A stretch of 64,000 nucleotides of DNA from an uncultured Muribaculaceae bacterium (GTDB taxonomy: Bacteria; Bacteroidota; Bacteroidia; Bacteroidales; Muribaculaceae). Both the position numbers and the translations under genes were made by a program. The notes under the pieces are model-generated. The model saw nothing but the letters and a program-made list of their open reading frames with translations. It was not told the DNA's origin and searched no databases. The DNA is taken from positions 42,174-106,173 of the forward strand of contig CALUMJ010000006.1 of NCBI GenBank assembly GCA_944321715.1, read 5' to 3'. Below, piece after piece: positions 1-64,000 of the stretch; within the stretch, counting starts at the first letter, position 1; each line of letters begins with the position of its first letter.

Positions 1-341
1 CCGCACTGCCGTTCACCCGATGCCGAATGCAAGAATTGGCAATTGCCAAATCGCAAACGGCTTGCATGGCAATATGCTCAACACTATCGGGATATATAGC
101 TGGATACACTGCCGACAGCGACGGCATGGAAATCGACATCATGCTGCCCGCGACTATGACCGAAACCGAAGCCCACATCGTAGCATCGCGCATCGAAGAA
201 GCCATCACGGCACGAGTCGTGGCCGAATTCATCGCTTCTATCCCCGACTTTGCTCGTGAAGCACAGCAATCCCAAGCATACGCGCGGCATGCCACGTCGT
301 CGCTGAAACAGCTACTTTGCAAATTTACCGTCAAAGCATGA
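1..341 (+). CDS. 3' end of an unrecognised protein gene (partial)
   Basis: The reading frame is open from the left edge of the window to the TGA at 339-341, so the gene probably begins upstream; an internal ATG at 27 would give 104 residues. The visible part is mostly helical in character, with alanine- and glutamate-rich stretches around the residues TETEAHIVASRIEEAI, and has no membrane segment. I do not recognise a family. Codon use looks like real coding sequence of this genome (many GCC, GAC, ATC). Its last 11 bases overlap the end of the convergent small membrane protein gene. Confidence 0.45.
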   Translation, partial: ALPFTRCRMQELAIAKSQTACMAICSTLSGYIAGYTADSDGMEIDIMLPATMTETEAHIVASRIEEAITARVVAEFIASIPDFAREAQQSQAYARHATSSLKQLLCKFTVKA

Positions 342-555
342 CCACGGCAATGAGCGACACAAATATCGATGCAAAAATGGCACACACAAATGCCCAACTC
401 AATTTGCTATGCGGCTCGCCTTGAGGAACTGCAGTGTCATGGCGCATTTCCCTCCCTTTTCCAAGAGAACGCCTACACTTGGCTATCATGACCACCCACA
501 AAATGATGACCATAGCCAACGAAAACAACAAAACTGGCAATACTAACCCTTTCAT
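331..555 (-). CDS. Small two-helix membrane protein, unknown function
   Basis: About 74 residues when started at the methionine before KGLVLPVLLFSLAM. An earlier in-frame ATG at 600 exists, but the bases between are AT-rich and look like a promoter region. The protein has one membrane helix right at the N-terminus, a basic and polar middle (KCRRSLGKGREMRHD), and a second helix at the C-terminus (WAFVCAIFASIFVSLIAVVML region). The basic loop suggests both ends face out and the loop is cytoplasmic. I do not recognise the family. Confidence 0.5.
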   Translation of the reverse strand: MKGLVLPVLLFSLAMVIILWVVMIAKCRRSLGKGREMRHDTAVPQGEPHSKLSWAFVCAIFASIFVSLIAVVML

Positions 556-794
556 AAATACCAAACATTTTAAATTATCGACATAATTCGCCCATGGCAT
601 TAACAGTTTTCATGACAACAATGGCACACGACACGTGCCTTGCTATACATTAAGAAAAAAAGATAAGTCTGCTTAAAACTTTATTTATTCATACTATTGG
701 AGCGAAAACTCTCACAAAGATATTATTTTTTAATTTAAAAACAATGCAAAGCCACAAATTTTAACTTTAAAAAGCACATCACTTTCAATGTAGA

Positions 795-970
795 ATGTGT
801 ATCAAAATGCAGATACGCGATATTTTGTAGGGACGCACGGCTCGTGCGTCCGCTGCGCAATCAGGTGAATATTTTATTGATTTACAGACGGTTAATTAAG
901 TCTTGCGGCACTCGGACGCACGAGCCGTGCGTCCCTACGAGGTGGGTCATGCCAATTTTGATACACCCTC
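795..970. repeat. Palindromic repeat family A, copy 1
   Basis: The outer ends are inverted copies of a GTGTATCAAAAT motif (797 onward, and ending at 970). Inside lies a second inverted pair built on GGGACGCACGGCTCGTGCG: 827-852 and, reversed, 913-938. Each inner arm is itself nearly palindromic. The centre (853-912) is AT-rich and not conserved between copies. Full copies also occur at 3623-3805 and 61365-61545. Confidence 0.8.
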
Positions 971-988
971 GTTACCGCCACAGTGCAA

Positions 989-1262
989 GGGCGGCGAAGC
1001 CGCCCAACTCTCATGTAACCGGCGGTGACAAGCCCCAACGGGGCGCAGGAACCGTCGGGTATGGCATCTATCATTAACGGGCCTCAAGGAGGTCCAACGT
1101 GCCACCACAAGACTCATGTTGCCATATCTGTGCCGGTTCGCAATGGAGCTTCGTTCGACCTCTTTGAGGCCGGTTCGCTGGTACACCCTTTCCGACGGTT
1201 CCTGCGCCCCGTTGGGGCTTGTCACCGCCGGTTACATGAGAGTTGGACGGCTTCGCCGTCCC
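989..1262. repeat. Large near-perfect inverted repeat with nested inner pair
   Basis: The arms are 989-1058 and 1192-1262, about 70 bp each, matching almost base for base in inverted orientation; the differences lie near the outer GGCGAAGCC core. The 133 bp between them contain a second inverted pair, 1080-1094 and 1157-1171 (14 of 15 bases). The structure starts 18 bp beyond repeat A copy 1. It could form a long cruciform or RNA hairpin. It may be a small non-autonomous mobile element; no transposase is seen. Confidence 0.8.
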
Positions 1263-1481
1263 TTTCTCTCTGCGCTGCTATTGTTTGTGCCAGCGCGGCG
1301 TGTGCCGCATCTAACGGCACTCGCCGCGTTTCGTTGCCACCCCGGTCGCTTGGCTACGTGCCCAGCTCGTGGCTCCGCCTTCTCGCCGGGCTCTCCGCCG
1401 CGCTCCCACTCTTTAGCTCAAGGAAATGCCGCGGGCATGCTTCCCGGACAGGAAAGCAAGGGCCTTCTCAAGTGCTATAAA

Positions 1482-3482
1482 CTAAAGAACCAGGCGGAAG
1501 CCAAGGAAGTCGTACCTGTTGACGGGAGAAAGGTTGAGCCGGTACGACACCCGACAGCTCCCGGCACCGTTGCACCAGCCTCCGCTACGGCCCACGCGGT
1601 TCGACCCACTTGCAGGTCCTTTAGGATTCCGCTGAGATGAGCTGCTATAATCGCCATACCAGTCCTGACACCATTCCCACACATTCCCGCTCATGTCATA
1701 AATGCCCAACTCGTTAGGCGACTTGCTCCCTACTGGGTGCGTTGTACTACCGCTGTTTTCATAGTACCACGCAACGCTGCCTACGTTGTCGCTCCCGCTG
1801 TACTTGTAGCCGCGGCTATTACTACCGCCACGAGCCGCATACTCCCACTCCGCCTCTGTCGGCAATCGGTAGCTCTTTCCCGTCAGCTGGTTCAATTTCC
1901 TGATGAACTCCTGAACATCGTTCCAGCTTACTTGCTCCACCGGCAGATTGTCGCCCTTGAAATAGCTCGGGTTGTTACCCATCACAGCTTTCCACAACTT
2001 CTGCGTCACCTCATACTTGCCGATGTAATAGCCACTCAGCGTAACGCTGTGCGCTGGCTTCTCCCAATCATACGCATCGCTTCCCTGCTCCGATGTAGCC
2101 CCCATTGTGAACGTGCCGCCAGATACCCACACCATCTCGATTTCTGGCAGGTTGCTCTGCGGCCGCTCCGGCTCTGGCTGTTGCTCCACCAGCTGTTGTG
2201 GCTGCTGTTGAACCTGTGGCTGCGACGGTTGCTGTACTGGCTGCTGCGGTTGTTCCTGCTGCGAAACCGTGTCAACTCCGTTTGTCACTGCCGCTATTAT
2301 ATCAGGTGGTATCGGCTCGGGCTTCGGGCGCAACAGCATGATTGCCGCGAATACGACAGCCGCCACCCCGGCGGCTACAGCCCATGGCAGCCACTTGCGC
2401 CGATGCGATTGGGGAGCCGGCTGTGGTTGGGGTTGCGAAATATGACCCGATGCGCTGCTGTCGCTTGCTATGCCACCACTGTCGCCATTGTCGCCATTGC
2501 CACCTTTGCCGTCGTCGATGAGGATGGCTTCAACTTTATCATCTTGCTTCTTCTCGTCCACCTCGGTTTCATCGCCGCCGGCGGACTTGCCGTGCAGCAT
2601 GTCAAGGAACTCGGCGACGGTGTGCGGCCGGGCATTCTTCGCCGTCTGCATGGCGGCGGTGATGGCACGACGCACGTGGGCAGATATGCTGCCGGGCAGC
2701 GGCGGGATGCCACCTTGTGCCACCACGTCCATCGCATCGGGCGGAGTATTGCCTGTAACCATCTTGTAGAGTGTCGCCCCGAGGGCATAGATGTCGCTCT
2801 CGGGCGAGAAGCTGCCCACGCCCCCCGCTTTGTACTGCTCGGGCGGCGCATAGCCGCGGCTGTGTGCGACGGGAGTGGTGGTCGTGGCCTCGCCAGTCGT
2901 GGCATCATACTGCTTGGCAACGCCGAAGTCAATCAGCACAACGTTGCCCGAGTTGCGCTCCACCATGATGTTGCCCGGTTTGATGTCAAGGTGGTTGATG
3001 TTCTGCGAATGGATGAAATCGAGCGCACGGCCCACACTGTCGATGATGGCGATTGCCTCAGTTTCGCCCATGCGCCCCCGCTCGGCTACAATCTCCGACA
3101 ACGAGCGACCTTCGATATAATCCATCACATAGTAGGACGTGCCATTCTCGTCAAACACGTCCAATACCCTGACAATTGACGGGTGCGATAACTTACCAGC
3201 AATGAGCTGCGCTTCCTTGACAAACTTGCGGCGGAACTTATCGACAAGCTCGCGGTTGTCGTCAAGCGGAACAGTGACATGCGACGTGGCAGTGTCGCGC
3301 GCACAAAACTGCTGGAAAAAGAATTCCTTTATAGCAACTCGCTTCTTTAGCCCCACATGCTCGGCAAGGTAGGTAATGCCAAATCCTCCCTGCCCCAATT
3401 TACCGACAATGCGGTACTTGCCACCCATCAGCATGGCACCCTCGGGCAATGCCGCACTTCTCGCTCGACTTTCGTTACTCAT
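1482..3482 (-). CDS. Transmembrane Ser/Thr protein kinase with C-terminal FGE-sulfatase (C-type-lectin-fold) domain
   Basis: 666 residues. An N-terminal Hanks-type kinase (about 22-300) has the glycine loop GQGGFG (30-35), lysine 52 in VAIK, catalytic loop HLDIKPGN (Asp166), DFG at 185-187 and APPEQ. A single membrane helix spans about 364-385. A Gln/Pro-rich linker (405-445) leads to a formylglycine-generating-enzyme-like domain (446-666) that should lie in the periplasm, so the protein looks like a receptor kinase. The domain's end keeps the family frame GGW...CRVS.R..P..R....GFRL. Cysteines 637 and 643 are spaced one residue wider than the human enzyme's catalytic pair, so enzymatic activity is doubtful; ligand binding is likelier. 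The residues between the conserved frame positions look randomised (see findings). A second kinase gene follows upstream at 3842-5473. Confidence 0.9.
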   Translation of the reverse strand: MSNESRARSAALPEGAMLMGGKYRIVGKLGQGGFGITYLAEHVGLKKRVAIKEFFFQQFCARDTATSHVTVPLDDNRELVDKFRRKFVKEAQLIAGKLSHPSIVRVLDVFDENGTSYYVMDYIEGRSLSEIVAERGRMGETEAIAIIDSVGRALDFIHSQNINHLDIKPGNIMVERNSGNVVLIDFGVAKQYDATTGEATTTTPVAHSRGYAPPEQYKAGGVGSFSPESDIYALGATLYKMVTGNTPPDAMDVVAQGGIPPLPGSISAHVRRAITAAMQTAKNARPHTVAEFLDMLHGKSAGGDETEVDEKKQDDKVEAILIDDGKGGNGDNGDSGGIASDSSASGHISQPQPQPAPQSHRRKWLPWAVAAGVAAVVFAAIMLLRPKPEPIPPDIIAAVTNGVDTVSQQEQPQQPVQQPSQPQVQQQPQQLVEQQPEPERPQSNLPEIEMVWVSGGTFTMGATSEQGSDAYDWEKPAHSVTLSGYYIGKYEVTQKLWKAVMGNNPSYFKGDNLPVEQVSWNDVQEFIRKLNQLTGKSYRLPTEAEWEYAARGGSNSRGYKYSGSDNVGSVAWYYENSGSTTHPVGSKSPNELGIYDMSGNVWEWCQDWYGDYSSSSQRNPKGPASGSNRVGRSGGWCNGAGSCRVSYRLNLSPVNRYDFLGFRLVL

Positions 3483-3509
3483 TTTATCAGTTTTTTTAAA
3501 TCATTCAAG

Positions 3510-3540
3510 CAAATGTAGCGAATTATCCCCTCGCCGCCAA
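3510..3540 (-). promoter_or_regulatory. Candidate promoter of the kinase-FGE gene
   Basis: Read on the minus strand, TTGG at 3540-3537 is followed after 20 bp by TACATTTG (3517-3510). This fits the Bacteroidetes -33 TTTG / -7 TAnnTTTG pattern. The ATG is at 3482. Confidence 0.5.
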
Positions 3541-3622
3541 GCCCATGGCGACAATTTACACCAAACCCACTGTTTTTTGCACCAAATGCGCAGTTTCCGC
3601 ACCCCAAACGGCATCAATTGTT

Positions 3623-3805
3623 GTAGAGGGTGTATCAAAAATTGGCAGTACCTTCCTCGTAGGGACGCACGGCCCGTGCGTCCGTGTGCTGCAAGACACT
3701 ATTAAACCGCTATGTTACAGCCTGATATGTATCTATTGGCGCTGCGGACGCACGGGCCGTGCGTCCCTACGAGGTGAGTCCTGCAAATTTTGATACAGCC
3801 TCTAC
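3623..3805. repeat. Palindromic repeat family A, copy 2 (best preserved)
   Basis: Outer inverted ends begin GTAGAGGGTGTATCAAAA (3623 onward) and mirror to 3805 with one mismatch in the first 15 bases. Inner inverted arms carry GTAGGGACGCACGGCCCG and its complement, here with the GGCCCG variant in place of GGCTCG in both arms, so the two arms have changed together. It fills most of the gap between the two kinase genes. Confidence 0.85.
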
Positions 3806-3841
3806 ATAAAAAGTAAATGTATTTGCAATCATGAGATTGTG

Positions 3842-5473
3842 TCAATAACTGTAACCGAGGGCATCCAACCGCTCCTTGGCTCGCTCATAATTTTGTGCCG
3901 CTGCCTTGCGATACCACATCACGGCCTCGCTTGTATCTTTTCCGACACCACTGCCAAACTCGTAACACAAACCTAAGTTGTATTGTGCCGAGGCATTGCC
4001 TTGCTCTGCCGACTTGCGATACCACTTCACGGCCTCGTATGCGTTCTTGGCAACACCTTCGCCATTATCGTAACACACACCCAAATTGCATTGCGCATCG
4101 GCATTGCCCTGCTCGGCAGACTTTCGATACCACTTCACGGCTTCATATTCATCCATAGCGATACCCTTGCCTGTATCGTAGCACCAGCCAAGGTAACATT
4201 GCGCCGGGGCATAGCCACGGTCGGCGGCAAAGCGAAACCATTGCACCGCATTGTCGTAATCGTCATTGTTGGCATAGTCCAAGCCACGGTTATACTGTTC
4301 CTCGGCTGTCAGTTGCACCACAGGCTCCGCCACGGGTTCGTGCCATTCGGCACTCGTGTCGGTGCCGCCAATATTGGCATATATAATGGCAACAACTACA
4401 ACGGCAACAACAGCTATGGCCGCCAACCACCATTTCCCCGAGCCGCCACTGCGCTTCGGCCTGGATTCTGGCTTAGGCCTGGGGGTTGGCTTGGGCTTGG
4501 GTGTAGGTTCTGGCTTTGGTGGAACCGGCGGCTCGGGTGGAACTGGAGGAACCGGCGGCACGACAACTTCGCCCGACAAAGCCTTGGCAAAATCGGCCAC
4601 CGACTGGAACCGGTCGCCGGGCTTGGCTTCCATCGCACGACGTATGGCCACAATGGTTTTGCTGCTCACATAGTGGTTGAGCAACGGCAAATCGGGGAAT
4701 CCCAACATAACCTCGGACGACACCGGCGGACATGTGCCTGTGAGCATCTTGTAAAGCGTGGCTCCAAGCGCATATATGTCCATCGTTACCGGCAACGTGC
4801 CGCCTTCGCTGTAATTGGCCTGCTCGATGGGTGCATACCCGGGAGTACCGCCGCCGATGGTGGTGCTTGACTCTGGCACACCATTCTTGTCGAATTGTTT
4901 CGACAACCCGAAATCTATCAGCACTGCCTCGCCCGTGCCTCGCAGTACAACGTTGCCGGGCTTCATGTCTAAGTGGAGCATGCGATTGTTGTGCATGAAT
5001 TGCAATGCCTCGGCCATTTGTGCGAAATAATTCAATGCCTCGGCTTCGGTCAAGCACCCTTTGGCTTTTATAAGGTCGTCGAGACTGCCGCCCTCGCAAT
5101 ATTCCATCGAGTAATACGACGTGCCGTTTGCATTAAACATTTCATGCACTTTCACTATGCCATTGTGCTTCAATTGCCCCAATGTGCGTGCTTCACGGTC
5201 GAATTTGTGCCTGTAGTTGGTAAACAGGTTGCCCTTGCTGCCCATCGACACCTCGTCGCCGTCGCGCTCGTTGATGTCGCTCATGAAAAATTCTTTCACG
5301 GCCACAGCAAAATCGGCCTTCAACTCGCCACGCTTGCCGGGCTTCTTGTCCGAAGCGTAAGCGAGATAAGTTATCCCGAAAGTTCCTTGGCCAAGCACTC
5401 GGTCTATACGGTAATCATATTTGATGCCTCGCAATACCGTTCCAGGCTTCAAAGCCTTGTCGTAATCAACCAT
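3842..5473 (-). CDS. Transmembrane Ser/Thr protein kinase with C-terminal Sel1 repeats
   Basis: 543 residues. The kinase domain (about 20-300) shows GQGTFG (28-33), lysine 60 in VAVK, HLDMKPGN (Asp169), DFG 187-189 and GYAPIEQ, the same subfamily as the kinase at 1482-3482. It is followed by a Pro-rich linker with PVPP and PKPKP repeats (305-340), one membrane helix (about 347-366) and four Sel1-type repeats (390-543) with the signature AQ.NLG.CY..G.GV....EAVKWYRK.A. The repeats should face the periplasm and bind a protein or glycan partner. The shared layout of the two neighbours (kinase, low-complexity linker, helix, different binding module) suggests a pair of related sensor kinases. Substrates are unknown. 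Confidence 0.9.
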   Translation of the reverse strand: MVDYDKALKPGTVLRGIKYDYRIDRVLGQGTFGITYLAYASDKKPGKRGELKADFAVAVKEFFMSDINERDGDEVSMGSKGNLFTNYRHKFDREARTLGQLKHNGIVKVHEMFNANGTSYYSMEYCEGGSLDDLIKAKGCLTEAEALNYFAQMAEALQFMHNNRMLHLDMKPGNVVLRGTGEAVLIDFGLSKQFDKNGVPESSTTIGGGTPGYAPIEQANYSEGGTLPVTMDIYALGATLYKMLTGTCPPVSSEVMLGFPDLPLLNHYVSSKTIVAIRRAMEAKPGDRFQSVADFAKALSGEVVVPPVPPVPPEPPVPPKPEPTPKPKPTPRPKPESRPKRSGGSGKWWLAAIAVVAVVVVAIIYANIGGTDTSAEWHEPVAEPVVQLTAEEQYNRGLDYANNDDYDNAVQWFRFAADRGYAPAQCYLGWCYDTGKGIAMDEYEAVKWYRKSAEQGNADAQCNLGVCYDNGEGVAKNAYEAVKWYRKSAEQGNASAQYNLGLCYEFGSGVGKDTSEAVMWYRKAAAQNYERAKERLDALGYSY

Positions 5474-5547
5474 AGCATTAAAATTGAAAATTCAGCTCAC
5501 AAAGTAGGTCGTTGCAAATATACAATAATGCCGCAACATAAACAAAG

Positions 5548-5576
5548 GCGGCAGGGCGTTAAATTCACCCTGCCGC
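5548..5576 (-). terminator. Terminator after manA
   Basis: A perfect 9-bp stem, GCGGCAGGG (5548-5556) with CCCTGCCGC (5568-5576), and an 11-base loop lie just past the manA stop. On the minus strand the stem is followed by CTTTGTTT. It closes the mannan locus. Confidence 0.65.
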
Positions 5577-5608
5577 ACGGCTATAGTGTCAGTTGTTACT
5601 TGCAATTG

Positions 5609-6589
5609 TCACAGTGTGGCAGTGAGCAACGTAGCCTCCCCGGTTATGCGTAGCGACGATGTGGCAGCCGGCACAAGGATTGTTTCGCCACGGTGCATCT
5701 CGGTGACATTCGAGAAATTGTCAACAATCTCAACCGCTCCGTCAAGGCACATTATTATGCGGAACGAGTCGCACTGGCTCGAATCGATGTCGCAGGCGCA
5801 TGTTACCACCACCTTGCGCACGTCGAAATATTGGCATTTCACCAGTTCCACCTCGCCCTCGGCCATACGCTTGTAGTCCGACTTGTAATTGTCATATACC
5901 GTGTAGTCGATAGCATCCTTGGCAAGCTCGGTGTGCAGCTGGCGCGGCTGCCCGTTGGCATCGAGCCTGCCGAAGTCATACACCCGGTAGGTGATGTCGG
6001 ACGTTTGCTGTATTTCGGCAAGCAGATTGCCGGCACCTATTGCATGGATTCGCCCCGCCGGCAAGAAAAACAGGTCGCCGGCATTCGACTCATGCCGAGC
6101 CACGGCATCCATTATGGTGTTGTCGGCAACCATGCGCTCGTAATCGGCCGGAGTGATTGACTGCGAGAGTCCGGCATAAATCGACGCGCCCTCATCGGCA
6201 TCGATTATATACCACATCTCGGTCTTGCCGAAACTGTCGTGACGCTTGCGGGCAAGCTCGTCATTGGGATGCACTTGCAGCGACAAGTCGCGCTTGGCAT
6301 CAATCAGTTTCACGAGCAGCGGGAATGTAGTGCCAAATTTCTCATAGACAGCATCGCCCACGAGCGCACCACGGTATTTGTCAATCAACTGTGGGAGCGT
6401 GAGCCCCCGGTCGTCGCCCTCGGCGACAACCGACTCATGCCCTGTCACGCCCGACACTTCCCAGCTCTCGCCTATCTCGTGCTGGTCGGTAACGATGCCC
6501 TTATATGGAGCAATGCGCTCACCACCCCAAAGCACCGACTTCAAGTAAGGCACAAACTTAAACGGCTTTATATTAGTTGTTCTATCCAT
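5609..6589 (-). CDS. manA: Mannose-6-phosphate isomerase, class I
   Basis: 326 residues; interconverts mannose 6-phosphate and fructose 6-phosphate in the cytoplasm. The cupin metal site is visible: LQVHPND (Gln105, His107), GKTEMW (Glu124) and PAGRIHAIG (His182), followed by the family block EIQQTSDITYRVYDF (192-206). At 326 residues it is the short bacterial form lacking the helical insert of the long eukaryotic and enteric enzymes. It is the last gene of the mannan locus, 6 bp after the epimerase. This fits a role in moving mannose phosphate released by GH130 into glycolysis; a phosphomannomutase would also be needed and is not in the window. Confidence 0.95.
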   Translation of the reverse strand: MDRTTNIKPFKFVPYLKSVLWGGERIAPYKGIVTDQHEIGESWEVSGVTGHESVVAEGDDRGLTLPQLIDKYRGALVGDAVYEKFGTTFPLLVKLIDAKRDLSLQVHPNDELARKRHDSFGKTEMWYIIDADEGASIYAGLSQSITPADYERMVADNTIMDAVARHESNAGDLFFLPAGRIHAIGAGNLLAEIQQTSDITYRVYDFGRLDANGQPRQLHTELAKDAIDYTVYDNYKSDYKRMAEGEVELVKCQYFDVRKVVVTCACDIDSSQCDSFRIIMCLDGAVEIVDNFSNVTEMHRGETILVPAATSSLRITGEATLLTATL

Positions 6590-6595
6590 AATGCG

Positions 6596-7786
6596 TTATT
6601 TCTCCAATACTGTATAAGTTTCCAAGCACATGCGGCTATTGTGATAAGGACATTTCCAAAAACCAGCCTTGTCGTCGGTGCGGTTTATGCTGCCATCGGC
6701 CTTGCGGCTCCAATACCATTCACCGCCCTCGGTATCGACAAGGTTTGCCTTAATGTATTCCCAAGTTTCAATCGCCATTTCAAGGGCTTTTCCATAACCG
6801 TGGAACTTATAGAGGTAGGCAAGCCCGACAACCTGTTCGGCCTGTACCCACCAATGCTTGTCGTTGTCATACGAGCCGTTGCCATGGCGCTCATACACCA
6901 TCGACCCGTCGTGACAACGCCCTTGCAGGGCGGCACCGGCAATATTCCATGTGTGCGACAAGGCTTTGGCAAGCAAATCGTTGTCGCCGATGACTTGTGT
7001 AGCCTCAAGCAACAGCCACGATGCTTCTATGTCGTGGCCGAACGACTGCTCGTGGTCGTGGCGCACCCAGTTCTCGTCGAAAAACAATCCAAGGTGATGG
7101 TTGCTCTTGTCCTCCATTATATTGAAAAATATGTCCAGCAGTTCAACGATTGCGCCGCGCAACTCAGCATCGGGCCACACGCGGTAAAGGTTGGTATAAG
7201 GCTCGATGATGTGCAGGTGGGTGTTCATAGTTTTCTTCTCGTTCTCATCCTTGTCGCTCAAGCGCATGTCGGCTATTTCGCCCCACTGGCGTGTGCAAGC
7301 CTCGATGTAGCCGCCACGCTCGCGGTCGCGGCTGTGCTGCTCTATGTCGTGGAAAAGCCGCTTGGCATAATCAAGGGCCTCCTCGTCGCCGCAAGCACGG
7401 ACAAGCTCGCTCAACCCGTAAATGACAAAACCGATGGCATAAAACTGCTTTTTGGTGTCCAATGGAGTGCCATCGGCATTTAGCGACCAATATATGCCGC
7501 CAAATTCAGGGTCATAGAAATTGTCGATTATATACCGTTTGGCACGTTGCGCCATTTCGAGATACTCTGGCCGGCGTGTGACGCGGTAAGCGGCAGCAAA
7601 CGACCACAATATGCGCCCGTTGAGAATTGCGCCCTTTGGCGCATTCTCGTCGAGATTGTCATACCCGTCGCGGCGGCCATAAAAACCGCCACGAGGGTCA
7701 ACCATTTTCTCAATCCAGTATGCCAATATGTTGTTCTCCACATTGTCGAGAAGCTCGGCACGGAATTGTTCAATGTTCATATCCAT
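6596..7786 (-). CDS. Cellobiose/mannobiose 2-epimerase (AGE superfamily)
   Basis: 396 residues, an (alpha/alpha)6-barrel protein of the N-acylglucosamine 2-epimerase superfamily. The two histidines expected to do the catalysis in cellobiose 2-epimerases fall at GHDIEASW (His251) and PYHNSRM (His382). Epimerases of this type convert 4-O-beta-mannosyl-mannose to 4-O-beta-mannosyl-glucose by acting on the reducing-end sugar. The neighbours are those of the Bacteroides fragilis mannan operon (GH26, GH130, sugar symporter, epimerase), which makes mannobiose the likely substrate. There is no signal peptide, so it is cytoplasmic. Generic N-acylglucosamine epimerase annotations are possible but fit the context less well. 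Confidence 0.88.
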   Translation of the reverse strand: MDMNIEQFRAELLDNVENNILAYWIEKMVDPRGGFYGRRDGYDNLDENAPKGAILNGRILWSFAAAYRVTRRPEYLEMAQRAKRYIIDNFYDPEFGGIYWSLNADGTPLDTKKQFYAIGFVIYGLSELVRACGDEEALDYAKRLFHDIEQHSRDRERGGYIEACTRQWGEIADMRLSDKDENEKKTMNTHLHIIEPYTNLYRVWPDAELRGAIVELLDIFFNIMEDKSNHHLGLFFDENWVRHDHEQSFGHDIEASWLLLEATQVIGDNDLLAKALSHTWNIAGAALQGRCHDGSMVYERHGNGSYDNDKHWWVQAEQVVGLAYLYKFHGYGKALEMAIETWEYIKANLVDTEGGEWYWSRKADGSINRTDDKAGFWKCPYHNSRMCLETYTVLEK

Positions 7787-7818
7787 CTCCTTATGATATT
7801 GAATGTGATGAAATCTAA

Positions 7819-9249
7819 TTATACATTGCTCTCCACTCCGTTGCTGGCACGCACTTGCCTCAATTGCTGCTCAATGTCGCGCATACGCTTAGTGTTGAGC
7901 GGATAGAATGTTGCAACAAGAATCGCCACGCCAGCCACTATGGCAGGAATCCAGCTCATGAGCCACCACAGGCAGCTGACAGCCTGCTCGGGCTGCACTT
8001 GGCCGGGTGCAAGATTGGTCACATAGCCAAACATGCCCAAAATCCACATCACTGCAGCACCGCCAAATGCGCTGCCAAACTTCTGCGCCATCGACGACGA
8101 CGAGAATATCAATCCTGTCGAGGCCGTGTTGTACTTGAGCTCGGCGTAGTCCGACACGTCGGCATACATGCTCCAGATGAGCGGCGAAATGATGCCAGTG
8201 CATATCGAAATGACAATTTGCAGCAACAACATCATCCAGAAACCTGTTTGGCTGACTGGCACGAAGAAGAACGCAATGCTAAACACCACAAGGGCGAAAT
8301 TGACCCATATAAATGTACCCTTCTTCCCGAGCGCTTTGGTAATCGGCACTGTGAGCGACACGCCCACCATGTTTGCCACTTCGCCCACACTCAGGAACAA
8401 ACCCGAGTAGAACAAAATCTGAACGCCAAAGAGAAGCAGGTTAACCTCTTCACCTCTGGGAGCAACGACATCGGCAAAGAAATATGCCACCGTGGAGCCG
8501 CGCACGGTGTTGAACAGGTTGGTGCAAAGTGCAGCACCTATCATCAACCACCATGGCACATTAGCTACAAGAGCCTTGAGGTCATTCCCGACCGAAACGG
8601 TCGAAACACTCTTTATGCGTTCCTTGGTCAGCATAAAACAGCACAGGAACAATATGAAGCACACTACCGCGATGCACACCATTGCCCATTGGCTGCCAGC
8701 CGCAGCATCGGGCTGTCCGGGAGTGCCAAAAACGTTGTTTGCGAAGAAATTGGAAAGAGGTTCCCACGAAGCGAGCGCAATGAAGCTACCGCCGTAGGCA
8801 AAAAACATGCGGTAGGACGACAGCACGGTTTTCTGGTTGGAGTCGTCGGTAATCACGCCAAGCATCGCCCCGTATGGCACGTTTATGCCCGTGTAAACGG
8901 TCATCATCAATATGTAGGTAAAATATGCCCAAAACAGTTTTGCGCCATACCCCCAATCGGGAGTGGTGAACACAAGCACACCGCAAATTGCAAACGGTGC
9001 TGCCACCCACAACAAGTAAGGGCGGTATTTCCCCCAACGCGTGTGTGTACGGTCGGCAATAGTTCCCATCACAGGGTCGGAAACGGCATCCCAGATGCGC
9101 GTCACCAAAAACAGCATGGCAGCATCGTTGAACTCCAACCCAAATATATTGGAATAAAAGAATGGCAGGTAATACGACAACACTTTCCAGAACATCGACG
9201 AAGCCATGTCGCCAAAACCATACCCGATTTTTTCTCTTAATGGTATCAT
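7819..9249 (-). CDS. GPH-family sugar:cation symporter, probably for mannobiose
   Basis: 476 residues with about twelve membrane helices. The N-terminus has the family signature of the glycoside-pentoside-hexuronide group: WDAVSDPVMGTIADRT followed by WGKYRPYLLW. It belongs to the major facilitator fold, in the inner membrane. Its position between the GH130 phosphorylase and the epimerase matches the symporter of the B. fragilis mannan pathway, so I infer transport of beta-1,4-mannobiose or short manno-oligosaccharides from periplasm to cytoplasm. A terminator-like hairpin sits immediately before its start codon. Confidence 0.88.
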   Translation of the reverse strand: MIPLREKIGYGFGDMASSMFWKVLSYYLPFFYSNIFGLEFNDAAMLFLVTRIWDAVSDPVMGTIADRTHTRWGKYRPYLLWVAAPFAICGVLVFTTPDWGYGAKLFWAYFTYILMMTVYTGINVPYGAMLGVITDDSNQKTVLSSYRMFFAYGGSFIALASWEPLSNFFANNVFGTPGQPDAAAGSQWAMVCIAVVCFILFLCCFMLTKERIKSVSTVSVGNDLKALVANVPWWLMIGAALCTNLFNTVRGSTVAYFFADVVAPRGEEVNLLLFGVQILFYSGLFLSVGEVANMVGVSLTVPITKALGKKGTFIWVNFALVVFSIAFFFVPVSQTGFWMMLLLQIVISICTGIISPLIWSMYADVSDYAELKYNTASTGLIFSSSSMAQKFGSAFGGAAVMWILGMFGYVTNLAPGQVQPEQAVSCLWWLMSWIPAIVAGVAILVATFYPLNTKRMRDIEQQLRQVRASNGVESNV

Positions 9250-9253
9250 ATTG

Positions 9254-9302
9254 AAAAAAACAGCCTCCGCAACCCCTCTTCTCGTGGAGTGATTGGGAGG
9301 CT
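9254..9302 (-). terminator. Terminator/attenuator between GH130 and symporter
   Basis: On the minus strand AGCCTCC (9302-9296) pairs with GGAGGCT (9268-9262) and is followed by a run of seven T (9260-9254). The run ends five bases before the symporter ATG at 9249. It may end a share of transcripts before the transporter gene, or mask its start. Confidence 0.6.
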
Positions 9303-9314
9303 TGAACTTCTAAA

Positions 9315-10484
9315 TTACTTTTTAATTATTTTCAGATTCTTATCAATCAGGCGATTGAGAGTCTTTACCGATTCGCCTGTCGAGAGTCCATCGACTGGAG
9401 TATTCATGCAATAATCGACAAGCTGGTCAATCGTGGAAGTGGCCACGTGCATGCGCGTGTCGCACGAAGCATAGTAGATGTAAACAGTGCCATCCTCGTC
9501 GGCAATCCAGCCGTTGGTGAACAGGACGTTCATCACGTCACCGACGTATTCCTCGCCCACTGGAGCCATGAAATAGCCGCCGGGAGTGGCGATTTCACGC
9601 CAAGGCTCTTCGAGCGATGTCATGTACATGTAAAGCACATAACGCAGGCCCGATGCGCATCCACGCACGCCGTGAGCCAGGTGCAACCATCCTTTCGGTG
9701 TCTTTATTGGGTGCGGGCCCTCGCCATTCTTGCATTCCTTGATAGTGTGGTAATGGCGGCAGTCGATGATGCGCTCATCCTCGACAACGGCATTGGTGAT
9801 GTCGTCAACCAGTGCCCACCCTATGCCACCACCGCTACCGGCATCGATAAAGCCATCTTGCGGACGCGTATATAGGGCATACTTGCCATTGACAAACTCG
9901 GGGTGAAGCACCACGTTGCGCTGCTGGCTGCGGCTCTTCAGGTCGGGAAGGCGTTGCCAGTTGACCAAGTCCTTGGTGCGGGCTATGCCGCAAGTGGCTG
10001 TGGCCGCACTCAGGTCGTTGGGATAAGCCGGGTCGTGGCGCTCGACGCAGAACAAGCCATATACCCAGCCATCTTCATGCGCTGTGAGGCGCATGTCATA
10101 TATGTTCACGGCAGGGTCGTCGCTCTCGGGCATGGTGATGGGGTGGTCAAGGAAGCGGAAGTTGTCGATTCCATTAGGGCTCTCGGCAAGTGCGAAGAAC
10201 GACTTGCGGTCGTAACCTTCTACACGTACCACCAGCACATACTTCCCATTCCACTTGATAGCTCCCGAGTTGAGCACGGCGTTCACGCCGATGCGTTCCA
10301 TAAAGTATGGGTTGCTCTCGGGGTCATAGTCATAACGCCAGAACGGTGGAGCCATCTGTGCGGTCAGCACAGGATTTTTGTAACGGCAGAATATTCCATT
10401 GCCTTCAATCTTTTCGTTACGACGGCTCACCAATTCTTCATACTCACTTTCAATCTTATGCTTTCTCTCTTCAAAAAGTGTCAT
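9315..10484 (-). CDS. 4-O-beta-D-mannosyl-D-glucose phosphorylase (GH130, subfamily 1)
   Basis: 389 residues; a five-bladed beta-propeller family. The proposed proton donor lies in [19 protein letters not shown] (Asp130), equivalent by position to the catalytic aspartate of the B. fragilis enzyme. It has no signal peptide. The reaction cleaves mannosyl-glucose with phosphate to give mannose 1-phosphate and glucose. Next to the epimerase gene this completes the intracellular mannobiose route. Other GH130 members act on mannosyl-GlcNAc (subfamily 2), but the length, the N-terminal [16 protein letters not shown] block and the gene order favour subfamily 1. It starts 21 bp after the GH26 stop, so the two are likely co-transcribed. 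Confidence 0.9.
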
Positions 10485-10505
10485 AGCTGCAATTTTGTAT
10501 GTGTG

Positions 10506-11621
10506 TTATTTTATTTGCTCTAAATCTCGTGCAAAAAGAGTCCTACCATCATTGTAAAATTCCATGAACGACGGCACCGATGCATGGCCGGGATAGGGGG
10601 CGTAGAAGTGGCGCGGGTTGTCGTGTGCGTTGCGCCATACCGACACATAGCACACCGGGTATTGCTCGATGTTGGCAAGCAGCACGTCGGTCCACCAATT
10701 GTCCATCGGGATACCCTCGCTGCCTGTTTCGGTGAACGCCGCCAACTTGCCGCGCTCCTTGGCTACTTGGCAAGCAGCACCAATGACATTATTGATGCGC
10801 TCTACATACACGTCCTTGCCTTTCTCACCATCGAAGTGATACACATCGCCTCCCAGTATATCGACAATGCTGTCGCCCGGGTAGCGTTCGAGGTAGCTTT
10901 CCACATCGGCCACATTGTCCTTGTCGGGCGAATAAGCCCACAGCACGTTGTCGATGCCTTTTTCTTGAAAAATGTCATACGTGAGCTGCCACAACGCCTT
11001 GTAGTCATCGACCGAGCAATGGTCACGCCCCCACCAGAACCAACTGCCAGTGTGTTCGTGCCACGGACGGAACACCACACCTATGCGGCGACCGCTGTCG
11101 TCGCGCAACGAACCAATGAAATCGGCAGCGCGTCCTATCCACACCTTGATGGTGTCGTTGAGAGGATTACCCTCGGTGACGCATTGATGCACCACCTGCT
11201 CGCCGTCGGTGTTCCACGAGTCGCCCTTCGTCAGCGGATTACGGGCATGCCAACTAAATGTGCTGATGCCCCCGCGGCGGTCTTGTTTCGCCACCTCGCG
11301 GCGAATAAGCTCGAATGGCACACTATCGAGTTCCTTGGCACAAGCCCACTCGACAAGGCCCAAATCCCAGTTCATCACACCCGGGTAATCGCCGCAGACA
11401 CTGCGCACGTCGCAACTATCCTCGACCCATGCCCATGTGTGGCCGTATGCCGTAGCATCGTGCATGCCGAATGCAAAGCCATGGCGCGAGATGCTATCCA
11501 AGCGCACACGCAATTCCTCGGCCGGCGTTGCCTCGGGCTGTGGAGCAGCTTCGGTGCTTTTCGTTCCCGAACAGCTTGCCAAAGCTACTAAAAAAGGTAT
11601 ATATAGCAAAAACTTTTTCAT
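10506..11621 (-). CDS. GH26 beta-mannanase lipoprotein (first of two)
   Basis: 371 residues from the ATG at 11621. That start gives the signal peptide KKFLLYIPFLVALASCSG with lipidation at Cys17 and leaves 8 bp after the GH3 stop; a longer in-frame start at 11672 would overlap GH3 and spoil the signal. Clan GH-A catalytic residues are clear: acid/base Glu189 in FRPWHEH and nucleophile Glu298 in FTETG. Aromatic residues typical of the family, WFWWG, follow the acid/base. It probably acts as an endo- or mannobiose-producing mannanase in the periplasm or at the outer membrane. It matches the GH26 gene preceding GH130 in the B. fragilis operon, where mannobiose is the product passed on. Confidence 0.92.
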   Translation of the reverse strand: MKKFLLYIPFLVALASCSGTKSTEAAPQPEATPAEELRVRLDSISRHGFAFGMHDATAYGHTWAWVEDSCDVRSVCGDYPGVMNWDLGLVEWACAKELDSVPFELIRREVAKQDRRGGISTFSWHARNPLTKGDSWNTDGEQVVHQCVTEGNPLNDTIKVWIGRAADFIGSLRDDSGRRIGVVFRPWHEHTGSWFWWGRDHCSVDDYKALWQLTYDIFQEKGIDNVLWAYSPDKDNVADVESYLERYPGDSIVDILGGDVYHFDGEKGKDVYVERINNVIGAACQVAKERGKLAAFTETGSEGIPMDNWWTDVLLANIEQYPVCYVSVWRNAHDNPRHFYAPYPGHASVPSFMEFYNDGRTLFARDLEQIK

Positions 11622-11629
11622 GCTTGTAT

Positions 11630-13876
11630 TTATTTCTCTTTTACAACAAATTTCGACTTCAACAAATCGCAATCACGGCTCGAAGCTCCCACCATAACCA
11701 CAAAGCTGCCAGGCTCCACGACCAGCGAAAAACTGCTGTCGAGCATGGCGAGTTTGTCGGCAGTGAGGGTGAAATGCACACACTTCGCCTCGCCAGCTTT
11801 CAAATCCACACGCTTGAAGTCTTTCAATTCCTTGACCGGGCGCGTGAACGTGCTGTACTCGTCGCGGATATATAGCTGGACAATCTCCACACCGTCACTA
11901 TTGCCAGTGTTTGCCACTGTCACGGCCACATCAATCTGTCCACCGCCATCGGGACTGATTTCGCCCGAAAGCGAAAGGCGCGAATAAGCAAATGTGGTAT
12001 ATGACAGTCCGTAGCCGAACGGGTAAAGCGGTTCGCTCGACGCACACACGTAGGGGTGGAAATACATCGATGGCTTGTGGTCGTAATAGCTGCGTAACTG
12101 CCCCACCGAACGCGGAATGGTAATCGACAACTTGGCACTCGGATTCACCTTGCCGAAAATGATTTCGGCAATGGCTTGCCCGCCATACATTCCGGGTTCC
12201 CATGCCTCGATGATGGCAGCGACCTTGCCGGCTACACGCTCCACACCCAGCGGACGGCCATTGATAAGGACAAGCACCGTCGGCTTGCCCGATGCTGCGA
12301 CACGCTCAATAAGCTCGTATTGAAGCCCCACGAGGTCGATGTCGCTGCGGTCGGTATCTTCGCCGCCTGTGCGGTCATGCCACCGCCACCGCATCATGTA
12401 TTCACCAGCCACCACTATGTTCACATCGGCTTCACGTGCTGCCGAGGCAGCACGTTCTACCATGACTGCGTTCATGTTGCGCGGGTCCCAGCCTTGGTCA
12501 ACAAACATAACCTCGGCACTTTCCGCAGCTATGCTACGCACCCCGTCGAGCACGGTCACCACATTTTCGGGGCGTTGCTGAGCCGACCAGTCGCCCATGA
12601 TATTTTCGTCGTTGGCATTAATCCCCGTCACAAGTATCTTGTAGGCACGCTTGCAGTCGAGCGGAAGCCTCCCGTCGTTCTTTAGCAGCACGATGCTTTG
12701 CCGTGCGGCTTCGAGTGCCGTGCGGCGATGTTCATCGCACAAGCGCACTTGCATGGTATGCTCCTCGTCGGCGTAAGGGTGTTCAAACAGTCCCAGGCGG
12801 AACTTCATGATGAGAATGCGGCGCACACTTTCGTCGATGCGACTTTCGTCGATGAGCCCTTCCCTCACAAGCTGGCACACGGCATCAACCCACCCCGGGC
12901 CATGCATGTGCATATCCATTCCGGCCGTGATGCTTTGGCGATAAGCCTCCTCGACAGTTTCGGCCGTGCCGTGCAAGTCGTGTACATGCTCGATGTCCAT
13001 CCAGTCGCTCACCACAAAGCCGTCAAATCCCCACTCGCCACGCAGCACGTCGGTCATGAGCCAGCGGTTGCTGTGGCAAGGAACTCCGTTAAGCTCGTTG
13101 TGCGACGGCATCACTGTTGCCACGCCAGCATCTACCGCAGCCTTGAAAGGAGGGAAAAAGGTGGTACGCAACGTGCGCTCGCTCACGTCGGCAGGGCTGC
13201 CATTCGTGCCGTTCTCGGGCAAGCTGCCGCCCACCCAGTGCTTGGCGCAAGCCATCACGTCGGTTGCACCGTCAAGGTTGCCTTGCAAGCCTTCTACCGT
13301 CGCCACGCCCATGCGTTCGACAAGGTATCTGTCTTCGCCGTAGGTTTCGCCACAACGCCCCCACCGTGCATCGCGAGCCACTTCGACATTGGGGTTGAAA
13401 GTCCAGTGCATGTTCATGGCACGCATCTCGGCTGCAGTCTGCCGCGCAATGCGACGAGCAAGCCCGGGATTGAACGAGCAAGCCAGCCCCAAATTGCCCG
13501 GATAGACAGTATTGTCGAAGCAATAGGCGTTGCCATGTATAGCGTCAATGCCGAAAAGCAGCGGCACTGCCAAGCGGCTTTGCATTGCAAGGTGTTGCAA
13601 ATGGTTGGCCTCTTCGATTGTATTTACATGGAGGAACGAACCCACACGGCCCTGCTGCGTCCACAGTTCCAAATCTTCGGGCTTGCAGCCGACATATATA
13701 GCCTGAGCAGTATTGCGGAAAAGGTCACCGGCATTCATCAAGCCCAAATTGTGGCGAAAATGCTCGACCCCCACAAGCTGGTTGGTCTGCCCAACCTTTT
13801 CTTCGAGCGTCATGCGCCGCAAGAGGTCTTCGACCCTTTCGGCAACGGTTGCTGACGGATTTTTGTAGGTTTCCAT
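11630..13876 (-). CDS. GH3 beta-glycosidase (beta-glucosidase or beta-mannosidase-like)
   Basis: 748 residues in the usual GH3 order: TIM barrel (about 10-340) with nucleophile Asp291 in FVVSDWMDIE and the KH pair at 212-213, an alpha/beta sandwich (370-580) and a C-terminal fibronectin-III-like domain (about 640-735). No signal peptide is visible at the chosen ATG, and the short upstream ATG at 13898 is out of frame, so it may be cytoplasmic. In glucomannan use it could remove terminal beta-1,4-glucose from mixed oligosaccharides. I cannot tell glucosidase from other GH3 specificities from sequence alone. Confidence 0.88.
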   Translation of the reverse strand: METYKNPSATVAERVEDLLRRMTLEEKVGQTNQLVGVEHFRHNLGLMNAGDLFRNTAQAIYVGCKPEDLELWTQQGRVGSFLHVNTIEEANHLQHLAMQSRLAVPLLFGIDAIHGNAYCFDNTVYPGNLGLACSFNPGLARRIARQTAAEMRAMNMHWTFNPNVEVARDARWGRCGETYGEDRYLVERMGVATVEGLQGNLDGATDVMACAKHWVGGSLPENGTNGSPADVSERTLRTTFFPPFKAAVDAGVATVMPSHNELNGVPCHSNRWLMTDVLRGEWGFDGFVVSDWMDIEHVHDLHGTAETVEEAYRQSITAGMDMHMHGPGWVDAVCQLVREGLIDESRIDESVRRILIMKFRLGLFEHPYADEEHTMQVRLCDEHRRTALEAARQSIVLLKNDGRLPLDCKRAYKILVTGINANDENIMGDWSAQQRPENVVTVLDGVRSIAAESAEVMFVDQGWDPRNMNAVMVERAASAAREADVNIVVAGEYMMRWRWHDRTGGEDTDRSDIDLVGLQYELIERVAASGKPTVLVLINGRPLGVERVAGKVAAIIEAWEPGMYGGQAIAEIIFGKVNPSAKLSITIPRSVGQLRSYYDHKPSMYFHPYVCASSEPLYPFGYGLSYTTFAYSRLSLSGEISPDGGGQIDVAVTVANTGNSDGVEIVQLYIRDEYSTFTRPVKELKDFKRVDLKAGEAKCVHFTLTADKLAMLDSSFSLVVEPGSFVVMVGASSRDCDLLKSKFVVKEK

Positions 13877-13913
13877 ATAAATCTTTGATTTGTTTCATAT
13901 TGTCCGGCCGCTA

Positions 13914-13941
13914 CAGAGGTGCAAACACTCTTGCACCTCTG
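13914..13941. terminator. Strong hairpin before the GH3 gene
   Basis: An 11-bp perfect stem CAGAGGTGCAA / TTGCACCTCTG with a 6-base loop lies in the 89-bp gap between GH26 (stop at 13966) and GH3 (start 13876). There is no T-run after it on the minus strand, so processing or mRNA protection is as likely as termination. Confidence 0.5.
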
Positions 13942-13965
13942 CAATGGTGCGAGCCTATGCTGTAA

Positions 13966-15402
13966 TTATTTCAAGTCAGGCATTTCGTCACGAGTGATTA
14001 CATACTCGCTATTCATCAATTCGTTCCAGTAGTCGGCAGTATTGAGGCTGTAGTTGGCATCATCGACAGTCAGCAACAAGTTGCCGTCCTCATCGGTGTT
14101 ATACCACACCATGAACCACGACCAAGCCTCGCCCGAGAGGAAGCAGGTAGCCGGATTGGGCACATTGCCGCACTCGCTGAGTGTTACCATCTTGGTTCCA
14201 TCGCCGACAGCGGCAGCAAAGTCAAACTGCACCTTCTTCGAGTCGATATTGTCGGCATATATGTCCACACCTATAATGTCAACATAATCATTGCCCGGAT
14301 AGGCAGCGACAGCATCGTCGAGATAGTCGGCTGTATTCTCGGCAGGAACTTGCACAGTCCACACCCAAATGAGGTTGTTAAGCCCATAGACATTCACAAG
14401 CTGGTCGTAAAGGAGTTGCCACAATTGTTTGGTATATTCCGTGCCTTTCTTTCCCCACCAGAACCATGCGCCTTCCTCCATCGTGCCATAAAGGTCATAG
14501 TTGCCGGCAGCCTCGTGGAGCGGACGCCATATAACAGGAATACCTGCGTCTTGCAACTGGCTCAAATATCCTGCGACCTTGGCGATGTCGTTCATGATAA
14601 ATTCATGTTGCCAAGTACCTTCGGTGAGGGCAGCCTCGATGTCGAAGTCGGAATTTGCGCTGTAAGTGCTGATGTCGTCGCCTTCGTTAGTAGGCGTGTT
14701 CCAGTGCCACATATACGTTACAAGGCCATTGTTGTTCCATTGCGTCTGTGCTGGAGTGATGTCGCTGTAATCAATCCAGTTGGCAGGAGAATAGGCAAGA
14801 TGTATGAAATCATATCCAGTCAATGCCGGATACTTGCCGGTGGTGGTATAAATCAGGTCGGAGAACTCGTTGTCGTTGTCAACATTTGCCATCACACCCG
14901 AGAGTGTATGTGCCGTGTATTGCTCAAGCAAGAAATCATATACGTTACGAGCCTGTTGCGTGGCGTTACTATTGACGAGCGACGTGGTGATTAAGCTCTT
15001 GTCCAGCCCATCCTCGGTCGAGAACGTGATGGTGAGTGCATCAGAAGTCATCGTGGCATTGTCGTTGTTATAAAAAGCCCCTTCAGGCACCGACACTGTG
15101 TAATCGGTTCCGGCAGTAAGCGACAACGGTATTATCACGTTCTTAACATCGGCAGCGTCGATGGATGGGGTGACCGTAGTACCGTTGACAGTCACATTGA
15201 CTGCGTCGTTGACAGCCATGTGGTAGTTATACGAGAGGGTGAGCTGCGTAGTAGTCCCTGCAAGCACCGATGCACCCTCGGCAATCGACTGGCTGCGAAG
15301 CGTGACCGGTGTTTGGGTCATCGCCTTGTTGTCGTCGTCATCGCAAGCGACCAGTGCGCAAGCCATGAGGAGCAGTGCAGGTATATTTTTTAAAAATTTC
15401 AT
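13966..15402 (-). CDS. GH26 beta-mannanase lipoprotein with N-terminal Ig-like domain (second)
   Basis: 478 residues. The signal peptide ends LVACDDDD with lipidation at Cys20; the acidic residues right after the cysteine resemble the Bacteroidetes lipoprotein export signal for the outer face. Residues about 30-130 form a beta-sandwich of the bacterial Ig-like type (SbsA/Big_5-like: LSYNYHM, ADVKNVIIPLSL, SVPEGAF). The GH26 barrel follows (about 135-478) with acid/base Glu297 in WRPLHEAAG and nucleophile Glu410 in TLSECG. I infer that this is the surface endo-mannanase that makes oligosaccharides for SusCD. It shares the family but little sequence with the GH26 at 10506-11621, so division of labour (surface versus periplasm) is likely. 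Confidence 0.92.
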   Translation of the reverse strand: MKFLKNIPALLLMACALVACDDDDNKAMTQTPVTLRSQSIAEGASVLAGTTTQLTLSYNYHMAVNDAVNVTVNGTTVTPSIDAADVKNVIIPLSLTAGTDYTVSVPEGAFYNNDNATMTSDALTITFSTEDGLDKSLITTSLVNSNATQQARNVYDFLLEQYTAHTLSGVMANVDNDNEFSDLIYTTTGKYPALTGYDFIHLAYSPANWIDYSDITPAQTQWNNNGLVTYMWHWNTPTNEGDDISTYSANSDFDIEAALTEGTWQHEFIMNDIAKVAGYLSQLQDAGIPVIWRPLHEAAGNYDLYGTMEEGAWFWWGKKGTEYTKQLWQLLYDQLVNVYGLNNLIWVWTVQVPAENTADYLDDAVAAYPGNDYVDIIGVDIYADNIDSKKVQFDFAAAVGDGTKMVTLSECGNVPNPATCFLSGEAWSWFMVWYNTDEDGNLLLTVDDANYSLNTADYWNELMNSEYVITRDEMPDLK

Positions 15403-15452
15403 ATCTATGTCAAATAATATATTGAGAAAGTTACAATTTTTCTTCTAATAAA

Positions 15453-15486
15453 GCAAATGCCCGACCCGTAAAGGACGGGCATTTGC
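15453..15486 (-). terminator. Hairpin after the SGBP gene, before GH26
   Basis: Perfect 11-bp stem GCAAATGCCCG (15453-15463) / CGGGCATTTGC (15476-15486) in the 119-bp gap. On the minus strand it is followed by TTTATTAG. It probably reduces readthrough from the SusCD-SGBP genes into the enzyme genes, which would give more binding and import protein than enzyme. Confidence 0.6.
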
Positions 15487-15521
15487 ACTGAGTGTAGTTA
15501 TAATAAAACCTATTGAATGAA

Positions 15522-17519
15522 TCAAATTCCAGTAAGAGCTATGCGAGTAAGCGTCAGGTTGGCTCCGGTCAATATCAATCCGCCATCGTTGGCAAGTTCG
15601 TTCACGTCGTTGGCCGTCAGAGTATAGGAGTATGACGTGGTGCCAGCTTCAAGCAGCACTTCCGAGCCACCCACCGCAGTGCTCCAATCGACAAGTGCGG
15701 TCCATCCATTGCCCTTGGCGATGCGCAGCTGCCAGTAGTCAAACGAAGTGTCGAGTGTGTAATAGATAATCATAGTAGCTCCTGCGGGAACGGTGCTGAA
15801 ATCATATCCACCCCACGAAAGGGCATCAAGGGCATTCCAGCTGAGGTAGAACTCGCCTTCCCAGATGGTGGTTTCGGCAGGTGTGCCACCCACAAGGTTC
15901 ACCGTATAGGTCATCGACTGGCCGTTAGACGATGTGAGCACAAGCTCGCAAGTTTCGCCGGTGAGACCGGTCGGAACATTGAATTGCAGCATCTCGGTAG
16001 AGGCGATATACATGAATTGCACTGCAATACCGTTAACCGACACGCCAGTGAGCATGCTACCGTTTACTATGCCGACTTGTGCTACCGTGCCTACTTCGAT
16101 GCTCTCGGGCAAAGTGGGCAAATAAGCGCATTCGGGCGAGGTAATTGTAACCTCGGGAGCTTCGACGATTTCGCCATTACCCATAGCGAGGGTCAATGCC
16201 CCGGTTTCGGCACCCATTGTAGGCACGGTGAGGGTGATTTCGGTGGCCGACTGTGCCACAAAATCGGCACTCTCCACTACTGCACCGCCTGTGAACGTAA
16301 TGCTTGCCACAAGGTCGAGGTCGCTACCCGAGATGGTCAGGTCATTGCCACCACTCACGCCTCCGGCAGGAGAGTAAGAGTTAACCGACGGCTTGAGCGT
16401 AGTGATTGCCACAGTGGCAGTCTTGCCAGCAGCCGTGTTGAGTGTGATGTCGCCCGACTGAGCGGCAGCCGGCATGGTCACGGTGATTTCGGTAGCCGAT
16501 TGCGTGTCAAGTTCAGTGGCATCGGTCATGCCGGCAAAAGTCACATTGGTAACCAAGTCGAGGTCGGCACCTGTGATGGTGATTACATCGCCCTCGCGCA
16601 AGCCGGTAGCCGGAACGGCTGCAAGCTCGGTAGGCACAGCCATAGTCAAGTTGGCGATAACCACCTCTATACCCGAAGCCGGGAGCATGCGTATCTCGCC
16701 ATCGGTAGCATCATCGCGCAAGGTAATGTTGAGAGCTTCGTTGGCGTATGTAAACTCGGCAATGCTGTCGTTAGGCATCAACACCGTGGTTACCAAGTCG
16801 AGGTCGGTACCAGTGATTGTCACCACGTCGCCAGGTTTCCTATTGGTGAGGTTCACAACCTGTGCCACAGCAGGCAATGTAACTGTCAATTCCTCTTCCG
16901 AGTAAATCTCGTTGGCAATGCCATTGGCTTCGGCAGTTCCATCTTCTTGTATGCCAAGGTCCGACACGCCGATATAGCCTGTTTGAGCCTCGGCTGGAAC
17001 AATTACCCTTATTTCATTGCGAGTGCGGTCGGACTCGGGCACTTCCACAGTCACGCCATCCTCGAAGATAACGGCGCGCATCAAGTTGAGGTATTCACCC
17101 GTAATCACCAACTCGTCGCCGGGCCTAACGGTCTTGGGCGAGAAATCCTCAATCGAAACAGGTTCGAGGTATGTGATTTCAGTGATTGTTTCAATCTGGC
17201 CTTGCGGCGTGTTGAGGATAACTTTTCCCACCTCGGCATCTTGCGGAACGGTAACGGTGATTTCCTCATTGCTGACAACCGTGATGTCGGTGATTTCGTC
17301 ACAGCCGGGGATAACCACGCCTGTAACCTGGTTCATGCCGCTACCGATGAATCGCAACTCACCGCCACGAGCCACAGGACATGGACCGAACACATTCAGT
17401 TTTATGCCGCCTGTGAATTGGTTGGTGTCGAGGTCGTCATTGTCACAAGCCGTGAACATGAAGCCGCTCACCACCAGCAGGCACATCATTATAAATGATG
17501 ATATTTTATATTTCTTCAT
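15522..17519 (-). CDS. Surface lipoprotein with tandem IPT/TIG repeats, glycan-binding (SGBP)
   Basis: 665 residues. Signal peptide with lipobox FTAC (Cys25) followed by DNDD, an export-type signal. The body is a chain of roughly six IPT/TIG immunoglobulin-like repeats, each with the pattern PG-D-VITG-LDLVT-V-F...ITVTVP (for example GDVITITGADLDLVTNV). The C-terminal 120 residues are different, a Trp- and Tyr-rich beta-sandwich (TIWEGEFYLSWN, FDYWQLRIAKGNGW) that is the likely glycan-binding tip. The design suggests a long rod lifting a binding module off the cell surface. It lies 20 bp after the next SGBP gene in the SusCD operon. Ligand inferred: mannan. Confidence 0.85.
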   Translation of the reverse strand: MKKYKISSFIMMCLLVVSGFMFTACDNDDLDTNQFTGGIKLNVFGPCPVARGGELRFIGSGMNQVTGVVIPGCDEITDITVVSNEEITVTVPQDAEVGKVILNTPQGQIETITEITYLEPVSIEDFSPKTVRPGDELVITGEYLNLMRAVIFEDGVTVEVPESDRTRNEIRVIVPAEAQTGYIGVSDLGIQEDGTAEANGIANEIYSEEELTVTLPAVAQVVNLTNRKPGDVVTITGTDLDLVTTVLMPNDSIAEFTYANEALNITLRDDATDGEIRMLPASGIEVVIANLTMAVPTELAAVPATGLREGDVITITGADLDLVTNVTFAGMTDATELDTQSATEITVTMPAAAQSGDITLNTAAGKTATVAITTLKPSVNSYSPAGGVSGGNDLTISGSDLDLVASITFTGGAVVESADFVAQSATEITLTVPTMGAETGALTLAMGNGEIVEAPEVTITSPECAYLPTLPESIEVGTVAQVGIVNGSMLTGVSVNGIAVQFMYIASTEMLQFNVPTGLTGETCELVLTSSNGQSMTYTVNLVGGTPAETTIWEGEFYLSWNALDALSWGGYDFSTVPAGATMIIYYTLDTSFDYWQLRIAKGNGWTALVDWSTAVGGSEVLLEAGTTSYSYTLTANDVNELANDGGLILTGANLTLTRIALTGI

Positions 17520-17539
17520 TTCAGTATCAAATTTTCAAG

Positions 17540-18835
17540 TTAGTTAATAGGAACCACACGTATGTTGTCGATGCAGATAACCGGGTTGCAATCAGTACCT
17601 TCAACACCACCGTTCCACACGAAGAATGTAAGGCCGGTGAAATCGTCGGTGGTCAATGCGTTGGCGCAAGATTGTCCTTCGTGGGTGCGATTGAACTCCG
17701 ACAAGTTCATCGATACCGTTACCCACTCATCGCCAGTGTCGTAGCTGCCAGTCGTCTGCCATGGAATCCACAATCCGCGAGGCAGGTCGGTATTAGAAAA
17801 ATATCCATTGTTGCCGGTGGCGTATGTCACTATGTCGTTGCCGGAGAATATCATCTGCAATGCGCTCGATTGCCACGGATTGCTCGTAGGCACGTACACT
17901 TCAAACTTGATTTGCAATTCCGACACGTCGTAACGGTCGAGCATCTCGGCAAAATCGGGCATAGAGCTCAATTCGGGATAACCAGCTTCGGGTTCCGGCC
18001 AGTAGTTGAACGAGAAATTATCCTCGGCCCAAGTGCCGCCAACCGTACCCGACATCGGAACGCCGCCAAAATATATGTAGCTGCCGTCGATACCGTCGGG
18101 GTTGGTGCTTTGCACCGTACCGTTGCGCCAGCCGTGGCCGGTGGCGATGCCGCCGTGCGAGCCATCCCAGTCAAACAGGATGTTGCGTGTGTCTAAGTAG
18201 TGGAACGACGAAACGGTAGTACCGTAAATCGAAGTCACACTCACGTTGCATTCTTCGGCACCCTGCGGAACGATGAACGAAACTTGCGACATCTGTATAT
18301 CGGTGATTTCGGTCACATCGACGTTACCGAACGAGATTGACAACGGCACGTTGGGGTCGTCGATGAAATAGTTGCCATATATAGTAGCTTCGCTGCCCAC
18401 GGGAGCATATTCGCACGACATCGAGTTGACCGACGGGGCGGGAACAATCACCTCGAACGGGTAAGTGATGGTGTCGTTGCCGGAAGTCACGAAATACATC
18501 AAGTTTGACACCTCGCCCGGAATCGTACCGGGAACCGACACCAAGATAGTGTTGTCGGTCATGTAGCTGGTGTTAAGCACGGCCTTCTGGTCGTTGAACC
18601 ACAGTTCCACGGTGCTGCGCAAGTTGTCGCCGACAATGCAAATGAGATTATCCATGTAAGCACCAGTGATGAGCGAGTCGCCCGACTCGGGCGAAGTGAC
18701 TTTCACGTATTTTATAGTAGGCACACCGTCGGCGACCTCATACTTGTGAGGCTCGTCCTCGCACGAAGTAGCCGTCACACCCACGAATGCCAGCAGGGCG
18801 GCAAAAGCCATTTTAAATATTTTAGAGTTCTTCAT
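17540..18835 (-). CDS. Surface glycan-binding lipoprotein (SGBP-B-like)
   Basis: 431 residues. Signal peptide ending ATSCEDE (Cys25). Two or three Ig/IPT-like domains (about 35-215: SPESGDSLITG, PSVNSMSCEYAPVGSEATIYG) precede a larger C-terminal beta-sandwich (220-431) resembling the glycan-binding domain first described in the xyloglucan SGBP-B: ILFDWDGSHGG, WNGGVEGTDCNPVICIDN and several exposed Trp residues. Immediately downstream of SusD, as expected for a SusE/F-position protein. It should capture polysaccharide at the cell surface for the GH26 and SusCD. Confidence 0.87.
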   Translation of the reverse strand: MKNSKIFKMAFAALLAFVGVTATSCEDEPHKYEVADGVPTIKYVKVTSPESGDSLITGAYMDNLICIVGDNLRSTVELWFNDQKAVLNTSYMTDNTILVSVPGTIPGEVSNLMYFVTSGNDTITYPFEVIVPAPSVNSMSCEYAPVGSEATIYGNYFIDDPNVPLSISFGNVDVTEITDIQMSQVSFIVPQGAEECNVSVTSIYGTTVSSFHYLDTRNILFDWDGSHGGIATGHGWRNGTVQSTNPDGIDGSYIYFGGVPMSGTVGGTWAEDNFSFNYWPEPEAGYPELSSMPDFAEMLDRYDVSELQIKFEVYVPTSNPWQSSALQMIFSGNDIVTYATGNNGYFSNTDLPRGLWIPWQTTGSYDTGDEWVTVSMNLSEFNRTHEGQSCANALTTDDFTGLTFFVWNGGVEGTDCNPVICIDNIRVVPIN

Positions 18836-18861
18836 TGTTTGCTTGTAATTAAATGAGTGTA

Positions 18862-20598
18862 TTAATCATAGCTGTAAAGAGCACGCACATCTTCATGCAC
18901 AGCCTCGGCATTGTCCGACATGTTGGGGTTGAATGCAACGTCGTCGGTAGGTTTCGGGAGGGTGAAGTCGTCGGCCGTGATGTTAGGTGCTGCCACATCT
19001 GTGTTGTAGCGCATGTCCGAGGTGACGTTCCATGCCCCGGTTTCGAAATATTCGCTGTAAAGAGCGTCAAGGCCGTAAAACTCGTTGCGACGCTGTGCAC
19101 GTATTTTGCTGATGGCAAGTTGTGGGTCGTAATAAGACAAGCGTACGTAGTCATACCAGCGGTCGCCTTCGCAAGCGAGTTCGAGGTTGCGCTCTTTCCA
19201 CACATCTTCCCATGTGATTTGCGACGGGCGCGTGGCCGACTTGACGGCACGGTGACGCACGGCATAGTAGGCGTCGATTGCCGATTGGTCGGAAGTAGAT
19301 GTGCCTGTGCCTATCATGGCCTCGGCATATACAAGGTAAACGTCGCTCAGGCGCAAGAGGTGCGTAGCAAGGCCGTTGGCTTGTGCCGACGGGTAGTAAC
19401 CCAGCCCGAGGAAGTGGTCGTTATTGTTGCCATAGAGGTGTTTCACGCAGTTCACGCCTGTGGGGCTTTGCAGCGAGCCGCTCGGGCCGCCGGGAGCATA
19501 ATCGGCATCGTAGATGAAACGCAGGTAGTCAAAACCGCCTTTGTCTTGCCAGAAGTATTCATACACATCGCCGGGCATCATCATTGTAGCCTTGCGGCGG
19601 TCGTCGGTATCGATGCGGTTTGCAGGCGATTGCAGCACATTCACACCGAAATCGTCTTGCAATGCCACCGACGGAGCAGTCCAGCCGCCCCAGCAATCGC
19701 CAAATTCGTCGAAGCCCTGCATGGCAAGCGAGCTTTGCAAGAAGTTCTGCGCCGTCCATGGGTCGGTAGTGCCATACCATCGCAAGCCTATGAGCGACTC
19801 CTCGCTGTTGTTGTTGGCAAGGCGGAACACATCGGAATAATTTTCGAGCAAGCTGCGGCCCGAGTTGTCAATCACGTCCTTGGCATATTGTGCAGCCTTG
19901 GCAAGGTCGCTCTCGCTGCGAGTGCCGGTGACACCCGAACGTGTGAGGTAAACCTTTGCAAGCAAAGCCTCGGCGCAATAGTAGTCGATGCGCCCGGCAT
20001 CGTTGCTCTTTGGCAGCAATTCCATCGCCTTTTCCAAGGTCATGACGATATACTCATACACATCCTCTTTCTTAACCTTGTGCTTGTCGCCAAACGTGCC
20101 GTTCGACACTTCGGCCGTAGCATCGTGGATGATTGGTATGTCGCCGAAAGCGCGCACCAAGTAGAAGTAGGCCAAAGCCTTCAACGTAAGGCACTCGCCC
20201 ATGCACTTGTTGCGAGTTTCCTCGGTTATGTTGCCCGAGCTATTGCGAATGTTGTTATACACCTGGCAAGCATGTGCGTTGACCTGCCACAGCGACTCGT
20301 ACATGAACACCAAGTTCTCATCGGTACCGTTCACCGAAAAGTCGAGGTAGGCACTTTGGCTTTGGAAGATATTACCGGCCATGGTTTCGCCCACCAATAT
20401 GATTGCGCCGCGGGTGAAGTCGCTCCAAGGCGAGCTATACAAGTACATTACACCTGCATTGCATTGGTCGTCGTTGGCATAATAGTTGTCGGCATTGTAG
20501 GAGTCTTCGGCCGGACGGTCGAGGAAATCGTCGCACGATGTCGCGCCGAATGCCATCAATGCGGCAACTGCCATATATGTGATTTTTGAAAGTTTCAT
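18862..20598 (-). CDS. susD: SusD/RagB-family outer-membrane glycan-binding lipoprotein
   Basis: 578 residues. Lipobox ATSCDDFLD (Cys22) is followed by the typical opening DRPAEDSYNADNYYANDDQC. TPR-like helices fill the first half (for example the block around TLKALAYFYLVRAFGDIPII), and the C-terminus carries the SusD family region beginning ERNLELACEGDRWYDYVR. It forms the lid over the SusC barrel and binds the incoming oligosaccharide. The 18-bp gap to SusC and matching order confirm the pair. Confidence 0.95.
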   Translation of the reverse strand: MKLSKITYMAVAALMAFGATSCDDFLDRPAEDSYNADNYYANDDQCNAGVMYLYSSPWSDFTRGAIILVGETMAGNIFQSQSAYLDFSVNGTDENLVFMYESLWQVNAHACQVYNNIRNSSGNITEETRNKCMGECLTLKALAYFYLVRAFGDIPIIHDATAEVSNGTFGDKHKVKKEDVYEYIVMTLEKAMELLPKSNDAGRIDYYCAEALLAKVYLTRSGVTGTRSESDLAKAAQYAKDVIDNSGRSLLENYSDVFRLANNNSEESLIGLRWYGTTDPWTAQNFLQSSLAMQGFDEFGDCWGGWTAPSVALQDDFGVNVLQSPANRIDTDDRRKATMMMPGDVYEYFWQDKGGFDYLRFIYDADYAPGGPSGSLQSPTGVNCVKHLYGNNNDHFLGLGYYPSAQANGLATHLLRLSDVYLVYAEAMIGTGTSTSDQSAIDAYYAVRHRAVKSATRPSQITWEDVWKERNLELACEGDRWYDYVRLSYYDPQLAISKIRAQRRNEFYGLDALYSEYFETGAWNVTSDMRYNTDVAAPNITADDFTLPKPTDDVAFNPNMSDNAEAVHEDVRALYSYD

Positions 20599-20616
20599 TT
20601 TCTACGATAGTTTATG

Positions 20617-23600
20617 TTAGAATGTAAGATTCAAACCGAAAGAATAAGTGGTAGGCGAAGGATAACGTCCGTTATCGAAACCATAGACGTTGTTGCCCGA
20701 TGTGCTTATACCGATTTCAGGGTCGTAGCCCTTGTAGCCAGTGATGGTGCACACATTCTGCACGTTGGCGTAGATGCGGAGGTTCTCAAGCCCGATTTTC
20801 TTTATGAGCTTGCTGTCGAAAGTGTAGCCAAGCGAGATGTTCTTCAAGCGCACGTATGAGCCATCCTCGATGTAACGGTCGCTGATGCGGTCGTTGTCGT
20901 TCGGGTCATTGAGCGTGGCGCGCGGCAACTTGGCATCGAGGTTCGACACACGCACGTTGGTGATGTCGTTAAGTCCTATGTTCGGGTCGATTGCCTCCAA
21001 GCGGGCACGGTCGAGGATGTCGGTCGAGTAGTTAGACCACGACGACTTCATGTCGGTGAGCGCGATGCTCAGGTAGTTCATGACATCGTTGCCGACCGAA
21101 CCGGTGATGAAGATTGACAAGTCGAAGTTTTTCCAATAGAACGTGTTGGTCCAGCCAAAAGTGAAATCGGGCCACGGGTTACCGATGATTGTCTGGTCTT
21201 CTTCGTTAATCACGCCATCGTCATTGAGGTCTTTGAATTTCTGGTCGCCCACCCACACGGTGTTGCCGCTGTTGAATGTCTGCCCCGCGCCGGGATAGGC
21301 ATCAGTCTTGGGCGAATTAATCACGTCCTCGTAGTCCTGGTAAACACCATCGGTAACATAGCCGTAGAATTGGTAAAGTGGCTTGCCTATTTCGGAGATG
21401 CTCACGAGGAAAGTGTTGCCATAAAGTGCATAACCATACATTTGTCCTGCCGACGAACCCGAAAGGCTTTGCAACTCGTTTTTGTTGAACGATATGTTGA
21501 AATCAGAGTGCCATTCAAAATCGCCCACGATAGGACGTGTGTTCAATGTGAATTCCACACCTTGGTTGAGGATGCTGCCATAGTTGCCGTAAGGAGCTTG
21601 CAGCACCGACGAAGCGTTGCCCGACGAACCCATATACATAGGCAGCTGCATCTGCATAAGCATGTCGCTCGATTCCTTGCGGTACCAGTCGAACACGAAC
21701 GACAGGCGGTTGCTCAGGAAGCTGAGGTCAAGACCTATGTTCCACTGCTCTTGCTTTTCCCAGTGGATGTCCTCATTCGCGATATTTTGTGGGCGGTAAC
21801 TTGTACCAAGCCCGGTCGGCATGCGGCTCACGGTTACACCCCAGCGGTAGCCACCGATGTTGGCATTACCAGTCTGGCCCCAGCCGACACGCAACTTACC
21901 ATTGTTGAGCCAGCCGCTTGCCCACTGCATGAACTTCTCGTTGGAGAAACGCCATGCGCCAGCAAACGAGTGGAACCCTGCCCAGCGGCGGTCGGGTCCG
22001 AAGTTCGACGAACCGTCGTAACGATAGGTGTAAGTGGCAAGGTAGCGGTCGTCGAAATTATATGTGCCACGTGCAAAGAACGAAGCCATCGAAGAGCTGC
22101 CGAAACCAGCCTTGATTTCGGGAGTCATGGTGCCAAGCGAAGGATTATGCACCTCGTCGGAAGGAAGGCCTTGGCCAACGGTGCGGGTGTAGTCGTAGCT
22201 CGACTCCCACAATTCCTGTCCGAGCATGACCGAAACGTCGTGCTTGTCCTTGTAGGTGTCGGTATAAGTAACATAGTTCTTCAGCGACCAGTAGCTGTTG
22301 CTGTTTTTCTGTATGGAGCTATAGTTTGTGCTGCGTTGCCAGCCGCCGAGGTCAACTGTCGGGTTGAACTGCTCGGCCTTGTTGCTGCCTATGTCGTAGC
22401 CAAACTCGGCGTGCCACGTAAGTTTCGACCATGGAGTTACGTCGAAGAAGAAGCTACCCGAAAGTTTCTGGCGGTCGAGCGTCTGCTCGTCGAGCATGGC
22501 AAGTGCGATTGGGTTAGGGTTGGTGTAACCTTCACGGACGATAGTGGCATACGAGCCGTCGATGTTATAGATAGGAATGTCGGGGAGCGTGGTAAGCGAG
22601 TAGTAAACAAGACCCTCGTTACTGTCGGCAAGTTTCAGCGACTCGTTGGTATTGGCGTAGCTGGCGTTCATACCGAATTTCAACCACGACTTTAATTGAG
22701 CGTCGATATTGGCGCGGAACGAGAGGCGTTCAAATTCCGACCCGAGTATAGTACCTTCCTGGTTCATATAGTTGGCCGAAACATAATATTTCACCTTCTC
22801 GGTACCACCTTGCACCGACACTTGGTGTGAGTGCTGCAATGCAGTTTGGAAAATTGCATCCTGCCAGTCGGTACCATAACCGAGCAACGACGGGTCGGCG
22901 TAGTAATCGCTCGGGTCGTCTATCTGGCCCGAAGCGGCGAGGTCGTTGTAATACTCGGCATATTCGCGCAAATTCATCATGTCGATGCGCTTTGTCTGGC
23001 GGCTGACAGCAAACATGCCATCATACGAGAACTTGGGCGCACCCTCCGAACCACGCTTGGTGGTGATGAGCACTACACCATTGGCACCTTGCGCACCATA
23101 GATGGCGGTGGCCGATGCGTCCTTGAGGATTTCCATCGAAACGATGTCCGACGGGTTCAATGTAGAAAGCGGAGAAACCGTAGAGTTGGCACCGTTACCG
23201 AGGTCAAGACCGAGGTCGCCACTGGCAGTGCCGCTGCTCTGCCAAATAACACCGTCGATTACATACAACGGGTCGGCATTGGCATTAACCGTAGCAAGAC
23301 CGCGCACACGGATTGACGATGAAGAACCCGGAGCACCCGAAGTTGCAGTAGCTTGCACACCGGCTGCACGTCCTTGCAACGACTGGTCGAGGTTGGTGAT
23401 AACCGACCCTTTGAGGGCATCTTCGTTAAGTGAAACAGATGCGCCGGCAAGGTCGCTCTTTTTCATTGTACCGTAACCGACAACCACGAGTTCGTCGAGG
23501 GCGATGTCGGAACTTTTCAGTGTGATGGTAACTTCAGTCCGTCCATCCAACGGAACTTCCTGAGTTTCCATTCCCACGTAAGAAACTACCAATGTAGCGT

Positions 23601-23817
23601 TGGCCGACGAAACTTGCAACGTAAAGTTACCGTCAAAGTCGGTGGCAACACCATTGGATTTAGAGTCCTTCTCCATGACGGTAGCACCGATTGCCGGTAT
23701 CCCATCTGGTTCAAGGACGACACCCTTAATGGATGTTTGCGCAGCCATGCTCATCGACAGCAATGCGAACACTGCCAACAGCATGGACCTTAAATCCAGA
23801 AATTTATTCGTCATCAT
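20617..23817 (-). CDS. susC: SusC/RagA-family TonB-dependent outer-membrane transporter
   Basis: 1066 residues. Signal peptide (LLAVFALLSMSMAAQ) is followed by a carboxypeptidase-regulatory-like beta-sandwich (about 28-105, opening TSIKGVVLEPDGIPAIGATV), the plug with the SusC signature block around DELVVVGYGTMKKSDLAGA and SIRVRGLATVNANADPLYVIDG, and a 22-strand barrel ending GLNLTF, with the terminal Phe needed for barrel assembly. It imports manno-oligosaccharides using TonB energy. First gene of the SusC-SusD-SGBP block; there is no sigma/anti-sigma pair next to it, so control is more likely by the AraC regulator. Confidence 0.96.
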   Translation of the reverse strand: MMTNKFLDLRSMLLAVFALLSMSMAAQTSIKGVVLEPDGIPAIGATVMEKDSKSNGVATDFDGNFTLQVSSANATLVVSYVGMETQEVPLDGRTEVTITLKSSDIALDELVVVGYGTMKKSDLAGASVSLNEDALKGSVITNLDQSLQGRAAGVQATATSGAPGSSSSIRVRGLATVNANADPLYVIDGVIWQSSGTASGDLGLDLGNGANSTVSPLSTLNPSDIVSMEILKDASATAIYGAQGANGVVLITTKRGSEGAPKFSYDGMFAVSRQTKRIDMMNLREYAEYYNDLAASGQIDDPSDYYADPSLLGYGTDWQDAIFQTALQHSHQVSVQGGTEKVKYYVSANYMNQEGTILGSEFERLSFRANIDAQLKSWLKFGMNASYANTNESLKLADSNEGLVYYSLTTLPDIPIYNIDGSYATIVREGYTNPNPIALAMLDEQTLDRQKLSGSFFFDVTPWSKLTWHAEFGYDIGSNKAEQFNPTVDLGGWQRSTNYSSIQKNSNSYWSLKNYVTYTDTYKDKHDVSVMLGQELWESSYDYTRTVGQGLPSDEVHNPSLGTMTPEIKAGFGSSSMASFFARGTYNFDDRYLATYTYRYDGSSNFGPDRRWAGFHSFAGAWRFSNEKFMQWASGWLNNGKLRVGWGQTGNANIGGYRWGVTVSRMPTGLGTSYRPQNIANEDIHWEKQEQWNIGLDLSFLSNRLSFVFDWYRKESSDMLMQMQLPMYMGSSGNASSVLQAPYGNYGSILNQGVEFTLNTRPIVGDFEWHSDFNISFNKNELQSLSGSSAGQMYGYALYGNTFLVSISEIGKPLYQFYGYVTDGVYQDYEDVINSPKTDAYPGAGQTFNSGNTVWVGDQKFKDLNDDGVINEEDQTIIGNPWPDFTFGWTNTFYWKNFDLSIFITGSVGNDVMNYLSIALTDMKSSWSNYSTDILDRARLEAIDPNIGLNDITNVRVSNLDAKLPRATLNDPNDNDRISDRYIEDGSYVRLKNISLGYTFDSKLIKKIGLENLRIYANVQNVCTITGYKGYDPEIGISTSGNNVYGFDNGRYPSPTTYSFGLNLTF

Positions 23818-23883
23818 GAAACAATTTTAAGGTGTTTGTTATTAAATTTATTTTGGTTTGTAGAAAAGTCTTATAAACCGAAG

Positions 23884-23891
23884 CAAAATTA
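23884..23891 (-). promoter_or_regulatory. Possible -7 element before susC
   Basis: TAATTTTG on the minus strand matches TAnnTTTG and lies 67 bp before the susC ATG. No TTTG is found at the usual distance upstream, so a regulator may be needed for activity. Confidence 0.35.
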
Positions 23892-23944
23892 CTTATGCCA
23901 GATTTTTTAAAATGACACAATTTTAGCTTCGTTTTGCACTTTTG

Positions 23945-25219
23945 TTACATTTTTGTTATTTTCTCAAAAAATGCCCTCTGCCGCTCGTCCCATTCGGGAT
24001 GGCGAGTGTCGTGCTGGCATTCGGGGTAAATCACAAATTGCTTCTGCGAAGTTATAAGGTTATAACCGGCAAAATTGGTGTGCGGCGGGCAGGTGGGGTC
24101 TTGCAACCCTATGCCCATCATAATGGGGCAAGTGATGCGTCGCGTGAAATTCTTCACATCGAAGTATGACAGCATCTTGTACAGGTCGCTGTCGCTGATG
24201 CCCAATTCTTTCTGTTTTTTGAGGATTGGCTCGGCTGGCCAATGCACTATTTTAAAATAGTCGGGAAAGTCGTTAAGGAACGGTATCCACGGCGCAGCTG
24301 CGCAAATGCGCTTGTCGAGCGAGCAAGCCACGAGTGTGAACGCCCCTCCCTGGCTGCCACCTTCGGCAAAAATGTAGCGTGTATCTACCTCGGGGAGCGT
24401 ACACACAAAGTCGATGGCACGAATGAGGTCCATGTATGCTCCACGATAATAATATTGGTCACGGTCGCCAAGTCCATATACTACCCAGTCGCCATATTCG
24501 TTGGTTGGCTCATTAAGCCCTTGGCCGCGGGTACTCAGCACAAATTCTATGCGGTTCATACCTTCGTATGGCTCGGCATGCCATGGCTTGCTGCCATAGC
24601 CCATGTAATGCACGAGTACAGGCATGGTATTTTTCTTGCTCGCCTTGGCCGGCACGGTGAGGTAGCCTTGCACCTCAACACCGCCAAGCGATTTCATCTT
24701 GACAAGGTACACCTTGCCACCCTTGTTGCTCTTGTCTTTTTCCTCGGTGAGGCTGAATTCGGGTGCGACTTGTGCCAGCTCGTCGAGCGCACGTTGCCAG
24801 AACTCATCAAAATCGGGCTGCGCATCGGGGAGTGAAACAATGCTTTCGGGTTCATAGCCTATATTGAACGTCTTGACCTCATTGCCGTCGCCTGCTACAG
24901 TGCAGCGGTAAAAGCCAGGGGCCAAATTCAGGCTGAATGCCACCTCGGCGCTGTCGCCAGCAGCAACAGCCACTTGCTGGCACATCGATGCCACAGGCTC
25001 ACGCTTGTCGGTTGCCACCGTGAGCGACACCTCGCACGTAGCGGCATCACTACCACTATTTGCAACATTCACTTTAACCGTTGGCCGTTCGGGAGCCGTC
25101 CACCACCAGTCGTGATACATCGGCACGTTGTAGTTGACATTGCCCGCTATCATAGCAGCGGGCAGTGCCAATACAAACAACATTAATAATACAATAAACC
25201 TTTTACCTAAATTCAACAT
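23945..25219 (-). CDS. CE7-family acetyl esterase (acetylxylan-esterase-like), secreted
   Basis: 424 residues. Signal peptide (LLMLFVLALPAAMIAG), an N-terminal beta-sandwich (about 30-125) and a C-terminal alpha/beta hydrolase. CE7 motifs are visible: RGQG (231-234), nucleophile Ser289 in GGSQGG, Asp374 in GLQDPTCPP and His403 in PECQHD, where most members have a HE pair. CE7 enzymes remove acetyl groups from oligosaccharides. In this locus acetylated mannan oligosaccharides are the likely substrate, in the periplasm. The N-terminal sandwich is an addition to the usual CE7 length of about 320 residues. Confidence 0.85.
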   Translation of the reverse strand: MLNLGKRFIVLLMLFVLALPAAMIAGNVNYNVPMYHDWWWTAPERPTVKVNVANSGSDAATCEVSLTVATDKREPVASMCQQVAVAAGDSAEVAFSLNLAPGFYRCTVAGDGNEVKTFNIGYEPESIVSLPDAQPDFDEFWQRALDELAQVAPEFSLTEEKDKSNKGGKVYLVKMKSLGGVEVQGYLTVPAKASKKNTMPVLVHYMGYGSKPWHAEPYEGMNRIEFVLSTRGQGLNEPTNEYGDWVVYGLGDRDQYYYRGAYMDLIRAIDFVCTLPEVDTRYIFAEGGSQGGAFTLVACSLDKRICAAAPWIPFLNDFPDYFKIVHWPAEPILKKQKELGISDSDLYKMLSYFDVKNFTRRITCPIMMGIGLQDPTCPPHTNFAGYNLITSQKQFVIYPECQHDTRHPEWDERQRAFFEKITKM

Positions 25220-25341
25220 GAAAACAAACTATTAAATTTTATTTCTTTTAATTATCTATGTTTATGGTATATGAGTGGCTGCACACCCCACTATTGTTCA
25301 TTACAAGGGGCGTGAAACGCTCAATATTCGAGTGAGTGTCT

Positions 25342-25366
25342 TAGGGACGCACGGCTCGTGCGTCCG
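25342..25366. repeat. Repeat family A, single inner arm (copy 3)
   Basis: One copy of the inner palindromic arm (TAGGGACGCACGGCTCG onward) without a partner and without the outer GTGTATCAAAAT ends. It lies between the CE7 and GH5 genes and looks like a decayed element. Confidence 0.65.
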
Positions 25367-25435
25367 TTGCGCCATTAGGAGCATATTTCACCATGCACAG
25401 CCGATTGACAGCGCCTTGGCGCACACTGCTTTGGG

Positions 25436-26752
25436 CTACTTGTAAGCGTTAGCCTTTGCCGCAGCCTTTTTGATGATGGCAATAGTGGACGTGTCGGCAG
25501 CAAACACCGAGTTCAACCCTTGTGCCTCTTGTGCCGGGTCGCCAGTATAGTCGTCGCCGCGTTGCCACATTTTGTGAGTGGGAACAGCCAGTCCGCCCCA
25601 GCCCCAGAAATTGCATCCGGCTATCATGGTCGCACTGTCGCCCACCATCGACAATACATAATCGTAATAAGCATCGCGCCCGACGGTGGGGCTGCCAGGG
25701 GCATACGCAAATTCGTCGCGCGGATAGCCAAACTCTTCAAGCACGATAGGCTTGCGTGCCGACTTGATTGCCTCGTAATGTTCGGTTATATATTCGCGTG
25801 TCTTGATGCAAGCCGAGTCAACGCCTGTTGTCACGGTCTTTTCATTTATCCAGCTCCAGTTATATGGCCAGATATGTATATTGGCATAATCTATTTCGGG
25901 GAAAGAATGTATTTTTGCCCACAATGCCAAGTCGGTTTCACAACCATGCTTGCCTTCGCTGCCAGTCGATACCAAGTGGTTAGGGTCAATGCCCTTGATG
26001 ATTTGCGCCGTGCGCCTAATCCACGAGGCAAGCGAGTCCTTGCCCTCGTCGCTGAATGCGCGAGGCTCATTTGCCACCTGCCACGACATGATAGCCGGTG
26101 ACTGTGAATATGGCTTGCCAGTGACAGTGCTGGTACGCCCGACAATGGCACGGACATGATTATACGACAACTCTTTTGCCATGCTATCGAGGACAAATTG
26201 CTTGGCATAATTCATATACGCCTGATAACCGTCGCGGCTCGGTATCACAGCCGGCCCCTTGCCAGCCCATTCAAGGTAGCAGCCATATCCGCCACTCCAT
26301 TCCCATGAGTTGTTGAGATAGAGCACAGCCTTCATGCCGCGCTCTTCGAGGCGCGCAAGCAAATAATCGAGGCCGCGCAATATGGTATCGTTATACACCC
26401 CGGCTTCGGGTTGCAAAGTGGGTTCTATACGTGTAGGCACGCCGTCGGGGCCGTCGCCGCCCACGAGGATGCGCAAGTTGCCGATGCCTATTGCCTGAAG
26501 CGAGTCGAGCTCGGCTTCGAGGCGGTCACGGTCGCCGCCGCGCCCTTCCGAGGCCAATATAGCTCCGTACCAGAAATTAGTGCCTACATAGCGGTAAGGC
26601 TTACCGTCAACGTAGAATTCTCCGTCCTTGACGGTCACGTAAGATTCGTTGCCAGTTTGCTCCTGTTCCTTAGCGTCACTTCGGCATGAAGTGATACCAA
26701 TCGACACAAACGACAGAAAGATGGCAGTTAATATGGTAAATCGTTTTAGCAT
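25436..26752 (-). CDS. GH5 beta-mannanase lipoprotein (subfamily 7-like)
   Basis: 438 residues. Signal peptide with lipobox ITSC (Cys23). The (beta/alpha)8 barrel has the mannanase opening DGKPYRYVGTNFWYGA, acid/base Glu229 in WQVANEPR and nucleophile Glu340 in VLEEFGYP. The residues ILVGGDGPDG and IHIWPYNWSWI are typical of mannan-cleaving GH5_7 members. It probably makes or trims manno-oligosaccharides in the periplasm or on the surface. It is the third mannanase of the locus. It is followed after a 216-bp gap by the CE7 gene, with a leftover repeat arm between. Confidence 0.9.
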   Translation of the reverse strand: MLKRFTILTAIFLSFVSIGITSCRSDAKEQEQTGNESYVTVKDGEFYVDGKPYRYVGTNFWYGAILASEGRGGDRDRLEAELDSLQAIGIGNLRILVGGDGPDGVPTRIEPTLQPEAGVYNDTILRGLDYLLARLEERGMKAVLYLNNSWEWSGGYGCYLEWAGKGPAVIPSRDGYQAYMNYAKQFVLDSMAKELSYNHVRAIVGRTSTVTGKPYSQSPAIMSWQVANEPRAFSDEGKDSLASWIRRTAQIIKGIDPNHLVSTGSEGKHGCETDLALWAKIHSFPEIDYANIHIWPYNWSWINEKTVTTGVDSACIKTREYITEHYEAIKSARKPIVLEEFGYPRDEFAYAPGSPTVGRDAYYDYVLSMVGDSATMIAGCNFWGWGGLAVPTHKMWQRGDDYTGDPAQEAQGLNSVFAADTSTIAIIKKAAAKANAYK

Positions 26753-26784
26753 ATTTGAGTTGTTTAGGTTTATCTTGACGAATG

Positions 26785-26792
26785 CAAAATTA
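26785..26792 (-). promoter_or_regulatory. Possible -7 element before the GH5 mannanase gene
   Basis: TAATTTTG on the minus strand lies 33 bp before the ATG. The nearest TTTG upstream is only 15 bp away, shorter than usual, so this is a weak call. Confidence 0.35.
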
Positions 26793-26950
26793 ACACCCTT
26801 TTCCCATCAAAAACGACACTATCATATCACCTTATTGCATTTTTTTGCCCATTGCCGAAATTTTGCATCGTCGCCATCGGCGATTTTTTCACCTTTGTTG
26901 CAGAAGATGTTGCCTATTTTTGCTTACTTTGTGGAAAAAAGGTTTTTGCT

Positions 26951-27199
26951 ATGGAATATGACATAAGGCAGGCGGAGATGAACCAGTATGAGGACAGCTT
27001 GAAGAACTTCCGCGATATGTACAGCGTCATCACCACCGCCGAGAAGAAAGGCCGTGCCGAAGGGCTTGCCGAGGGAATTGCCAAAGGAAGAACCGAAGGA
27101 ATTCTCGAAGTTGCCCGTGAAATGCTGGCAGCGGGGATGCCCCGGGACGTGGTTTCGCAGCTGACGAAGCTCAGCCGCGAGCAATTAGGAAATCTCTAA
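26951..27199 (+). pseudogene. C-terminal remnant of an Rpn/PD-(D/E)XK transposase-family protein
   Basis: About 82 residues from the ATG at 26951: a charged helix (MNQYEDSLKNFRDMYS) followed by the tail KGRAEGLAEGIAKGRTEGI and a final helical hairpin ending LSREQLGNL. This tail is typical of Rpn-type recombination-promoting nucleases, which normally have some 200 more residues containing the nuclease core. That core is absent, so this is a truncated relic or a retained tail-only gene. A Bacteroidetes -7 motif (TATTTTTG, 26915-26922) precedes it. It is the only plus-strand gene inside the mannan locus, and repeat A copy 4 begins 32 bp after its stop. Confidence 0.7.
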
Positions 27200-27230
27200 A
27201 GAAATAGAAATAGATGGTGACACATGGCTT

Positions 27231-27328
27231 CGTAGGGACGCACGGCTCGTGCGTCCTTTGTGTAACATTGTGACAATCAATATATTACAAATAAAAACGA
27301 AAGGACGCACGAACCGTGCGCCCCTACG
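27231..27328. repeat. Repeat family A, inner part only (copy 4)
   Basis: Inverted arms 27231-27256 and 27303-27328 carry the CGTAGGGACGCACGG type sequence with a 46-bp AT-rich spacer. The outer GTGTATCAAAAT ends are missing. It separates the Rpn remnant from the convergent esterase gene. Confidence 0.8.
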
Positions 27329-27360
27329 ATTTCTCTATAATTCGCTGTTTCGGTGGTATC

Positions 27361-28779
27361 TCAATCGACCCGGTGGCGGAAGGGAACGAGTGGCAGCCAG
27401 TCGGTGCTATGCACCTTTCCGGGCATCCAATTGCGAAAACAATAGCGCACTTCCACTATTTTACCCACCTTGCCGCATTCCACACGAATATCCCTATCGA
27501 CCGCCGTTGCCGTGGCAGGATAAAACACCCCGTCGATGCCGGCAACTTCAAAACCTTGTAAATCACGGTTGGGCGTGAAACCGCCTTCGGCATTGTCGAA
27601 ATACAGCAATGCACTATTGCCGTCCACCTCCATGCTGCGGAATGTGGGGCTGTCACACACTATGCCGCCTATGCCATAAGTTTTCACAGCAGCCATGAAT
27701 GCAAGCCTCTCGCCTATAGGTTGTTTCATGCTTGCGTGTATGTCCTCGGCCTCGTATGACTTCGACAAGTCGCTCGTGCATACGATGCCGCTATTAGGGA
27801 TTAGCTCCACAGCCTTGTGCTGCGCCTCGCGGAGCAATGCGCCATTGATGCCGGCAATGTCGCCGTAGGAATATGGCGGCACTTCCACACAATAAAACGG
27901 CACCTCGCCCAATCCCCATTTTTCGCGCCACAGTTGCACCATCCGGGCAAGCCGTTGCGGATAAGTGTCGTGCTGGTTGATGTTGCTCTCGCCTTGGTTC
28001 CACAAGAAGCCTTTCACAGTGTAACCAATCAGCGGATAAAGCATACCATTATACATTATCATCGGTTGGTCCCACTGGCGCACCTCGTCGCTGCCGGCTT
28101 GCGACAAATCCACATCGGCATATTTCGCGAGTTCCTCACGAGGCAACCAACCTTCGACGTGGCTGCCGCCCCAACTGCAATTAATGATTCCTACCGGAAC
28201 ATCGAGCAACCGGTTGAGTGCAACTGCAAAATGATAACCCACCGCACTGAACCAGCGAGCATTGGCAGGTTCACACTCCTTCCACTTGCCAGCCACGCTG
28301 TCGGCAGGCGACAACTGAGCTGTTTTCTCGACTGTCGCCATCCTTATTTTCCCACGATACTGGCCCGAATAGGCTATGTCGTGGTTGCTGTTCTCGACCG
28401 GCTGAGTCCAGAATCCGTTAAGAGGCATCTCCATGTTGGATTGACCCGAACAAAACCACACCTCGCCCACAAGCACGCCGGCAATAGATATGTTGCTTAT
28501 GCCATCATCAAATTTAATGGTATATGTGTCATACGAAGCCGATGGAGTGGCCACATCCACATGCCACCGTCCATCACTGTCGGTATGGGCTTGATAAACG
28601 CTGTTATCCCACGAAACCGACACTTTCACCACATCGGCATCGCTCCAGCCCCACAAACGGGCCTCGCTGTTTTGCTGCAGCACCATGTTGTCGCCGATTA
28701 TATCGGGCAACGTGACAGCATTCATCATGCCCGTGCAGCCAGCCAAAGCGATAGTTAACAGACAATTCAATACTTTCAT
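27361..28779 (-). CDS. SASA-family (sialate O-acetylesterase-like) carbohydrate esterase, lipoprotein
   Basis: 472 residues from the ATG at 28779; this start gives a signal peptide with lipobox LAGC (Cys15) and a 19-bp gap after the GH5 stop, whereas the longer frame to 28938 overlaps that gene. SGNH-type motifs: FCSGQSNMEMPL (nucleophile Ser114), LWNQGESNI, and the C-terminal Asp/His in DIHASMKQPIGERL. An Ig-like domain opens the protein (VTLPDIIGDNMVLQQ). Family members deacetylate sialic acid or plant polysaccharides; with no sialic acid genes here and a CE7 gene nearby, deacetylation of acetylated mannan is my inference. Confidence 0.82.
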   Translation of the reverse strand: MKVLNCLLTIALAGCTGMMNAVTLPDIIGDNMVLQQNSEARLWGWSDADVVKVSVSWDNSVYQAHTDSDGRWHVDVATPSASYDTYTIKFDDGISNISIAGVLVGEVWFCSGQSNMEMPLNGFWTQPVENSNHDIAYSGQYRGKIRMATVEKTAQLSPADSVAGKWKECEPANARWFSAVGYHFAVALNRLLDVPVGIINCSWGGSHVEGWLPREELAKYADVDLSQAGSDEVRQWDQPMIMYNGMLYPLIGYTVKGFLWNQGESNINQHDTYPQRLARMVQLWREKWGLGEVPFYCVEVPPYSYGDIAGINGALLREAQHKAVELIPNSGIVCTSDLSKSYEAEDIHASMKQPIGERLAFMAAVKTYGIGGIVCDSPTFRSMEVDGNSALLYFDNAEGGFTPNRDLQGFEVAGIDGVFYPATATAVDRDIRVECGKVGKIVEVRYCFRNWMPGKVHSTDWLPLVPFRHRVD

Positions 28780-28798
28780 ATTTCCTTGTTCAATATTT

Positions 28799-29794
28799 TT
28801 ATCGTTCGGTCTGCAAATAATGGCGTACAAGCACACCCCAAGGCTTGAGGTTGGCCTCGGTCCACTGGCTTCCGTCGGCAGGAGTGCCAGGTTGCAGCAT
28901 CGAGCAAGTTTCGTCCTTGTCGGAAATCGACCAAGCAATCCAACTGATAGAATTTTCCTTGGCTATGTCGAGCCACTTATCCCACGAGTCCATGTCGAGC
29001 ACGCCGTCGCCAGTGTGTACCATTCCGCCTGTTTCGGAAAAGAAAAGAGGCAGCCCCTTGCCTATGGCATACAATGCCTTGTCGCGGTTATAATCTTGGT
29101 GAGTGGCGGCATAGTAATGGAGCGAATATACCAGATTGCCGAACTTAGTAATAGGGTCGTCTGCCGCCTTGTCAACTTCTTGGTCCCAGCGCGGTGTCGG
29201 AACTATCACGATGGCATCGGGCGCATTCTCACGTATTACAGGAATTAGCTCTTCGCTATAAGCCTTGGTTTCGGCCCATTCCACTTCGAGCGGCTCGTTC
29301 CAAATCTCGTATATGATATTGGGGATATTCCCATATTTCTTCGACACCACGCCGAAAAACTCCTTTGCCAACGGCAAATTATTCTCGTGGCTGTGAAAAT
29401 CGACAATTATGTAAATGCCATTCTTAACGGCAGCATTAACCATGCTATCGACGGTGGCGTAGGCCAATTCGGGATTTTTGTCATAGCAATTGTCGTCGAG
29501 GTTTAACCCTATTGAGCAGCGCACCACTGTCGCGCCCCATTCTTTTGCTACCTTTGTCACGGCAGCCTCGTTGAAATAACGGTGCCACCAGTTGTGCCAG
29601 CCGAAACTCACACCACGCAACTGCACACGTTGCCCGTTGCTATCGACCATGTACTGTCCTTGTACCGACAATGCACCATGTTTCTCTACTGGTGTAGGTT
29701 CTTGCTGCGAAGCTGTTGGCTCGCTGCTCTGCGATGTGCATGAAATCATGCCAAACAGTGCCACTATGGCACATAATTGAAATAATCTTTTCAT
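28799..29794 (-). CDS. GH5 endoglucanase-like enzyme (subfamily 2-like), lipoprotein
   Basis: 331 residues. Lipobox MISC (Cys19), a Ser/Thr/Pro/Gln linker, then a compact GH5 barrel opening YMVDSNGQRVQLRGVSFGW, as in GH5_2 cellulases. Acid/base Glu167 is in YEIWNEP, nucleophile Glu254 in FFSETGG. Such enzymes cut beta-1,4-glucan; in this locus cleavage of the glucose-containing stretches of glucomannan is plausible. It is the first enzyme gene after the AraC regulator and is followed by the SASA esterase 19 bp later. Confidence 0.87.
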   Translation of the reverse strand: MKRLFQLCAIVALFGMISCTSQSSEPTASQQEPTPVEKHGALSVQGQYMVDSNGQRVQLRGVSFGWHNWWHRYFNEAAVTKVAKEWGATVVRCSIGLNLDDNCYDKNPELAYATVDSMVNAAVKNGIYIIVDFHSHENNLPLAKEFFGVVSKKYGNIPNIIYEIWNEPLEVEWAETKAYSEELIPVIRENAPDAIVIVPTPRWDQEVDKAADDPITKFGNLVYSLHYYAATHQDYNRDKALYAIGKGLPLFFSETGGMVHTGDGVLDMDSWDKWLDIAKENSISWIAWSISDKDETCSMLQPGTPADGSQWTEANLKPWGVLVRHYLQTER

Positions 29795-29831
29795 TGGTAA
29801 AATATCTTTTTGGGGTTACGAAAATCCAACA

Positions 29832-29866
29832 CAAAAATACATTTTGCCAATGATACAACACGCAAA
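29832..29866 (-). promoter_or_regulatory. Weak candidate promoter for the GH5-esterase pair
   Basis: TTTG (29866-29863) and TATTTTTG (29839-29832) on the minus strand are 23 bp apart, slightly wider than usual. The GH5 ATG is at 29794. Confidence 0.35.
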
Positions 29867-29901
29867 ACGACACGATAATGCCAAACTCTGACAAAATAGT
29901 A

Positions 29902-30777
29902 TCAAATTATCACCTTGTGCTTGCGGTAATTTTCACGGAACAGTTTCGGCGACACGCCTTTCTTGCGCTTGAAAATGCGGTTGAAATTCGATACATTGTT
30001 AAACCCGCAGTCAAAGCACACCTCGGCCACCGACATTGTCGTATCGACCAACTTGCGCGAAGCTATGCCCAAACGTATGTCGATGATATAGTCCGACACC
30101 GTTTTGCCCGTGCGCAACTTGAAAAACCGGCTGAATGCCGTGGGTGTCATCCCCACTATGTCGGCAAGGGTGTGCAGCCTTATGTCGGTATTGTAATTTT
30201 CGTTGATGTATTCCTCCACCTTTTGCACACGGCGGCTGTCGGCACTCACTTTTATATGTGAGAACGAACTGCTCGACAACTGGTGATAATTACTATCGAC
30301 CGACAACTCATATAAGATGGTCAAGATTTTCATCACCCGGTAGAAACCCGATTGCAGGTGGGTGATTTCGTCGAGCATCCCATATACTTTCATGATTGCC
30401 GGCATACCGAACGCTATGCCATAACGTGCCATATCGAGCATGGCGTGTACACTTTTCAACTGACGCTTGTTTATGAAATTCTCGCCGAAAAGCTCGGGCG
30501 AGAATTGCAGCGTAATTTCACGTATATTTCCACAAGCACAATCGGCTTGCTCCCACACATGTTCAAGCCCACTGCCTATTATTGCCAGGTCGCATTCGCC
30601 AAGCGTTTCAATCGAGTCGCCTACTATGCGCCTTGCACCGGCGCAGTTCTGCACGAAGTTCAATTCTATCTCGTTATGTTTATGCAATGGGTAAGTGAAA
30701 CTGTCTTTATACCTGTCAACCAGGTAAAAACAATCTTCGTTTGACAATGGTGTGATTTCGGTTATAACTTTGCTCAT
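29902..30777 (-). CDS. AraC-family transcriptional regulator, probable mannan-locus activator
   Basis: About 291 residues from the ATG at 30777; the frame extends to 30846 but that part crosses the likely transcription start. The N-terminal cupin-like sensing domain (FTYPLHKHNEIELNFVQNC) is followed by a C-terminal double helix-turn-helix (about 190-290) with IRLHTLADIVGMTPTAFSRFF and the hallmark AEVCFDCGFNNVSNFNRIFKR. Soluble and cytoplasmic. It is the first gene of the mannan locus and reads in the same direction as all of it. A classic hybrid two-component or sigma-type regulator is absent, which makes this the best candidate for local control, perhaps sensing mannobiose. Confidence 0.88.
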   Translation of the reverse strand: MSKVITEITPLSNEDCFYLVDRYKDSFTYPLHKHNEIELNFVQNCAGARRIVGDSIETLGECDLAIIGSGLEHVWEQADCACGNIREITLQFSPELFGENFINKRQLKSVHAMLDMARYGIAFGMPAIMKVYGMLDEITHLQSGFYRVMKILTILYELSVDSNYHQLSSSSFSHIKVSADSRRVQKVEEYINENYNTDIRLHTLADIVGMTPTAFSRFFKLRTGKTVSDYIIDIRLGIASRKLVDTTMSVAEVCFDCGFNNVSNFNRIFKRKKGVSPKLFRENYRKHKVII

Positions 30778-30843
30778 TATAAGTGGTAAAAGGTTTATTA
30801 TTAAGGAAACCGCGCACACATGCGGCGGCATTTTTGCATATTG

Positions 30844-30882
30844 CAAATATACCTAATTTGATATGCGAATACAAATATTCGC
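30844..30882 (-). promoter_or_regulatory. Promoter of the AraC regulator with a palindrome over the -33 box
   Basis: On the minus strand TTTG (30875-30872), a 20-bp spacer and TATATTTG (30851-30844) match the Bacteroidetes consensus fully. A 7-4-7 inverted repeat, GCGAATA (30865-30871) / TATTCGC (30876-30882), is centred exactly on the -33 TTTG and could be an operator for self-control or for a repressor. Confidence 0.65.
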
Positions 30883-31000
30883 ACAGAAAAAATCCACATT
30901 TCCCCACATTGTTTGCATCAAATAACTCATACATCGGCACATATTATGTTATAGGCTAAAGCATTAGCAGCAAAATGCACTCAAAATATAGCACACTAAA

Positions 31001-31040
31001 ACCGGAGGACATACACTTTTTTAGCATACTGTCCTCCGGT
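31001..31040. terminator. Terminator after recA
   Basis: An 11-bp perfect stem ACCGGAGGACA (31001-31011) / TGTCCTCCGGT (31030-31040) lies 58 bp past the recA stop. On the minus strand it is followed by TTTTAGTG, a modest T-run. Confidence 0.6.
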
Positions 31041-31098
31041 GTGAGATTATTACAAATTTACCTGATTTCGCAACTATTACGGCACAGCAGCTTGGCCA

Positions 31099-32202
31099 TC
31101 ATTGCTTAGTGGCGGCTTTCATTGCCTCCATTATTTTGCTTTCAAGCTCTTCGGCAAGCTCGGGATTGTCGGCCACGGCTCGCTTTGCTGCGTCGCGTCC
31201 TTGCCCCAGCTTGGTGTCGCCGTATGAGAACCATGCGCCACTTTTCTTTACTATGCCATATTCAACGCCGAGGTCAACTATTTCGCCAGTTTTCGATATG
31301 CCCTCGCCGAAAAGTATTTCAAACTCGGCCTTGCGGAATGGTGGTGCCACCTTGTTTTTAACCACTTTGACACGAGTCATGCTGCCAAGCACGTTCTCGC
31401 CATCTTTAACCTGCCCTATGCGGCGAATGTCAAGGCGCACCGACGAATAGAATTTCAACGCATTGCCGCCAGTCGTCGTTTCGGGATTGCCAAACATCAC
31501 CCCGATTTTTTCACGCAGCTGGTTAATAAAAATGCACGTGGTGTTGGTCTTGGAAATGGTTGACGTGAGCTTGCGCAAAGCCTGCGACATCAACCGAGCC
31601 TGCAACCCGACCTTGTTGTCGCCCATGTCACCTTCAATCTCGTTTTTCGGCGTTAGGGCGGCAACCGAGTCGATAACAATTATGTCGATTGCCGACGAGC
31701 GAATAAGTTGCTCGGCAATTTCAAGGGCTTGCTCGCCGTTGTCGGGCTGCGCTATCCACAAGTTGTTGACATCGACACCAAGTTTTTCGGCATAAAAACG
31801 GTCGAATGCGTGTTCGGCATCGATTATGGCAGCTATGCCACCTTGTTTCTGAGCTTCGGCTATCGCATGGATTGCCAGCGTGGTCTTACCCGACGATTCG
31901 GGGCCGAAAATCTCAATTATGCGGCCACGTGGATAGCCACCCACGCCCAATGCGAAATCAAGCCCTATTGAACCAGTCGGTATGACGGCAACATCATCGA
32001 TTTTTTCATCGCCAAGTTTCATTATCGCTCCACGTCCAAACGATTTGTCAATCTTGTCCATAGCCACTTGCAATGCCTTTAATTTCTCTTCGGGCACTGG
32101 CACCCGGCCAAATTTCAACGATTCCTGCTGCCCGCCATGTGATGTTTCGGCAGAAACTGGTGCGGCATCAGCGGCAGTGTCCTTTGTTTTCTTTTCAGCC
32201 AT
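31099..32202 (-). CDS. recA: Recombinase RecA
   Basis: 367 residues. Walker [10 protein letters not shown], Walker B region [12 protein letters not shown], the loop block [16 protein letters not shown] with [28 protein letters not shown], and the standard C-terminal domain are all present. It binds single-stranded DNA, drives strand exchange and triggers LexA cleavage. The first 30 residues ([21 protein letters not shown]) are a low-complexity extension seen variably in Bacteroidetes. Follows bcp after 14 bp and is likely co-transcribed with it. Confidence 0.98.
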
Positions 32203-32216
32203 ATATCAATACGTGT

Positions 32217-32669
32217 TTATTTGTTCATGTTAAGAATTTGGTTGGCGGCATCCTTGGTGTTCACCTTCGTGATGATGTCGGCCACACGTCCCTGTTCGTC
32301 GATTAGGAAAGTTGTACGCACCGTACCCATGCATTCACGCCCGCACATTTTCTTTTTTTGCCACACGCCGAAAGCCTGGTTCAGCACAAGGTCGGTATCG
32401 GCAATAAGCGGGAATGGCAGCGAATGCTTCTCGGCAAACTTTTTATGCGATGCGGCTGTATCCTTGCTCACCCCGACAATCGCATATCCGGCAGCCAGCA
32501 AATCGCCATATCCGGCAGCCAAACTGCAAGCCTCGGCAGTACAGCCGGGAGTGTTATCCTTGGGGTAAAAATATATCACTAACTTTTTACCTGCAAAGTC
32601 GGCAGCCTTTATTTCGTTACCATTGGCATCAACACCAAGCACGTCGGGTATCTTATCTCCTATTTCCAT
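32217..32669 (-). CDS. bcp: Thioredoxin-dependent peroxiredoxin, BCP/PrxQ type
   Basis: 150 residues, the normal family length. Peroxidatic and resolving cysteines lie five apart in NTPGCTAEACSL, as in atypical two-Cys BCP enzymes. The C-terminal block MCGRECMGTVRTTFLIDEQG is also typical. Reduces hydrogen peroxide and organic peroxides in the cytoplasm. It shares a promoter with recA, linking oxidative and DNA damage responses. Confidence 0.95.
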   Translation of the reverse strand: MEIGDKIPDVLGVDANGNEIKAADFAGKKLVIYFYPKDNTPGCTAEACSLAAGYGDLLAAGYAIVGVSKDTAASHKKFAEKHSLPFPLIADTDLVLNQAFGVWQKKKMCGRECMGTVRTTFLIDEQGRVADIITKVNTKDAANQILNMNK

Positions 32670-32697
32670 AATTCGTCTTTATTTTTTATCATTTGTG

Positions 32698-32729
32698 TAA
32701 AGATAATGCAAAAACATCGGCAATACAAA
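32698..32729 (-). promoter_or_regulatory. Promoter of bcp-recA
   Basis: TTTG (32729-32726), a 20-bp spacer and TATCTTTA (32705-32698) on the minus strand; seven of eight bases fit TAnnTTTG. The bcp ATG is at 32669. Confidence 0.55.
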
Positions 32730-32823
32730 GCCTTGCCAATTTTTTCTTTTGCAAAATTACCGCCAGCATGGGCACAAATGCTGCCCATGCAAGCAAAACA
32801 TTGCAAATCGCAATTAACACAAA

Positions 32824-32855
32824 GGGCCGCCGCATGTTTCTTATGCGGCAGCCCT
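32824..32855. terminator. Terminator after serS
   Basis: GGGCCGCCGCAT pairs with ATGCGGCAGCCC, a stem with one mismatch and a short loop, 21 bp past the serS stop. T-rich on the plus side and weakly so on the minus side, so it may serve both directions. Confidence 0.6.
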
Positions 32856-32876
32856 GTTTTTCTATGTCGAATAATT

Positions 32877-34148
32877 TCAATCGATGATGTCGAAGCCAGT
32901 GTAGCGTTGCAGGCATTGTGGAATGCGTATGCCCTCGGCGCACTGGTTGTTTTCGAGCAATGCAGCCATGATGCGCGGCAAGGCAAGTGCCGAGCCATTG
33001 AGCGTGTGGCACAAGTGCGTCTTCTTGTCGTCGCCACGGTAGCGGCACTTGAGGCGGTTGGCCTGGTAGCTCTCGAAGTTCGATACCGAGCTGACCTCAA
33101 GCCAGCGTTTCTGGGCAGCCGAATACACCTCAAAGTCAAACGTGATTGCCGATGTAAAACTCATGTCGCCGCCGCACAAACGCAATATGTGCCATGGCAA
33201 CTCAAGTTTCTCAAGCAACCCTTGCACGTGGTCTTTCATCAACTCAAGTGCGGCGTAAGAGTTTTCGGGCTTCTCGATGCGCACAATCTCCACTTTGTCG
33301 AATTGGTGCAAGCGGTTGAGCCCGCGTACATCCTTGCCATACGACCCGGCCTCGCGGCGGAAACAAGCCGAATAAGCGCAATTCATCTTAGGCAGCTCTT
33401 TCTGGTCGAATATCACGTCGCGGTAAAGGTTTGTTACTGGCACTTCGGCAGTAGGAATGAGATACAGGTTGTCGAGGTTGCAGTGGTACATCTGTCCTTC
33501 CTTGTCGGGCAATTGGCCCGTGCCGTAGCCCGAAGCCTCGTTGACCACATACGGAGGTTCTATTTCCAAGTAGCCAGCCTTTCCGGCCTCGTCGAGGAAA
33601 AACTGAATCAATGCACGCTGCAATCTTGCGCCCTTGCCGATGTACACGGGGAAACCTGCCCCGGTAATTTTCACACCAAGGTCGAAATCGATGATGTTGT
33701 ATTTCTTCGCCAAATCCCAGTGAGGCAGTGCATCGGCCGGGAGGTCGGGCATCGGCCCGCCAGTCTTCTCTACAACGTTGTCCTCGGCACTCTTACCCTC
33801 TGGCACCATCGGAGATGGCACATTAGGCACCGACAACAATATCTCGTTGATTTCTTTTTCGGCGTTCTTGAGCCTCTCGTCTATCGCTTTGTTGTTCTCT
33901 TTCAACTGAGCCACGGTGACTTTCACCGCCTCGGCCTCGTCACGTTTCCCTTGTTTCATCAATGCGCCGATTTCGGCTGCCAGCTTGTTGAGCTGTGCTG
34001 CCTGATTGTCGCGCAATGTCTGCGCTTCGCGGCGTTCCTTGTCAAGTTCCACGACCCTCATGATAGGACCGCGCCCGTCGAAGTGCTTCACTGCAAGACG
34101 TGCGATTACCTCCTCGGGGTTTTCCTTGATAAAAGCTAATGTCAACAT
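32877..34148 (-). CDS. serS: Seryl-tRNA synthetase
   Basis: 423 residues. N-terminal two-helix coiled-coil arm for tRNA(Ser) (about 1-110: DKERREAQTLRDNQAAQLNK and KENNKAIDERLKNAEKEI), then the class II catalytic core with motif 2 CFRREAGSYGKDVRGLNRLHQF and motif 3 NGSALALPRIMAALLENNQ. It attaches serine to tRNA(Ser), and to tRNA(Sec) if present. Preceded by the yqeY gene by 35 bp. Confidence 0.98.
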   Translation of the reverse strand: MLTLAFIKENPEEVIARLAVKHFDGRGPIMRVVELDKERREAQTLRDNQAAQLNKLAAEIGALMKQGKRDEAEAVKVTVAQLKENNKAIDERLKNAEKEINEILLSVPNVPSPMVPEGKSAEDNVVEKTGGPMPDLPADALPHWDLAKKYNIIDFDLGVKITGAGFPVYIGKGARLQRALIQFFLDEAGKAGYLEIEPPYVVNEASGYGTGQLPDKEGQMYHCNLDNLYLIPTAEVPVTNLYRDVIFDQKELPKMNCAYSACFRREAGSYGKDVRGLNRLHQFDKVEIVRIEKPENSYAALELMKDHVQGLLEKLELPWHILRLCGGDMSFTSAITFDFEVYSAAQKRWLEVSSVSNFESYQANRLKCRYRGDDKKTHLCHTLNGSALALPRIMAALLENNQCAEGIRIPQCLQRYTGFDIID

Positions 34149-34183
34149 TTATTCTATCAGATTTCAGATTTTCACTTAGAAAT

Positions 34184-34633
34184 TCATGCGAGCAATTCAC
34201 GCACTTTAGCCGAAATGGCCTTGCCATCGGCGCGTCCTGCCAGCTCCTTAGATGCAACGCCCATCACTTTGCCCATTTCTTTCTGCGATGTGGCACCCAC
34301 GCGGGCTATGATTTCCTTCAGGGCTGCAAGAAGCTCGTCGTCGGTTAGCGGCTTGGGGAGGTATTCCTCAATCACGGCAGCTTCGGCCAATTCGCCTTGC
34401 GCCAAGTCGTCGCGGTTCTGGCCTTTGTATATTTCGGCACTTTCACGGCGTTGCTTGAGCATCTTTGCGAGGATTTTATTGGCAGTTTCGTCGCTCAGCT
34501 CTCCGTCAGCCCCCTTGGCCGTCTTCGCTTCGAGGAATTCTTTCTTTATCCCACGCAAAGCCTCAAGGCGAACATGGTCGCGGGCAAGCATGGCTTTTTT
34601 AATGTCGTTGTTTACAGTATCAAATAAACTCAT
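34184..34633 (-). CDS. GatB/YqeY domain protein
   Basis: 149 residues from the ATG at 34633, which follows GGAGG by 7 bases, an unusually strong ribosome site for this phylum; the frame runs on to 34702 without support. Helical YqeY family: SLFDTVNNDIKKAMLARD at the start and KEMGKVMGVASKELAGRADG near the end, the tRNA-binding-like domain found at the C-terminus of GatB. Stand-alone versions are common near rpsU, dnaG or aminoacyl-tRNA synthetase genes; the role is not settled. Sits between ftsZ and serS. Confidence 0.9.
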   Translation of the reverse strand: MSLFDTVNNDIKKAMLARDHVRLEALRGIKKEFLEAKTAKGADGELSDETANKILAKMLKQRRESAEIYKGQNRDDLAQGELAEAAVIEEYLPKPLTDDELLAALKEIIARVGATSQKEMGKVMGVASKELAGRADGKAISAKVRELLA

Positions 34634-34668
34634 GATAAACCTCCATTGTGATAATACATTCGTACAAA

Positions 34669-34705
34669 GCGGTGCGGCACGGCATAGCTGCCGTTGCCGC
34701 ACCGC
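34669..34705. terminator. GC-rich hairpin between ftsZ and yqeY
   Basis: An 11-bp stem GCGGTGCGGCA (34669-34679) / TGCCGCACCGC (34695-34705) with further pairing CGGCA/TGCCG inside. It lies 53 bp past the ftsZ stop. A TAATTTTG directly precedes the hairpin on the minus strand, so it may instead be the folded start of the yqeY mRNA. Confidence 0.5.
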
Positions 34706-34757
34706 AAAATTACTATAAATTCGGCTATTTATACAGTTTCGGCTGTAAAAATATCAT

Positions 34758-36086
34758 TTATCCGAATGTGATTTTCTTCCCCGCGGTAGCGCCGCCACCA
34801 TCACCATCCCTCGATGGCTTGGGCGTTTCGGCAAGAGTCGGCGTATACAACGTCTTGGGGTCGCGCTTGAATGTGGGCGTGGCAAATGCCTCGATTGCCT
34901 CATCGTCGTCCATCTCATCGGGCTTGAACAACTTGTATTTGCCTTTCGACGGCTGGGCAATCTTGTCGGGACCGTATATGTCAATCATCGCCTCCTTCTC
35001 GCGCTCCAAGTTGTCTTTCTCACGTGTATTGTCCTCGGCGTTTGAATTGTTATCGGGCTTACCGATTTTCACGTCATCCTTGATGCTCGTATCGAATCCT
35101 GCAGCGAGAATCGACACTTTCATGGTTTCGCCAAGCGTGTTGTCAAAAGCAGCACCCCAAATCACGTCCACCGAATTATCGAAGTTTGCCATGAACTGGT
35201 TAACCTCATTAAATTCGCTCATGGCCAACGCATTATTCTTCTCATCGGGCGAGAAGTAGAAATTGAGCAATATTCGGGTTGCCTTGTACACATCGCGGTT
35301 TTTCAACAACGGTGAACGCAATGCATCGGTAATAGCCTTAGTTATGCGATGCTCCCCTTCACCATAACCGGTGCTGATGATTGCCACACCACCGTTACGC
35401 AACGTGGTATCGACGTCACGCATGTCTATATTGATATACCCGTCGATTGTAATCATCTCTGAGATGCTACGGGCAGCCGTGGTGAGAGTGTCGTCGGCCT
35501 TGCACATGGCGTTGACGAATGTCAAGTCCTCGTAAATCTCGGTGAGGCGTTCGTTGTTGATAATCATGAGTGCATCCACGTGCTGCTTCATCTCCTCGGC
35601 ACCTTTCAAGGCCTTCAAAATTTTGCGCTCGCCTTCAAAGAGGAACGGAATAGTGACAATGCCCACCGTCAACACACCTTTTTCCTTGGCTATGCGTGCC
35701 ACCACCGGTGCAGCACCAGTACCTGTACCGCCGCCCATACCGGCAGTTATAAACACCATTTCGGTATCCCTGTCGAAAAGTCCTGCTATCTCGTTGCTAC
35801 TTTCCTCGGCTGCAGCGCGAGCCACATCGGGCTTGTTGCCAGCACCCATCCCATGCGCTGTTTCAGGGCCTATGAGCAGCTTGTTAGGCACAGGCGAGTT
35901 TTTCAATGCTTGGCTATCGGTGTTCAGCACGACAAACGACACACCGTCGATTTTCTGCCTGTACATGTTGTTTACGGCATTGTTGCCGCCACCACCCACG
36001 CCGATGATTTTGATGCGGTTGGGCTTTTCGCTGGTTTCTTCCGAAAATTCGGGTTCTTTATCTAATATTACAGAATCGTCAAACAT
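34758..36086 (-). CDS. ftsZ: Cell division GTPase FtsZ
   Basis: 442 residues. Tubulin-like GTPase core with IKIIGVGGGGNNAVNNM, the signature GMGGGTGTGAAP and the T7-loop region around FNEVNQFMANFDNSVDVIWG, followed by an acidic and charged linker (about 340-400) and a tail IEAFATPTFKRDPKTLY. The usual C-terminal peptide is only loosely matched. It forms the division ring that recruits the proteins made by the genes upstream. It is the last gene of the dcw cluster, 49 bp after ftsA. Confidence 0.98.
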   Translation of the reverse strand: MFDDSVILDKEPEFSEETSEKPNRIKIIGVGGGGNNAVNNMYRQKIDGVSFVVLNTDSQALKNSPVPNKLLIGPETAHGMGAGNKPDVARAAAEESSNEIAGLFDRDTEMVFITAGMGGGTGTGAAPVVARIAKEKGVLTVGIVTIPFLFEGERKILKALKGAEEMKQHVDALMIINNERLTEIYEDLTFVNAMCKADDTLTTAARSISEMITIDGYINIDMRDVDTTLRNGGVAIISTGYGEGEHRITKAITDALRSPLLKNRDVYKATRILLNFYFSPDEKNNALAMSEFNEVNQFMANFDNSVDVIWGAAFDNTLGETMKVSILAAGFDTSIKDDVKIGKPDNNSNAEDNTREKDNLEREKEAMIDIYGPDKIAQPSKGKYKLFKPDEMDDDEAIEAFATPTFKRDPKTLYTPTLAETPKPSRDGDGGGATAGKKITFG

Positions 36087-36135
36087 AGTTAAGTTGCATT
36101 TTTAATGTTGAATATAAATACTTTGTGCAAATCTC

Positions 36136-37617
36136 TTAACGCTTGTCTTCGTCGGAGTCATCATCGGAATAAGCATCTTTCGACTCCTCGAACACGCTCA
36201 TCAATTTTTCCTTAAAGCTCTCCATCATCGACCTCAACGGACCTATCTTGCGACCTCCCGCATTAGTCGCGTTAGTTACATTAGCCGCTTCATTGTTGCT
36301 GTCGTCCGCGCTATTCGATTGTTTGCTGTTGGCATGTTCGGTTTCGGGCTTTTTTGCAGGCGGTTTGATGGGTCCATCCTCGTCATCGTCCAGCTTTTCT
36401 TCGATTGGTTTCGATACAGGAACCTCTTCCTGCATGGCAGGCTCGGTCACATGCTCTTCCTCGACTACGGCCACAGGGTCGCTCACACAGCTTTCGCCGA
36501 TTTTCATTGAGTCGGCACCTTTCTCCATGATAGATATAACTTGCAGGTATTCAAGGCGCAGTGCCGCACTGTCGTGAAGCAACACATTTGTCGGCATACC
36601 ACCTTGACGCACTTTCAACTTTGTCATATCGGCGACAAGACGGCTGAAGCCATTAAGTTGCGAACCACCACCTACAAGCACAATCCCCGAAGCGAGTTGC
36701 TCGCGCGACAATCCCGAATATGATATTTGCTCATTGATATTCGCCACAATCTCCTGCGAGCGGCTGACGACGTAATTTTGTACATCGGTGGAACGTATTC
36801 CGGCAACGAGTATGTTACGACCCGACCCCGAAGCGACGGCGTTGCCCGAAGTACACTTAATCTCCTCGGCCACTTCCTCAAGCACATTTAGGCTTGCTAT
36901 GTCTTGCGTAATCAGGCGGCTGCCCATTGGCAGCGTTGCAAAATATTGCAGCACCCCCTTGCGATAAATCGACACCGTGGTAGTTTCGGCCCCGAAATCC
37001 ACAAGCATGCAACCGAGCTGGCGTTCCTCATTTGAAAGGATATATTCGGCCATTGCAAGCGACGTGACCACATATTTGACACTGTATTGCGGGTCAATTG
37101 CACGGTCAATGTTCATTTTCAGTGTGTTCCTTGCCACTACACCGTTCAATTCCACCCTCACGTTAGTGCCGTATGCGCCAATGGGGTTTACCACCTCGCT
37201 ATTGTTGACAAAGTAGCGGCACGGGATTACTTCCAATGTATCGCCCTGCACATCGGCCTCGTTTGCAAAACGCTTTTTAAGCGTTTCTATGACATTCTCG
37301 GTAATCATACGCTCATCGTCGAACGTGGTTGAAACCGACATGGAATAGTTATGCACCGACCGGCCATTGATGCCGACAAACACACTTGTTATCTTCTTAG
37401 GACTTATGCACCGTTCAAGCCGCGAAAGCACACGGTTGACACGTATCTTTGTTTCTTCCACATTCTGTATGCACCCATAGCGCACACAATTGGGCGAACG
37501 CTCGGCTTCGATGTCAAGCACCTCCACCCCACCGTTGATGTTGGGCTGGCCCAGCACGCCCACAATCTTAGAGCTGCTTATCTCCAACGCCACTACATAT
37601 TGCTTGTTGTCGTCCAT
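36136..37617 (-). CDS. ftsA: Cell division protein FtsA
   Basis: 493 residues. Actin-fold ATPase (about 1-385): VVALEISSSKIVGVLG, LGCMLVDFGAETTTVSIYRKG and VLVGGGSQLNGFSRL mark the nucleotide site, and the extra FtsA subdomain carries TTFDDERMITEN. A long acidic low-complexity linker (about 390-465, with EEKLDDDEDGPIKPP and SKQSNSADDSNNE) precedes a C-terminal amphipathic helix LRSMMESFKEKLMSVFEE that should bind the inner membrane. The linker is longer than in Proteobacteria. Tethers FtsZ to the membrane. Confidence 0.96.
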   Translation of the reverse strand: MDDNKQYVVALEISSSKIVGVLGQPNINGGVEVLDIEAERSPNCVRYGCIQNVEETKIRVNRVLSRLERCISPKKITSVFVGINGRSVHNYSMSVSTTFDDERMITENVIETLKKRFANEADVQGDTLEVIPCRYFVNNSEVVNPIGAYGTNVRVELNGVVARNTLKMNIDRAIDPQYSVKYVVTSLAMAEYILSNEERQLGCMLVDFGAETTTVSIYRKGVLQYFATLPMGSRLITQDIASLNVLEEVAEEIKCTSGNAVASGSGRNILVAGIRSTDVQNYVVSRSQEIVANINEQISYSGLSREQLASGIVLVGGGSQLNGFSRLVADMTKLKVRQGGMPTNVLLHDSAALRLEYLQVISIMEKGADSMKIGESCVSDPVAVVEEEHVTEPAMQEEVPVSKPIEEKLDDDEDGPIKPPAKKPETEHANSKQSNSADDSNNEAANVTNATNAGGRKIGPLRSMMESFKEKLMSVFEESKDAYSDDDSDEDKR

Positions 37618-37660
37618 ACCTCTTGTATATTTTTGTTTATTCTCTTCCTCTGTTGTTTAT

Positions 37661-38524
37661 TTATGGGTTCACGTCTTCTTGCACGTTGCCTACTACTTCG
37701 TCGATTCCGATTGACTCGATAGGCGGAGCTTGTTCGTCCTCCTCGGGATTGTAGGGGGCAATGTAAGGTGTTTTCTTGCCGCGCAACGTACCCACCACCA
37801 TGTAATCCCATTTAAGCGACACCTCAGTGTAGGCATCCCAACCTTTCTTCGACATCACATTATCATAAAACAACCTCAATTTCTTGAACTTCGACTCCCA
37901 GCCTTCCACTCGGCCCATGTTGACTATGTGCCCGCAAATGGTGGGAACAAAGCACACGTTGTTGGAATCGCGCACCACATACATCGACACCAGCCCCTTT
38001 AGCGAGTCGTCGCCATCGACATAGTTGATTAACGGCAAGAGCCTTATTGGCTGAAAGCTACCCGTGAAATCTCCCTCGACAACCGGCACATCAATGTGGT
38101 AGCGGCCATCTACCGCCACGCGCTTACCAGTGCGGTTGACATAATACACCGTGCTGTCGCCGCGGTCATAGACTCTCATCACAGGCACATATTGGCGCAC
38201 CTCGATTACAAGGTGATTGATATTCGACACATAGCACTCGACCGACTCTAAATAATCGCAATGGGCAAGCGCACGTTCGATGCTATCGGTATCAAGGCTT
38301 CTGATAAGTTTTCCCTCGGGAAACAAGTTTCTGGTTTCAAGCTCTTTCATTATGCCCTCGCGCGTGACAAAAGTTGACGAGTCGCTGTTTAGTATGACCA
38401 AATCGACCTGTTTGCACACTTCGAGCTGCGACTGCTGGTGAGCCAACGCCGCCGAGCACACAAACAATGCCACTATTACAAACAGTGTCACATACAGAAA
38501 TATCTTCTTAAATGCCTTTTTCAT
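37661..38524 (-). CDS. ftsQ: Cell division protein FtsQ
   Basis: 287 residues. Short cytoplasmic N-terminus (KKAFKKI), one membrane helix (IFLYVTLFVIVALFVCSAAL), then a POTRA domain (about 38-110: VDLVILNSDSSTFVTREGIM, NHLVIEVRQYVPVMRV) and a beta domain. It bridges the cytoplasmic and periplasmic divisome parts with FtsL. Low sequence conservation is normal. Stop of murC is 6 bp before its start. Confidence 0.92.
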   Translation of the reverse strand: MKKAFKKIFLYVTLFVIVALFVCSAALAHQQSQLEVCKQVDLVILNSDSSTFVTREGIMKELETRNLFPEGKLIRSLDTDSIERALAHCDYLESVECYVSNINHLVIEVRQYVPVMRVYDRGDSTVYYVNRTGKRVAVDGRYHIDVPVVEGDFTGSFQPIRLLPLINYVDGDDSLKGLVSMYVVRDSNNVCFVPTICGHIVNMGRVEGWESKFKKLRLFYDNVMSKKGWDAYTEVSLKWDYMVVGTLRGKKTPYIAPYNPEEDEQAPPIESIGIDEVVGNVQEDVNP

Positions 38525-38530
38525 TGCTTT

Positions 38531-39934
38531 TCATGCTTCTTGATGAGCCAATACTTTGCATAGCTGCGGTAAATAATTGCAGATGTCGCCAGCCCCGACA
38601 GTCAGCACCACATCGATGGCATGTTCACTTTCACGGTCGCGCACCACGTCAACCATGTCGCTTTTGTTGCACAAGATGACATTCTTGCTGCACTTTTCCG
38701 ATATGACCATAGAAGTCACGCCCGGCAATGGTTCTTCACGCGCAGGATATATATCGAGCAGCACAATCTCGTCGGCAAGCGACAATGCGTCGGCAAACTG
38801 CTGGGCAAAATCGCGCGTGCGGCTGTAAAGGTGCGGCTGGAATATTACTGTCAACTTCCTGCCGGGATAAAGGTCGCGCACCGAGAGTATGCTTGCCTTG
38901 ATTTCTTGTGGATGATGGGCATAATCGTCAATCAACACATGCCCACGTGCGTCAGCGCCACCTTTAAGCCAAAACTCAAACCTGCGTTTTGCTCCCATGA
39001 ACGACGAAATGGCACCACGCATGACCTCGGCATCGACTCCGACAAGGTAGCACACAGCCATTGCCGCCACGGCATTCTCGATATTAACATCGACCGGCAC
39101 GCCGAGGTTTACATCTTTGATTACACCATCAGGAGCGACAAAGTCGAAATGTATCTCGCCATCGCCCTTGCGCACATTGGCGGCATGGAAATCGCCACAG
39201 TCGCGCGAGTAGCTATACACCCTCACGCCATCGGCAGGACGCGGTTTCAACTTGATACCCTCCTTGACAATCAACGCGCCACCAGGGACTACAAGCTCGG
39301 TAAAATGGGCGAAGCTTTCCAAGTAGGCTTCTTCAGTGCCATATATGTCGAGGTGGTCGGGGTCGGTAGCCGTCACTACGGCCATGTAAGGCCGCAAATG
39401 GTGAAACGAACGGTCATACTCATCGGCCTCGATTACCGTGTAAGGACTTTTACTGTCGAGCAGGAAATTACTGCCATAGTTGCGCAATATGCCGCCAAGG
39501 AATGCATTGCACCCTATGGGCGAACTGTGCAATATGTGAGCCGCCATGCTCGATGTGGTGGTCTTGCCATGCGTGCCCGAGAAGCATAACCCACGCGACC
39601 CCTGCGTGACAATACCGAGCAACTCTGCCCGCTTCACAATCTTGAAACCTCCGTTGCCGAAATACTTCAATCCTGCGTGTGTGACAGGAACAGCCGGGGT
39701 GTAAACCACGAGCGTGGACTGCGGGTCGCGGCAATAAGCGGGAATGAGCGCAGCATCTTCATCATAGAATATTTCCACGCCTTCGGCGGCAAGGGCATCG
39801 GTAAGTGCCGTGCGTGTGCGGTCGTAACCTGCCACACGGCAACCTTGAGCCAGGAAATAACGTTCAAGGGCAGCCATGCCTATGCCGCCAGCCCCAACGA
39901 AGTATAGTGAATTGTATTTGAATCCTTTTTCCAT
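38531..39934 (-). CDS. murC: UDP-N-acetylmuramate--L-alanine ligase
   Basis: 467 residues. N-terminal Rossmann domain with YFVGAGGIGMAALERYFL, ATP-binding GTHGKTTTSSM, the family block IEADEYDRSF and the C-terminal ligase domain with IDDYAHHPQEIKASI. Adds L-alanine to UDP-MurNAc in the cytoplasm, first of the stem peptide steps. Four bases separate it from murG. Confidence 0.97.
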   Translation of the reverse strand: MEKGFKYNSLYFVGAGGIGMAALERYFLAQGCRVAGYDRTRTALTDALAAEGVEIFYDEDAALIPAYCRDPQSTLVVYTPAVPVTHAGLKYFGNGGFKIVKRAELLGIVTQGSRGLCFSGTHGKTTTSSMAAHILHSSPIGCNAFLGGILRNYGSNFLLDSKSPYTVIEADEYDRSFHHLRPYMAVVTATDPDHLDIYGTEEAYLESFAHFTELVVPGGALIVKEGIKLKPRPADGVRVYSYSRDCGDFHAANVRKGDGEIHFDFVAPDGVIKDVNLGVPVDVNIENAVAAMAVCYLVGVDAEVMRGAISSFMGAKRRFEFWLKGGADARGHVLIDDYAHHPQEIKASILSVRDLYPGRKLTVIFQPHLYSRTRDFAQQFADALSLADEIVLLDIYPAREEPLPGVTSMVISEKCSKNVILCNKSDMVDVVRDRESEHAIDVVLTVGAGDICNYLPQLCKVLAHQEA

Positions 39935-39938
39935 GCGT

Positions 39939-41051
39939 TCAACCTTTTTGCAATATTTTATCTATCTCATCCACTATGCGGCTGTCGGCGTTGCGCAATG
40001 CCATTTGCCCGATATTTGTGGCGAGCTGCGCAAGCCGCGATTCATCGGCAACGGTGTTGAGCATCGTCTGCACCAATGTGCCACGAGCATCGGCATCGCG
40101 CACCATCAAAGCCGCGTCTTTGGCCACCAAAGCCTGTGCATTCTTGGTCTGGTGGTCTTCGGCAACGTTGGGCGACGGCACCAATATCGCCGGCTTGCCC
40201 AATAGCTGCAATTCAGATATAGCACCGGCACCGGCGCGGCTCACTACAAGGTCGGCAGCACGGTATGCCACGTCCATGTCGGTGATAAAAGGCATCTGCA
40301 GCACATTGCCGGCATCGGCAATGGCAAGGAACTGCCTGATTTCATCGTCATAATATTTGCCAGTCTGCCACACCACCTGCACGTCTTCACGCTCTTTTAT
40401 CAGGTCTATGCCCTTGGCGATGCTGTCGTTAAGTGTGCGCGCCCCAAGGCTTCCGCCCACTACCAATATCGTCTTGCGCGACGGGTCGAGCCCCATCTGC
40501 TTCACGGCATCGACGTGCGACAACTGGCAATCGACCAAGTTGCGACGCACAGGGTTGCCGGTCAACACGATTTTCTCGGCAGGGAAAAATCGGTCCATGC
40601 CCTCGTATGCCACACATATCACATCGGCACGGGCAGCAAGCAACTTGTTGGTGACGCCAGCGTATGAGTTTTGCTCCTGTATGAGCGTGGGTATATGTCG
40701 TTTTTGGGCAGCCTTGAGCATCGGGCCACTGGCATATCCACCCACGCCGATAGCTATGTCGGGGCGAAAATCGCGCAATATGCCGCTGGCCCGGCGCATA
40801 CTCTTTAGCAACTTGAACAACACGACAACATTGCGCAAGAGGTTCTTACGGTCGAAGCCACACACAGGCAAACCTTTAATCTCATATCCAGCCGCCGGGA
40901 CACGTTCCATCTCCATGCGACCTTCGGCACCCACAAAGAGTATTTCGGCACCTGGATGCCGCCGCCGTATCTCGCCAGCAATAGCGATGGCAGGGAAGAT
41001 GTGTCCTCCCGTGCCGCCGCCGCTTATCAATATCCTGTATTCTCGCTCCAT
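39939..41051 (-). CDS. murG: UDP-GlcNAc:lipid I GlcNAc transferase MurG
   Basis: 370 residues, two Rossmann domains of the GT28/GT-B fold. N-terminal glycine loop SGGGTGGHIFPAIAIA binds lipid I phosphate; LVVGGSLGARTLN and the C-terminal RAGAGAISELQLLGKPAILVP form the donor site. Makes lipid II at the inner face of the cytoplasmic membrane. 12 bp after ftsW. Confidence 0.97.
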   Translation of the reverse strand: MEREYRILISGGGTGGHIFPAIAIAGEIRRRHPGAEILFVGAEGRMEMERVPAAGYEIKGLPVCGFDRKNLLRNVVVLFKLLKSMRRASGILRDFRPDIAIGVGGYASGPMLKAAQKRHIPTLIQEQNSYAGVTNKLLAARADVICVAYEGMDRFFPAEKIVLTGNPVRRNLVDCQLSHVDAVKQMGLDPSRKTILVVGGSLGARTLNDSIAKGIDLIKEREDVQVVWQTGKYYDDEIRQFLAIADAGNVLQMPFITDMDVAYRAADLVVSRAGAGAISELQLLGKPAILVPSPNVAEDHQTKNAQALVAKDAALMVRDADARGTLVQTMLNTVADESRLAQLATNIGQMALRNADSRIVDEIDKILQKG

Positions 41052-41063
41052 GATAAAAAAGTT

Positions 41064-42374
41064 TTATTTACCTCCCAATTGTACGGGATTTTCGGCCTGC
41101 AATACCTTAGAATCGACATTCCCGTCGCTGTCCATGCGGTCGATTTTACCACTGTCGTCAAATTGGGCGGCATACTTGCTCACACTGAGCATCACGCCGA
41201 AAGCCACGCTAATGGTCATAACCGACGAACCTCCGGTGGAAATCAACGGCAACGGTTGCCCGGTTACCGGCATCATTCCACAATTATAGCTAATGTGCGA
41301 CAATGCCTGCAAGGTAATCATAACTGCCATTCCCAACACCAAGAATGCAGGAAATGCGCGTTTACACTTTGGGGCAATGCGTCCGGCACGAGCCAGCAAC
41401 GAGAGATATAAAATCAGGACAAACACACCACCGACAAGCCCTGTTTCCTCGACTATGATGGAGTAAACAAAGTCGGACGACGCAAGTGGCAAACGGGCGG
41501 CCTCGCGCGAATTGCCGGGCAAAACGCCGAACAGGCCTCCGTTGGCCCGCGCCATATAGCTGTATTGCTCTTGCAAATAGTTGCCTCTGACAGGATGCCG
41601 CTGTATGCAAGAATCTTCGTTCCATGAATAATGTTCCAAGCGGCTGGCATGTGTGCTTCCGCGACCTATACCCTCCACATTGTCGGTGTCTTTGCCTTGT
41701 GCCGCAGCAATTTCTTTCTTTTCATTTGTGATGTAGTGGTCAACTGCCATGAATCCACCACCGAGCACACCATAAACCAGCAACACAATGCCGAATTTCT
41801 TCCACTGTATGCCGCCCACAAACATCATAGCAAGGCTAATGCACATGAAAATCACAGTGTTGGTGAGTCCTTCCGAAATGGTAAACGCTCCAAAACAGAT
41901 TACTATAAACGCACTCAACACGACACCTACGGTGCGTACACCGCCAGGCTCCTGATAACGTGCCATCACCCATGCTACTACAAGCACCGTGGTAAGTTTG
42001 GCAAGTTCGGAAGGCTGTACAGAAAATCCCAACACCAACAAGGCTCGTTTTCCGCCATTAACAGCAGTTCCAGAAACCGACAATGCCGCAAATGCGATAA
42101 TAGTCACTGCCACCAATACCCAAATCCACGGCACATATTTCTTATATGGGATGCTTTGCACGATAAGCAACACGACAAACCCTATCCCAAGTATTATCAC
42201 ATGCTTGAGAATTGGGGCATAGATATAGGTGCTAAGCCCCAAGTCGCGCGATAGCGCACTGAAGGTTTCTACCACCGAGATAATGCACAAAAGTGCATAA
42301 ATTCCCCATATCCAAGGGTCACCATATTTGTATGTACCCTTGCCTGTCGATGTCGTACCGGTATTCGCTTCCAT
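41064..42374 (-). CDS. ftsW: Septal peptidoglycan polymerase FtsW (SEDS family)
   Basis: About 436 residues from the ATG at 42374; a longer frame to 42437 runs into murD and is unlikely. Ten membrane helices. Family features: QPSELAKLTTVLVVAWVMARYQ, the extracytoplasmic loop region before IIVEETGLVGGVFVLILYL, and the C-terminal TGQPLPLISTGGSSVM. Polymerises lipid II during septation with the partner transpeptidase encoded at 46566-48710. The large periplasmic loop (about 215-275) is rich in charged residues, as in other Bacteroidetes. Confidence 0.96.
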   Translation of the reverse strand: MEANTGTTSTGKGTYKYGDPWIWGIYALLCIISVVETFSALSRDLGLSTYIYAPILKHVIILGIGFVVLLIVQSIPYKKYVPWIWVLVAVTIIAFAALSVSGTAVNGGKRALLVLGFSVQPSELAKLTTVLVVAWVMARYQEPGGVRTVGVVLSAFIVICFGAFTISEGLTNTVIFMCISLAMMFVGGIQWKKFGIVLLVYGVLGGGFMAVDHYITNEKKEIAAAQGKDTDNVEGIGRGSTHASRLEHYSWNEDSCIQRHPVRGNYLQEQYSYMARANGGLFGVLPGNSREAARLPLASSDFVYSIIVEETGLVGGVFVLILYLSLLARAGRIAPKCKRAFPAFLVLGMAVMITLQALSHISYNCGMMPVTGQPLPLISTGGSSVMTISVAFGVMLSVSKYAAQFDDSGKIDRMDSDGNVDSKVLQAENPVQLGGK

Positions 42375-42400
42375 AATCAAATCATTCTGACAAGGAAATA

Positions 42401-43762
42401 TTATTGCTCTTTCACACTGCGCAGCTTGTTGACACAATCCTTGAACTGGCAGCCACGGTCTTCATAACTCTTGAAAAGGTCGAAACTTGCACAACACGGC
42501 GACAGCAGCACCGTGTCGCCATCGGCAGCGAGGTCGCGGCACTTTGCCACAGCTTCGGCCATGCTCGTAGCGTCTTCCACAACAGGGATTTTGCCGTCGA
42601 AGAAGTTGTGCAACTTGGTATTATCCACTCCCAAGCACACTATGGCCTTGACTTTCTCCTTGACAAATTGCTCTATTTCGCCATAATCATTCCCCTTGTC
42701 CTTGCCTCCGAGGATTAGCACCACAGGGGTCGTCATGCTTTCGAGCGCATACCAGCACGAGTTGACATTAGTGGCCTTAGAGTCGTTGACATAGCGCACG
42801 CCGTCGAGCGTCCTCACATATTCGAGGCGATGCTCGACAGCCTCGAAGTCTTCGAGCGCATGGCGTATTACGTCTTTCTTTATATCGAGTACCGATGCCG
42901 ACAGCCCAGCCGCCATCGAATTGAACACATTGTGCAACCCTTTTAATGCCAAGTCGTTCTTGTCAATAACAAGCCAGTCATCGTCGTCCTTGCGCAACAC
43001 CACTTCGCCACGGTCGTCAACGTATGCTGCCGCCTCGGGGTCGTTCAACTCCGAGAACGGGTACATACGAGCTTCCACCTTCAGATGCTTCAACTGTGCC
43101 GCGATTACAGGGTCGTTTTCCCAGAAGATAAACGAGTCGTCGCCTGTCTGGTTCTGCAAGATGCGGAATTTCGCCGCCACATAGTTCTCCATCTTGTGGT
43201 CGTAACGGTCGAGATGGTCGGGCGTGATATTGAGCAACACGGCGATATTTGCCTTGAAGTCATACATATTATCGAGCTGGAAACTGCTAAGCTCTATCAC
43301 ATACACATCGTGAGGCTCTGTTGCCACCTGCAAGGCAAGGCTGCGTCCTACGTTACCAGCCAACCCTACGTCGATGCCGGCTTCCTTGAGTATGTGGTAG
43401 GTGAGCAATGTGGTAGTAGTCTTGCCGTTGCTACCAGTTATGCACACCATCTTGGCATCGGTAAAACGCCCGGCAAACTCAATTTCGGAAATAACCGGAA
43501 TATTCTTGCTGCGTAATTTCTCGATAACAGGGGCGTCATTGGGTATGCCAGGGCTTTTGACCACTTCGTCGGCACACAAGATGCGAGCCTCGGTGTGTCT
43601 GCCCTCTTCCCATTCAATGCCATACTCGTCGAGGCGGTCGGCATACTTCCGAGCCACCTTGCCCGAGTCGGACAAGAACACGTCAAATCCCTTGACATGG
43701 GCAAGCACAGCGGCACCCACGCCGCTTTCGCCACCGCCCAATACTACAATACGCTTTTTCAT
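42401..43762 (-). CDS. murD: UDP-N-acetylmuramoylalanine--D-glutamate ligase
   Basis: 453 residues from the ATG at 43762; the frame can be extended four codons to a TTG, but KKRIVVLGGGESGVGAAVLA is the normal start. ATP-binding GSNGKTTTTLLTYH, central block NITPDHLDRY and C-terminal YVNDSKATN. Adds D-glutamate in the cytoplasm. 17 bp after mraY. Confidence 0.97.
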   Translation of the reverse strand: MKKRIVVLGGGESGVGAAVLAHVKGFDVFLSDSGKVARKYADRLDEYGIEWEEGRHTEARILCADEVVKSPGIPNDAPVIEKLRSKNIPVISEIEFAGRFTDAKMVCITGSNGKTTTTLLTYHILKEAGIDVGLAGNVGRSLALQVATEPHDVYVIELSSFQLDNMYDFKANIAVLLNITPDHLDRYDHKMENYVAAKFRILQNQTGDDSFIFWENDPVIAAQLKHLKVEARMYPFSELNDPEAAAYVDDRGEVVLRKDDDDWLVIDKNDLALKGLHNVFNSMAAGLSASVLDIKKDVIRHALEDFEAVEHRLEYVRTLDGVRYVNDSKATNVNSCWYALESMTTPVVLILGGKDKGNDYGEIEQFVKEKVKAIVCLGVDNTKLHNFFDGKIPVVEDATSMAEAVAKCRDLAADGDTVLLSPCCASFDLFKSYEDRGCQFKDCVNKLRSVKEQ

Positions 43763-43779
43763 ATCTTGTTTCAACTCAA

Positions 43780-45039
43780 TTACCTTATTTTCAATGTTAC
43801 AAATGTCAATGCAGCCAAAAAGATGGCGACGATACAGAATCGCATCACTATCTTCGGCTCGGGTACAGCCCTTATGGGCCGCTGGATGAGCGAATCGACG
43901 CCCGAATTACCCTGCACCTGGAAATGATGGTGCAAGGGGGTCATCTTGAATATGCGCCGTCCTGTGCCAGTCTTTTTCTTGGTATATTTGAAATATGCCA
44001 CTTGCAGCATAACCGACAAGTCTTCCACAAGGAAGATGGCGCACATGATGGGTATGAGCAGCTCCTTGCGTATGAGGATTGCAAACACGGCGATTAGCCC
44101 GCCGAGCGTGAGGCTGCCAGTGTCGCCCATGAACACTTGGGCTGGATAGGAATTATACCACAAGAAACCTACCGTAGCCCCGATGAAAGCTGCTGCAAAT
44201 ACCACCAACTCGGAACTCTCGGGAATATACATGATATTCAAGTAAGACGAGTAGATTACGTTGCCGCCAAGGTAGCACATGATGGCCAGTGCCACGCCTA
44301 TGATTGCCGATGTCCCGGTGGCAAGGCCGTCGAGCCCATCGGTGAGGTTGGCCCCGTTGCTCACTGCCGCTACCACGAATATTGTGACGAGTATGAACAC
44401 CACCCAGCCGCCAGTCTCGGCATTATCGCCAAGCCACTTAGTGAGGCTGGCATAGTCAAAGTTGTTGTTTTTCACAAACGGTATGGTGGTTTGGGCGGCC
44501 TTTATATCCTCGGTCTTGTGGCTTACGACTATCTCATGGTCGGCCACACGTGTTTCGATGTTTTCACGCATCACGATGTCGGGGCTCAGGTACATCGTCA
44601 AGCCCACAATCAGCCCCAAGCCTACTTGCCCGACAATCTTGAACTTGCCTTTCAGTCCATCCTTGTCGTGGTGGGCCACTTTGATATAATCGTCGGCAAA
44701 GCCCAATGCACCAAGCCACACAGTGGAAACGAGCATCAATATCATATACACATTGTCTAACTGCGCCACCAGCAGACAAGGCACCAAAATTGATATGATG
44801 ATAATGATACCCCCCATGGTAGGCGTGCCTTTCTTGCTCATCTGCCCTTCAAGCCCTAAGTTGCGCACAATCTCGCCCACTTGCATCAGTTGCAAGCGGT
44901 CGATAATGCGGCGGCCTATCACCGTGGCAATAAACAGCGACAGCAACAATGCCACTCCCGAGCGGAATGTGAGGTAATTCATCAATCCCGCACCGGGGAA
45001 ATCAATGCTTTCCAAATATTGGAACAAGTAATACAGCAT
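43780..45039 (-). CDS. mraY: Phospho-MurNAc-pentapeptide transferase MraY
   Basis: 419 residues, ten membrane helices. Key motifs: KKGTPTMGGI, LGFADDYIKV (the catalytic aspartates), NLTDGLDGLATG, and VFMGDTGSLTLGGLIA; it ends with the histidine-rich MTPLHHHFQ loop that helps bind the substrate. At 419 it is longer than the Proteobacterial 360; the extra length is a loop near MRENIETRVADHEIVVSH, as known for Bacteroidetes. Makes lipid I. Confidence 0.97.
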   Translation of the reverse strand: MLYYLFQYLESIDFPGAGLMNYLTFRSGVALLLSLFIATVIGRRIIDRLQLMQVGEIVRNLGLEGQMSKKGTPTMGGIIIIISILVPCLLVAQLDNVYMILMLVSTVWLGALGFADDYIKVAHHDKDGLKGKFKIVGQVGLGLIVGLTMYLSPDIVMRENIETRVADHEIVVSHKTEDIKAAQTTIPFVKNNNFDYASLTKWLGDNAETGGWVVFILVTIFVVAAVSNGANLTDGLDGLATGTSAIIGVALAIMCYLGGNVIYSSYLNIMYIPESSELVVFAAAFIGATVGFLWYNSYPAQVFMGDTGSLTLGGLIAVFAILIRKELLIPIMCAIFLVEDLSVMLQVAYFKYTKKKTGTGRRIFKMTPLHHHFQVQGNSGVDSLIQRPIRAVPEPKIVMRFCIVAIFLAALTFVTLKIR

Positions 45040-45067
45040 TTTATCTCAGTCACATATTGGTTTAAAA

Positions 45068-46543
45068 TCAATTCTGTTTTTCCTCGTCGAACAGCGACAA
45101 AATTACCTCTTTGTCGTCGAAATGGTGCTTCACACCCCTCACTTCCTGGTAATCCTCATGCCCCTTGCCAGCCACCAGCACCACGTCGCCCGGTTCGGCA
45201 AAACAAGTTGCAGCCTTGATGGCGTCGCGGCGGTCGGTAATCTTGAGTGTGTGGCGGCGGTCACTGTCGTCGAGGCCGGCCTCCATGTCGCGCAATATTT
45301 CTTCGGGGTCCTCAAATCGGGGATTGTCGCTTGTGAGTATGAGGCGGTCGCTACGTCGGGCAGCTTCCTTTGCCATAATAGGCCTTTTACCCTTGTCGCG
45401 GTTGCCACCGGCACCGACGACTGTGATGATTTTGCCACGGTTGCCGACTACGTCGCGAATGGTGTCAAGCACGTTGACGAGCGCATCGGGAGTGTGGGCA
45501 TAATCGACAATTGCCGTGTAGCCGCGCGGCGAAACGAGCGTTTGGAAACGTCCTGCCACAGGCACAAGCAAGCTCATCTTCACAGCCACGTCCTCCTCGG
45601 GGAATCCAAGCAACAACGATGCGCCATACACCGCCGTGAGGTTATAGGCATTGAACCGCCCGGTAAAAAGCACCTCGATTTCACGCCCGTTAAGTTCGAG
45701 AGTGGTGCCATTGAGGCGGCTTTCTATGATTTTACCCTTGAAGTCGGCCATTGAACGCAACGAATATGTGTGCTTGCTGGCACGGCTGTTCTGCACCATT
45801 ACCAGCCCCACCTTGTCGTCGATATTCACGAGCGCAAAAGCATCGGACGGAAGGTTGTCGAAAAAGCTCTTCTTGGCTGCAATGTAATTCTCTACCGTCT
45901 TGTGATAGTCGAGGTGGTCGCGTGTGAGATTGGTGAACACGCCACCACGGAAACGCAAGCCGTCGATGCGGTGCTGCACACAAGCATGTGAACTGACCTC
46001 CATGAAAGCATATTTGCAGCCAGCATCGACCATTTGCCGCAACAAGCGGTTGAGCGTCAACGGGTCGGGGGTTGTCTGCTCGGTGTGAATGACTGTCGTA
46101 TCGACAATATTGCGCACCGTCGAAATCAATCCTGCCTTGTACCCGAGCAATTGCGCCATTTCATATAGCAGCGTTGCTGTAGTCGTCTTGCCATTGGTGC
46201 CAGTAACACCCACCAAGTCGAGCGACTGTGACGGATAATCATACCATGCCGAAGCAAGCCAAGCCAACGACCGGCTGCCATTGTCAACCACGATATATGC
46301 CACATCGGCAGAAAGTTGCTCGGGCAATTGCTCGCAAACCACGGCAGCCGCCCCAGCGGCAACCACATCGGGTATAAACTTGTGTGAATCGACAGTCACT
46401 CCCCTCACGGCAACAAACAATGCCCCGGCAGTCATGCGGCGAGAGTCGCACACCAAGTCGCATATCTCAACGCCGTCAACCTCGCCCTTTACATCAAGGA
46501 CGTTCAACGGCTTCAACAATTCGCTTAATAATTTCTTTTCCAT
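45068..46543 (-). CDS. murE: UDP-MurNAc-tripeptide synthetase, meso-DAP type
   Basis: 491 residues. Three-domain Mur ligase with GTNGKTTTATLLYEMAQ, the carbamylated-lysine region around HLDYHKTVENYIAAK, and in the C-terminal domain DNPR (in LTSDNPRFEDP), the tetrapeptide that marks meso-diaminopimelate as the added amino acid. C-terminal GKGHEDYQEV is also typical. 22 bp after ftsI. Confidence 0.96.
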   Translation of the reverse strand: MEKKLLSELLKPLNVLDVKGEVDGVEICDLVCDSRRMTAGALFVAVRGVTVDSHKFIPDVVAAGAAAVVCEQLPEQLSADVAYIVVDNGSRSLAWLASAWYDYPSQSLDLVGVTGTNGKTTTATLLYEMAQLLGYKAGLISTVRNIVDTTVIHTEQTTPDPLTLNRLLRQMVDAGCKYAFMEVSSHACVQHRIDGLRFRGGVFTNLTRDHLDYHKTVENYIAAKKSFFDNLPSDAFALVNIDDKVGLVMVQNSRASKHTYSLRSMADFKGKIIESRLNGTTLELNGREIEVLFTGRFNAYNLTAVYGASLLLGFPEEDVAVKMSLLVPVAGRFQTLVSPRGYTAIVDYAHTPDALVNVLDTIRDVVGNRGKIITVVGAGGNRDKGKRPIMAKEAARRSDRLILTSDNPRFEDPEEILRDMEAGLDDSDRRHTLKITDRRDAIKAATCFAEPGDVVLVAGKGHEDYQEVRGVKHHFDDKEVILSLFDEEKQN

Positions 46544-46565
46544 CTAAGTTCACAAAATATATGTG

Positions 46566-48710
46566 TCAGTTACGCAATGTGAGTTTGATTTCTGCGCCTT
46601 TAATTAATTTTCCTCCCGGTGGCAGACTTTGCTTGTAAACATAGCCCACTCCGGTATATCTTACTTGCAAGCCGACCGACTCAAGCCTGTCGATGGCATC
46701 GCGCAGCCCCAACCCGACTACGTCGGGAACTTTCCCCTCCTGCACCTCGCTCGGACGGCGCATGTGCCCAAGCGTCGAGGCGGCTTGCTTGCCGACAAAC
46801 GACGGAGCATTGCTGCCGCCGTCTATTGTGGCGTAGGTGATGCCCGAACGCCCACGTGTCGTGGAATCGATGGCTGCTTCGTAGCTTTTGTTGTTGCCAA
46901 GCATCCCATGGGCATGCATTCTCATGGCAATGCCCCTGAATACCTTGCCGCTGTTGCCAGCAGCACCATACTTGGCTCTTTCGCACACTACAATGCACGA
47001 ATAGCGAGGCTTGTCGTATGGGAAAAATCCGCAAAACGAGTAGCGTTTCTTTCCCGTGTATCCGCGTTTTCCCGGCACTGTCACGTAGGCCGTGCCAGTC
47101 TTTCCTGCCAAATCGACAACTGCATTACGCAGCGACTTGCCAGTGCCGTGGGGGTCTTGAACCACGGCATGCATCATGTCGCGCAACTTCTGGGCATTGG
47201 CCTCGCTGCATATTCGCTCGCGCACATAGCTCACGTCCACTATTGAATCGGGCATGCCTTCGCCCGAGAATTTAGTCACAAGTCGCGGTTTCACAAACCG
47301 GCCACCATTGGCTATGGCGTTGTACATGGCAAGCGTGTAGATAGGCGGCGTTGACATTCCGTAGCCATAACTCATGCGCGACAACAATATGCGGTTGGAA
47401 TTCAGGTGGTCCGAGAATCCCATCCTGGGCTTTTGCGCACCGGCAATTCCTGTCTTGAAGTCGTCGAAAAATCCTATACCGCGCAACCGCTGGCCGAAAG
47501 CCACAGGATTACTGTCATATTTAGAGGTTATGATTTTGGCGATACCTATGTTAGACGACCGCGAAATCACCTCCGTGACACTCAATGCCGAATATGCGTG
47601 GGCATCGGTTATGGCTCGTCCTCCCCTGTAAGCCCAACGGCTTCCAGTAGTTATTTGCTCGTTCACGTCAACTACGATGCTGTCTTCAAGCGCCACGAGC
47701 ATCGAAATCACTTTCATCACCGACCCCGTTTCGTAGCGCAAGAACGCATGGTTGCGGTTCTCCCTGTAACCTTTCGACAAGTCGAATGTGTCAACACGCT
47801 CCCAGTTTGCTATGGCCTTGATGTCGCCCGTAGCCACCTCCATCACTACGGCCGTTGCCCACAATGGCTGGGCGTCCATGCACATCTTTTTTAATTCTTG
47901 CTCCACGATGTCTTGTATCTCGACATTTATAGTGGTATAAATGTCGGTGCCATCGATTGCATGCACCTCTTCCCAGTTAATGGTGTTGTTGGTAGAGATG
48001 CGTTTGCGCAGCTCGCCGTTACGGCCATACAGCAACGAGTCAAACGACATTTCAAGCCCCGAGACACCAACAATCGACACCACATTACGGTTTCCGTCGA
48101 GTTTTACATTCTTCACCTTGGTTTCGCCAATGGTGCGCAAAGCTATTGACCCGTATGGGAGGCAACGTCTTTTGATTTCACCGAATACAAGCCCCGACTT
48201 ATTTTGCCCTTTCTTAAAAATCGGGAATTTCTCCATGCGCAAACGTTGCGAATATGACAGTCCGCCAAAGAAAAGCCATCCATTTCGGTTTTTTTTCGCA
48301 ATGTATTGCTTGGTCAATAGCGTCTTCCAGTCAGCAGCAGACCTTCCACCCAACGATATTGCGGCAAGGCTGTCGCACAATGCCGGGAGGTCTTTATAGA
48401 AATCTTCCTCCGAGATGCGTTCGGCACATGTCACCCAGTCGATTTTTGCACTGTAGGTCAATGCCGAAGCCGCAAGTATGGAGCCATCGTCGGCATATAT
48501 GTTGCCGCGTTCGGGTACGGCAGGTATGACTACGCTGTCGTTGTAAAGAGTGCGTTGCGCCTTCTCGTCCCATTCGTCGGCTTTTATTACGGTAGTTTGG
48601 AACAAACGATAAACAACAATGACCGACACCAAAAGTGCAGCCACAATAACCAGAAAATAGCGCCACATGATGTGTTGCTTATTTTTCTGCCGCTTCTTTC
48701 CCTTTCCCAT
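46566..48710 (-). CDS. ftsI: Septal penicillin-binding protein (class B transpeptidase) with C-terminal PASTA domain
   Basis: 714 residues from the ATG at 48710 (the extension to 48737 needs a TTG). Basic cytoplasmic start, one membrane helix (about 16-36), dimerisation/pedestal domain opening IPAVPERGNIYADDG, and the transpeptidase domain with SVMK (active Ser330), SSN (385-387) and KTG (537-539). The last 55 residues form one PASTA repeat, KVPDVVGLGLRDAIDRLESV. This is the SpoVD/PBP2x-like layout found in Bacteroidetes. Residues about 539-597 (46920-47096) are the source of the copied segment in the neighbouring small lipoprotein gene. Cross-links septal peptidoglycan with FtsW. Confidence 0.95.
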   Translation of the reverse strand: MGKGKKRQKNKQHIMWRYFLVIVAALLVSVIVVYRLFQTTVIKADEWDEKAQRTLYNDSVVIPAVPERGNIYADDGSILAASALTYSAKIDWVTCAERISEEDFYKDLPALCDSLAAISLGGRSAADWKTLLTKQYIAKKNRNGWLFFGGLSYSQRLRMEKFPIFKKGQNKSGLVFGEIKRRCLPYGSIALRTIGETKVKNVKLDGNRNVVSIVGVSGLEMSFDSLLYGRNGELRKRISTNNTINWEEVHAIDGTDIYTTINVEIQDIVEQELKKMCMDAQPLWATAVVMEVATGDIKAIANWERVDTFDLSKGYRENRNHAFLRYETGSVMKVISMLVALEDSIVVDVNEQITTGSRWAYRGGRAITDAHAYSALSVTEVISRSSNIGIAKIITSKYDSNPVAFGQRLRGIGFFDDFKTGIAGAQKPRMGFSDHLNSNRILLSRMSYGYGMSTPPIYTLAMYNAIANGGRFVKPRLVTKFSGEGMPDSIVDVSYVRERICSEANAQKLRDMMHAVVQDPHGTGKSLRNAVVDLAGKTGTAYVTVPGKRGYTGKKRYSFCGFFPYDKPRYSCIVVCERAKYGAAGNSGKVFRGIAMRMHAHGMLGNNKSYEAAIDSTTRGRSGITYATIDGGSNAPSFVGKQAASTLGHMRRPSEVQEGKVPDVVGLGLRDAIDRLESVGLQVRYTGVGYVYKQSLPPGGKLIKGAEIKLTLRN

Positions 48711-48747
48711 CTTATCGCTTGTTATTTTATGATACAATTATAATTTT

Positions 48748-49062
48748 TTATTCACCAAACGTGGCACCAAGCAGTTCTTGGGCTATGCCGCCGAAAGCTT
48801 TTCCGCTGCTGGCAGCCGCTCCGCGCTCACCACCTTCACACACCACGATGCACGAATAACGAGGATTGCCGTAAGGGAAAAAACCGCAGAATGCGCAACG
48901 CCTTTTTCCAACATATTGTCCGTCCTCAAACACGTAGGCCGTGCCGTTGCCATCCTCCGACTTGGAGGTCGCGACATTACACGACTGAATCACAGTTACA
49001 ATAACCGCGGCACACACGATTATCCACATTTTTATAAAAGCACTTCGATACTGACTCTTCAT
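48748..49062 (-). CDS. Small lipoprotein carrying a copied fragment of the FtsI transpeptidase domain
   Basis: 104 residues from the ATG at 49062 (an ATG at 49086 would overlap ftsL). A signal peptide (WIIVCAAVIVTVIQSC) gives lipidation at Cys28. Residues about 40-95 align without break to the end of the FtsI transpeptidase domain encoded next door: GTAYV, then KRRCAFCGFFPY against KKRYSFCGFFPY, PRYSCIVVCE identical, and GAA.SGK.F.GIA shared. DNA identity is also high by eye. The lysine of KTG is lost (NGTAYV instead), and the serine and SSN motifs are not included, so it cannot be a transpeptidase. The intact frame, new signal peptide and tight spacing (7 bp from ftsL, 37 bp to ftsI) argue that it is kept and expressed. 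Function unknown; a structural partner or modulator of the divisome is one guess. Confidence 0.8.
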   Translation of the reverse strand: MKSQYRSAFIKMWIIVCAAVIVTVIQSCNVATSKSEDGNGTAYVFEDGQYVGKRRCAFCGFFPYGNPRYSCIVVCEGGERGAAASSGKAFGGIAQELLGATFGE

Positions 49063-49069
49063 TTTTATT

Positions 49070-49429
49070 TCAATGTTTGTTCCCATTCAATAAATATGGA
49101 GGCTCCACCGGGTCAACCAAATCGAGATTGATAGTATCAACCAACTGCCTCACGCTCTCGCCGCGGATTGTGGTGTAATATTTCTCGCTCATCAGCAAGT
49201 AATCCGACCTCACCGCCTCCAACTGGCTTTCGAGGGCATTTATACGACGCATCTCAACCATAGCCGCAAAGCGATTGGCGATAAAGCCCAATGTCACAAA
49301 CAGCACCAAAGCTATTTTCGGAAAATGCCGTTTGATAAACTCGACGGTTATGATTTTCCCGCCAAGGAAGTCCCAAACAGCCATGCCCACACGGGCCAGC
49401 AACATTGATATTTTTCTCTTGATTGCCAT
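49070..49429 (-). CDS. ftsL: FtsL-like cell division protein
   Basis: 119 residues. Cytoplasmic N-terminus of about 36 residues, one membrane helix (KIALVLFVTLGFIANRFAAM), then a periplasmic coiled coil (MRRINALESQLEAVRSDYLLMSEKY). This is the Bacteroidetes FtsL-like family, recognised by position between rsmH and the septal PBP. It should pair with FtsQ and a DivIC-type protein, which is not in the window. Confidence 0.88.
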   Translation of the reverse strand: MAIKRKISMLLARVGMAVWDFLGGKIITVEFIKRHFPKIALVLFVTLGFIANRFAAMVEMRRINALESQLEAVRSDYLLMSEKYYTTIRGESVRQLVDTINLDLVDPVEPPYLLNGNKH

Positions 49430-49441
49430 ACCTCACATTCC

Positions 49442-50359
49442 CTAAATCTTCTCGGCTATGCGCAACTTCGCACTGCGCGAACGCGGATTGCGCTCCACCT
49501 CCTCGGCAGTGGGTTGTATAACCTTGTTGTTAACCATGCGGAAAGGCGCATTTGTGCGACCAAAGAAGTCTTTTTCGACTTTGCCTTCCATGTTACCGCT
49601 TTTGATAAAATTCTTCACTAAGCGGTCTTCAAGCGAGTGGTAGGTAATGACCACAAGCCTGCCGCCAGGGCGCAACACCTGCAACGACTGCACAAGCATG
49701 GCGCGTAACGCACCAAGCTCGTCGTTGACGGCTATGCGCAATGCCTGAAACACCTGCGCAAGCTCTTTCTTCTCTTGAGCCGGTTTTATGAACGGTTTCA
49801 CCACTTCGAGCAGTTGCCCCACAGTGGCCACCGGTTTACCGGCAGCACGCGACTGCACTATGGCCGCTGCCATGCGGCGCGCCTGTTTAAGCTCGCCATA
49901 GTTATACAGCAGGTCGGCAATCTCCTCTTCGCCAGCCTTGGCAAGGAGGTCGCTTGCCTTCACTGTAGCCAAGCGGTTCATGCGCATGTCGAGCGGAGCA
50001 TCGGCACGGAACGAGAAGCCACGTTCGGCATCATCGAAGTGGTGGAACGACACCCCGAGGTCGGCAATGATGCCATCGACAACATCGACCCCGTAATAAC
50101 GCAGGAAATTGGCCAAGTAAGCAAAATTTCCATGCACAAATGTGAAACGGGCATCGTCGATGCGGTTGGCGTATGCATCCATGTCTTGGTCGAAACCATA
50201 TAGCCGCCCCTCATCGCCAAGGTGCGACATGATAGCACGCGAATGCCCTCCACCGCCAAACGTCACATCGACATACGTTCCGGACGGAGCAATAGCGAGC
50301 CCAGCCACGCTTTCCTCAAGCAAAGCTGGAATATGATAAACTATCTGTCGGTCATTCAT
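49442..50359 (-). CDS. rsmH: 16S rRNA (cytosine-1402-N4)-methyltransferase RsmH
   Basis: 305 residues from the ATG at 50359, opening NDRQIVYHIPALLEESV; the frame extends to 50431 through a likely leader. SAM-binding loop VDVTFGGGGHSRAIMSHL, GIIADLGVSFHHFDDAERGFSFR, and LAQVFQALRIAVNDELGAL are family hallmarks, as is the C-terminal NPRSRSAKLRIAEK. First gene of the cluster here; the usual mraZ is not upstream. Confidence 0.96.
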   Translation of the reverse strand: MNDRQIVYHIPALLEESVAGLAIAPSGTYVDVTFGGGGHSRAIMSHLGDEGRLYGFDQDMDAYANRIDDARFTFVHGNFAYLANFLRYYGVDVVDGIIADLGVSFHHFDDAERGFSFRADAPLDMRMNRLATVKASDLLAKAGEEEIADLLYNYGELKQARRMAAAIVQSRAAGKPVATVGQLLEVVKPFIKPAQEKKELAQVFQALRIAVNDELGALRAMLVQSLQVLRPGGRLVVITYHSLEDRLVKNFIKSGNMEGKVEKDFFGRTNAPFRMVNNKVIQPTAEEVERNPRSRSAKLRIAEKI

Positions 50360-50459
50360 TGCCACGCTTAATGATTTAATGCACAATAACTTGGGTGCAA
50401 CAATATCGCCACCCGACACACGGAATAGCACCGCGTGAAAGTATGTACCTTTCCGCTTG

Positions 50460-50492
50460 TAAAGTTAGCAATTTATCTGCGAAATTTACAAA
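50460..50492 (-). promoter_or_regulatory. Candidate promoter of the dcw cluster
   Basis: TTTG (50492-50489), a 21-bp spacer and TAACTTTA (50467-50460) on the minus strand. It would give a leader of roughly 90 bases before rsmH, in the place where mraZ normally lies. Confidence 0.5.
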
Positions 50493-50656
50493 TTCAAATT
50501 CGCATTTCCTCCGACTTTAACACGGAAAGTTATCAACAAGCAAAACAGATGCTGCACAACATAGAAACCTTTGCAAAAGCCATCGTTTTTTAACAATGCC
50601 GCGACAAGCGGTTTGCAATTGTAAACCCGCGCTATCGCATTCCGCACAAAAATGAG

Positions 50657-50688
50657 CAAGCCAGACAGGCATAATCCCATCCGGCTTG
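50657..50688 (-). terminator. Terminator after reverse rubrerythrin
   Basis: CAAGCC (50657-50662) pairs with GGCTTG (50683-50688), with additional imperfect pairing inside, and TCATTTTT follows on the minus strand. It lies 25 bp past the stop. The rest of 50360-50713 shows only the dcw promoter. Confidence 0.6.
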
Positions 50689-50713
50689 ACAATAAAATTT
50701 TGTGTCGTGCTGC

Positions 50714-51265
50714 TTACTTCTTGAAGTAGCGATTGTAAAGACCCTCAAAGCCCTTGCCATGACGTGCCTCATCCTTAGCCATTTCATGCACAGTGTCGTG
50801 GATAGCATCGAGATTGAGTTCCTTGGCGCGCTTTGCAATGCGGAACTTGTCGGCATTGGCACCAGCCTCGGCAAGCATGCGCTTGTAAACATTGGTCTTG
50901 GTGTCCCATACTACATCGCCGAGCAACTCTGCAAACTTGGCTGCATGTTCGGCCTCTTCCCAAGCGTAACGCTTGAAAGCCTCGGCGATTTCGGGATAAC
51001 CTTCACGGTCGGCTTGACGCGACATTGCAAGATACATGCCCACCTCGGTGCATTCGCCATTGAAGTGTGCGTTGAGGTCTTTAATCATCTCCTCGTCGCA
51101 GCCCTTGGCCACACCAATCACGTGCTCTTGAACGAAAGTAACCTCTTCGGTTTCGTCCACTTCCTTGAACTTGCTGGCTGGAACGCCGCATTGTGGGCAC
51201 TTGGCGGGAGCTTCCTCACCTTCATAAACATAACCGCAAACAGTACAAATAAATTTCTTTGCCAT
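50714..51265 (-). CDS. Reverse rubrerythrin (peroxide reductase)
   Basis: 183 residues. The rubredoxin domain is at the N-terminus (Fe-binding [10 protein letters not shown] and [11 protein letters not shown]), followed by a ferritin-like diiron domain with [18 protein letters not shown] and [12 protein letters not shown]. In classical rubrerythrin the order is the opposite, so this is the reverse type known from anaerobes. It reduces peroxide in the cytoplasm and fits an anaerobic gut lifestyle. It lies 35 bp after the PerR-like gene and may share its transcript. Confidence 0.93.
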
Positions 51266-51300
51266 AGTAGTATAATTTTAATAAGTTGATATATAAATTG

Positions 51301-51328
51301 TTAATTGTCCATTGTTAATTGTCCATTG
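51301..51328. repeat. 14-bp tandem duplication across the PerR-like stop codon
   Basis: TTAATTGTCCATTG is present twice in direct succession (51301-51314, 51315-51328). The stop codon and last residues GQLTMDN come from the two copies read in different frames. Confidence 0.85.
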
Positions 51329-51726
51329 CATTTGTCGCACAGTCCGTCGTAATATAAGTGCGTGTGTTCCACTTTCAACCCCTGCGCTGCAGCTTCCCGC
51401 CCATCGATGCCAACGTCGGGCATCGGCACATCATATATCTGCTTGCACCGCCGACACATGAAGTGGGCGTGCGGGTGAGTATCGCCATCATAATGGATAT
51501 TGCGGCTATCAATTGTCAGCACCGACAGAGCATCTTTTTCTTCAAGCAGCGACAAGGTGTTGTACACCGTCGTCCGCGACAGGGTCGGCATCGACGACTG
51601 GAGGGCGCAGTAGATAGCATCAACCGTGGGGTGGCTGCAATGCTCCATGAGATAACGCATGATGGCCACTCTCTGCACCGACGGCTTTATGCCATGATTT
51701 TTCAGATGTTCTACTACAATATCCAT
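51301..51726 (-). CDS. Fur-family regulator, PerR-like
   Basis: 141 residues. Winged helix in the first 80 residues (IKPSVQRVAIMRYLMEH, SRTTVYNTLSLLEEKDAL), then the dimerisation domain with metal ligands HPHAHFMCRRC and CDKC, the two CxxC pairs of the structural zinc site. Next to a peroxide-reducing rubrerythrin, a peroxide-sensing PerR role is likely; Fur or Zur cannot be excluded. The end of the gene lies in a 14-bp tandem duplication that sets its last residues. Confidence 0.88.
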   Translation of the reverse strand: MDIVVEHLKNHGIKPSVQRVAIMRYLMEHCSHPTVDAIYCALQSSMPTLSRTTVYNTLSLLEEKDALSVLTIDSRNIHYDGDTHPHAHFMCRRCKQIYDVPMPDVGIDGREAAAQGLKVEHTHLYYDGLCDKCNGQLTMDN

Positions 51727-51815
51727 TATTCAACAAAGAGTATAAATTTGAAATCGTTACAAAGTTACAACAATTTTATTTTCTACCAAACTTTTCCGCA
51801 ACTTTTTTTTCATCA

Positions 51816-51958
51816 AGCCGTCAAATGACAGCTGTGCGGCAATGACAACTCGCCGTGCAGAGTCATAACATGGCGGCTCGTTACTGCCATAATGCAGCAC
51901 ATTGCGGCGGTTTTCGGGCGGTTTCGGGCAGACATCGAGCCGCTATGATATGACGGCT
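51816..51958. repeat. Repeat family B, copy 1
   Basis: Ends with inverted AGCCGTCA (51816-51823) / TGACGGCT (51951-51958). The internal segment TGGCGGCTCGTTACTGCCA (51871-51889) recurs exactly, inverted, at 61583-61601 and with two changes at 58209-58227. Part of the gene-free stretch 51727-52055. Confidence 0.65.
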
Positions 51959-51988
51959 CTAAACTATACATAAAAAATGTGCAAAAAA

Positions 51989-52020
51989 TTTGTTTTTCCG
52001 CCTTGCTCATGATATATTTA
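51989..52020 (+). promoter_or_regulatory. Promoter of the SPFH operon
   Basis: TTTG (51989-51992), 20-bp spacer, TATATTTA (52013-52020). The ATG is at 52056. Confidence 0.6.
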
Positions 52021-52055
52021 CAATATCATTTTAATATCATTTTAAATACACAACT

Positions 52056-53024
52056 ATGAATACTAACGAAACTACCTTCAGCGGCATGAAAATCAACGGA
52101 TTTGCCATGCTGTTCATCCACTTGGTGATACTCTCGGCAGCCATTACGGCTTGCATACTCATGCAAACTGGAATTTTCTATGGCATAGCTGCAATACTTT
52201 TCATCGTGTGGCTAATCATGATTGCAGGCTACATGCAATTGGAGCCGAACGAAGCCCGCGCGATGGTTTTCTTCGGTGAATACAAAGGCACTTTCAAGGA
52301 AACAGGTTTCTTTTGGGTCAACCCGTTTTACGACAAGAAAAAACTTTCGCTGCGCGCCCGCAACCTCGACATCGAGCCTATCAAGGTGAACGACAAAGTG
52401 GGCAACCCCATACTAATAGGCATGGTGCTGGTGTGGAAGCTGCGTGACACCTACAAGGCAATGTTTGAAATCGACTCACAGACGATGGCCGACGTGACTT
52501 CGTCGTTCGGCAATGGCAAGGAGGGCGTGACGGTCAATGTGGGCAGCAGCGTGGCCGGGCGCATGAAGGCATTTGAAAACTTTGTGAAAATACAGAGCGA
52601 TGCCGCACTGCGGCAAGTGGCTGGACAATATGCCTACGACGACAACGAGGGCGAAGCCAGCGAAATGACGTTGCGCTCGGGCGGCGATGAAATAAACGAA
52701 CAGCTCGAACAAAAGCTCAACGAACGCTTAGAAATGGCAGGATTAGAAGTGGTGGAAGCACGTATCAACAACCTTGCATACGCCCCCGAAATCGCCGCTG
52801 TGATGCTGCGCCGCCAGCAAGCATCGGCAATTATCGGGGCACGCGAGAAAATAGTGGAAGGTGCCGTGTCGATGGTACACATGGCTCTTAACAAACTTGA
52901 AAAAGATGGCGTGGTCGAGCTCGACGACGAGCGCAAGGCGGCGATGGTGAGCAACCTGCTCGTAGTGCTGTGCGCCGACGAGTCGGCACAGCCCGTAGTC
53001 AACACCGGTACACTCTATAATTAA
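52056..53024 (+). CDS. SPFH/Band-7 domain membrane protein
   Basis: 322 residues. Two membrane helices near the N-terminus (FAMLFIHLVILSAAITACIL and IFYGIAAILFIVWLIMIAGY) are followed by a long Band-7 domain (about 65-270) opening LEPNEARAMVFFGEYKGTFKETGFFWVNPF, as in prohibitin/flotillin-like proteins, and a helical C-terminus. Such proteins form large ring assemblies that organise membrane domains or proteases. It is followed after 11 bp by an Arc-like gene and a membrane protein gene, an arrangement I believe is shared by other Bacteroidetes. Exact role unknown. Confidence 0.88.
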   Translation: MNTNETTFSGMKINGFAMLFIHLVILSAAITACILMQTGIFYGIAAILFIVWLIMIAGYMQLEPNEARAMVFFGEYKGTFKETGFFWVNPFYDKKKLSLRARNLDIEPIKVNDKVGNPILIGMVLVWKLRDTYKAMFEIDSQTMADVTSSFGNGKEGVTVNVGSSVAGRMKAFENFVKIQSDAALRQVAGQYAYDDNEGEASEMTLRSGGDEINEQLEQKLNERLEMAGLEVVEARINNLAYAPEIAAVMLRRQQASAIIGAREKIVEGAVSMVHMALNKLEKDGVVELDDERKAAMVSNLLVVLCADESAQPVVNTGTLYN

Positions 53025-53035
53025 ACAGCACCACT

Positions 53036-53239
53036 GTGGCAAAAAAGGAGTCTATAACCAAGAGCTTCGTGCTGCGCGTTGATGCCGCAACGATGGATGC
53101 CATTGAAAAATGGGCAGCCGACGAGTTCCGCAGCATCAACGGGCAGCTACAGTGGATTATCGCCGATGCCCTGCGTCGTAACGGCCGCCTGAAAAAATCA
53201 AAAGAACCGGCAACCGACAACAATACAGAACAATTATGA
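53036..53239 (+). CDS. Arc-type ribbon-helix-helix protein
   Basis: 67 residues. The beta strand KSFVLRVDAATMDAIEKW and helices FRSINGQLQWIIADALRRNGR fit the Arc/MetJ fold that binds DNA as a dimer. The basic tail is followed by a polar end. It overlaps the next gene by 4 bp (ATGA) and follows the SPFH gene by 11 bp, so it may control this operon, or it may act as an adaptor for the SPFH protein. Confidence 0.8.
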   Translation: MAKKESITKSFVLRVDAATMDAIEKWAADEFRSINGQLQWIIADALRRNGRLKKSKEPATDNNTEQL

Positions 53240-53696
53240 AAACTAACCCGACTTACAAGCGCAGCCAGTTGCCCGACGTGAAGTTCCACCCCGGCACTCC
53301 CGAGCGGCTGATGGAAGCAGTGGCACTGCTGATTGTCATCGCCAACTGGGCATACGTCGTCTATATGCGCATCGCCAACGGGAACGAGCATTTCGCCGAC
53401 GGGTGCATCTGCGCGGGCACAACTACTTTTAGCTTCATCGTAGTGGCCTTGTGCGCCTACGCTCCTATCAAGCTGATTAATTTCCCATTCTCGCTGCGCC
53501 CCGACAACATTGTGACGCGCAATACGTGCTGTCGGTGCGTTTTATACGCATCGTCAACATCTTAATATGCTTGTGCACAACGGCAACCACCCTTGCCGTT
53601 TACCACGACTGGGCAATGCCGCTCGTGTACGTCGCCGTGGGCATACTTATCGCAGCAACAATCGCCTACATAGTCATTGCCTACCGCCACCGCTGA
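53236..53696 (+). pseudogene. Frameshifted DUF1648-like membrane protein
   Basis: The frame starting at 53236 gives two membrane helices and a typical block LINFPFSLRPDNIVTRNT, then turns into nonsense and stops at 53565. A second frame from about 53520 to the TGA at 53694-53696 continues the protein with QYVLSVRFIRIVNIL and two more helices ending IVIAYRHR. Together they make a normal four-helix protein of about 153 residues. The shift is by one base in the -1 sense; loss of one of two short AATACG repeats (7 bp) or of a single base near 53520-53527 would explain it. Sequencing error or programmed shifting cannot be ruled out. Confidence 0.75.
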
Positions 53697-53740
53697 AAGA
53701 GGAGGCTGCACCATAATGCACAGAACAACCAGCAAATTGT

Positions 53741-53794
53741 GTAGGGGGTGTATCAAAATTGCAAATACATTTACAATTATGATACACCCCCTAC
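53741..53794. terminator. Perfect inverted repeat between convergent genes (short family A element)
   Basis: GTAGGGGGTGTATCA (53741-53755) and its exact complement (53780-53794) form a 15-bp stem with a 24-base loop. The arms are the outer ends of repeat family A without the inner part. Placed between the SPFH operon and the OPT gene, it could end transcription from both sides. Confidence 0.65.
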
Positions 53795-53834
53795 GTTTCG
53801 GCACTGCCACACCATATAATATACGCGTGGTTGC

Positions 53835-55796
53835 TTATTCCTCGGGCTTGGCACGGAAACAGCTCCATGCAAGCCAGACAATCAGCAGGGCATACACCAC
53901 AAGGCCGAGTGTCTGCAACGTGGTTTCGCCCATCGCGTGGCTGTATTCAAACCCCGCAAACTTCACACCCGCGCTCACAACGCCCATCAGCGCGCCGCCG
54001 GCGATGAAGCCCGAAGCGAGCAACGTGCCGCGGTCGAGGCGAGCCTTGTTGACTTTCTCGTCTTTCGAGCGAGTGCTTACAAACCAGCTTATCAGACCGC
54101 CCACAAGCAGCGGGGTGTTGAGTTCGAGCGGAATGAACATACCCAACGAGAATGCCAACGCCGGAACGCCGAGCCAGTTGAGCAGCACGGCAAAGATGGC
54201 ACCGACGATGTAGAGCATCCACGGTGTATCGCCACCCATCATCAACGGCTCAATGACTGCCGCCATGGCATTGGCCTGCGGTGCCACGAGGGCATCCTCG
54301 CCCACAAAGCCGTAAACCTCGTTGAGCAACAGCATCACACCGCCTACCGTGGCCGCCGACACAAATGTACCGAGGAATTTCCACGACTGCTGCTTGGCCG
54401 GCGTTGTGCCTATCCAGTAACCAATCTTCAAATCGGTAACAAAACCACCAGCCATCGACAAGGCGGTGCAAACAACTCCACCGATTACCATCGAGGCCAC
54501 AATGCCAGCCGCGCCCTTGATGCCTATGGCAACAAATATGCCCGAAGCGATAATGAGCGTCATGAGCGTCATGCCCGACACTGGGTTGGTGCCGACTATT
54601 GCAATGGCATTGGCGGCGACTGTGGTGAACAGGAATGCAATGACCGTCACCACGACAAACGCCACCACCGTGTGGAACAGATTGTTAAGCACCCCGAAGT
54701 AGAAAAATACTCCCGTGATGAGCAATGCTGCCACAAGTGAGAACACAAGCACATTCATGGCAATATCCTTCTGGGTGCGCACAATGTCTGACGCTTTCAC
54801 CTTTTTGCCCTTGAATTCCTTGCCAGTAAGCCCGACAGCATTGCGTATTATGGGCCACGACTTTATGATACCTATTATACCCGACATGGCTATACCACCG
54901 ATGCCGATGTAGCGCGCCTGGTCGGAGAAAATCTGCTCGGGCGACAACGCCGCATATTCAGAACTCATTCCAAGCAACGGAATGATTACAAACCATATAA
55001 AAGCAGAACCAGCAAAAATGATGAAGCTATATTTAAGCCCCACGATGTAGCCAAGCCCAAGCACGGCAGCCTGTGTGTTGATTTTAAACACCATCTTCGC
55101 ATTGGTTGCCAACTCGTTGCCCCAAGGGATAATCTTGGTGGTAAGCACGTCGCTCCACCAGCCGAATGTCGATAACAAGAAGTCATAAACACCGCCTACC
55201 AGCCCGGCCATTACCAGCGGCAAAGCCTGATTGCCACCCTTCTCGCCCGAAATAAGCACCTGAGTGGTGGCAGTGGCTTCGGGGAACGGGAACTTTCCGT
55301 GCATATCCGAGCAAAAATACTTGCGGAACGGAATGAAGAACAATATTCCAAGCACGCCGCCCAGCATCGAGCTGAGGAACACCTCCATGAAACTCACCGC
55401 AATCTCGGGGTACTTTGCCTTGAGAATGTAGAGTGCCGGCAAGGTGAATATTGCCCCGGCCACCACAACGCCCGACGAGGCACCGATTGACTGGATAATC
55501 ACATTTTCGCCTAACGCATTCTTGCGCTTCATTGCCGACGACAGCCCCACGGCGATAATGGCAATAGGTATTGCTGCCTCAAACACTTGCCCAATTCTCA
55601 GCCCCAGATATGCCGCAGCGGCACTGAACACCACCGCCAGCAGCAACCCCAACGAAACACTGTAAGGTGTAACCTCGGGATAATCTTTGTCGGGACGCAA
55701 CACAGGCACATACTTCTCCCCCGGCTTGAGTTCGCGAAAAGCGTTCTCGGGAATACCCGCAGGAGCATCTTGCTTAGTTTCTTTGTCGTTTTGCAT
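53835..55796 (-). CDS. OPT-family oligopeptide transporter
   Basis: 653 residues with about 15 membrane helices. Family features include the opening PEVTPYSVSLGLLLAVVFSAAAAYLGLRIG and repeated glycine-rich helices. Bacterial members of this branch are thought to import small peptides or metal-peptide complexes with protons; the substrate is unknown. It sits alone. Two -7-like motifs (TACTTTTG at 55846-55839 and TATATTTG at 55866-55859) precede it on the minus strand. Confidence 0.9.
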   Translation of the reverse strand: MQNDKETKQDAPAGIPENAFRELKPGEKYVPVLRPDKDYPEVTPYSVSLGLLLAVVFSAAAAYLGLRIGQVFEAAIPIAIIAVGLSSAMKRKNALGENVIIQSIGASSGVVVAGAIFTLPALYILKAKYPEIAVSFMEVFLSSMLGGVLGILFFIPFRKYFCSDMHGKFPFPEATATTQVLISGEKGGNQALPLVMAGLVGGVYDFLLSTFGWWSDVLTTKIIPWGNELATNAKMVFKINTQAAVLGLGYIVGLKYSFIIFAGSAFIWFVIIPLLGMSSEYAALSPEQIFSDQARYIGIGGIAMSGIIGIIKSWPIIRNAVGLTGKEFKGKKVKASDIVRTQKDIAMNVLVFSLVAALLITGVFFYFGVLNNLFHTVVAFVVVTVIAFLFTTVAANAIAIVGTNPVSGMTLMTLIIASGIFVAIGIKGAAGIVASMVIGGVVCTALSMAGGFVTDLKIGYWIGTTPAKQQSWKFLGTFVSAATVGGVMLLLNEVYGFVGEDALVAPQANAMAAVIEPLMMGGDTPWMLYIVGAIFAVLLNWLGVPALAFSLGMFIPLELNTPLLVGGLISWFVSTRSKDEKVNKARLDRGTLLASGFIAGGALMGVVSAGVKFAGFEYSHAMGETTLQTLGLVVYALLIVWLAWSCFRAKPEE

Positions 55797-55941
55797 CTTA
55801 TTTCATTGTTAAGTTTACATTCAACCACAATAATTTCACAAAAGTAACCATTTTTGCACAAATATACTCACACTTCAATGATTATTGCTTTCCACGCACA
55901 CAGCCATTCCATTTAAAGCGACATTGGGAGGAGGTGTGGCT

Positions 55942-56004
55942 GTGCCGAAAATGAAGTACCCAAAACGCCCACCACGTGGGTATGTCGTTGCTATTACTCG
56001 ATAG
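55942..56004 (+). CDS. Possible 20-residue peptide with strong ribosome site
   Basis: GGAGGAGG (55927-55934) lies 7 bases before a GTG codon (55942) that opens a 20-codon frame, MKYPKRPPRGYVVAITR after an internal ATG, ending at TAG 56002-56004. A plus-strand terminator follows at 56070-56109. Very basic, no known family. It could be a small protein, a leader peptide or chance; the nearby opposite-strand frame is not convincing. Confidence 0.3.
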   Translation: MPKMKYPKRPPRGYVVAITR

Positions 56005-56069
56005 CATATTTGCGCGACGGGCAACTGGCCGCTTAGAGTGACGGATAATACTATTTGACACCATTTTTC

Positions 56070-56109
56070 GGCCGCCGGGTGACAAAAAGCTACTCGGCGG
56101 CCATTTTTT
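56070..56109 (+). terminator. Orphan plus-strand terminator
   Basis: GGCCGCCG (56070-56077) pairs with CGGCGGCC (56095-56102) and is followed by ATTTTTT (56103-56109). No annotated plus-strand gene ends here, so it points to an unseen small transcript within 55797-56070. Confidence 0.7.
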
Positions 56110-56188
56110 AACACTAACAAGGTGCCACCGTAGTCAATTAGAACAACTTTATATCCTTTCAGGTATCTATCGAATAAGCATTAATTCA

Positions 56189-56196
56189 TACTTTTG
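56189..56196 (+). promoter_or_regulatory. Possible -7 element of the AraC gene at 56235
   Basis: TACTTTTG matches TAnnTTTG and lies 38 bp before the ATG. No TTTG is seen at the usual upstream distance. Confidence 0.4.
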
Positions 56197-56234
56197 CAAC
56201 GAGGGAAAACCAACTCGTACTACCAAAAGAATAT

Positions 56235-57128
56235 ATGGGACGTAACCGATACACCGACATACCATTCAACGATTACAAAGATTTAATCTCGGGACACTAT
56301 TCCGATAGTGACTTGTCGGTGTGCTTCAATTTGAGCGATTCGTTGCGCGACAGCAAATCAATCAGCCTCGACTCGTTCCTGTTCATAGCTTGCATCGAAG
56401 GTGAAATAAGCGGTGAGATTGACTCAAACAATTACACAATGCTCCCAAACGACATCATCGTATGCCGCCCAAACCGTCAGATAAGCAACATAGCCAGCAC
56501 CGACAATTTCAAATGTATAGCAATCACCGTGTCGCAACAAATGCTGCTCTCGTTCCTGCCAATGAACGAACGCATCATCAACAGCAACATACACTTCACC
56601 GGATACCCAGTAGTGAACATCGGTGATAGCTCCGATGCCGAACGGTTACGCACCTACTACTCGCTGCTGAAAGCCGAGGCTGTAAACAACGGACAACGCT
56701 ACCGCCGCGAAATCGTGCTTGCGCTCGCAATGGCTACAATACACAAAATGCTGTACCTCATAGACAAATATCTCGGGCCGAACGGAAACGGGCAACTCAA
56801 ACAAAGCGAAATCCTGTTCGGACGCTTCATAGAGCTTCTTTCCAACAGCACCCTCAAGGAGCGCACAGTCAACTTCTATGCCGAAAAGCTGTGCATCACG
56901 CCCAAATACCTGTCGGTGGTGTGCAAACGCACCAGCGGAAAGACCGCATCGGAATGGATTAACGAGTTTGTAGTGAAAGAAATAAAGAAACTGCTGAAAC
57001 ACTCGCCAAAGTCTATCAAAGAAATAGCCCTCGACCTCGACTTCCCTAACCTTTCATTTTTCGGCAAGTATGTCAAAGCCCACTTAGGGCTATCACCCAC
57101 GCAATACCGCAAAAAACTGTTCGAATAA
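56235..57128 (+). CDS. AraC-family transcriptional regulator
   Basis: 297 residues. An N-terminal cupin-like domain (about 20-170) and a C-terminal double helix-turn-helix: FYAEKLCITPKYLSVVCKRTSGKTASEWI and IKEIALDLDFPNLSFFGKYVKAHLGLSPTQYRK. The ligand is unknown. It stands alone, pointing away from the OPT transporter and towards a repeat stretch and a toxin-antitoxin pair, so its targets are probably elsewhere. It is only distantly similar to the mannan-locus regulator. Confidence 0.88.
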   Translation: MGRNRYTDIPFNDYKDLISGHYSDSDLSVCFNLSDSLRDSKSISLDSFLFIACIEGEISGEIDSNNYTMLPNDIIVCRPNRQISNIASTDNFKCIAITVSQQMLLSFLPMNERIINSNIHFTGYPVVNIGDSSDAERLRTYYSLLKAEAVNNGQRYRREIVLALAMATIHKMLYLIDKYLGPNGNGQLKQSEILFGRFIELLSNSTLKERTVNFYAEKLCITPKYLSVVCKRTSGKTASEWINEFVVKEIKKLLKHSPKSIKEIALDLDFPNLSFFGKYVKAHLGLSPTQYRKKLFE

Positions 57129-57141
57129 CCCCACGGAAACC

Positions 57142-57357
57142 AGTTGGCGGCGTATCATGATTGTATATCGTAGAGCCGTGGCGTGCCGCTGCTCGTTACT
57201 ACCTCAATTGCAGCACATTGTGACCACCATCAGACACTGCACCGGGTCGCCATCATGCCACCACCGGCTGTCATCGAGGGTACATCAAAATTGGAATACC
57301 GCAGATAAATCGCGTCACTACAAAAAACACAAAATTTTGAATTTTGATACACCCTCC
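57142..57357. repeat. Repeat family B copy 2 joined to a short family A element
   Basis: 57142-57274 resembles family B (GCTCGTTACT and ATTGCAGCACATTG shared with copy 1). 57275-57357 is bounded by inverted GAGGGTACATCAAAATT and AATTTTGATACACCCTC, the outer ends of family A. The gene-free stretch 57129-57482 holds this and the promoter of the next operon. Confidence 0.6.
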
Positions 57358-57425
57358 ACGGCACAGTTCCTTTATTTAACACATACTATAACACGAGAGG
57401 GCGGCAAATATTTTTTTGCGTCCAT

Positions 57426-57457
57426 TTTGGTAACCAAACAGGAATTTTGTAAATTTG
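57426..57457 (+). promoter_or_regulatory. Promoter of the toxin-antitoxin operon
   Basis: TTTG (57426-57429), 20-bp spacer, TAAATTTG (57450-57457): a full match to the Bacteroidetes pattern, 25 bp before the antitoxin ATG. Confidence 0.7.
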
Positions 57458-57482
57458 TGGCAGAAAAAATGGAGATAGGATT

Positions 57483-57734
57483 ATGATTGTAATTAGCACA
57501 CGAGATTTCAGGGCAAACCAGACCAAGTACCTCAACATGGCACGAAAGGGCGAGGACATCATACTAAAATCGCGTTCGTCGGGCAGCTTCAAGCTGACAC
57601 CGGTCGAAGCCGACGACAACATCGTGAAGCGCGACTTAACCGAGGAGTTGCGCCTCGCCTTGCAGCAAGTCCGTGACCATATCGATGGGAAAATAAAGTT
57701 GAAAACTTTGGACGAAGTTATCAATGAGCTTTGA
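57483..57734 (+). CDS. Phd/YefM-type antitoxin
   Basis: 83 residues. Opening IVISTRDFRANQTKYLNMARKGEDIILKSRSSGSFKL matches the Phd/YefM fold: N-terminal DNA-binding part with a strand for dimerisation, then a charged tail (VEADDNIVKRDLTEELR and a helix) that should wrap the toxin. It neutralises the toxin and represses the operon. The stop overlaps the toxin start by 11 bp, so the two are translationally coupled. GGAGATAGG precedes the ATG. Confidence 0.85.
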   Translation: MIVISTRDFRANQTKYLNMARKGEDIILKSRSSGSFKLTPVEADDNIVKRDLTEELRLALQQVRDHIDGKIKLKTLDEVINEL

Positions 57735-58068
57735 AATAGAAATAGTGACGACAAGATTCTTTGAAGCGAGCCTAAAAAGGCTATCAAAGAAATACCGGAG
57801 CTTCAAAGACGACTTGTGCAATTTCAGGGAGTCGTTGAAAGCCAACCCCATGCAAGGTGTCGAGATTGCGCCGAATGTGCGGAAAATAAGGATGGCGATT
57901 TCGTCGAAGGGCAAAGGCAAGTCGGGCGGCGCACGGGTCATCACATTAAATGCCCTCGTATCGGAACACGACGGCAAAGTCTATCTGCTACTCATCTACG
58001 ACAAGTCAGAAACTTCAAATGTGTGCATGGAAGCCGTCAAGCAGATAGTCGATGAATTGGGGCTGTAG
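57724..58068 (+). CDS. RelE/ParE-superfamily toxin
   Basis: 114 residues: SFEIEIVTTRFFEASLKRLSKKYRSFKDDL at the start, the central strand NVRKIRMAISSKGKGKSGGARVI and the C-terminal LLLIYDKSETSNV are typical of RelE-like toxins. Ribosome-dependent mRNA cleavage (RelE/YoeB) is likelier than gyrase poisoning, but sequence alone does not settle it. Paired with the Phd/YefM antitoxin. Confidence 0.85.
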   Translation: MSFEIEIVTTRFFEASLKRLSKKYRSFKDDLCNFRESLKANPMQGVEIAPNVRKIRMAISSKGKGKSGGARVITLNALVSEHDGKVYLLLIYDKSETSNVCMEAVKQIVDELGL

Positions 58069-58106
58069 CCCAGAGGACGGTACACTACAATCGGCAACGT
58101 TTGTAT

Positions 58107-58245
58107 GGGGGGTGTATCAAAATAGCAAATACATTCACTTTGTTGTAGAGCCGTCATACCATGGCGGCTCTATGACGGCCAGAATGCGGTCGTAATATAC
58201 TGTAAATGTGGCAGTGGCGAGCCGCCAGGGTATGATAGTTCTACA
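58107..58245. repeat. Repeat family B copy 3 with one family A end
   Basis: Begins with GGGGGTGTATCAAAAT (58107 onward, an outer end of family A without its partner), then an inner palindrome GAGCCGTCATACCATGGCGGCTC and a 25-bp segment (58191-58215) identical to 61565-61589 in copy 4. Confidence 0.65.
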
Positions 58246-58323
58246 AAATTGCGCATGTCGCAACTATGATGCCCCATTTTTGCACAGCATTTCATACATC
58301 TGGAGCAAGCACCCATTGCCCCA

Positions 58324-59670
58324 CTACTCGGCTGTAGCTTGTGCTGTAATCCAGCCGGCTATGTCCTCAAGGACTTCGGGCGAAAATGTTTCTGTGATGG
58401 TGTTATATTCCATGTAACTACCCGTGGTGCAGTGCTGAAACAGATGGTTTAGTCCGTCATAAACATTTACCACATTATGCCCGCCCGTGGGCAACAGCGA
58501 TTTGATGATTGCCAAGTTTTCGGGAGGCACTTGCATGTCTTTGCCGCCGCCAATCGCCATTACCGGGCATTTGGTCGAAGCTATGTCGGCTCGCGGCGAG
58601 TAAGCGAGAAAATAATCGAGCCACGCATTCTCCTCGGCAAGCACTGTGGCGAGGTTATCGACGGCTGCACGGGGCAACTTGCCGCCCTGCGCCATTGCTA
58701 TGCTATCGACAAAAACCGACGCATCGGCTATGTGCTTCCGATGATTGGCGCGCTGGTCAAATATTACTGCCAGCGCATCTAAATAGCTGTCGATTAACGG
58801 TTGTGGTGTGCCATTAAGGCGCAACAAGAGTGCATTCTGGGCAAGCAACAGGCTATCGCCACGCATTGCCGGCGATGCCAACGTTATGGCAAAATCCACA
58901 TCGTCGGCCGCAGCAAGTCCGAAAGCAATCAATCCGCCTTCGCTATGTCCGAGAACGCCTATTTTGCCAAATTGGTCAAGCTCTCGCAAGTATCTTATTC
59001 CAGCTGCCGCGTCGCTGCCAAAGTCGGCAGTAGTGGCTTGCGACGCATCGCCAGTGGAACTGCTGCAACCGCGGTCGTCATACCTCAACGACGCTATGCC
59101 GCTGCGGGCAAGGTAATCGGCAATGACGGCAAACGGACGATGGTCGAACACCTCCTCGTCGCGGTTCTGCAATCCGCTCCCTGTCACCATCAGCACCACC
59201 GGAGTGGAACTATTGCACCCCTTGGGCATGGAAAGTGTACCCGACAAGACCACATCGCCATTGGCAAACTCCACTTCGCGTGTCACGTAATCAAATGGCG
59301 GACGTGGCGTCTGCGGACGCTCGACGACAGCCTCTCCCGGCTCCAGCACGAGCGGGAACGAGAAGCCCATTTGCGTGAACCGCCCCGAAAGCCGCCCATC
59401 GGTAAGCCTTGCTGCATAGCGAGCATTTATGGCAGGTATTTCCACATTTACCGAATCGGCCGACAAATACCTCGTTTCACATGGAATGCCTTTAGCTCCT
59501 TGGTCGGGGCTGTCGAGGGTGCAGCCATTCTCACTTATGTTCAAGACTATGGTGAGCGACTGCGGCCCCACTGTCAATTTCCCATTCCATGCACCTGTGA
59601 GGTTCCCTGCCACAACTGCCAGACAGCCACATAGCAACCATGCTGCCGATGCTATCAACGTGCGTTTCAT
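58324..59670 (-). CDS. Secreted alpha/beta hydrolase
   Basis: 448 residues. Signal peptide (LIASAAWLLCGCLAVVAG), an N-terminal beta-rich domain (about 22-120) and an alpha/beta hydrolase domain with PVVLMVTGSGLQNRD, nucleophile in GVLGHSEGGLIAF and a late GLNHLFQH for the histidine. The layout (beta domain plus hydrolase, HSEGG elbow) is common among Bacteroidetes esterases of unknown substrate. It overlaps the helicase stop/start by 4 bp (59667-59670). Confidence 0.85.
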   Translation of the reverse strand: MKRTLIASAAWLLCGCLAVVAGNLTGAWNGKLTVGPQSLTIVLNISENGCTLDSPDQGAKGIPCETRYLSADSVNVEIPAINARYAARLTDGRLSGRFTQMGFSFPLVLEPGEAVVERPQTPRPPFDYVTREVEFANGDVVLSGTLSMPKGCNSSTPVVLMVTGSGLQNRDEEVFDHRPFAVIADYLARSGIASLRYDDRGCSSSTGDASQATTADFGSDAAAGIRYLRELDQFGKIGVLGHSEGGLIAFGLAAADDVDFAITLASPAMRGDSLLLAQNALLLRLNGTPQPLIDSYLDALAVIFDQRANHRKHIADASVFVDSIAMAQGGKLPRAAVDNLATVLAEENAWLDYFLAYSPRADIASTKCPVMAIGGGKDMQVPPENLAIIKSLLPTGGHNVVNVYDGLNHLFQHCTTGSYMEYNTITETFSPEVLEDIAGWITAQATAE

Positions 59671-60995
59671 CTAATCATAGTGATTTTAAGACGTTTGTTC
59701 TTGATTTTCAGTGCCGCCACTTGTTGAAGCACCGCCTGTGCCTTGGCTGCGGTCACGGCCACTATTGCATAATGGTCGTGCAGGACGATACTACCTATAT
59801 CGCCAGCTGCAAGCTCGCTGTTTTTCAACAAGAATCCCACGATGTCGCCCTTCGAGATTTTTTCCTTTTTACCGGCATTGAAGTGCAACGAAGCCATATC
59901 GGGTATCAAAATGCCCGACTGTGGTGTGCGTTCAAGCATCTTCTCGGCATCGATGGCGATATATTCAGGCAACGTTTCTTCGGGTCCAGTGATTACATAC
60001 GCCTCGCCTGCGGCATCGACACGGGCAGTGCGTCCATTGCGATGGGTATATACCTCGGCACTCGATGGCAAGTGATAGTGAATGATGTTTTTCACATCGG
60101 CGATGTCAAGCCCACGTGCGGCAAGGTCGGTGGTGACAATCACCTTGAACGTGCCGTTGTTGAACAGTGCCACAGCCCGTTCGCGGTCGATTTGTTCAAG
60201 GCCACCATGATACATCTCTACGGCAATACCGTGGCTCGCCAAGAAATCATGCACGCGTTCGACCGACTCGCGGTAGTTCACAAATATCATCGTGCGGCCG
60301 TCGGCCACATTTCCGAGCAGCAACAACAGCGTTTCCAATTTGTCCTTCTGCGGCGAGCGCACCTGCCACACAGTCAGGCGAGAATCGACCTGCCGCTTTT
60401 CTTGCAGGAAATTCAATTCAATCGGGCGGTTGAGCCTCAAGAAATCGGGCATCTCCTTAATCATTGTCGCCGAAGTGAGGAAACGCCGAACAATGCGCGG
60501 CATGCGCTTCACAATCCTGCCCATCTCGTCGAGGAATCCCAATTCGAGCGACTTGTCAAACTCGTCGAGTACAAGCACGCGCACCGTCGCGACATCTACA
60601 TGCCCACGGTTGATGTGGTCGAGCAACCGCCCGGGAGTGCTGATGATAATCGACGGCACGGCCGCAAGCGAGTTTTTCTCGTCGGCTACATTGTGGCCGC
60701 CATAGCAGCACGTGATTTTCATCTCTCCTCCAGCAATGGCGCGCGCCACACCATCGATTTGCTGCACCAGCTCGCGCGATGGGGCTATTATTGCGCATTG
60801 CACAGTTCCATTGTCGCCCTTCAGGGCTTGCAGCACAGGCAACAGGTAAGCCACAGTCTTTCCTGTTCCAGTAGGCGACAGCAATACGATGTCGCCCCCT
60901 TCGCGGCTGCGGCGGTTCACGATTTGCTGCATGTCGTTGAGCCGGTCAATGCCAAGCCGCTCTTGCAGCCGATTGAGTATTTCGTTTTCTTTCAT
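59667..60995 (-). CDS. DEAD/DEAH-box RNA helicase, DbpA-like
   Basis: 442 residues. Helicase core with motif I SPTGTGKTVAYLLP, motif II as DEFD (VLVLDEFDKSLE, not the usual DEAD), motif III TSAT, and motif VI HRNGRTAR. The C-terminal 70 residues (ISKGDIVGFLLKNSELAAGDIGSIVLHDHYAIV) are a DbpA-type RNA-binding domain that targets a 23S rRNA helix. It should act in large-subunit assembly. Translationally coupled to the hydrolase downstream. Confidence 0.9.
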   Translation of the reverse strand: MKENEILNRLQERLGIDRLNDMQQIVNRRSREGGDIVLLSPTGTGKTVAYLLPVLQALKGDNGTVQCAIIAPSRELVQQIDGVARAIAGGEMKITCCYGGHNVADEKNSLAAVPSIIISTPGRLLDHINRGHVDVATVRVLVLDEFDKSLELGFLDEMGRIVKRMPRIVRRFLTSATMIKEMPDFLRLNRPIELNFLQEKRQVDSRLTVWQVRSPQKDKLETLLLLLGNVADGRTMIFVNYRESVERVHDFLASHGIAVEMYHGGLEQIDRERAVALFNNGTFKVIVTTDLAARGLDIADVKNIIHYHLPSSAEVYTHRNGRTARVDAAGEAYVITGPEETLPEYIAIDAEKMLERTPQSGILIPDMASLHFNAGKKEKISKGDIVGFLLKNSELAAGDIGSIVLHDHYAIVAVTAAKAQAVLQQVAALKIKNKRLKITMIR

Positions 60996-61012
60996 AGTTC
61001 AGTGTTACTTGT

Positions 61013-61297
61013 TCATAAAATCCACATTGCCCCGAACGACAGCCACAGCAGCACAATCAGTATCACGGCAAGGTAGGTGCGGTCGCCGATGGTGCGGTAG
61101 GCCAAGTAGATTGACACGACGGCATACACCGGGAACGTGATTAACAACAATTTGTTAATATCGCCCGACATTTCCGATATATTCGACGAAGCAATCATCC
61201 AAGGCCAGCACAACACTGGAATTAACGAAGCGGCAGCCGTGATGCCAAACCACAGCGGAATACGCGGCTTCTTCTCCTTTTTGTTATTCTCTTCCAT
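61013..61297 (-). CDS. Small membrane protein, unknown
   Basis: 94 residues from the ATG at 61297 (EENNKKEKKPRIPLWFGI); an upstream start at 61363 would run into the repeat. Three membrane helices follow a charged cytoplasmic tail. It ends 17 bp before the helicase start, so it may share its transcript. Family not recognised. Confidence 0.6.
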   Translation of the reverse strand: MEENNKKEKKPRIPLWFGITAAASLIPVLCWPWMIASSNISEMSGDINKLLLITFPVYAVVSIYLAYRTIGDRTYLAVILIVLLWLSFGAMWIL

Positions 61298-61364
61298 ACC
61301 GCCAAAGATAGCACAAGGCAAGCGGAATGCAAAAAAATAGCTTGCTAATTTTTTCGCACTCACC

Positions 61365-61545
61365 GAGGGTGTATCAAAATTAGCATCAACCTGGTTCGTA
61401 GGGACCTTTAGCTCGTGCGTCCGCGTGTAATAATATGCTGTTAAATCGTTATGTTTCAGCTTGATATGCGCCTATTGGTGCAGCGGACGCACGAGCTGTG
61501 CGTCCCTACGAAATTGCGTAAATCTGCAATTTTGATGCGCCCTCG
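61365..61545. repeat. Palindromic repeat family A, copy 5
   Basis: Full copy: outer ends GAGGGTGTATCAAAATTA (61365 onward) and the inverse ending at 61545, inner arms GTAGGGACCTTTAGCTCGTGCGTCCG and GGACGCACGAGCTGTGCGTCCCTACGA types, with a left arm damaged by a few changes. Confidence 0.8.
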
Positions 61546-61675
61546 ATGACAGCTCGAATGCAACCGTAATATACTGTAAATGTGGCAGTAACGAGCCGCC
61601 ACGGTATGACGGCTACATAATTGCCTGTCTGTAATTGCTGATTGTTTCAGACATCGCTATTTTGATACACCCCCA
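61546..61675. repeat. Repeat family B copy 4, fused to a family A end
   Basis: Directly adjoins family A copy 5. Contains the 25-bp segment shared with copy 3 (61565-61589) and the 19-bp segment shared inverted with copy 1 (61583-61601), then ATTTTGATACACCCCC at the right, a further outer end of family A. So a B core is bracketed by A ends, a nested composite. Confidence 0.65.
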
Positions 61676-61800
61676 GTGTCGCTTTAAATGGGAAAGCCGT
61701 GTGGCAAAATATGCCAAGTTGCATATCAAGGATAATGCTCTAATTTTAAATATGTTATGCTCACATTGCATGTGCTGAAAATGTTAAAATGGGGTGGGAA

Positions 61801-61833
61801 TTGCTTTTTATTGGGGAAAGTGATATACATTTG
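61801..61833 (+). promoter_or_regulatory. Promoter of the 61971 small-protein unit
   Basis: TTG (61801-61803), 22-bp spacer, TACATTTG (61826-61833). Transcription would start near 61840 and leave a leader of about 130 bases before the ATG, including a stem GTGCCA/TGGCAC around 61855-61875. Confidence 0.5.
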
Positions 61834-61970
61834 CAGCGAGAAAAGTGATTACGATGTGCCATTTTATTTTTGGCACGGGATTTGAAAGTTAGGTTTAAAA
61901 CATAATTGAGAGAGTTGCCACCTCGGAGGAGGGGCGTTAGGTTTCCTTTTGATAATTTAAAATTTAAGTT

Positions 61971-62204
61971 ATGAAAAAGATTGTAAAGAATGTTTTAGGT
62001 TTTATATCGTTGTTGTTTGTGTTGCCTTTTGTAATCCCTGCAGGATTAATGGTGCTTGCCGCAATGTATGTTGCGCAACAGCTCATTAAGATGGTAAGTG
62101 GCAGCCAGGACGGCAACAAATGCGAGGAAGAGTCTCGATTTGAAAACAACAACAAATGGAACAACGTCAGTGATTCACTAAGTTGGAATTATTTGAACAT
62201 TTGA
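61971..62204 (+). CDS. Small single-helix membrane protein in its own transcription unit
   Basis: 77 residues. Basic N-terminus KKIVKNV, a long hydrophobic stretch (LGFISLLFVLPFVIPAGLMVLAAMYVAQQLI, about 9-39) and a polar tail rich in Asn, Ser and Glu. It has its own promoter, long leader and strong terminator. No family recognised; the shape (short hydrophobic peptide with a folded leader) is compatible with a regulated membrane peptide, but nothing ties it to a toxin system. Confidence 0.6.
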   Translation: MKKIVKNVLGFISLLFVLPFVIPAGLMVLAAMYVAQQLIKMVSGSQDGNKCEEESRFENNNKWNNVSDSLSWNYLNI

Positions 62205-62231
62205 TTTTTCAAAAGTAGATTTTTATTGACG

Positions 62232-62292
62232 CTTGCACAATGAACAGTTCACTGTGGATTTCCACTGGATGTTCGATGCAAGTTTTTTTTTT
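62232..62292 (+). terminator. Strong terminator after the small membrane protein
   Basis: CTTGCA (62232-62237) pairs with TGCAAG (62277-62282), GAACA with TGTTC inside, followed by ten T (62283-62292). Confidence 0.75.
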
Positions 62293-62319
62293 GTATCTTA
62301 TCAAAGCCACAGTTGCAAC

Positions 62320-62350
62320 TTGCCAATGAGATAGTTAAATATTAACTTTG
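62320..62350 (+). promoter_or_regulatory. Promoter of the RluA-type gene
   Basis: TTG (62320-62322), 20-bp spacer, TAACTTTG (62343-62350); ATG at 62370. Confidence 0.6.
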
Positions 62351-62369
62351 CAGAAAAATTAGTCGAATT

Positions 62370-63347
62370 ATGAAACAACGCAACACGGCTGGCGATGTAA
62401 TAAAACGTCGCTCCGACAACATAAAGACATGGACTGTTGACCAAGACAGCACAATCCTCGAAGTGGCAATCAAGTTGTTATCGGACCATAGCTTAACCAA
62501 AGTGAAGTCGATGCTACGGCACAACCAGTTTGCCGTGAACCATGTGCCACACACGCAATATAACTTCCCAGTGTCGGCAGGCGACTCGTTTTCGGTCAAC
62601 TTCGACCAATCGTTTGTGGTTTTCAACAACCGCAGGGTCGAGCTTGTATATGAGGACGAGCATATACTTGTAATCAACAAAGGTTATGGACTGCTGTCAA
62701 TGGGTACCGACCGAATAAAAGACGGCACAGCCTACAGCATCATGCGCGAATATGTTAAAACCCACGACCCGAAAGCGCAAGTGTTCATCGTGCACCGGCT
62801 CGACCGCGACACATCGGGCCTGATGATGATAGCCAAGAGCGTCGAGGCCAAGGATATAATGCAGCACAACTGGAACAACATGGTGATTAACCGCAAATAT
62901 GTGGCGGTGCTTGAAGGGCAAATCGAAAAGCAAGAGGGTGAAATACGCAGCTACCTTGCCGAAAACTCTCTGTTTGAGGTGTATTCGACAGATGACCCGA
63001 CAAAAGGGCAACTTGCCGTGACCCGCTTTAAAACTATCTGGATAGGCAATGGCTACTCGCTTGTGGAGTTTGAACTCGACACCGGACGCAAAAATCAGAT
63101 TCGTGTCCATGCCAAGGATATGGGGCACCCGATTGTGGGAGATAGGAAATACGGCGCAGCCCGAAGCCCGATTCATCGCCTTGCCTTGCATGCAATGACT
63201 TTGCGATTTGTACACCCCATCACTCGCAAAGAGATGAATTTCTCGACCCCGATTCCACCGAATTTTGCCAAGTTGACCCACTACAAACAATCACTGGTTA
63301 ACCGCCGCAAACAACAATCGGCCGAAGAACAAGAGGCTGCTGAATAA
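62370..63347 (+). CDS. RluA-family rRNA/tRNA pseudouridine synthase
   Basis: 325 residues. N-terminal S4-like segment (about 20-80: LLSDHSLTKVKSMLRHNQFAVNHV), then the catalytic domain with the active aspartate in HRLDRDTSGLMMIA, INKGYGLLSMG, and the C-terminal block LDTGRKNQIRVHAKDMGHPIVGDRKYG. Which uridine it modifies cannot be said. Convergent with folA. Confidence 0.93.
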   Translation: MKQRNTAGDVIKRRSDNIKTWTVDQDSTILEVAIKLLSDHSLTKVKSMLRHNQFAVNHVPHTQYNFPVSAGDSFSVNFDQSFVVFNNRRVELVYEDEHILVINKGYGLLSMGTDRIKDGTAYSIMREYVKTHDPKAQVFIVHRLDRDTSGLMMIAKSVEAKDIMQHNWNNMVINRKYVAVLEGQIEKQEGEIRSYLAENSLFEVYSTDDPTKGQLAVTRFKTIWIGNGYSLVEFELDTGRKNQIRVHAKDMGHPIVGDRKYGAARSPIHRLALHAMTLRFVHPITRKEMNFSTPIPPNFAKLTHYKQSLVNRRKQQSAEEQEAAE

Positions 63348-63372
63348 ATAGCGGCTACCAACCGACAGCAGC

Positions 63373-63885
63373 TCACACCTGCTGCAACAATTTGCGCCTT
63401 AGGCGCAAGAAACTATATGCAAACGGATTGCGCTCGTCGGCCGAGAAATCTTCCTTTTCCACAGTTTCCCACTGTGCCATGTCAATCGCAGGGAAAAACG
63501 TGTCGGCATCATCGAACTGTGAATGTATGACCGTGAGGAATATTTCATCGACAAGGTGCATGAAAGTTTCATACACAATTCCGCCACCAATCACAAAACA
63601 ACGGTCATGCCCATCGGCCTCGGCGACAGACAATGCCTCGCCCACACTGTGGCATACTGCCACACCCTGTGGGGCGTAGCTATCGTTGTGCGTCAGCACA
63701 ATGTTCAACCTGCCGGGTAACGGTCCACGTGGGAAACTTTCAAAAGTCTTACGCCCCATGATGATAGGATACCCCATCGTCACCGACTTGAAGTGGCGCA
63801 AATCGGCTGGCAGGTGGCACAACAATCCACCTTCGCGGCCGATTGCCCAATTGCTATCCACTGCGACAATCGCTGCTACATTCAT
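63373..63885 (-). CDS. folA: Dihydrofolate reductase
   Basis: 170 residues. Opening VAAIVAVDSNWAIGREGGLLCHLPADLRHFK, GYPIIMGRKTFESFP and CFVIGGGIVYETFMH mark the NADPH and folate sites; the acidic residue in the active site is Asp in LPADLRHF. Makes tetrahydrofolate and is the target of trimethoprim. thyA, its usual neighbour, is not recognised in the window. Confidence 0.96.
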   Translation of the reverse strand: MNVAAIVAVDSNWAIGREGGLLCHLPADLRHFKSVTMGYPIIMGRKTFESFPRGPLPGRLNIVLTHNDSYAPQGVAVCHSVGEALSVAEADGHDRCFVIGGGIVYETFMHLVDEIFLTVIHSQFDDADTFFPAIDMAQWETVEKEDFSADERNPFAYSFLRLRRKLLQQV

Positions 63886-63907
63886 ATCGACATATCTATT
63901 TTTTCAT

Positions 63908-64000
63908 TCAACTTTCCAATCATCTATTGTTCCGGTCTGTGACGAGAAACTTGCGCCGATTTTGAACAGCCGGCGGCTGTCGGCGGCGTAGGGGCGGGCA
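63908..64000 (-). CDS. 3' end of an unrecognised gene at the right edge (partial)
   Basis: On the minus strand one frame is open from the window edge to a TGA at 63908-63910, giving 30 residues, ARPYAADSRRLFKIGASFS and a tail ending DDWKVE. It lies 22 bp upstream of folA in the same direction, so the two could be co-transcribed. Too little is visible to name it. Confidence 0.45.

Follow-up and report, generated by a model that had tools for sequence, protein, structure and literature searches.

The division operon in the window, a 64,000-nucleotide stretch of an uncultured Muribaculaceae genome, raises the question of how a 104-amino-acid lipoprotein-like open reading frame (ORF; 48748..49062, minus strand) came to lie between an ftsL-like gene and ftsI, and what its product might do there. 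On the same strand, rsmH (49442..50431) is followed by the ftsL-like gene (49070..49429, 119 amino acids; named by position and resemblance only, with no NCBIfam match), the small ORF, ftsI (46566..48710 from its conserved ATG, or 48737 from a TTG) and murE (45068..46543). The rsmH and murE assignments are NCBIfam matches, and the ftsI product has PBP_dimer, Transpeptidase and PASTA domains with the SxxK, SSN and KTG motifs present. The small ORF starts 7 bases past the ftsL-like gene and ends 37 bases short of the conserved ATG of ftsI. We read it as an internally deleted paralog of the FtsI transpeptidase (TPase) domain. The account that we prefer, and hold to be fairly probable, is that an ancestral catalytically dead TPase lipoprotein has been kept in a sister species and that the window gene is its internally deleted, eroded ortholog.

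The small ORF matches the end of the FtsI transpeptidase domain

Inspection by eye shows a hydrophobic stretch at the N-terminus of the small ORF, with VIQSC at its end. This signal segment (residues 1-28, 48979..49062), recognized by eye and from homology to the signal region of the sister gene described below, would run up to a putatively lipidated Cys28. A first-pass annotation of this DNA had described, in the interval from ftsL to ftsI, a 104-residue protein that carries its own lipoprotein signal, and the coordinates and the VIQSC motif bear it out, the signal being putative.

At E ≤ 0.001, a search of the window's own genome with the small ORF recovered only itself and FtsI (62% identity over query residues 38-97, E 4.0e-19). 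The FtsI side of the match covers 46917-47102, about residues 537-598 of the 714-amino-acid protein, in good agreement with the residues 539-597 given in the earlier annotation; alignment places the homologous stretch, which ends the TPase domain, at 46899..47108. A FCGFFPY..PRYSCIVVCE block is common to both proteins and, judged from the alignment, the similarity is far beyond chance. The TPase-derived piece of the small ORF (about residues 39-97, 48772..48948) extends from the former KTG motif onward, and past a conserved GIA its residues diverge from the ending typical of FtsI. That the catalytic motifs are lost had been noted before and is correct: KTG has become GNG, SxxK and SxN are absent and no class B PBP motif is intact. 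The Pfam Transpeptidase model gives the window ORF a sub-threshold score (13.7 bits against a cut-off of 22.1, E 0.036).

A full-length counterpart occupies the same slot in a sister species

We identified a 387-amino-acid ORF (L013:2253-3416) in the same ftsL-ftsI slot of genome G001, Candidatus Avimuribaculum pullicola (DVKC01000018.1, 100% identity). The genus Avimuribaculum was described from poultry and assigned to the Muribaculaceae (PMC8035907). In the sister ORF a signal up to LSQSC is joined by a short linker to the FtsI TPase domain, which is present through to its end; the ORF lacks the pedestal and PASTA, and the pedestal (PBP_dimer) is absent from the window copy too. All 23 compared FtsI rows have S-x-x-K; the sister copy has SVMN, with Asn in place of the lysine, plus Ser for the preceding Gly, and keeps SSN and KTG. 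It retains 81 of 91 FtsI-invariant sites (sites filled in at least 21 of the 23 FtsI rows; row L032 was excluded because its coordinates are off and the domain end is missing). One of the ten losses is a gap, and two others, G123S and K127N, strike the SxxK motif. The SxxK lysine is required for acylation. Given this loss of motifs, the copies may be pseudoenzymes, a class defined by lost activity in a retained fold.

The signal regions of the window and sister genes are homologous: their 33 aligned codons share 59 of 99 nucleotides, whereas codon shuffling yields a mean of 28.2 (SD 4.4, maximum 45 in 2000 shuffles). Their ends VIQSC and LSQSC are lipobox-like by eye only, and the lipoprotein status of both products is putative. 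By eye, neither CNVATSKSEDG nor CGASASGTDDQD has a charged run at +2 to +5. The export signal of surface-exposed Bacteroidota lipoproteins is described as sitting after the Cys, as with MKWD in BtuG2 (PMC6143338). As to a possible origin of the signal from the transmembrane (TM) anchor of FtsI itself, comparison of the two gave a protein similarity reached by 0 to 0.4% of 500 residue shuffles, largely hydrophobic in nature, and no signal in the DNA, where 23-29% of 500 codon shuffles reach the score.

Both copies stop at about the same point past the TPase domain, and what the window gene is missing relative to its counterpart is the linker-to-KTG stretch of about 270-280 residues. Because the sister species has a homologous signal fused to a full TPase domain, a later in-frame deletion offers the best explanation of the short form, and a single such event would be the simplest account of it. 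The first-pass annotation had proposed an in-operon partial duplication; descent from ftsI with a signal of its own stands, but the copied tail piece probably gives way to the full TPase domain of the sister. That the window lineage duplicated a short FtsI tail on its own appears very improbable: a topology that groups the window tail with its own FtsI is 3.2 lnL behind (SE 4.8), but the signal is homologous to that of the sister's full-length gene, the slot is identical and the two copies share their end point. More generally, the best of the window-tail topologies is ahead by 0.7-4.2 lnL with KH standard errors of 3.9-7.0, so that the sister relation of the two lipoproteins is undecided by the tree. 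One assembly apiece documents the K-to-N change and the deletion, the sister being a MAG and the window genome (G000) an 88-contig draft.

The inserted gene is restricted to two genomes of the genus set

The earlier annotation had suggested a search of other Bacteroidales. Within a genus set of nine genomes, the window genome included, one other genome has the 387-amino-acid relative in the same slot and the gene is absent from the other seven. FtsI was matched in all nine genomes, and a second real match was found in G000 and G001 only, the only two carriers of the inserted gene in this set. A second match in G003 was ruled out as a real copy (E 9e-4, four internal stops). None of the seven others has room for the small gene between ftsL and ftsI: in six the two genes overlap by 8 or 11 bases, and G004, read by hand, has 364 bases from rsmH to ftsI, room for an ftsL-like frame only. 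A junction check attempted on 49 loci, many of them duplicates of the same genomes, scored 45 (three G004 loci and L040 were skipped). The ftsL-ftsI gap is at most 74 bases in the scored loci, except in the window (L022) and the sister (L013, L051); two odd rows, L039 and L046, look like start-site artefacts. A junction that is tight in the scored relatives has been opened here for a copy of the septal transpeptidase domain that is probably non-catalytic.

G000 and G001 are sisters on a MurE+RsmH tree (98/100), and a protein tree joins the sister copy to their two FtsIs (100/100); with the E value of 4e-19 within the window genome, this identifies the inserted gene as a paralog of ftsI. The sister copy forms a long branch (0.65, compared with 0.11 and 0.068 for the two FtsIs, about 6-10 times longer), and the branching order among the three is unsettled by the tree. 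It is the shared slot and signal, more than the tree, that places the gain before the species split, and a single gain in the ancestor of the two species would be the best reading. Since the sister species still has a copy with the whole enzyme domain minus a key catalytic residue, the gene appears to be a recent offshoot of the division machinery, confined to this lineage.

A search with the window protein matched 384 of 397 family genomes at E ≤ 0.001, a threshold at which a weaker short copy would be missed; nine had two matches and, of these, the real pair was G000 and G001, both counts being among the matches listed, as are the results of a further search over 297 genomes. Apart from this pair and G003, six genomes had two matches (G040, G077, G228, G233, G269 and G329). 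We searched these six, plus G059 and G035, again with the 387-amino-acid protein; in none of the eight was ftsI seen with a further copy next to it on its contig, though in some (G035, G329) ftsI or the second match lies at a contig end. One scan of viral contigs with the same protein found no relative.

An additional FtsI-like protein is encoded on a different contig in G040, G077 and G269. G040 and G077 belong to another Muribaculaceae genus (g6), and their second FtsI-like proteins (L072, G040:C2:37479-38486, and L071, G077:C1:3785-4786; frames of 567 and 579 amino acids) are encoded away from the contig that holds the best FtsI match. In G269, two contigs each encode an FtsI-like protein (L073 and L068 on C45 and C9; frames of 717 and 743 amino acids), which may reflect either contamination or a real second copy.

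Selection differs between FtsI and the sister copy

A branch codon model of our own (a script, not PAML), with synonymous sites near saturation, put omega at 0.077 on the FtsI branches and at 0.27 on that of the sister copy. Freeing the sister branch from the FtsI omega improved the fit (2dlnL 24.5), and omega=1 was rejected (2dlnL 13.1, about p 3e-4 by a 1-df chi-square). Purifying selection acts on the sister copy, in relaxed form. Once the window copy joins the tree, the sister's own branch has an omega of 0.17 in a weaker test (2dlnL 5.7). The stem branch before the split (omega 6.9 on a branch of 0.03) is poorly estimable, and fixing it at 1 costs a 2dlnL of 0.3; likewise, pairwise N-terminal dN/dS values of 0.49/0.96 (NG86) come from 33 codons, too short a stretch to use. 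The first-pass annotation had counted absence from all relatives together with neutral evolution as evidence against its reading; a relative, G001, does carry the gene, and the copy there departs from neutrality.

These results bear on neutral decay, in which a duplicated ftsI fragment drifts to loss in both species, its frame staying open either by chance or because a closed one would have polar effects on ftsI. The damage does differ between the species (loss of the active-site Lys in one, deletion of about three quarters in the other), and the long protein branch of the sister copy fits such drift, though some of its length may be older than the split of the two species. Beyond the rejection of omega=1, however, the sister copy has no stop in 387 codons, and in neutral simulations none of 1000 runs kept a frame of that length open at t=1.6, which is near the FtsI tip branches of the codon model, and 0.8% did so at t=0.5. 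We consider neutral decay unlikely, and the sister protein is probably a selected non-catalytic protein, acting as a regulator or competitor. The corresponding simulations for a 104-codon frame left it open in 2.3% of runs at t=1.6, 19.8% at t=0.5 and 39.6% at t=0.25.

For the window copy, the dN/dS analysis proposed earlier gave an omega of 0.35 over 66 codons (2dlnL 5.9 against omega=1, about p 0.015). This value is no proof of present function because the branch takes in time before the deletion. Over 58 codons, the window copy differs from its own FtsI by 11, 15 and 28 changes at codon positions 1, 2 and 3, and it keeps 18 of 22 FtsI-invariant sites and 20 of 42 variable ones unchanged (Fisher p 0.015). 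This preference of changes for FtsI-variable sites, the window-branch omega, the frame preserved across the deletion, the retained hydrophobic signal and Cys and the block common with FtsI are all consistent with functional miniaturisation, in which selection would maintain the 104-amino-acid product as a small lipoprotein, its remaining TPase piece binding FtsI or one of the partners of FtsI. But the constraint may be older than the deletion, and the short form was seen in no other genome; we regard miniaturisation as possible but doubtful. The window protein is probably an eroded form of a sister-type protein.

A proposed path from ftsI duplicate to tethered pseudoenzyme

Under our preferred account of a dead-TPase lipoprotein eroded in the window lineage, the ftsI TPase domain would have been duplicated in place in the common ancestor of the two Avimuribaculum species and, within the ftsL-ftsI junction, have acquired a lipoprotein-type signal ahead of it. 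The product would have lost the ability to transpeptidate (SxxK reads SxxN in the sister copy) and been retained as a membrane-tethered, non-catalytic protein of TPase fold, co-produced with FtsL and FtsI. It would likely act by holding a partner or substrate of the FtsI TPase domain, or by competing for one. In the window lineage, one in-frame internal deletion would then have left the anchor and the end of the TPase domain, a short product that is probably eroded and has little or no remaining activity; its open frame may let ribosomes through without polarity on ftsI.

The first-pass annotation had suggested that the protein might bind FtsW or FtsL in place of FtsI, act as a decoy or stabilise the divisome. 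These proposals are weak, and the first fares poorly, as the FtsI TM helix and pedestal, the source of most known contacts, are absent. In the Pseudomonas aeruginosa complex as described, FtsW contacts the FtsI TM helix and the TM-pedestal linker, and FtsL has two contact sites on FtsI, one on the pedestal and one on the TPase domain (PMC7614612). Since the copy has neither TM helix nor pedestal, it is unlikely to replace FtsI on FtsW, and the FtsL-TPase site would be the only contact option left. By analogy with that complex, the sister protein could possibly serve as a TPase-fold decoy for FtsL or another TPase partner. It seems unlikely, and we put it forward tentatively, that a dead-transpeptidase lipoprotein tunes septal wall synthesis by occupying a partner of the FtsI TPase domain, and that the window form, cut down to 77 mature residues, still works.

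The two sister species appear to present two stages in the fate of the copy. If the copy acts, it would be a natural interference probe of those contacts of the FtsI TPase domain that do not involve substrate. If it is inactive, it would be a well-placed example of how the duplicate of a division gene erodes by way of a pseudoenzyme stage.

Comparison with other transpeptidase-domain proteins

We found no description of an FtsI-derived (dead) lipoprotein or an in-operon FtsI copy in Bacteroidota among titles and abstract openings of the open-licence literature. The closest relative of the copy is its parent gene in the same operon, FtsI/PBP3, a class B PBP with which it shares TPase homology; the copy differs in lacking the pedestal, PASTA and an intact SxxK, and in having a lipoprotein-type signal as its anchor. 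Mycobacterial PBP-lipo is likewise described as a class B PBP with a TPase domain and a putative lipoprotein signal, and is tied to septal growth, but its predicted catalytic activity is required, as an S364A allele fails to rescue (PMC9170245). Salmonella PBP3SAL is also a lineage-specific PBP3/FtsI paralog, reported as 63% identical to PBP3, but is an active enzyme that alone supports division at acid pH (PMC5736910).

A minor feature of the alignments concerns the residue before a Glu near the end of the TPase domain, which is Cys (...VVCE) in the FtsIs of G000 and G001 and in both lipoprotein copies, and Phe (...VVFE) in the FtsIs of the other seven genus genomes. On this alignment, the Cys is a shared mark of the G000/G001 pair.
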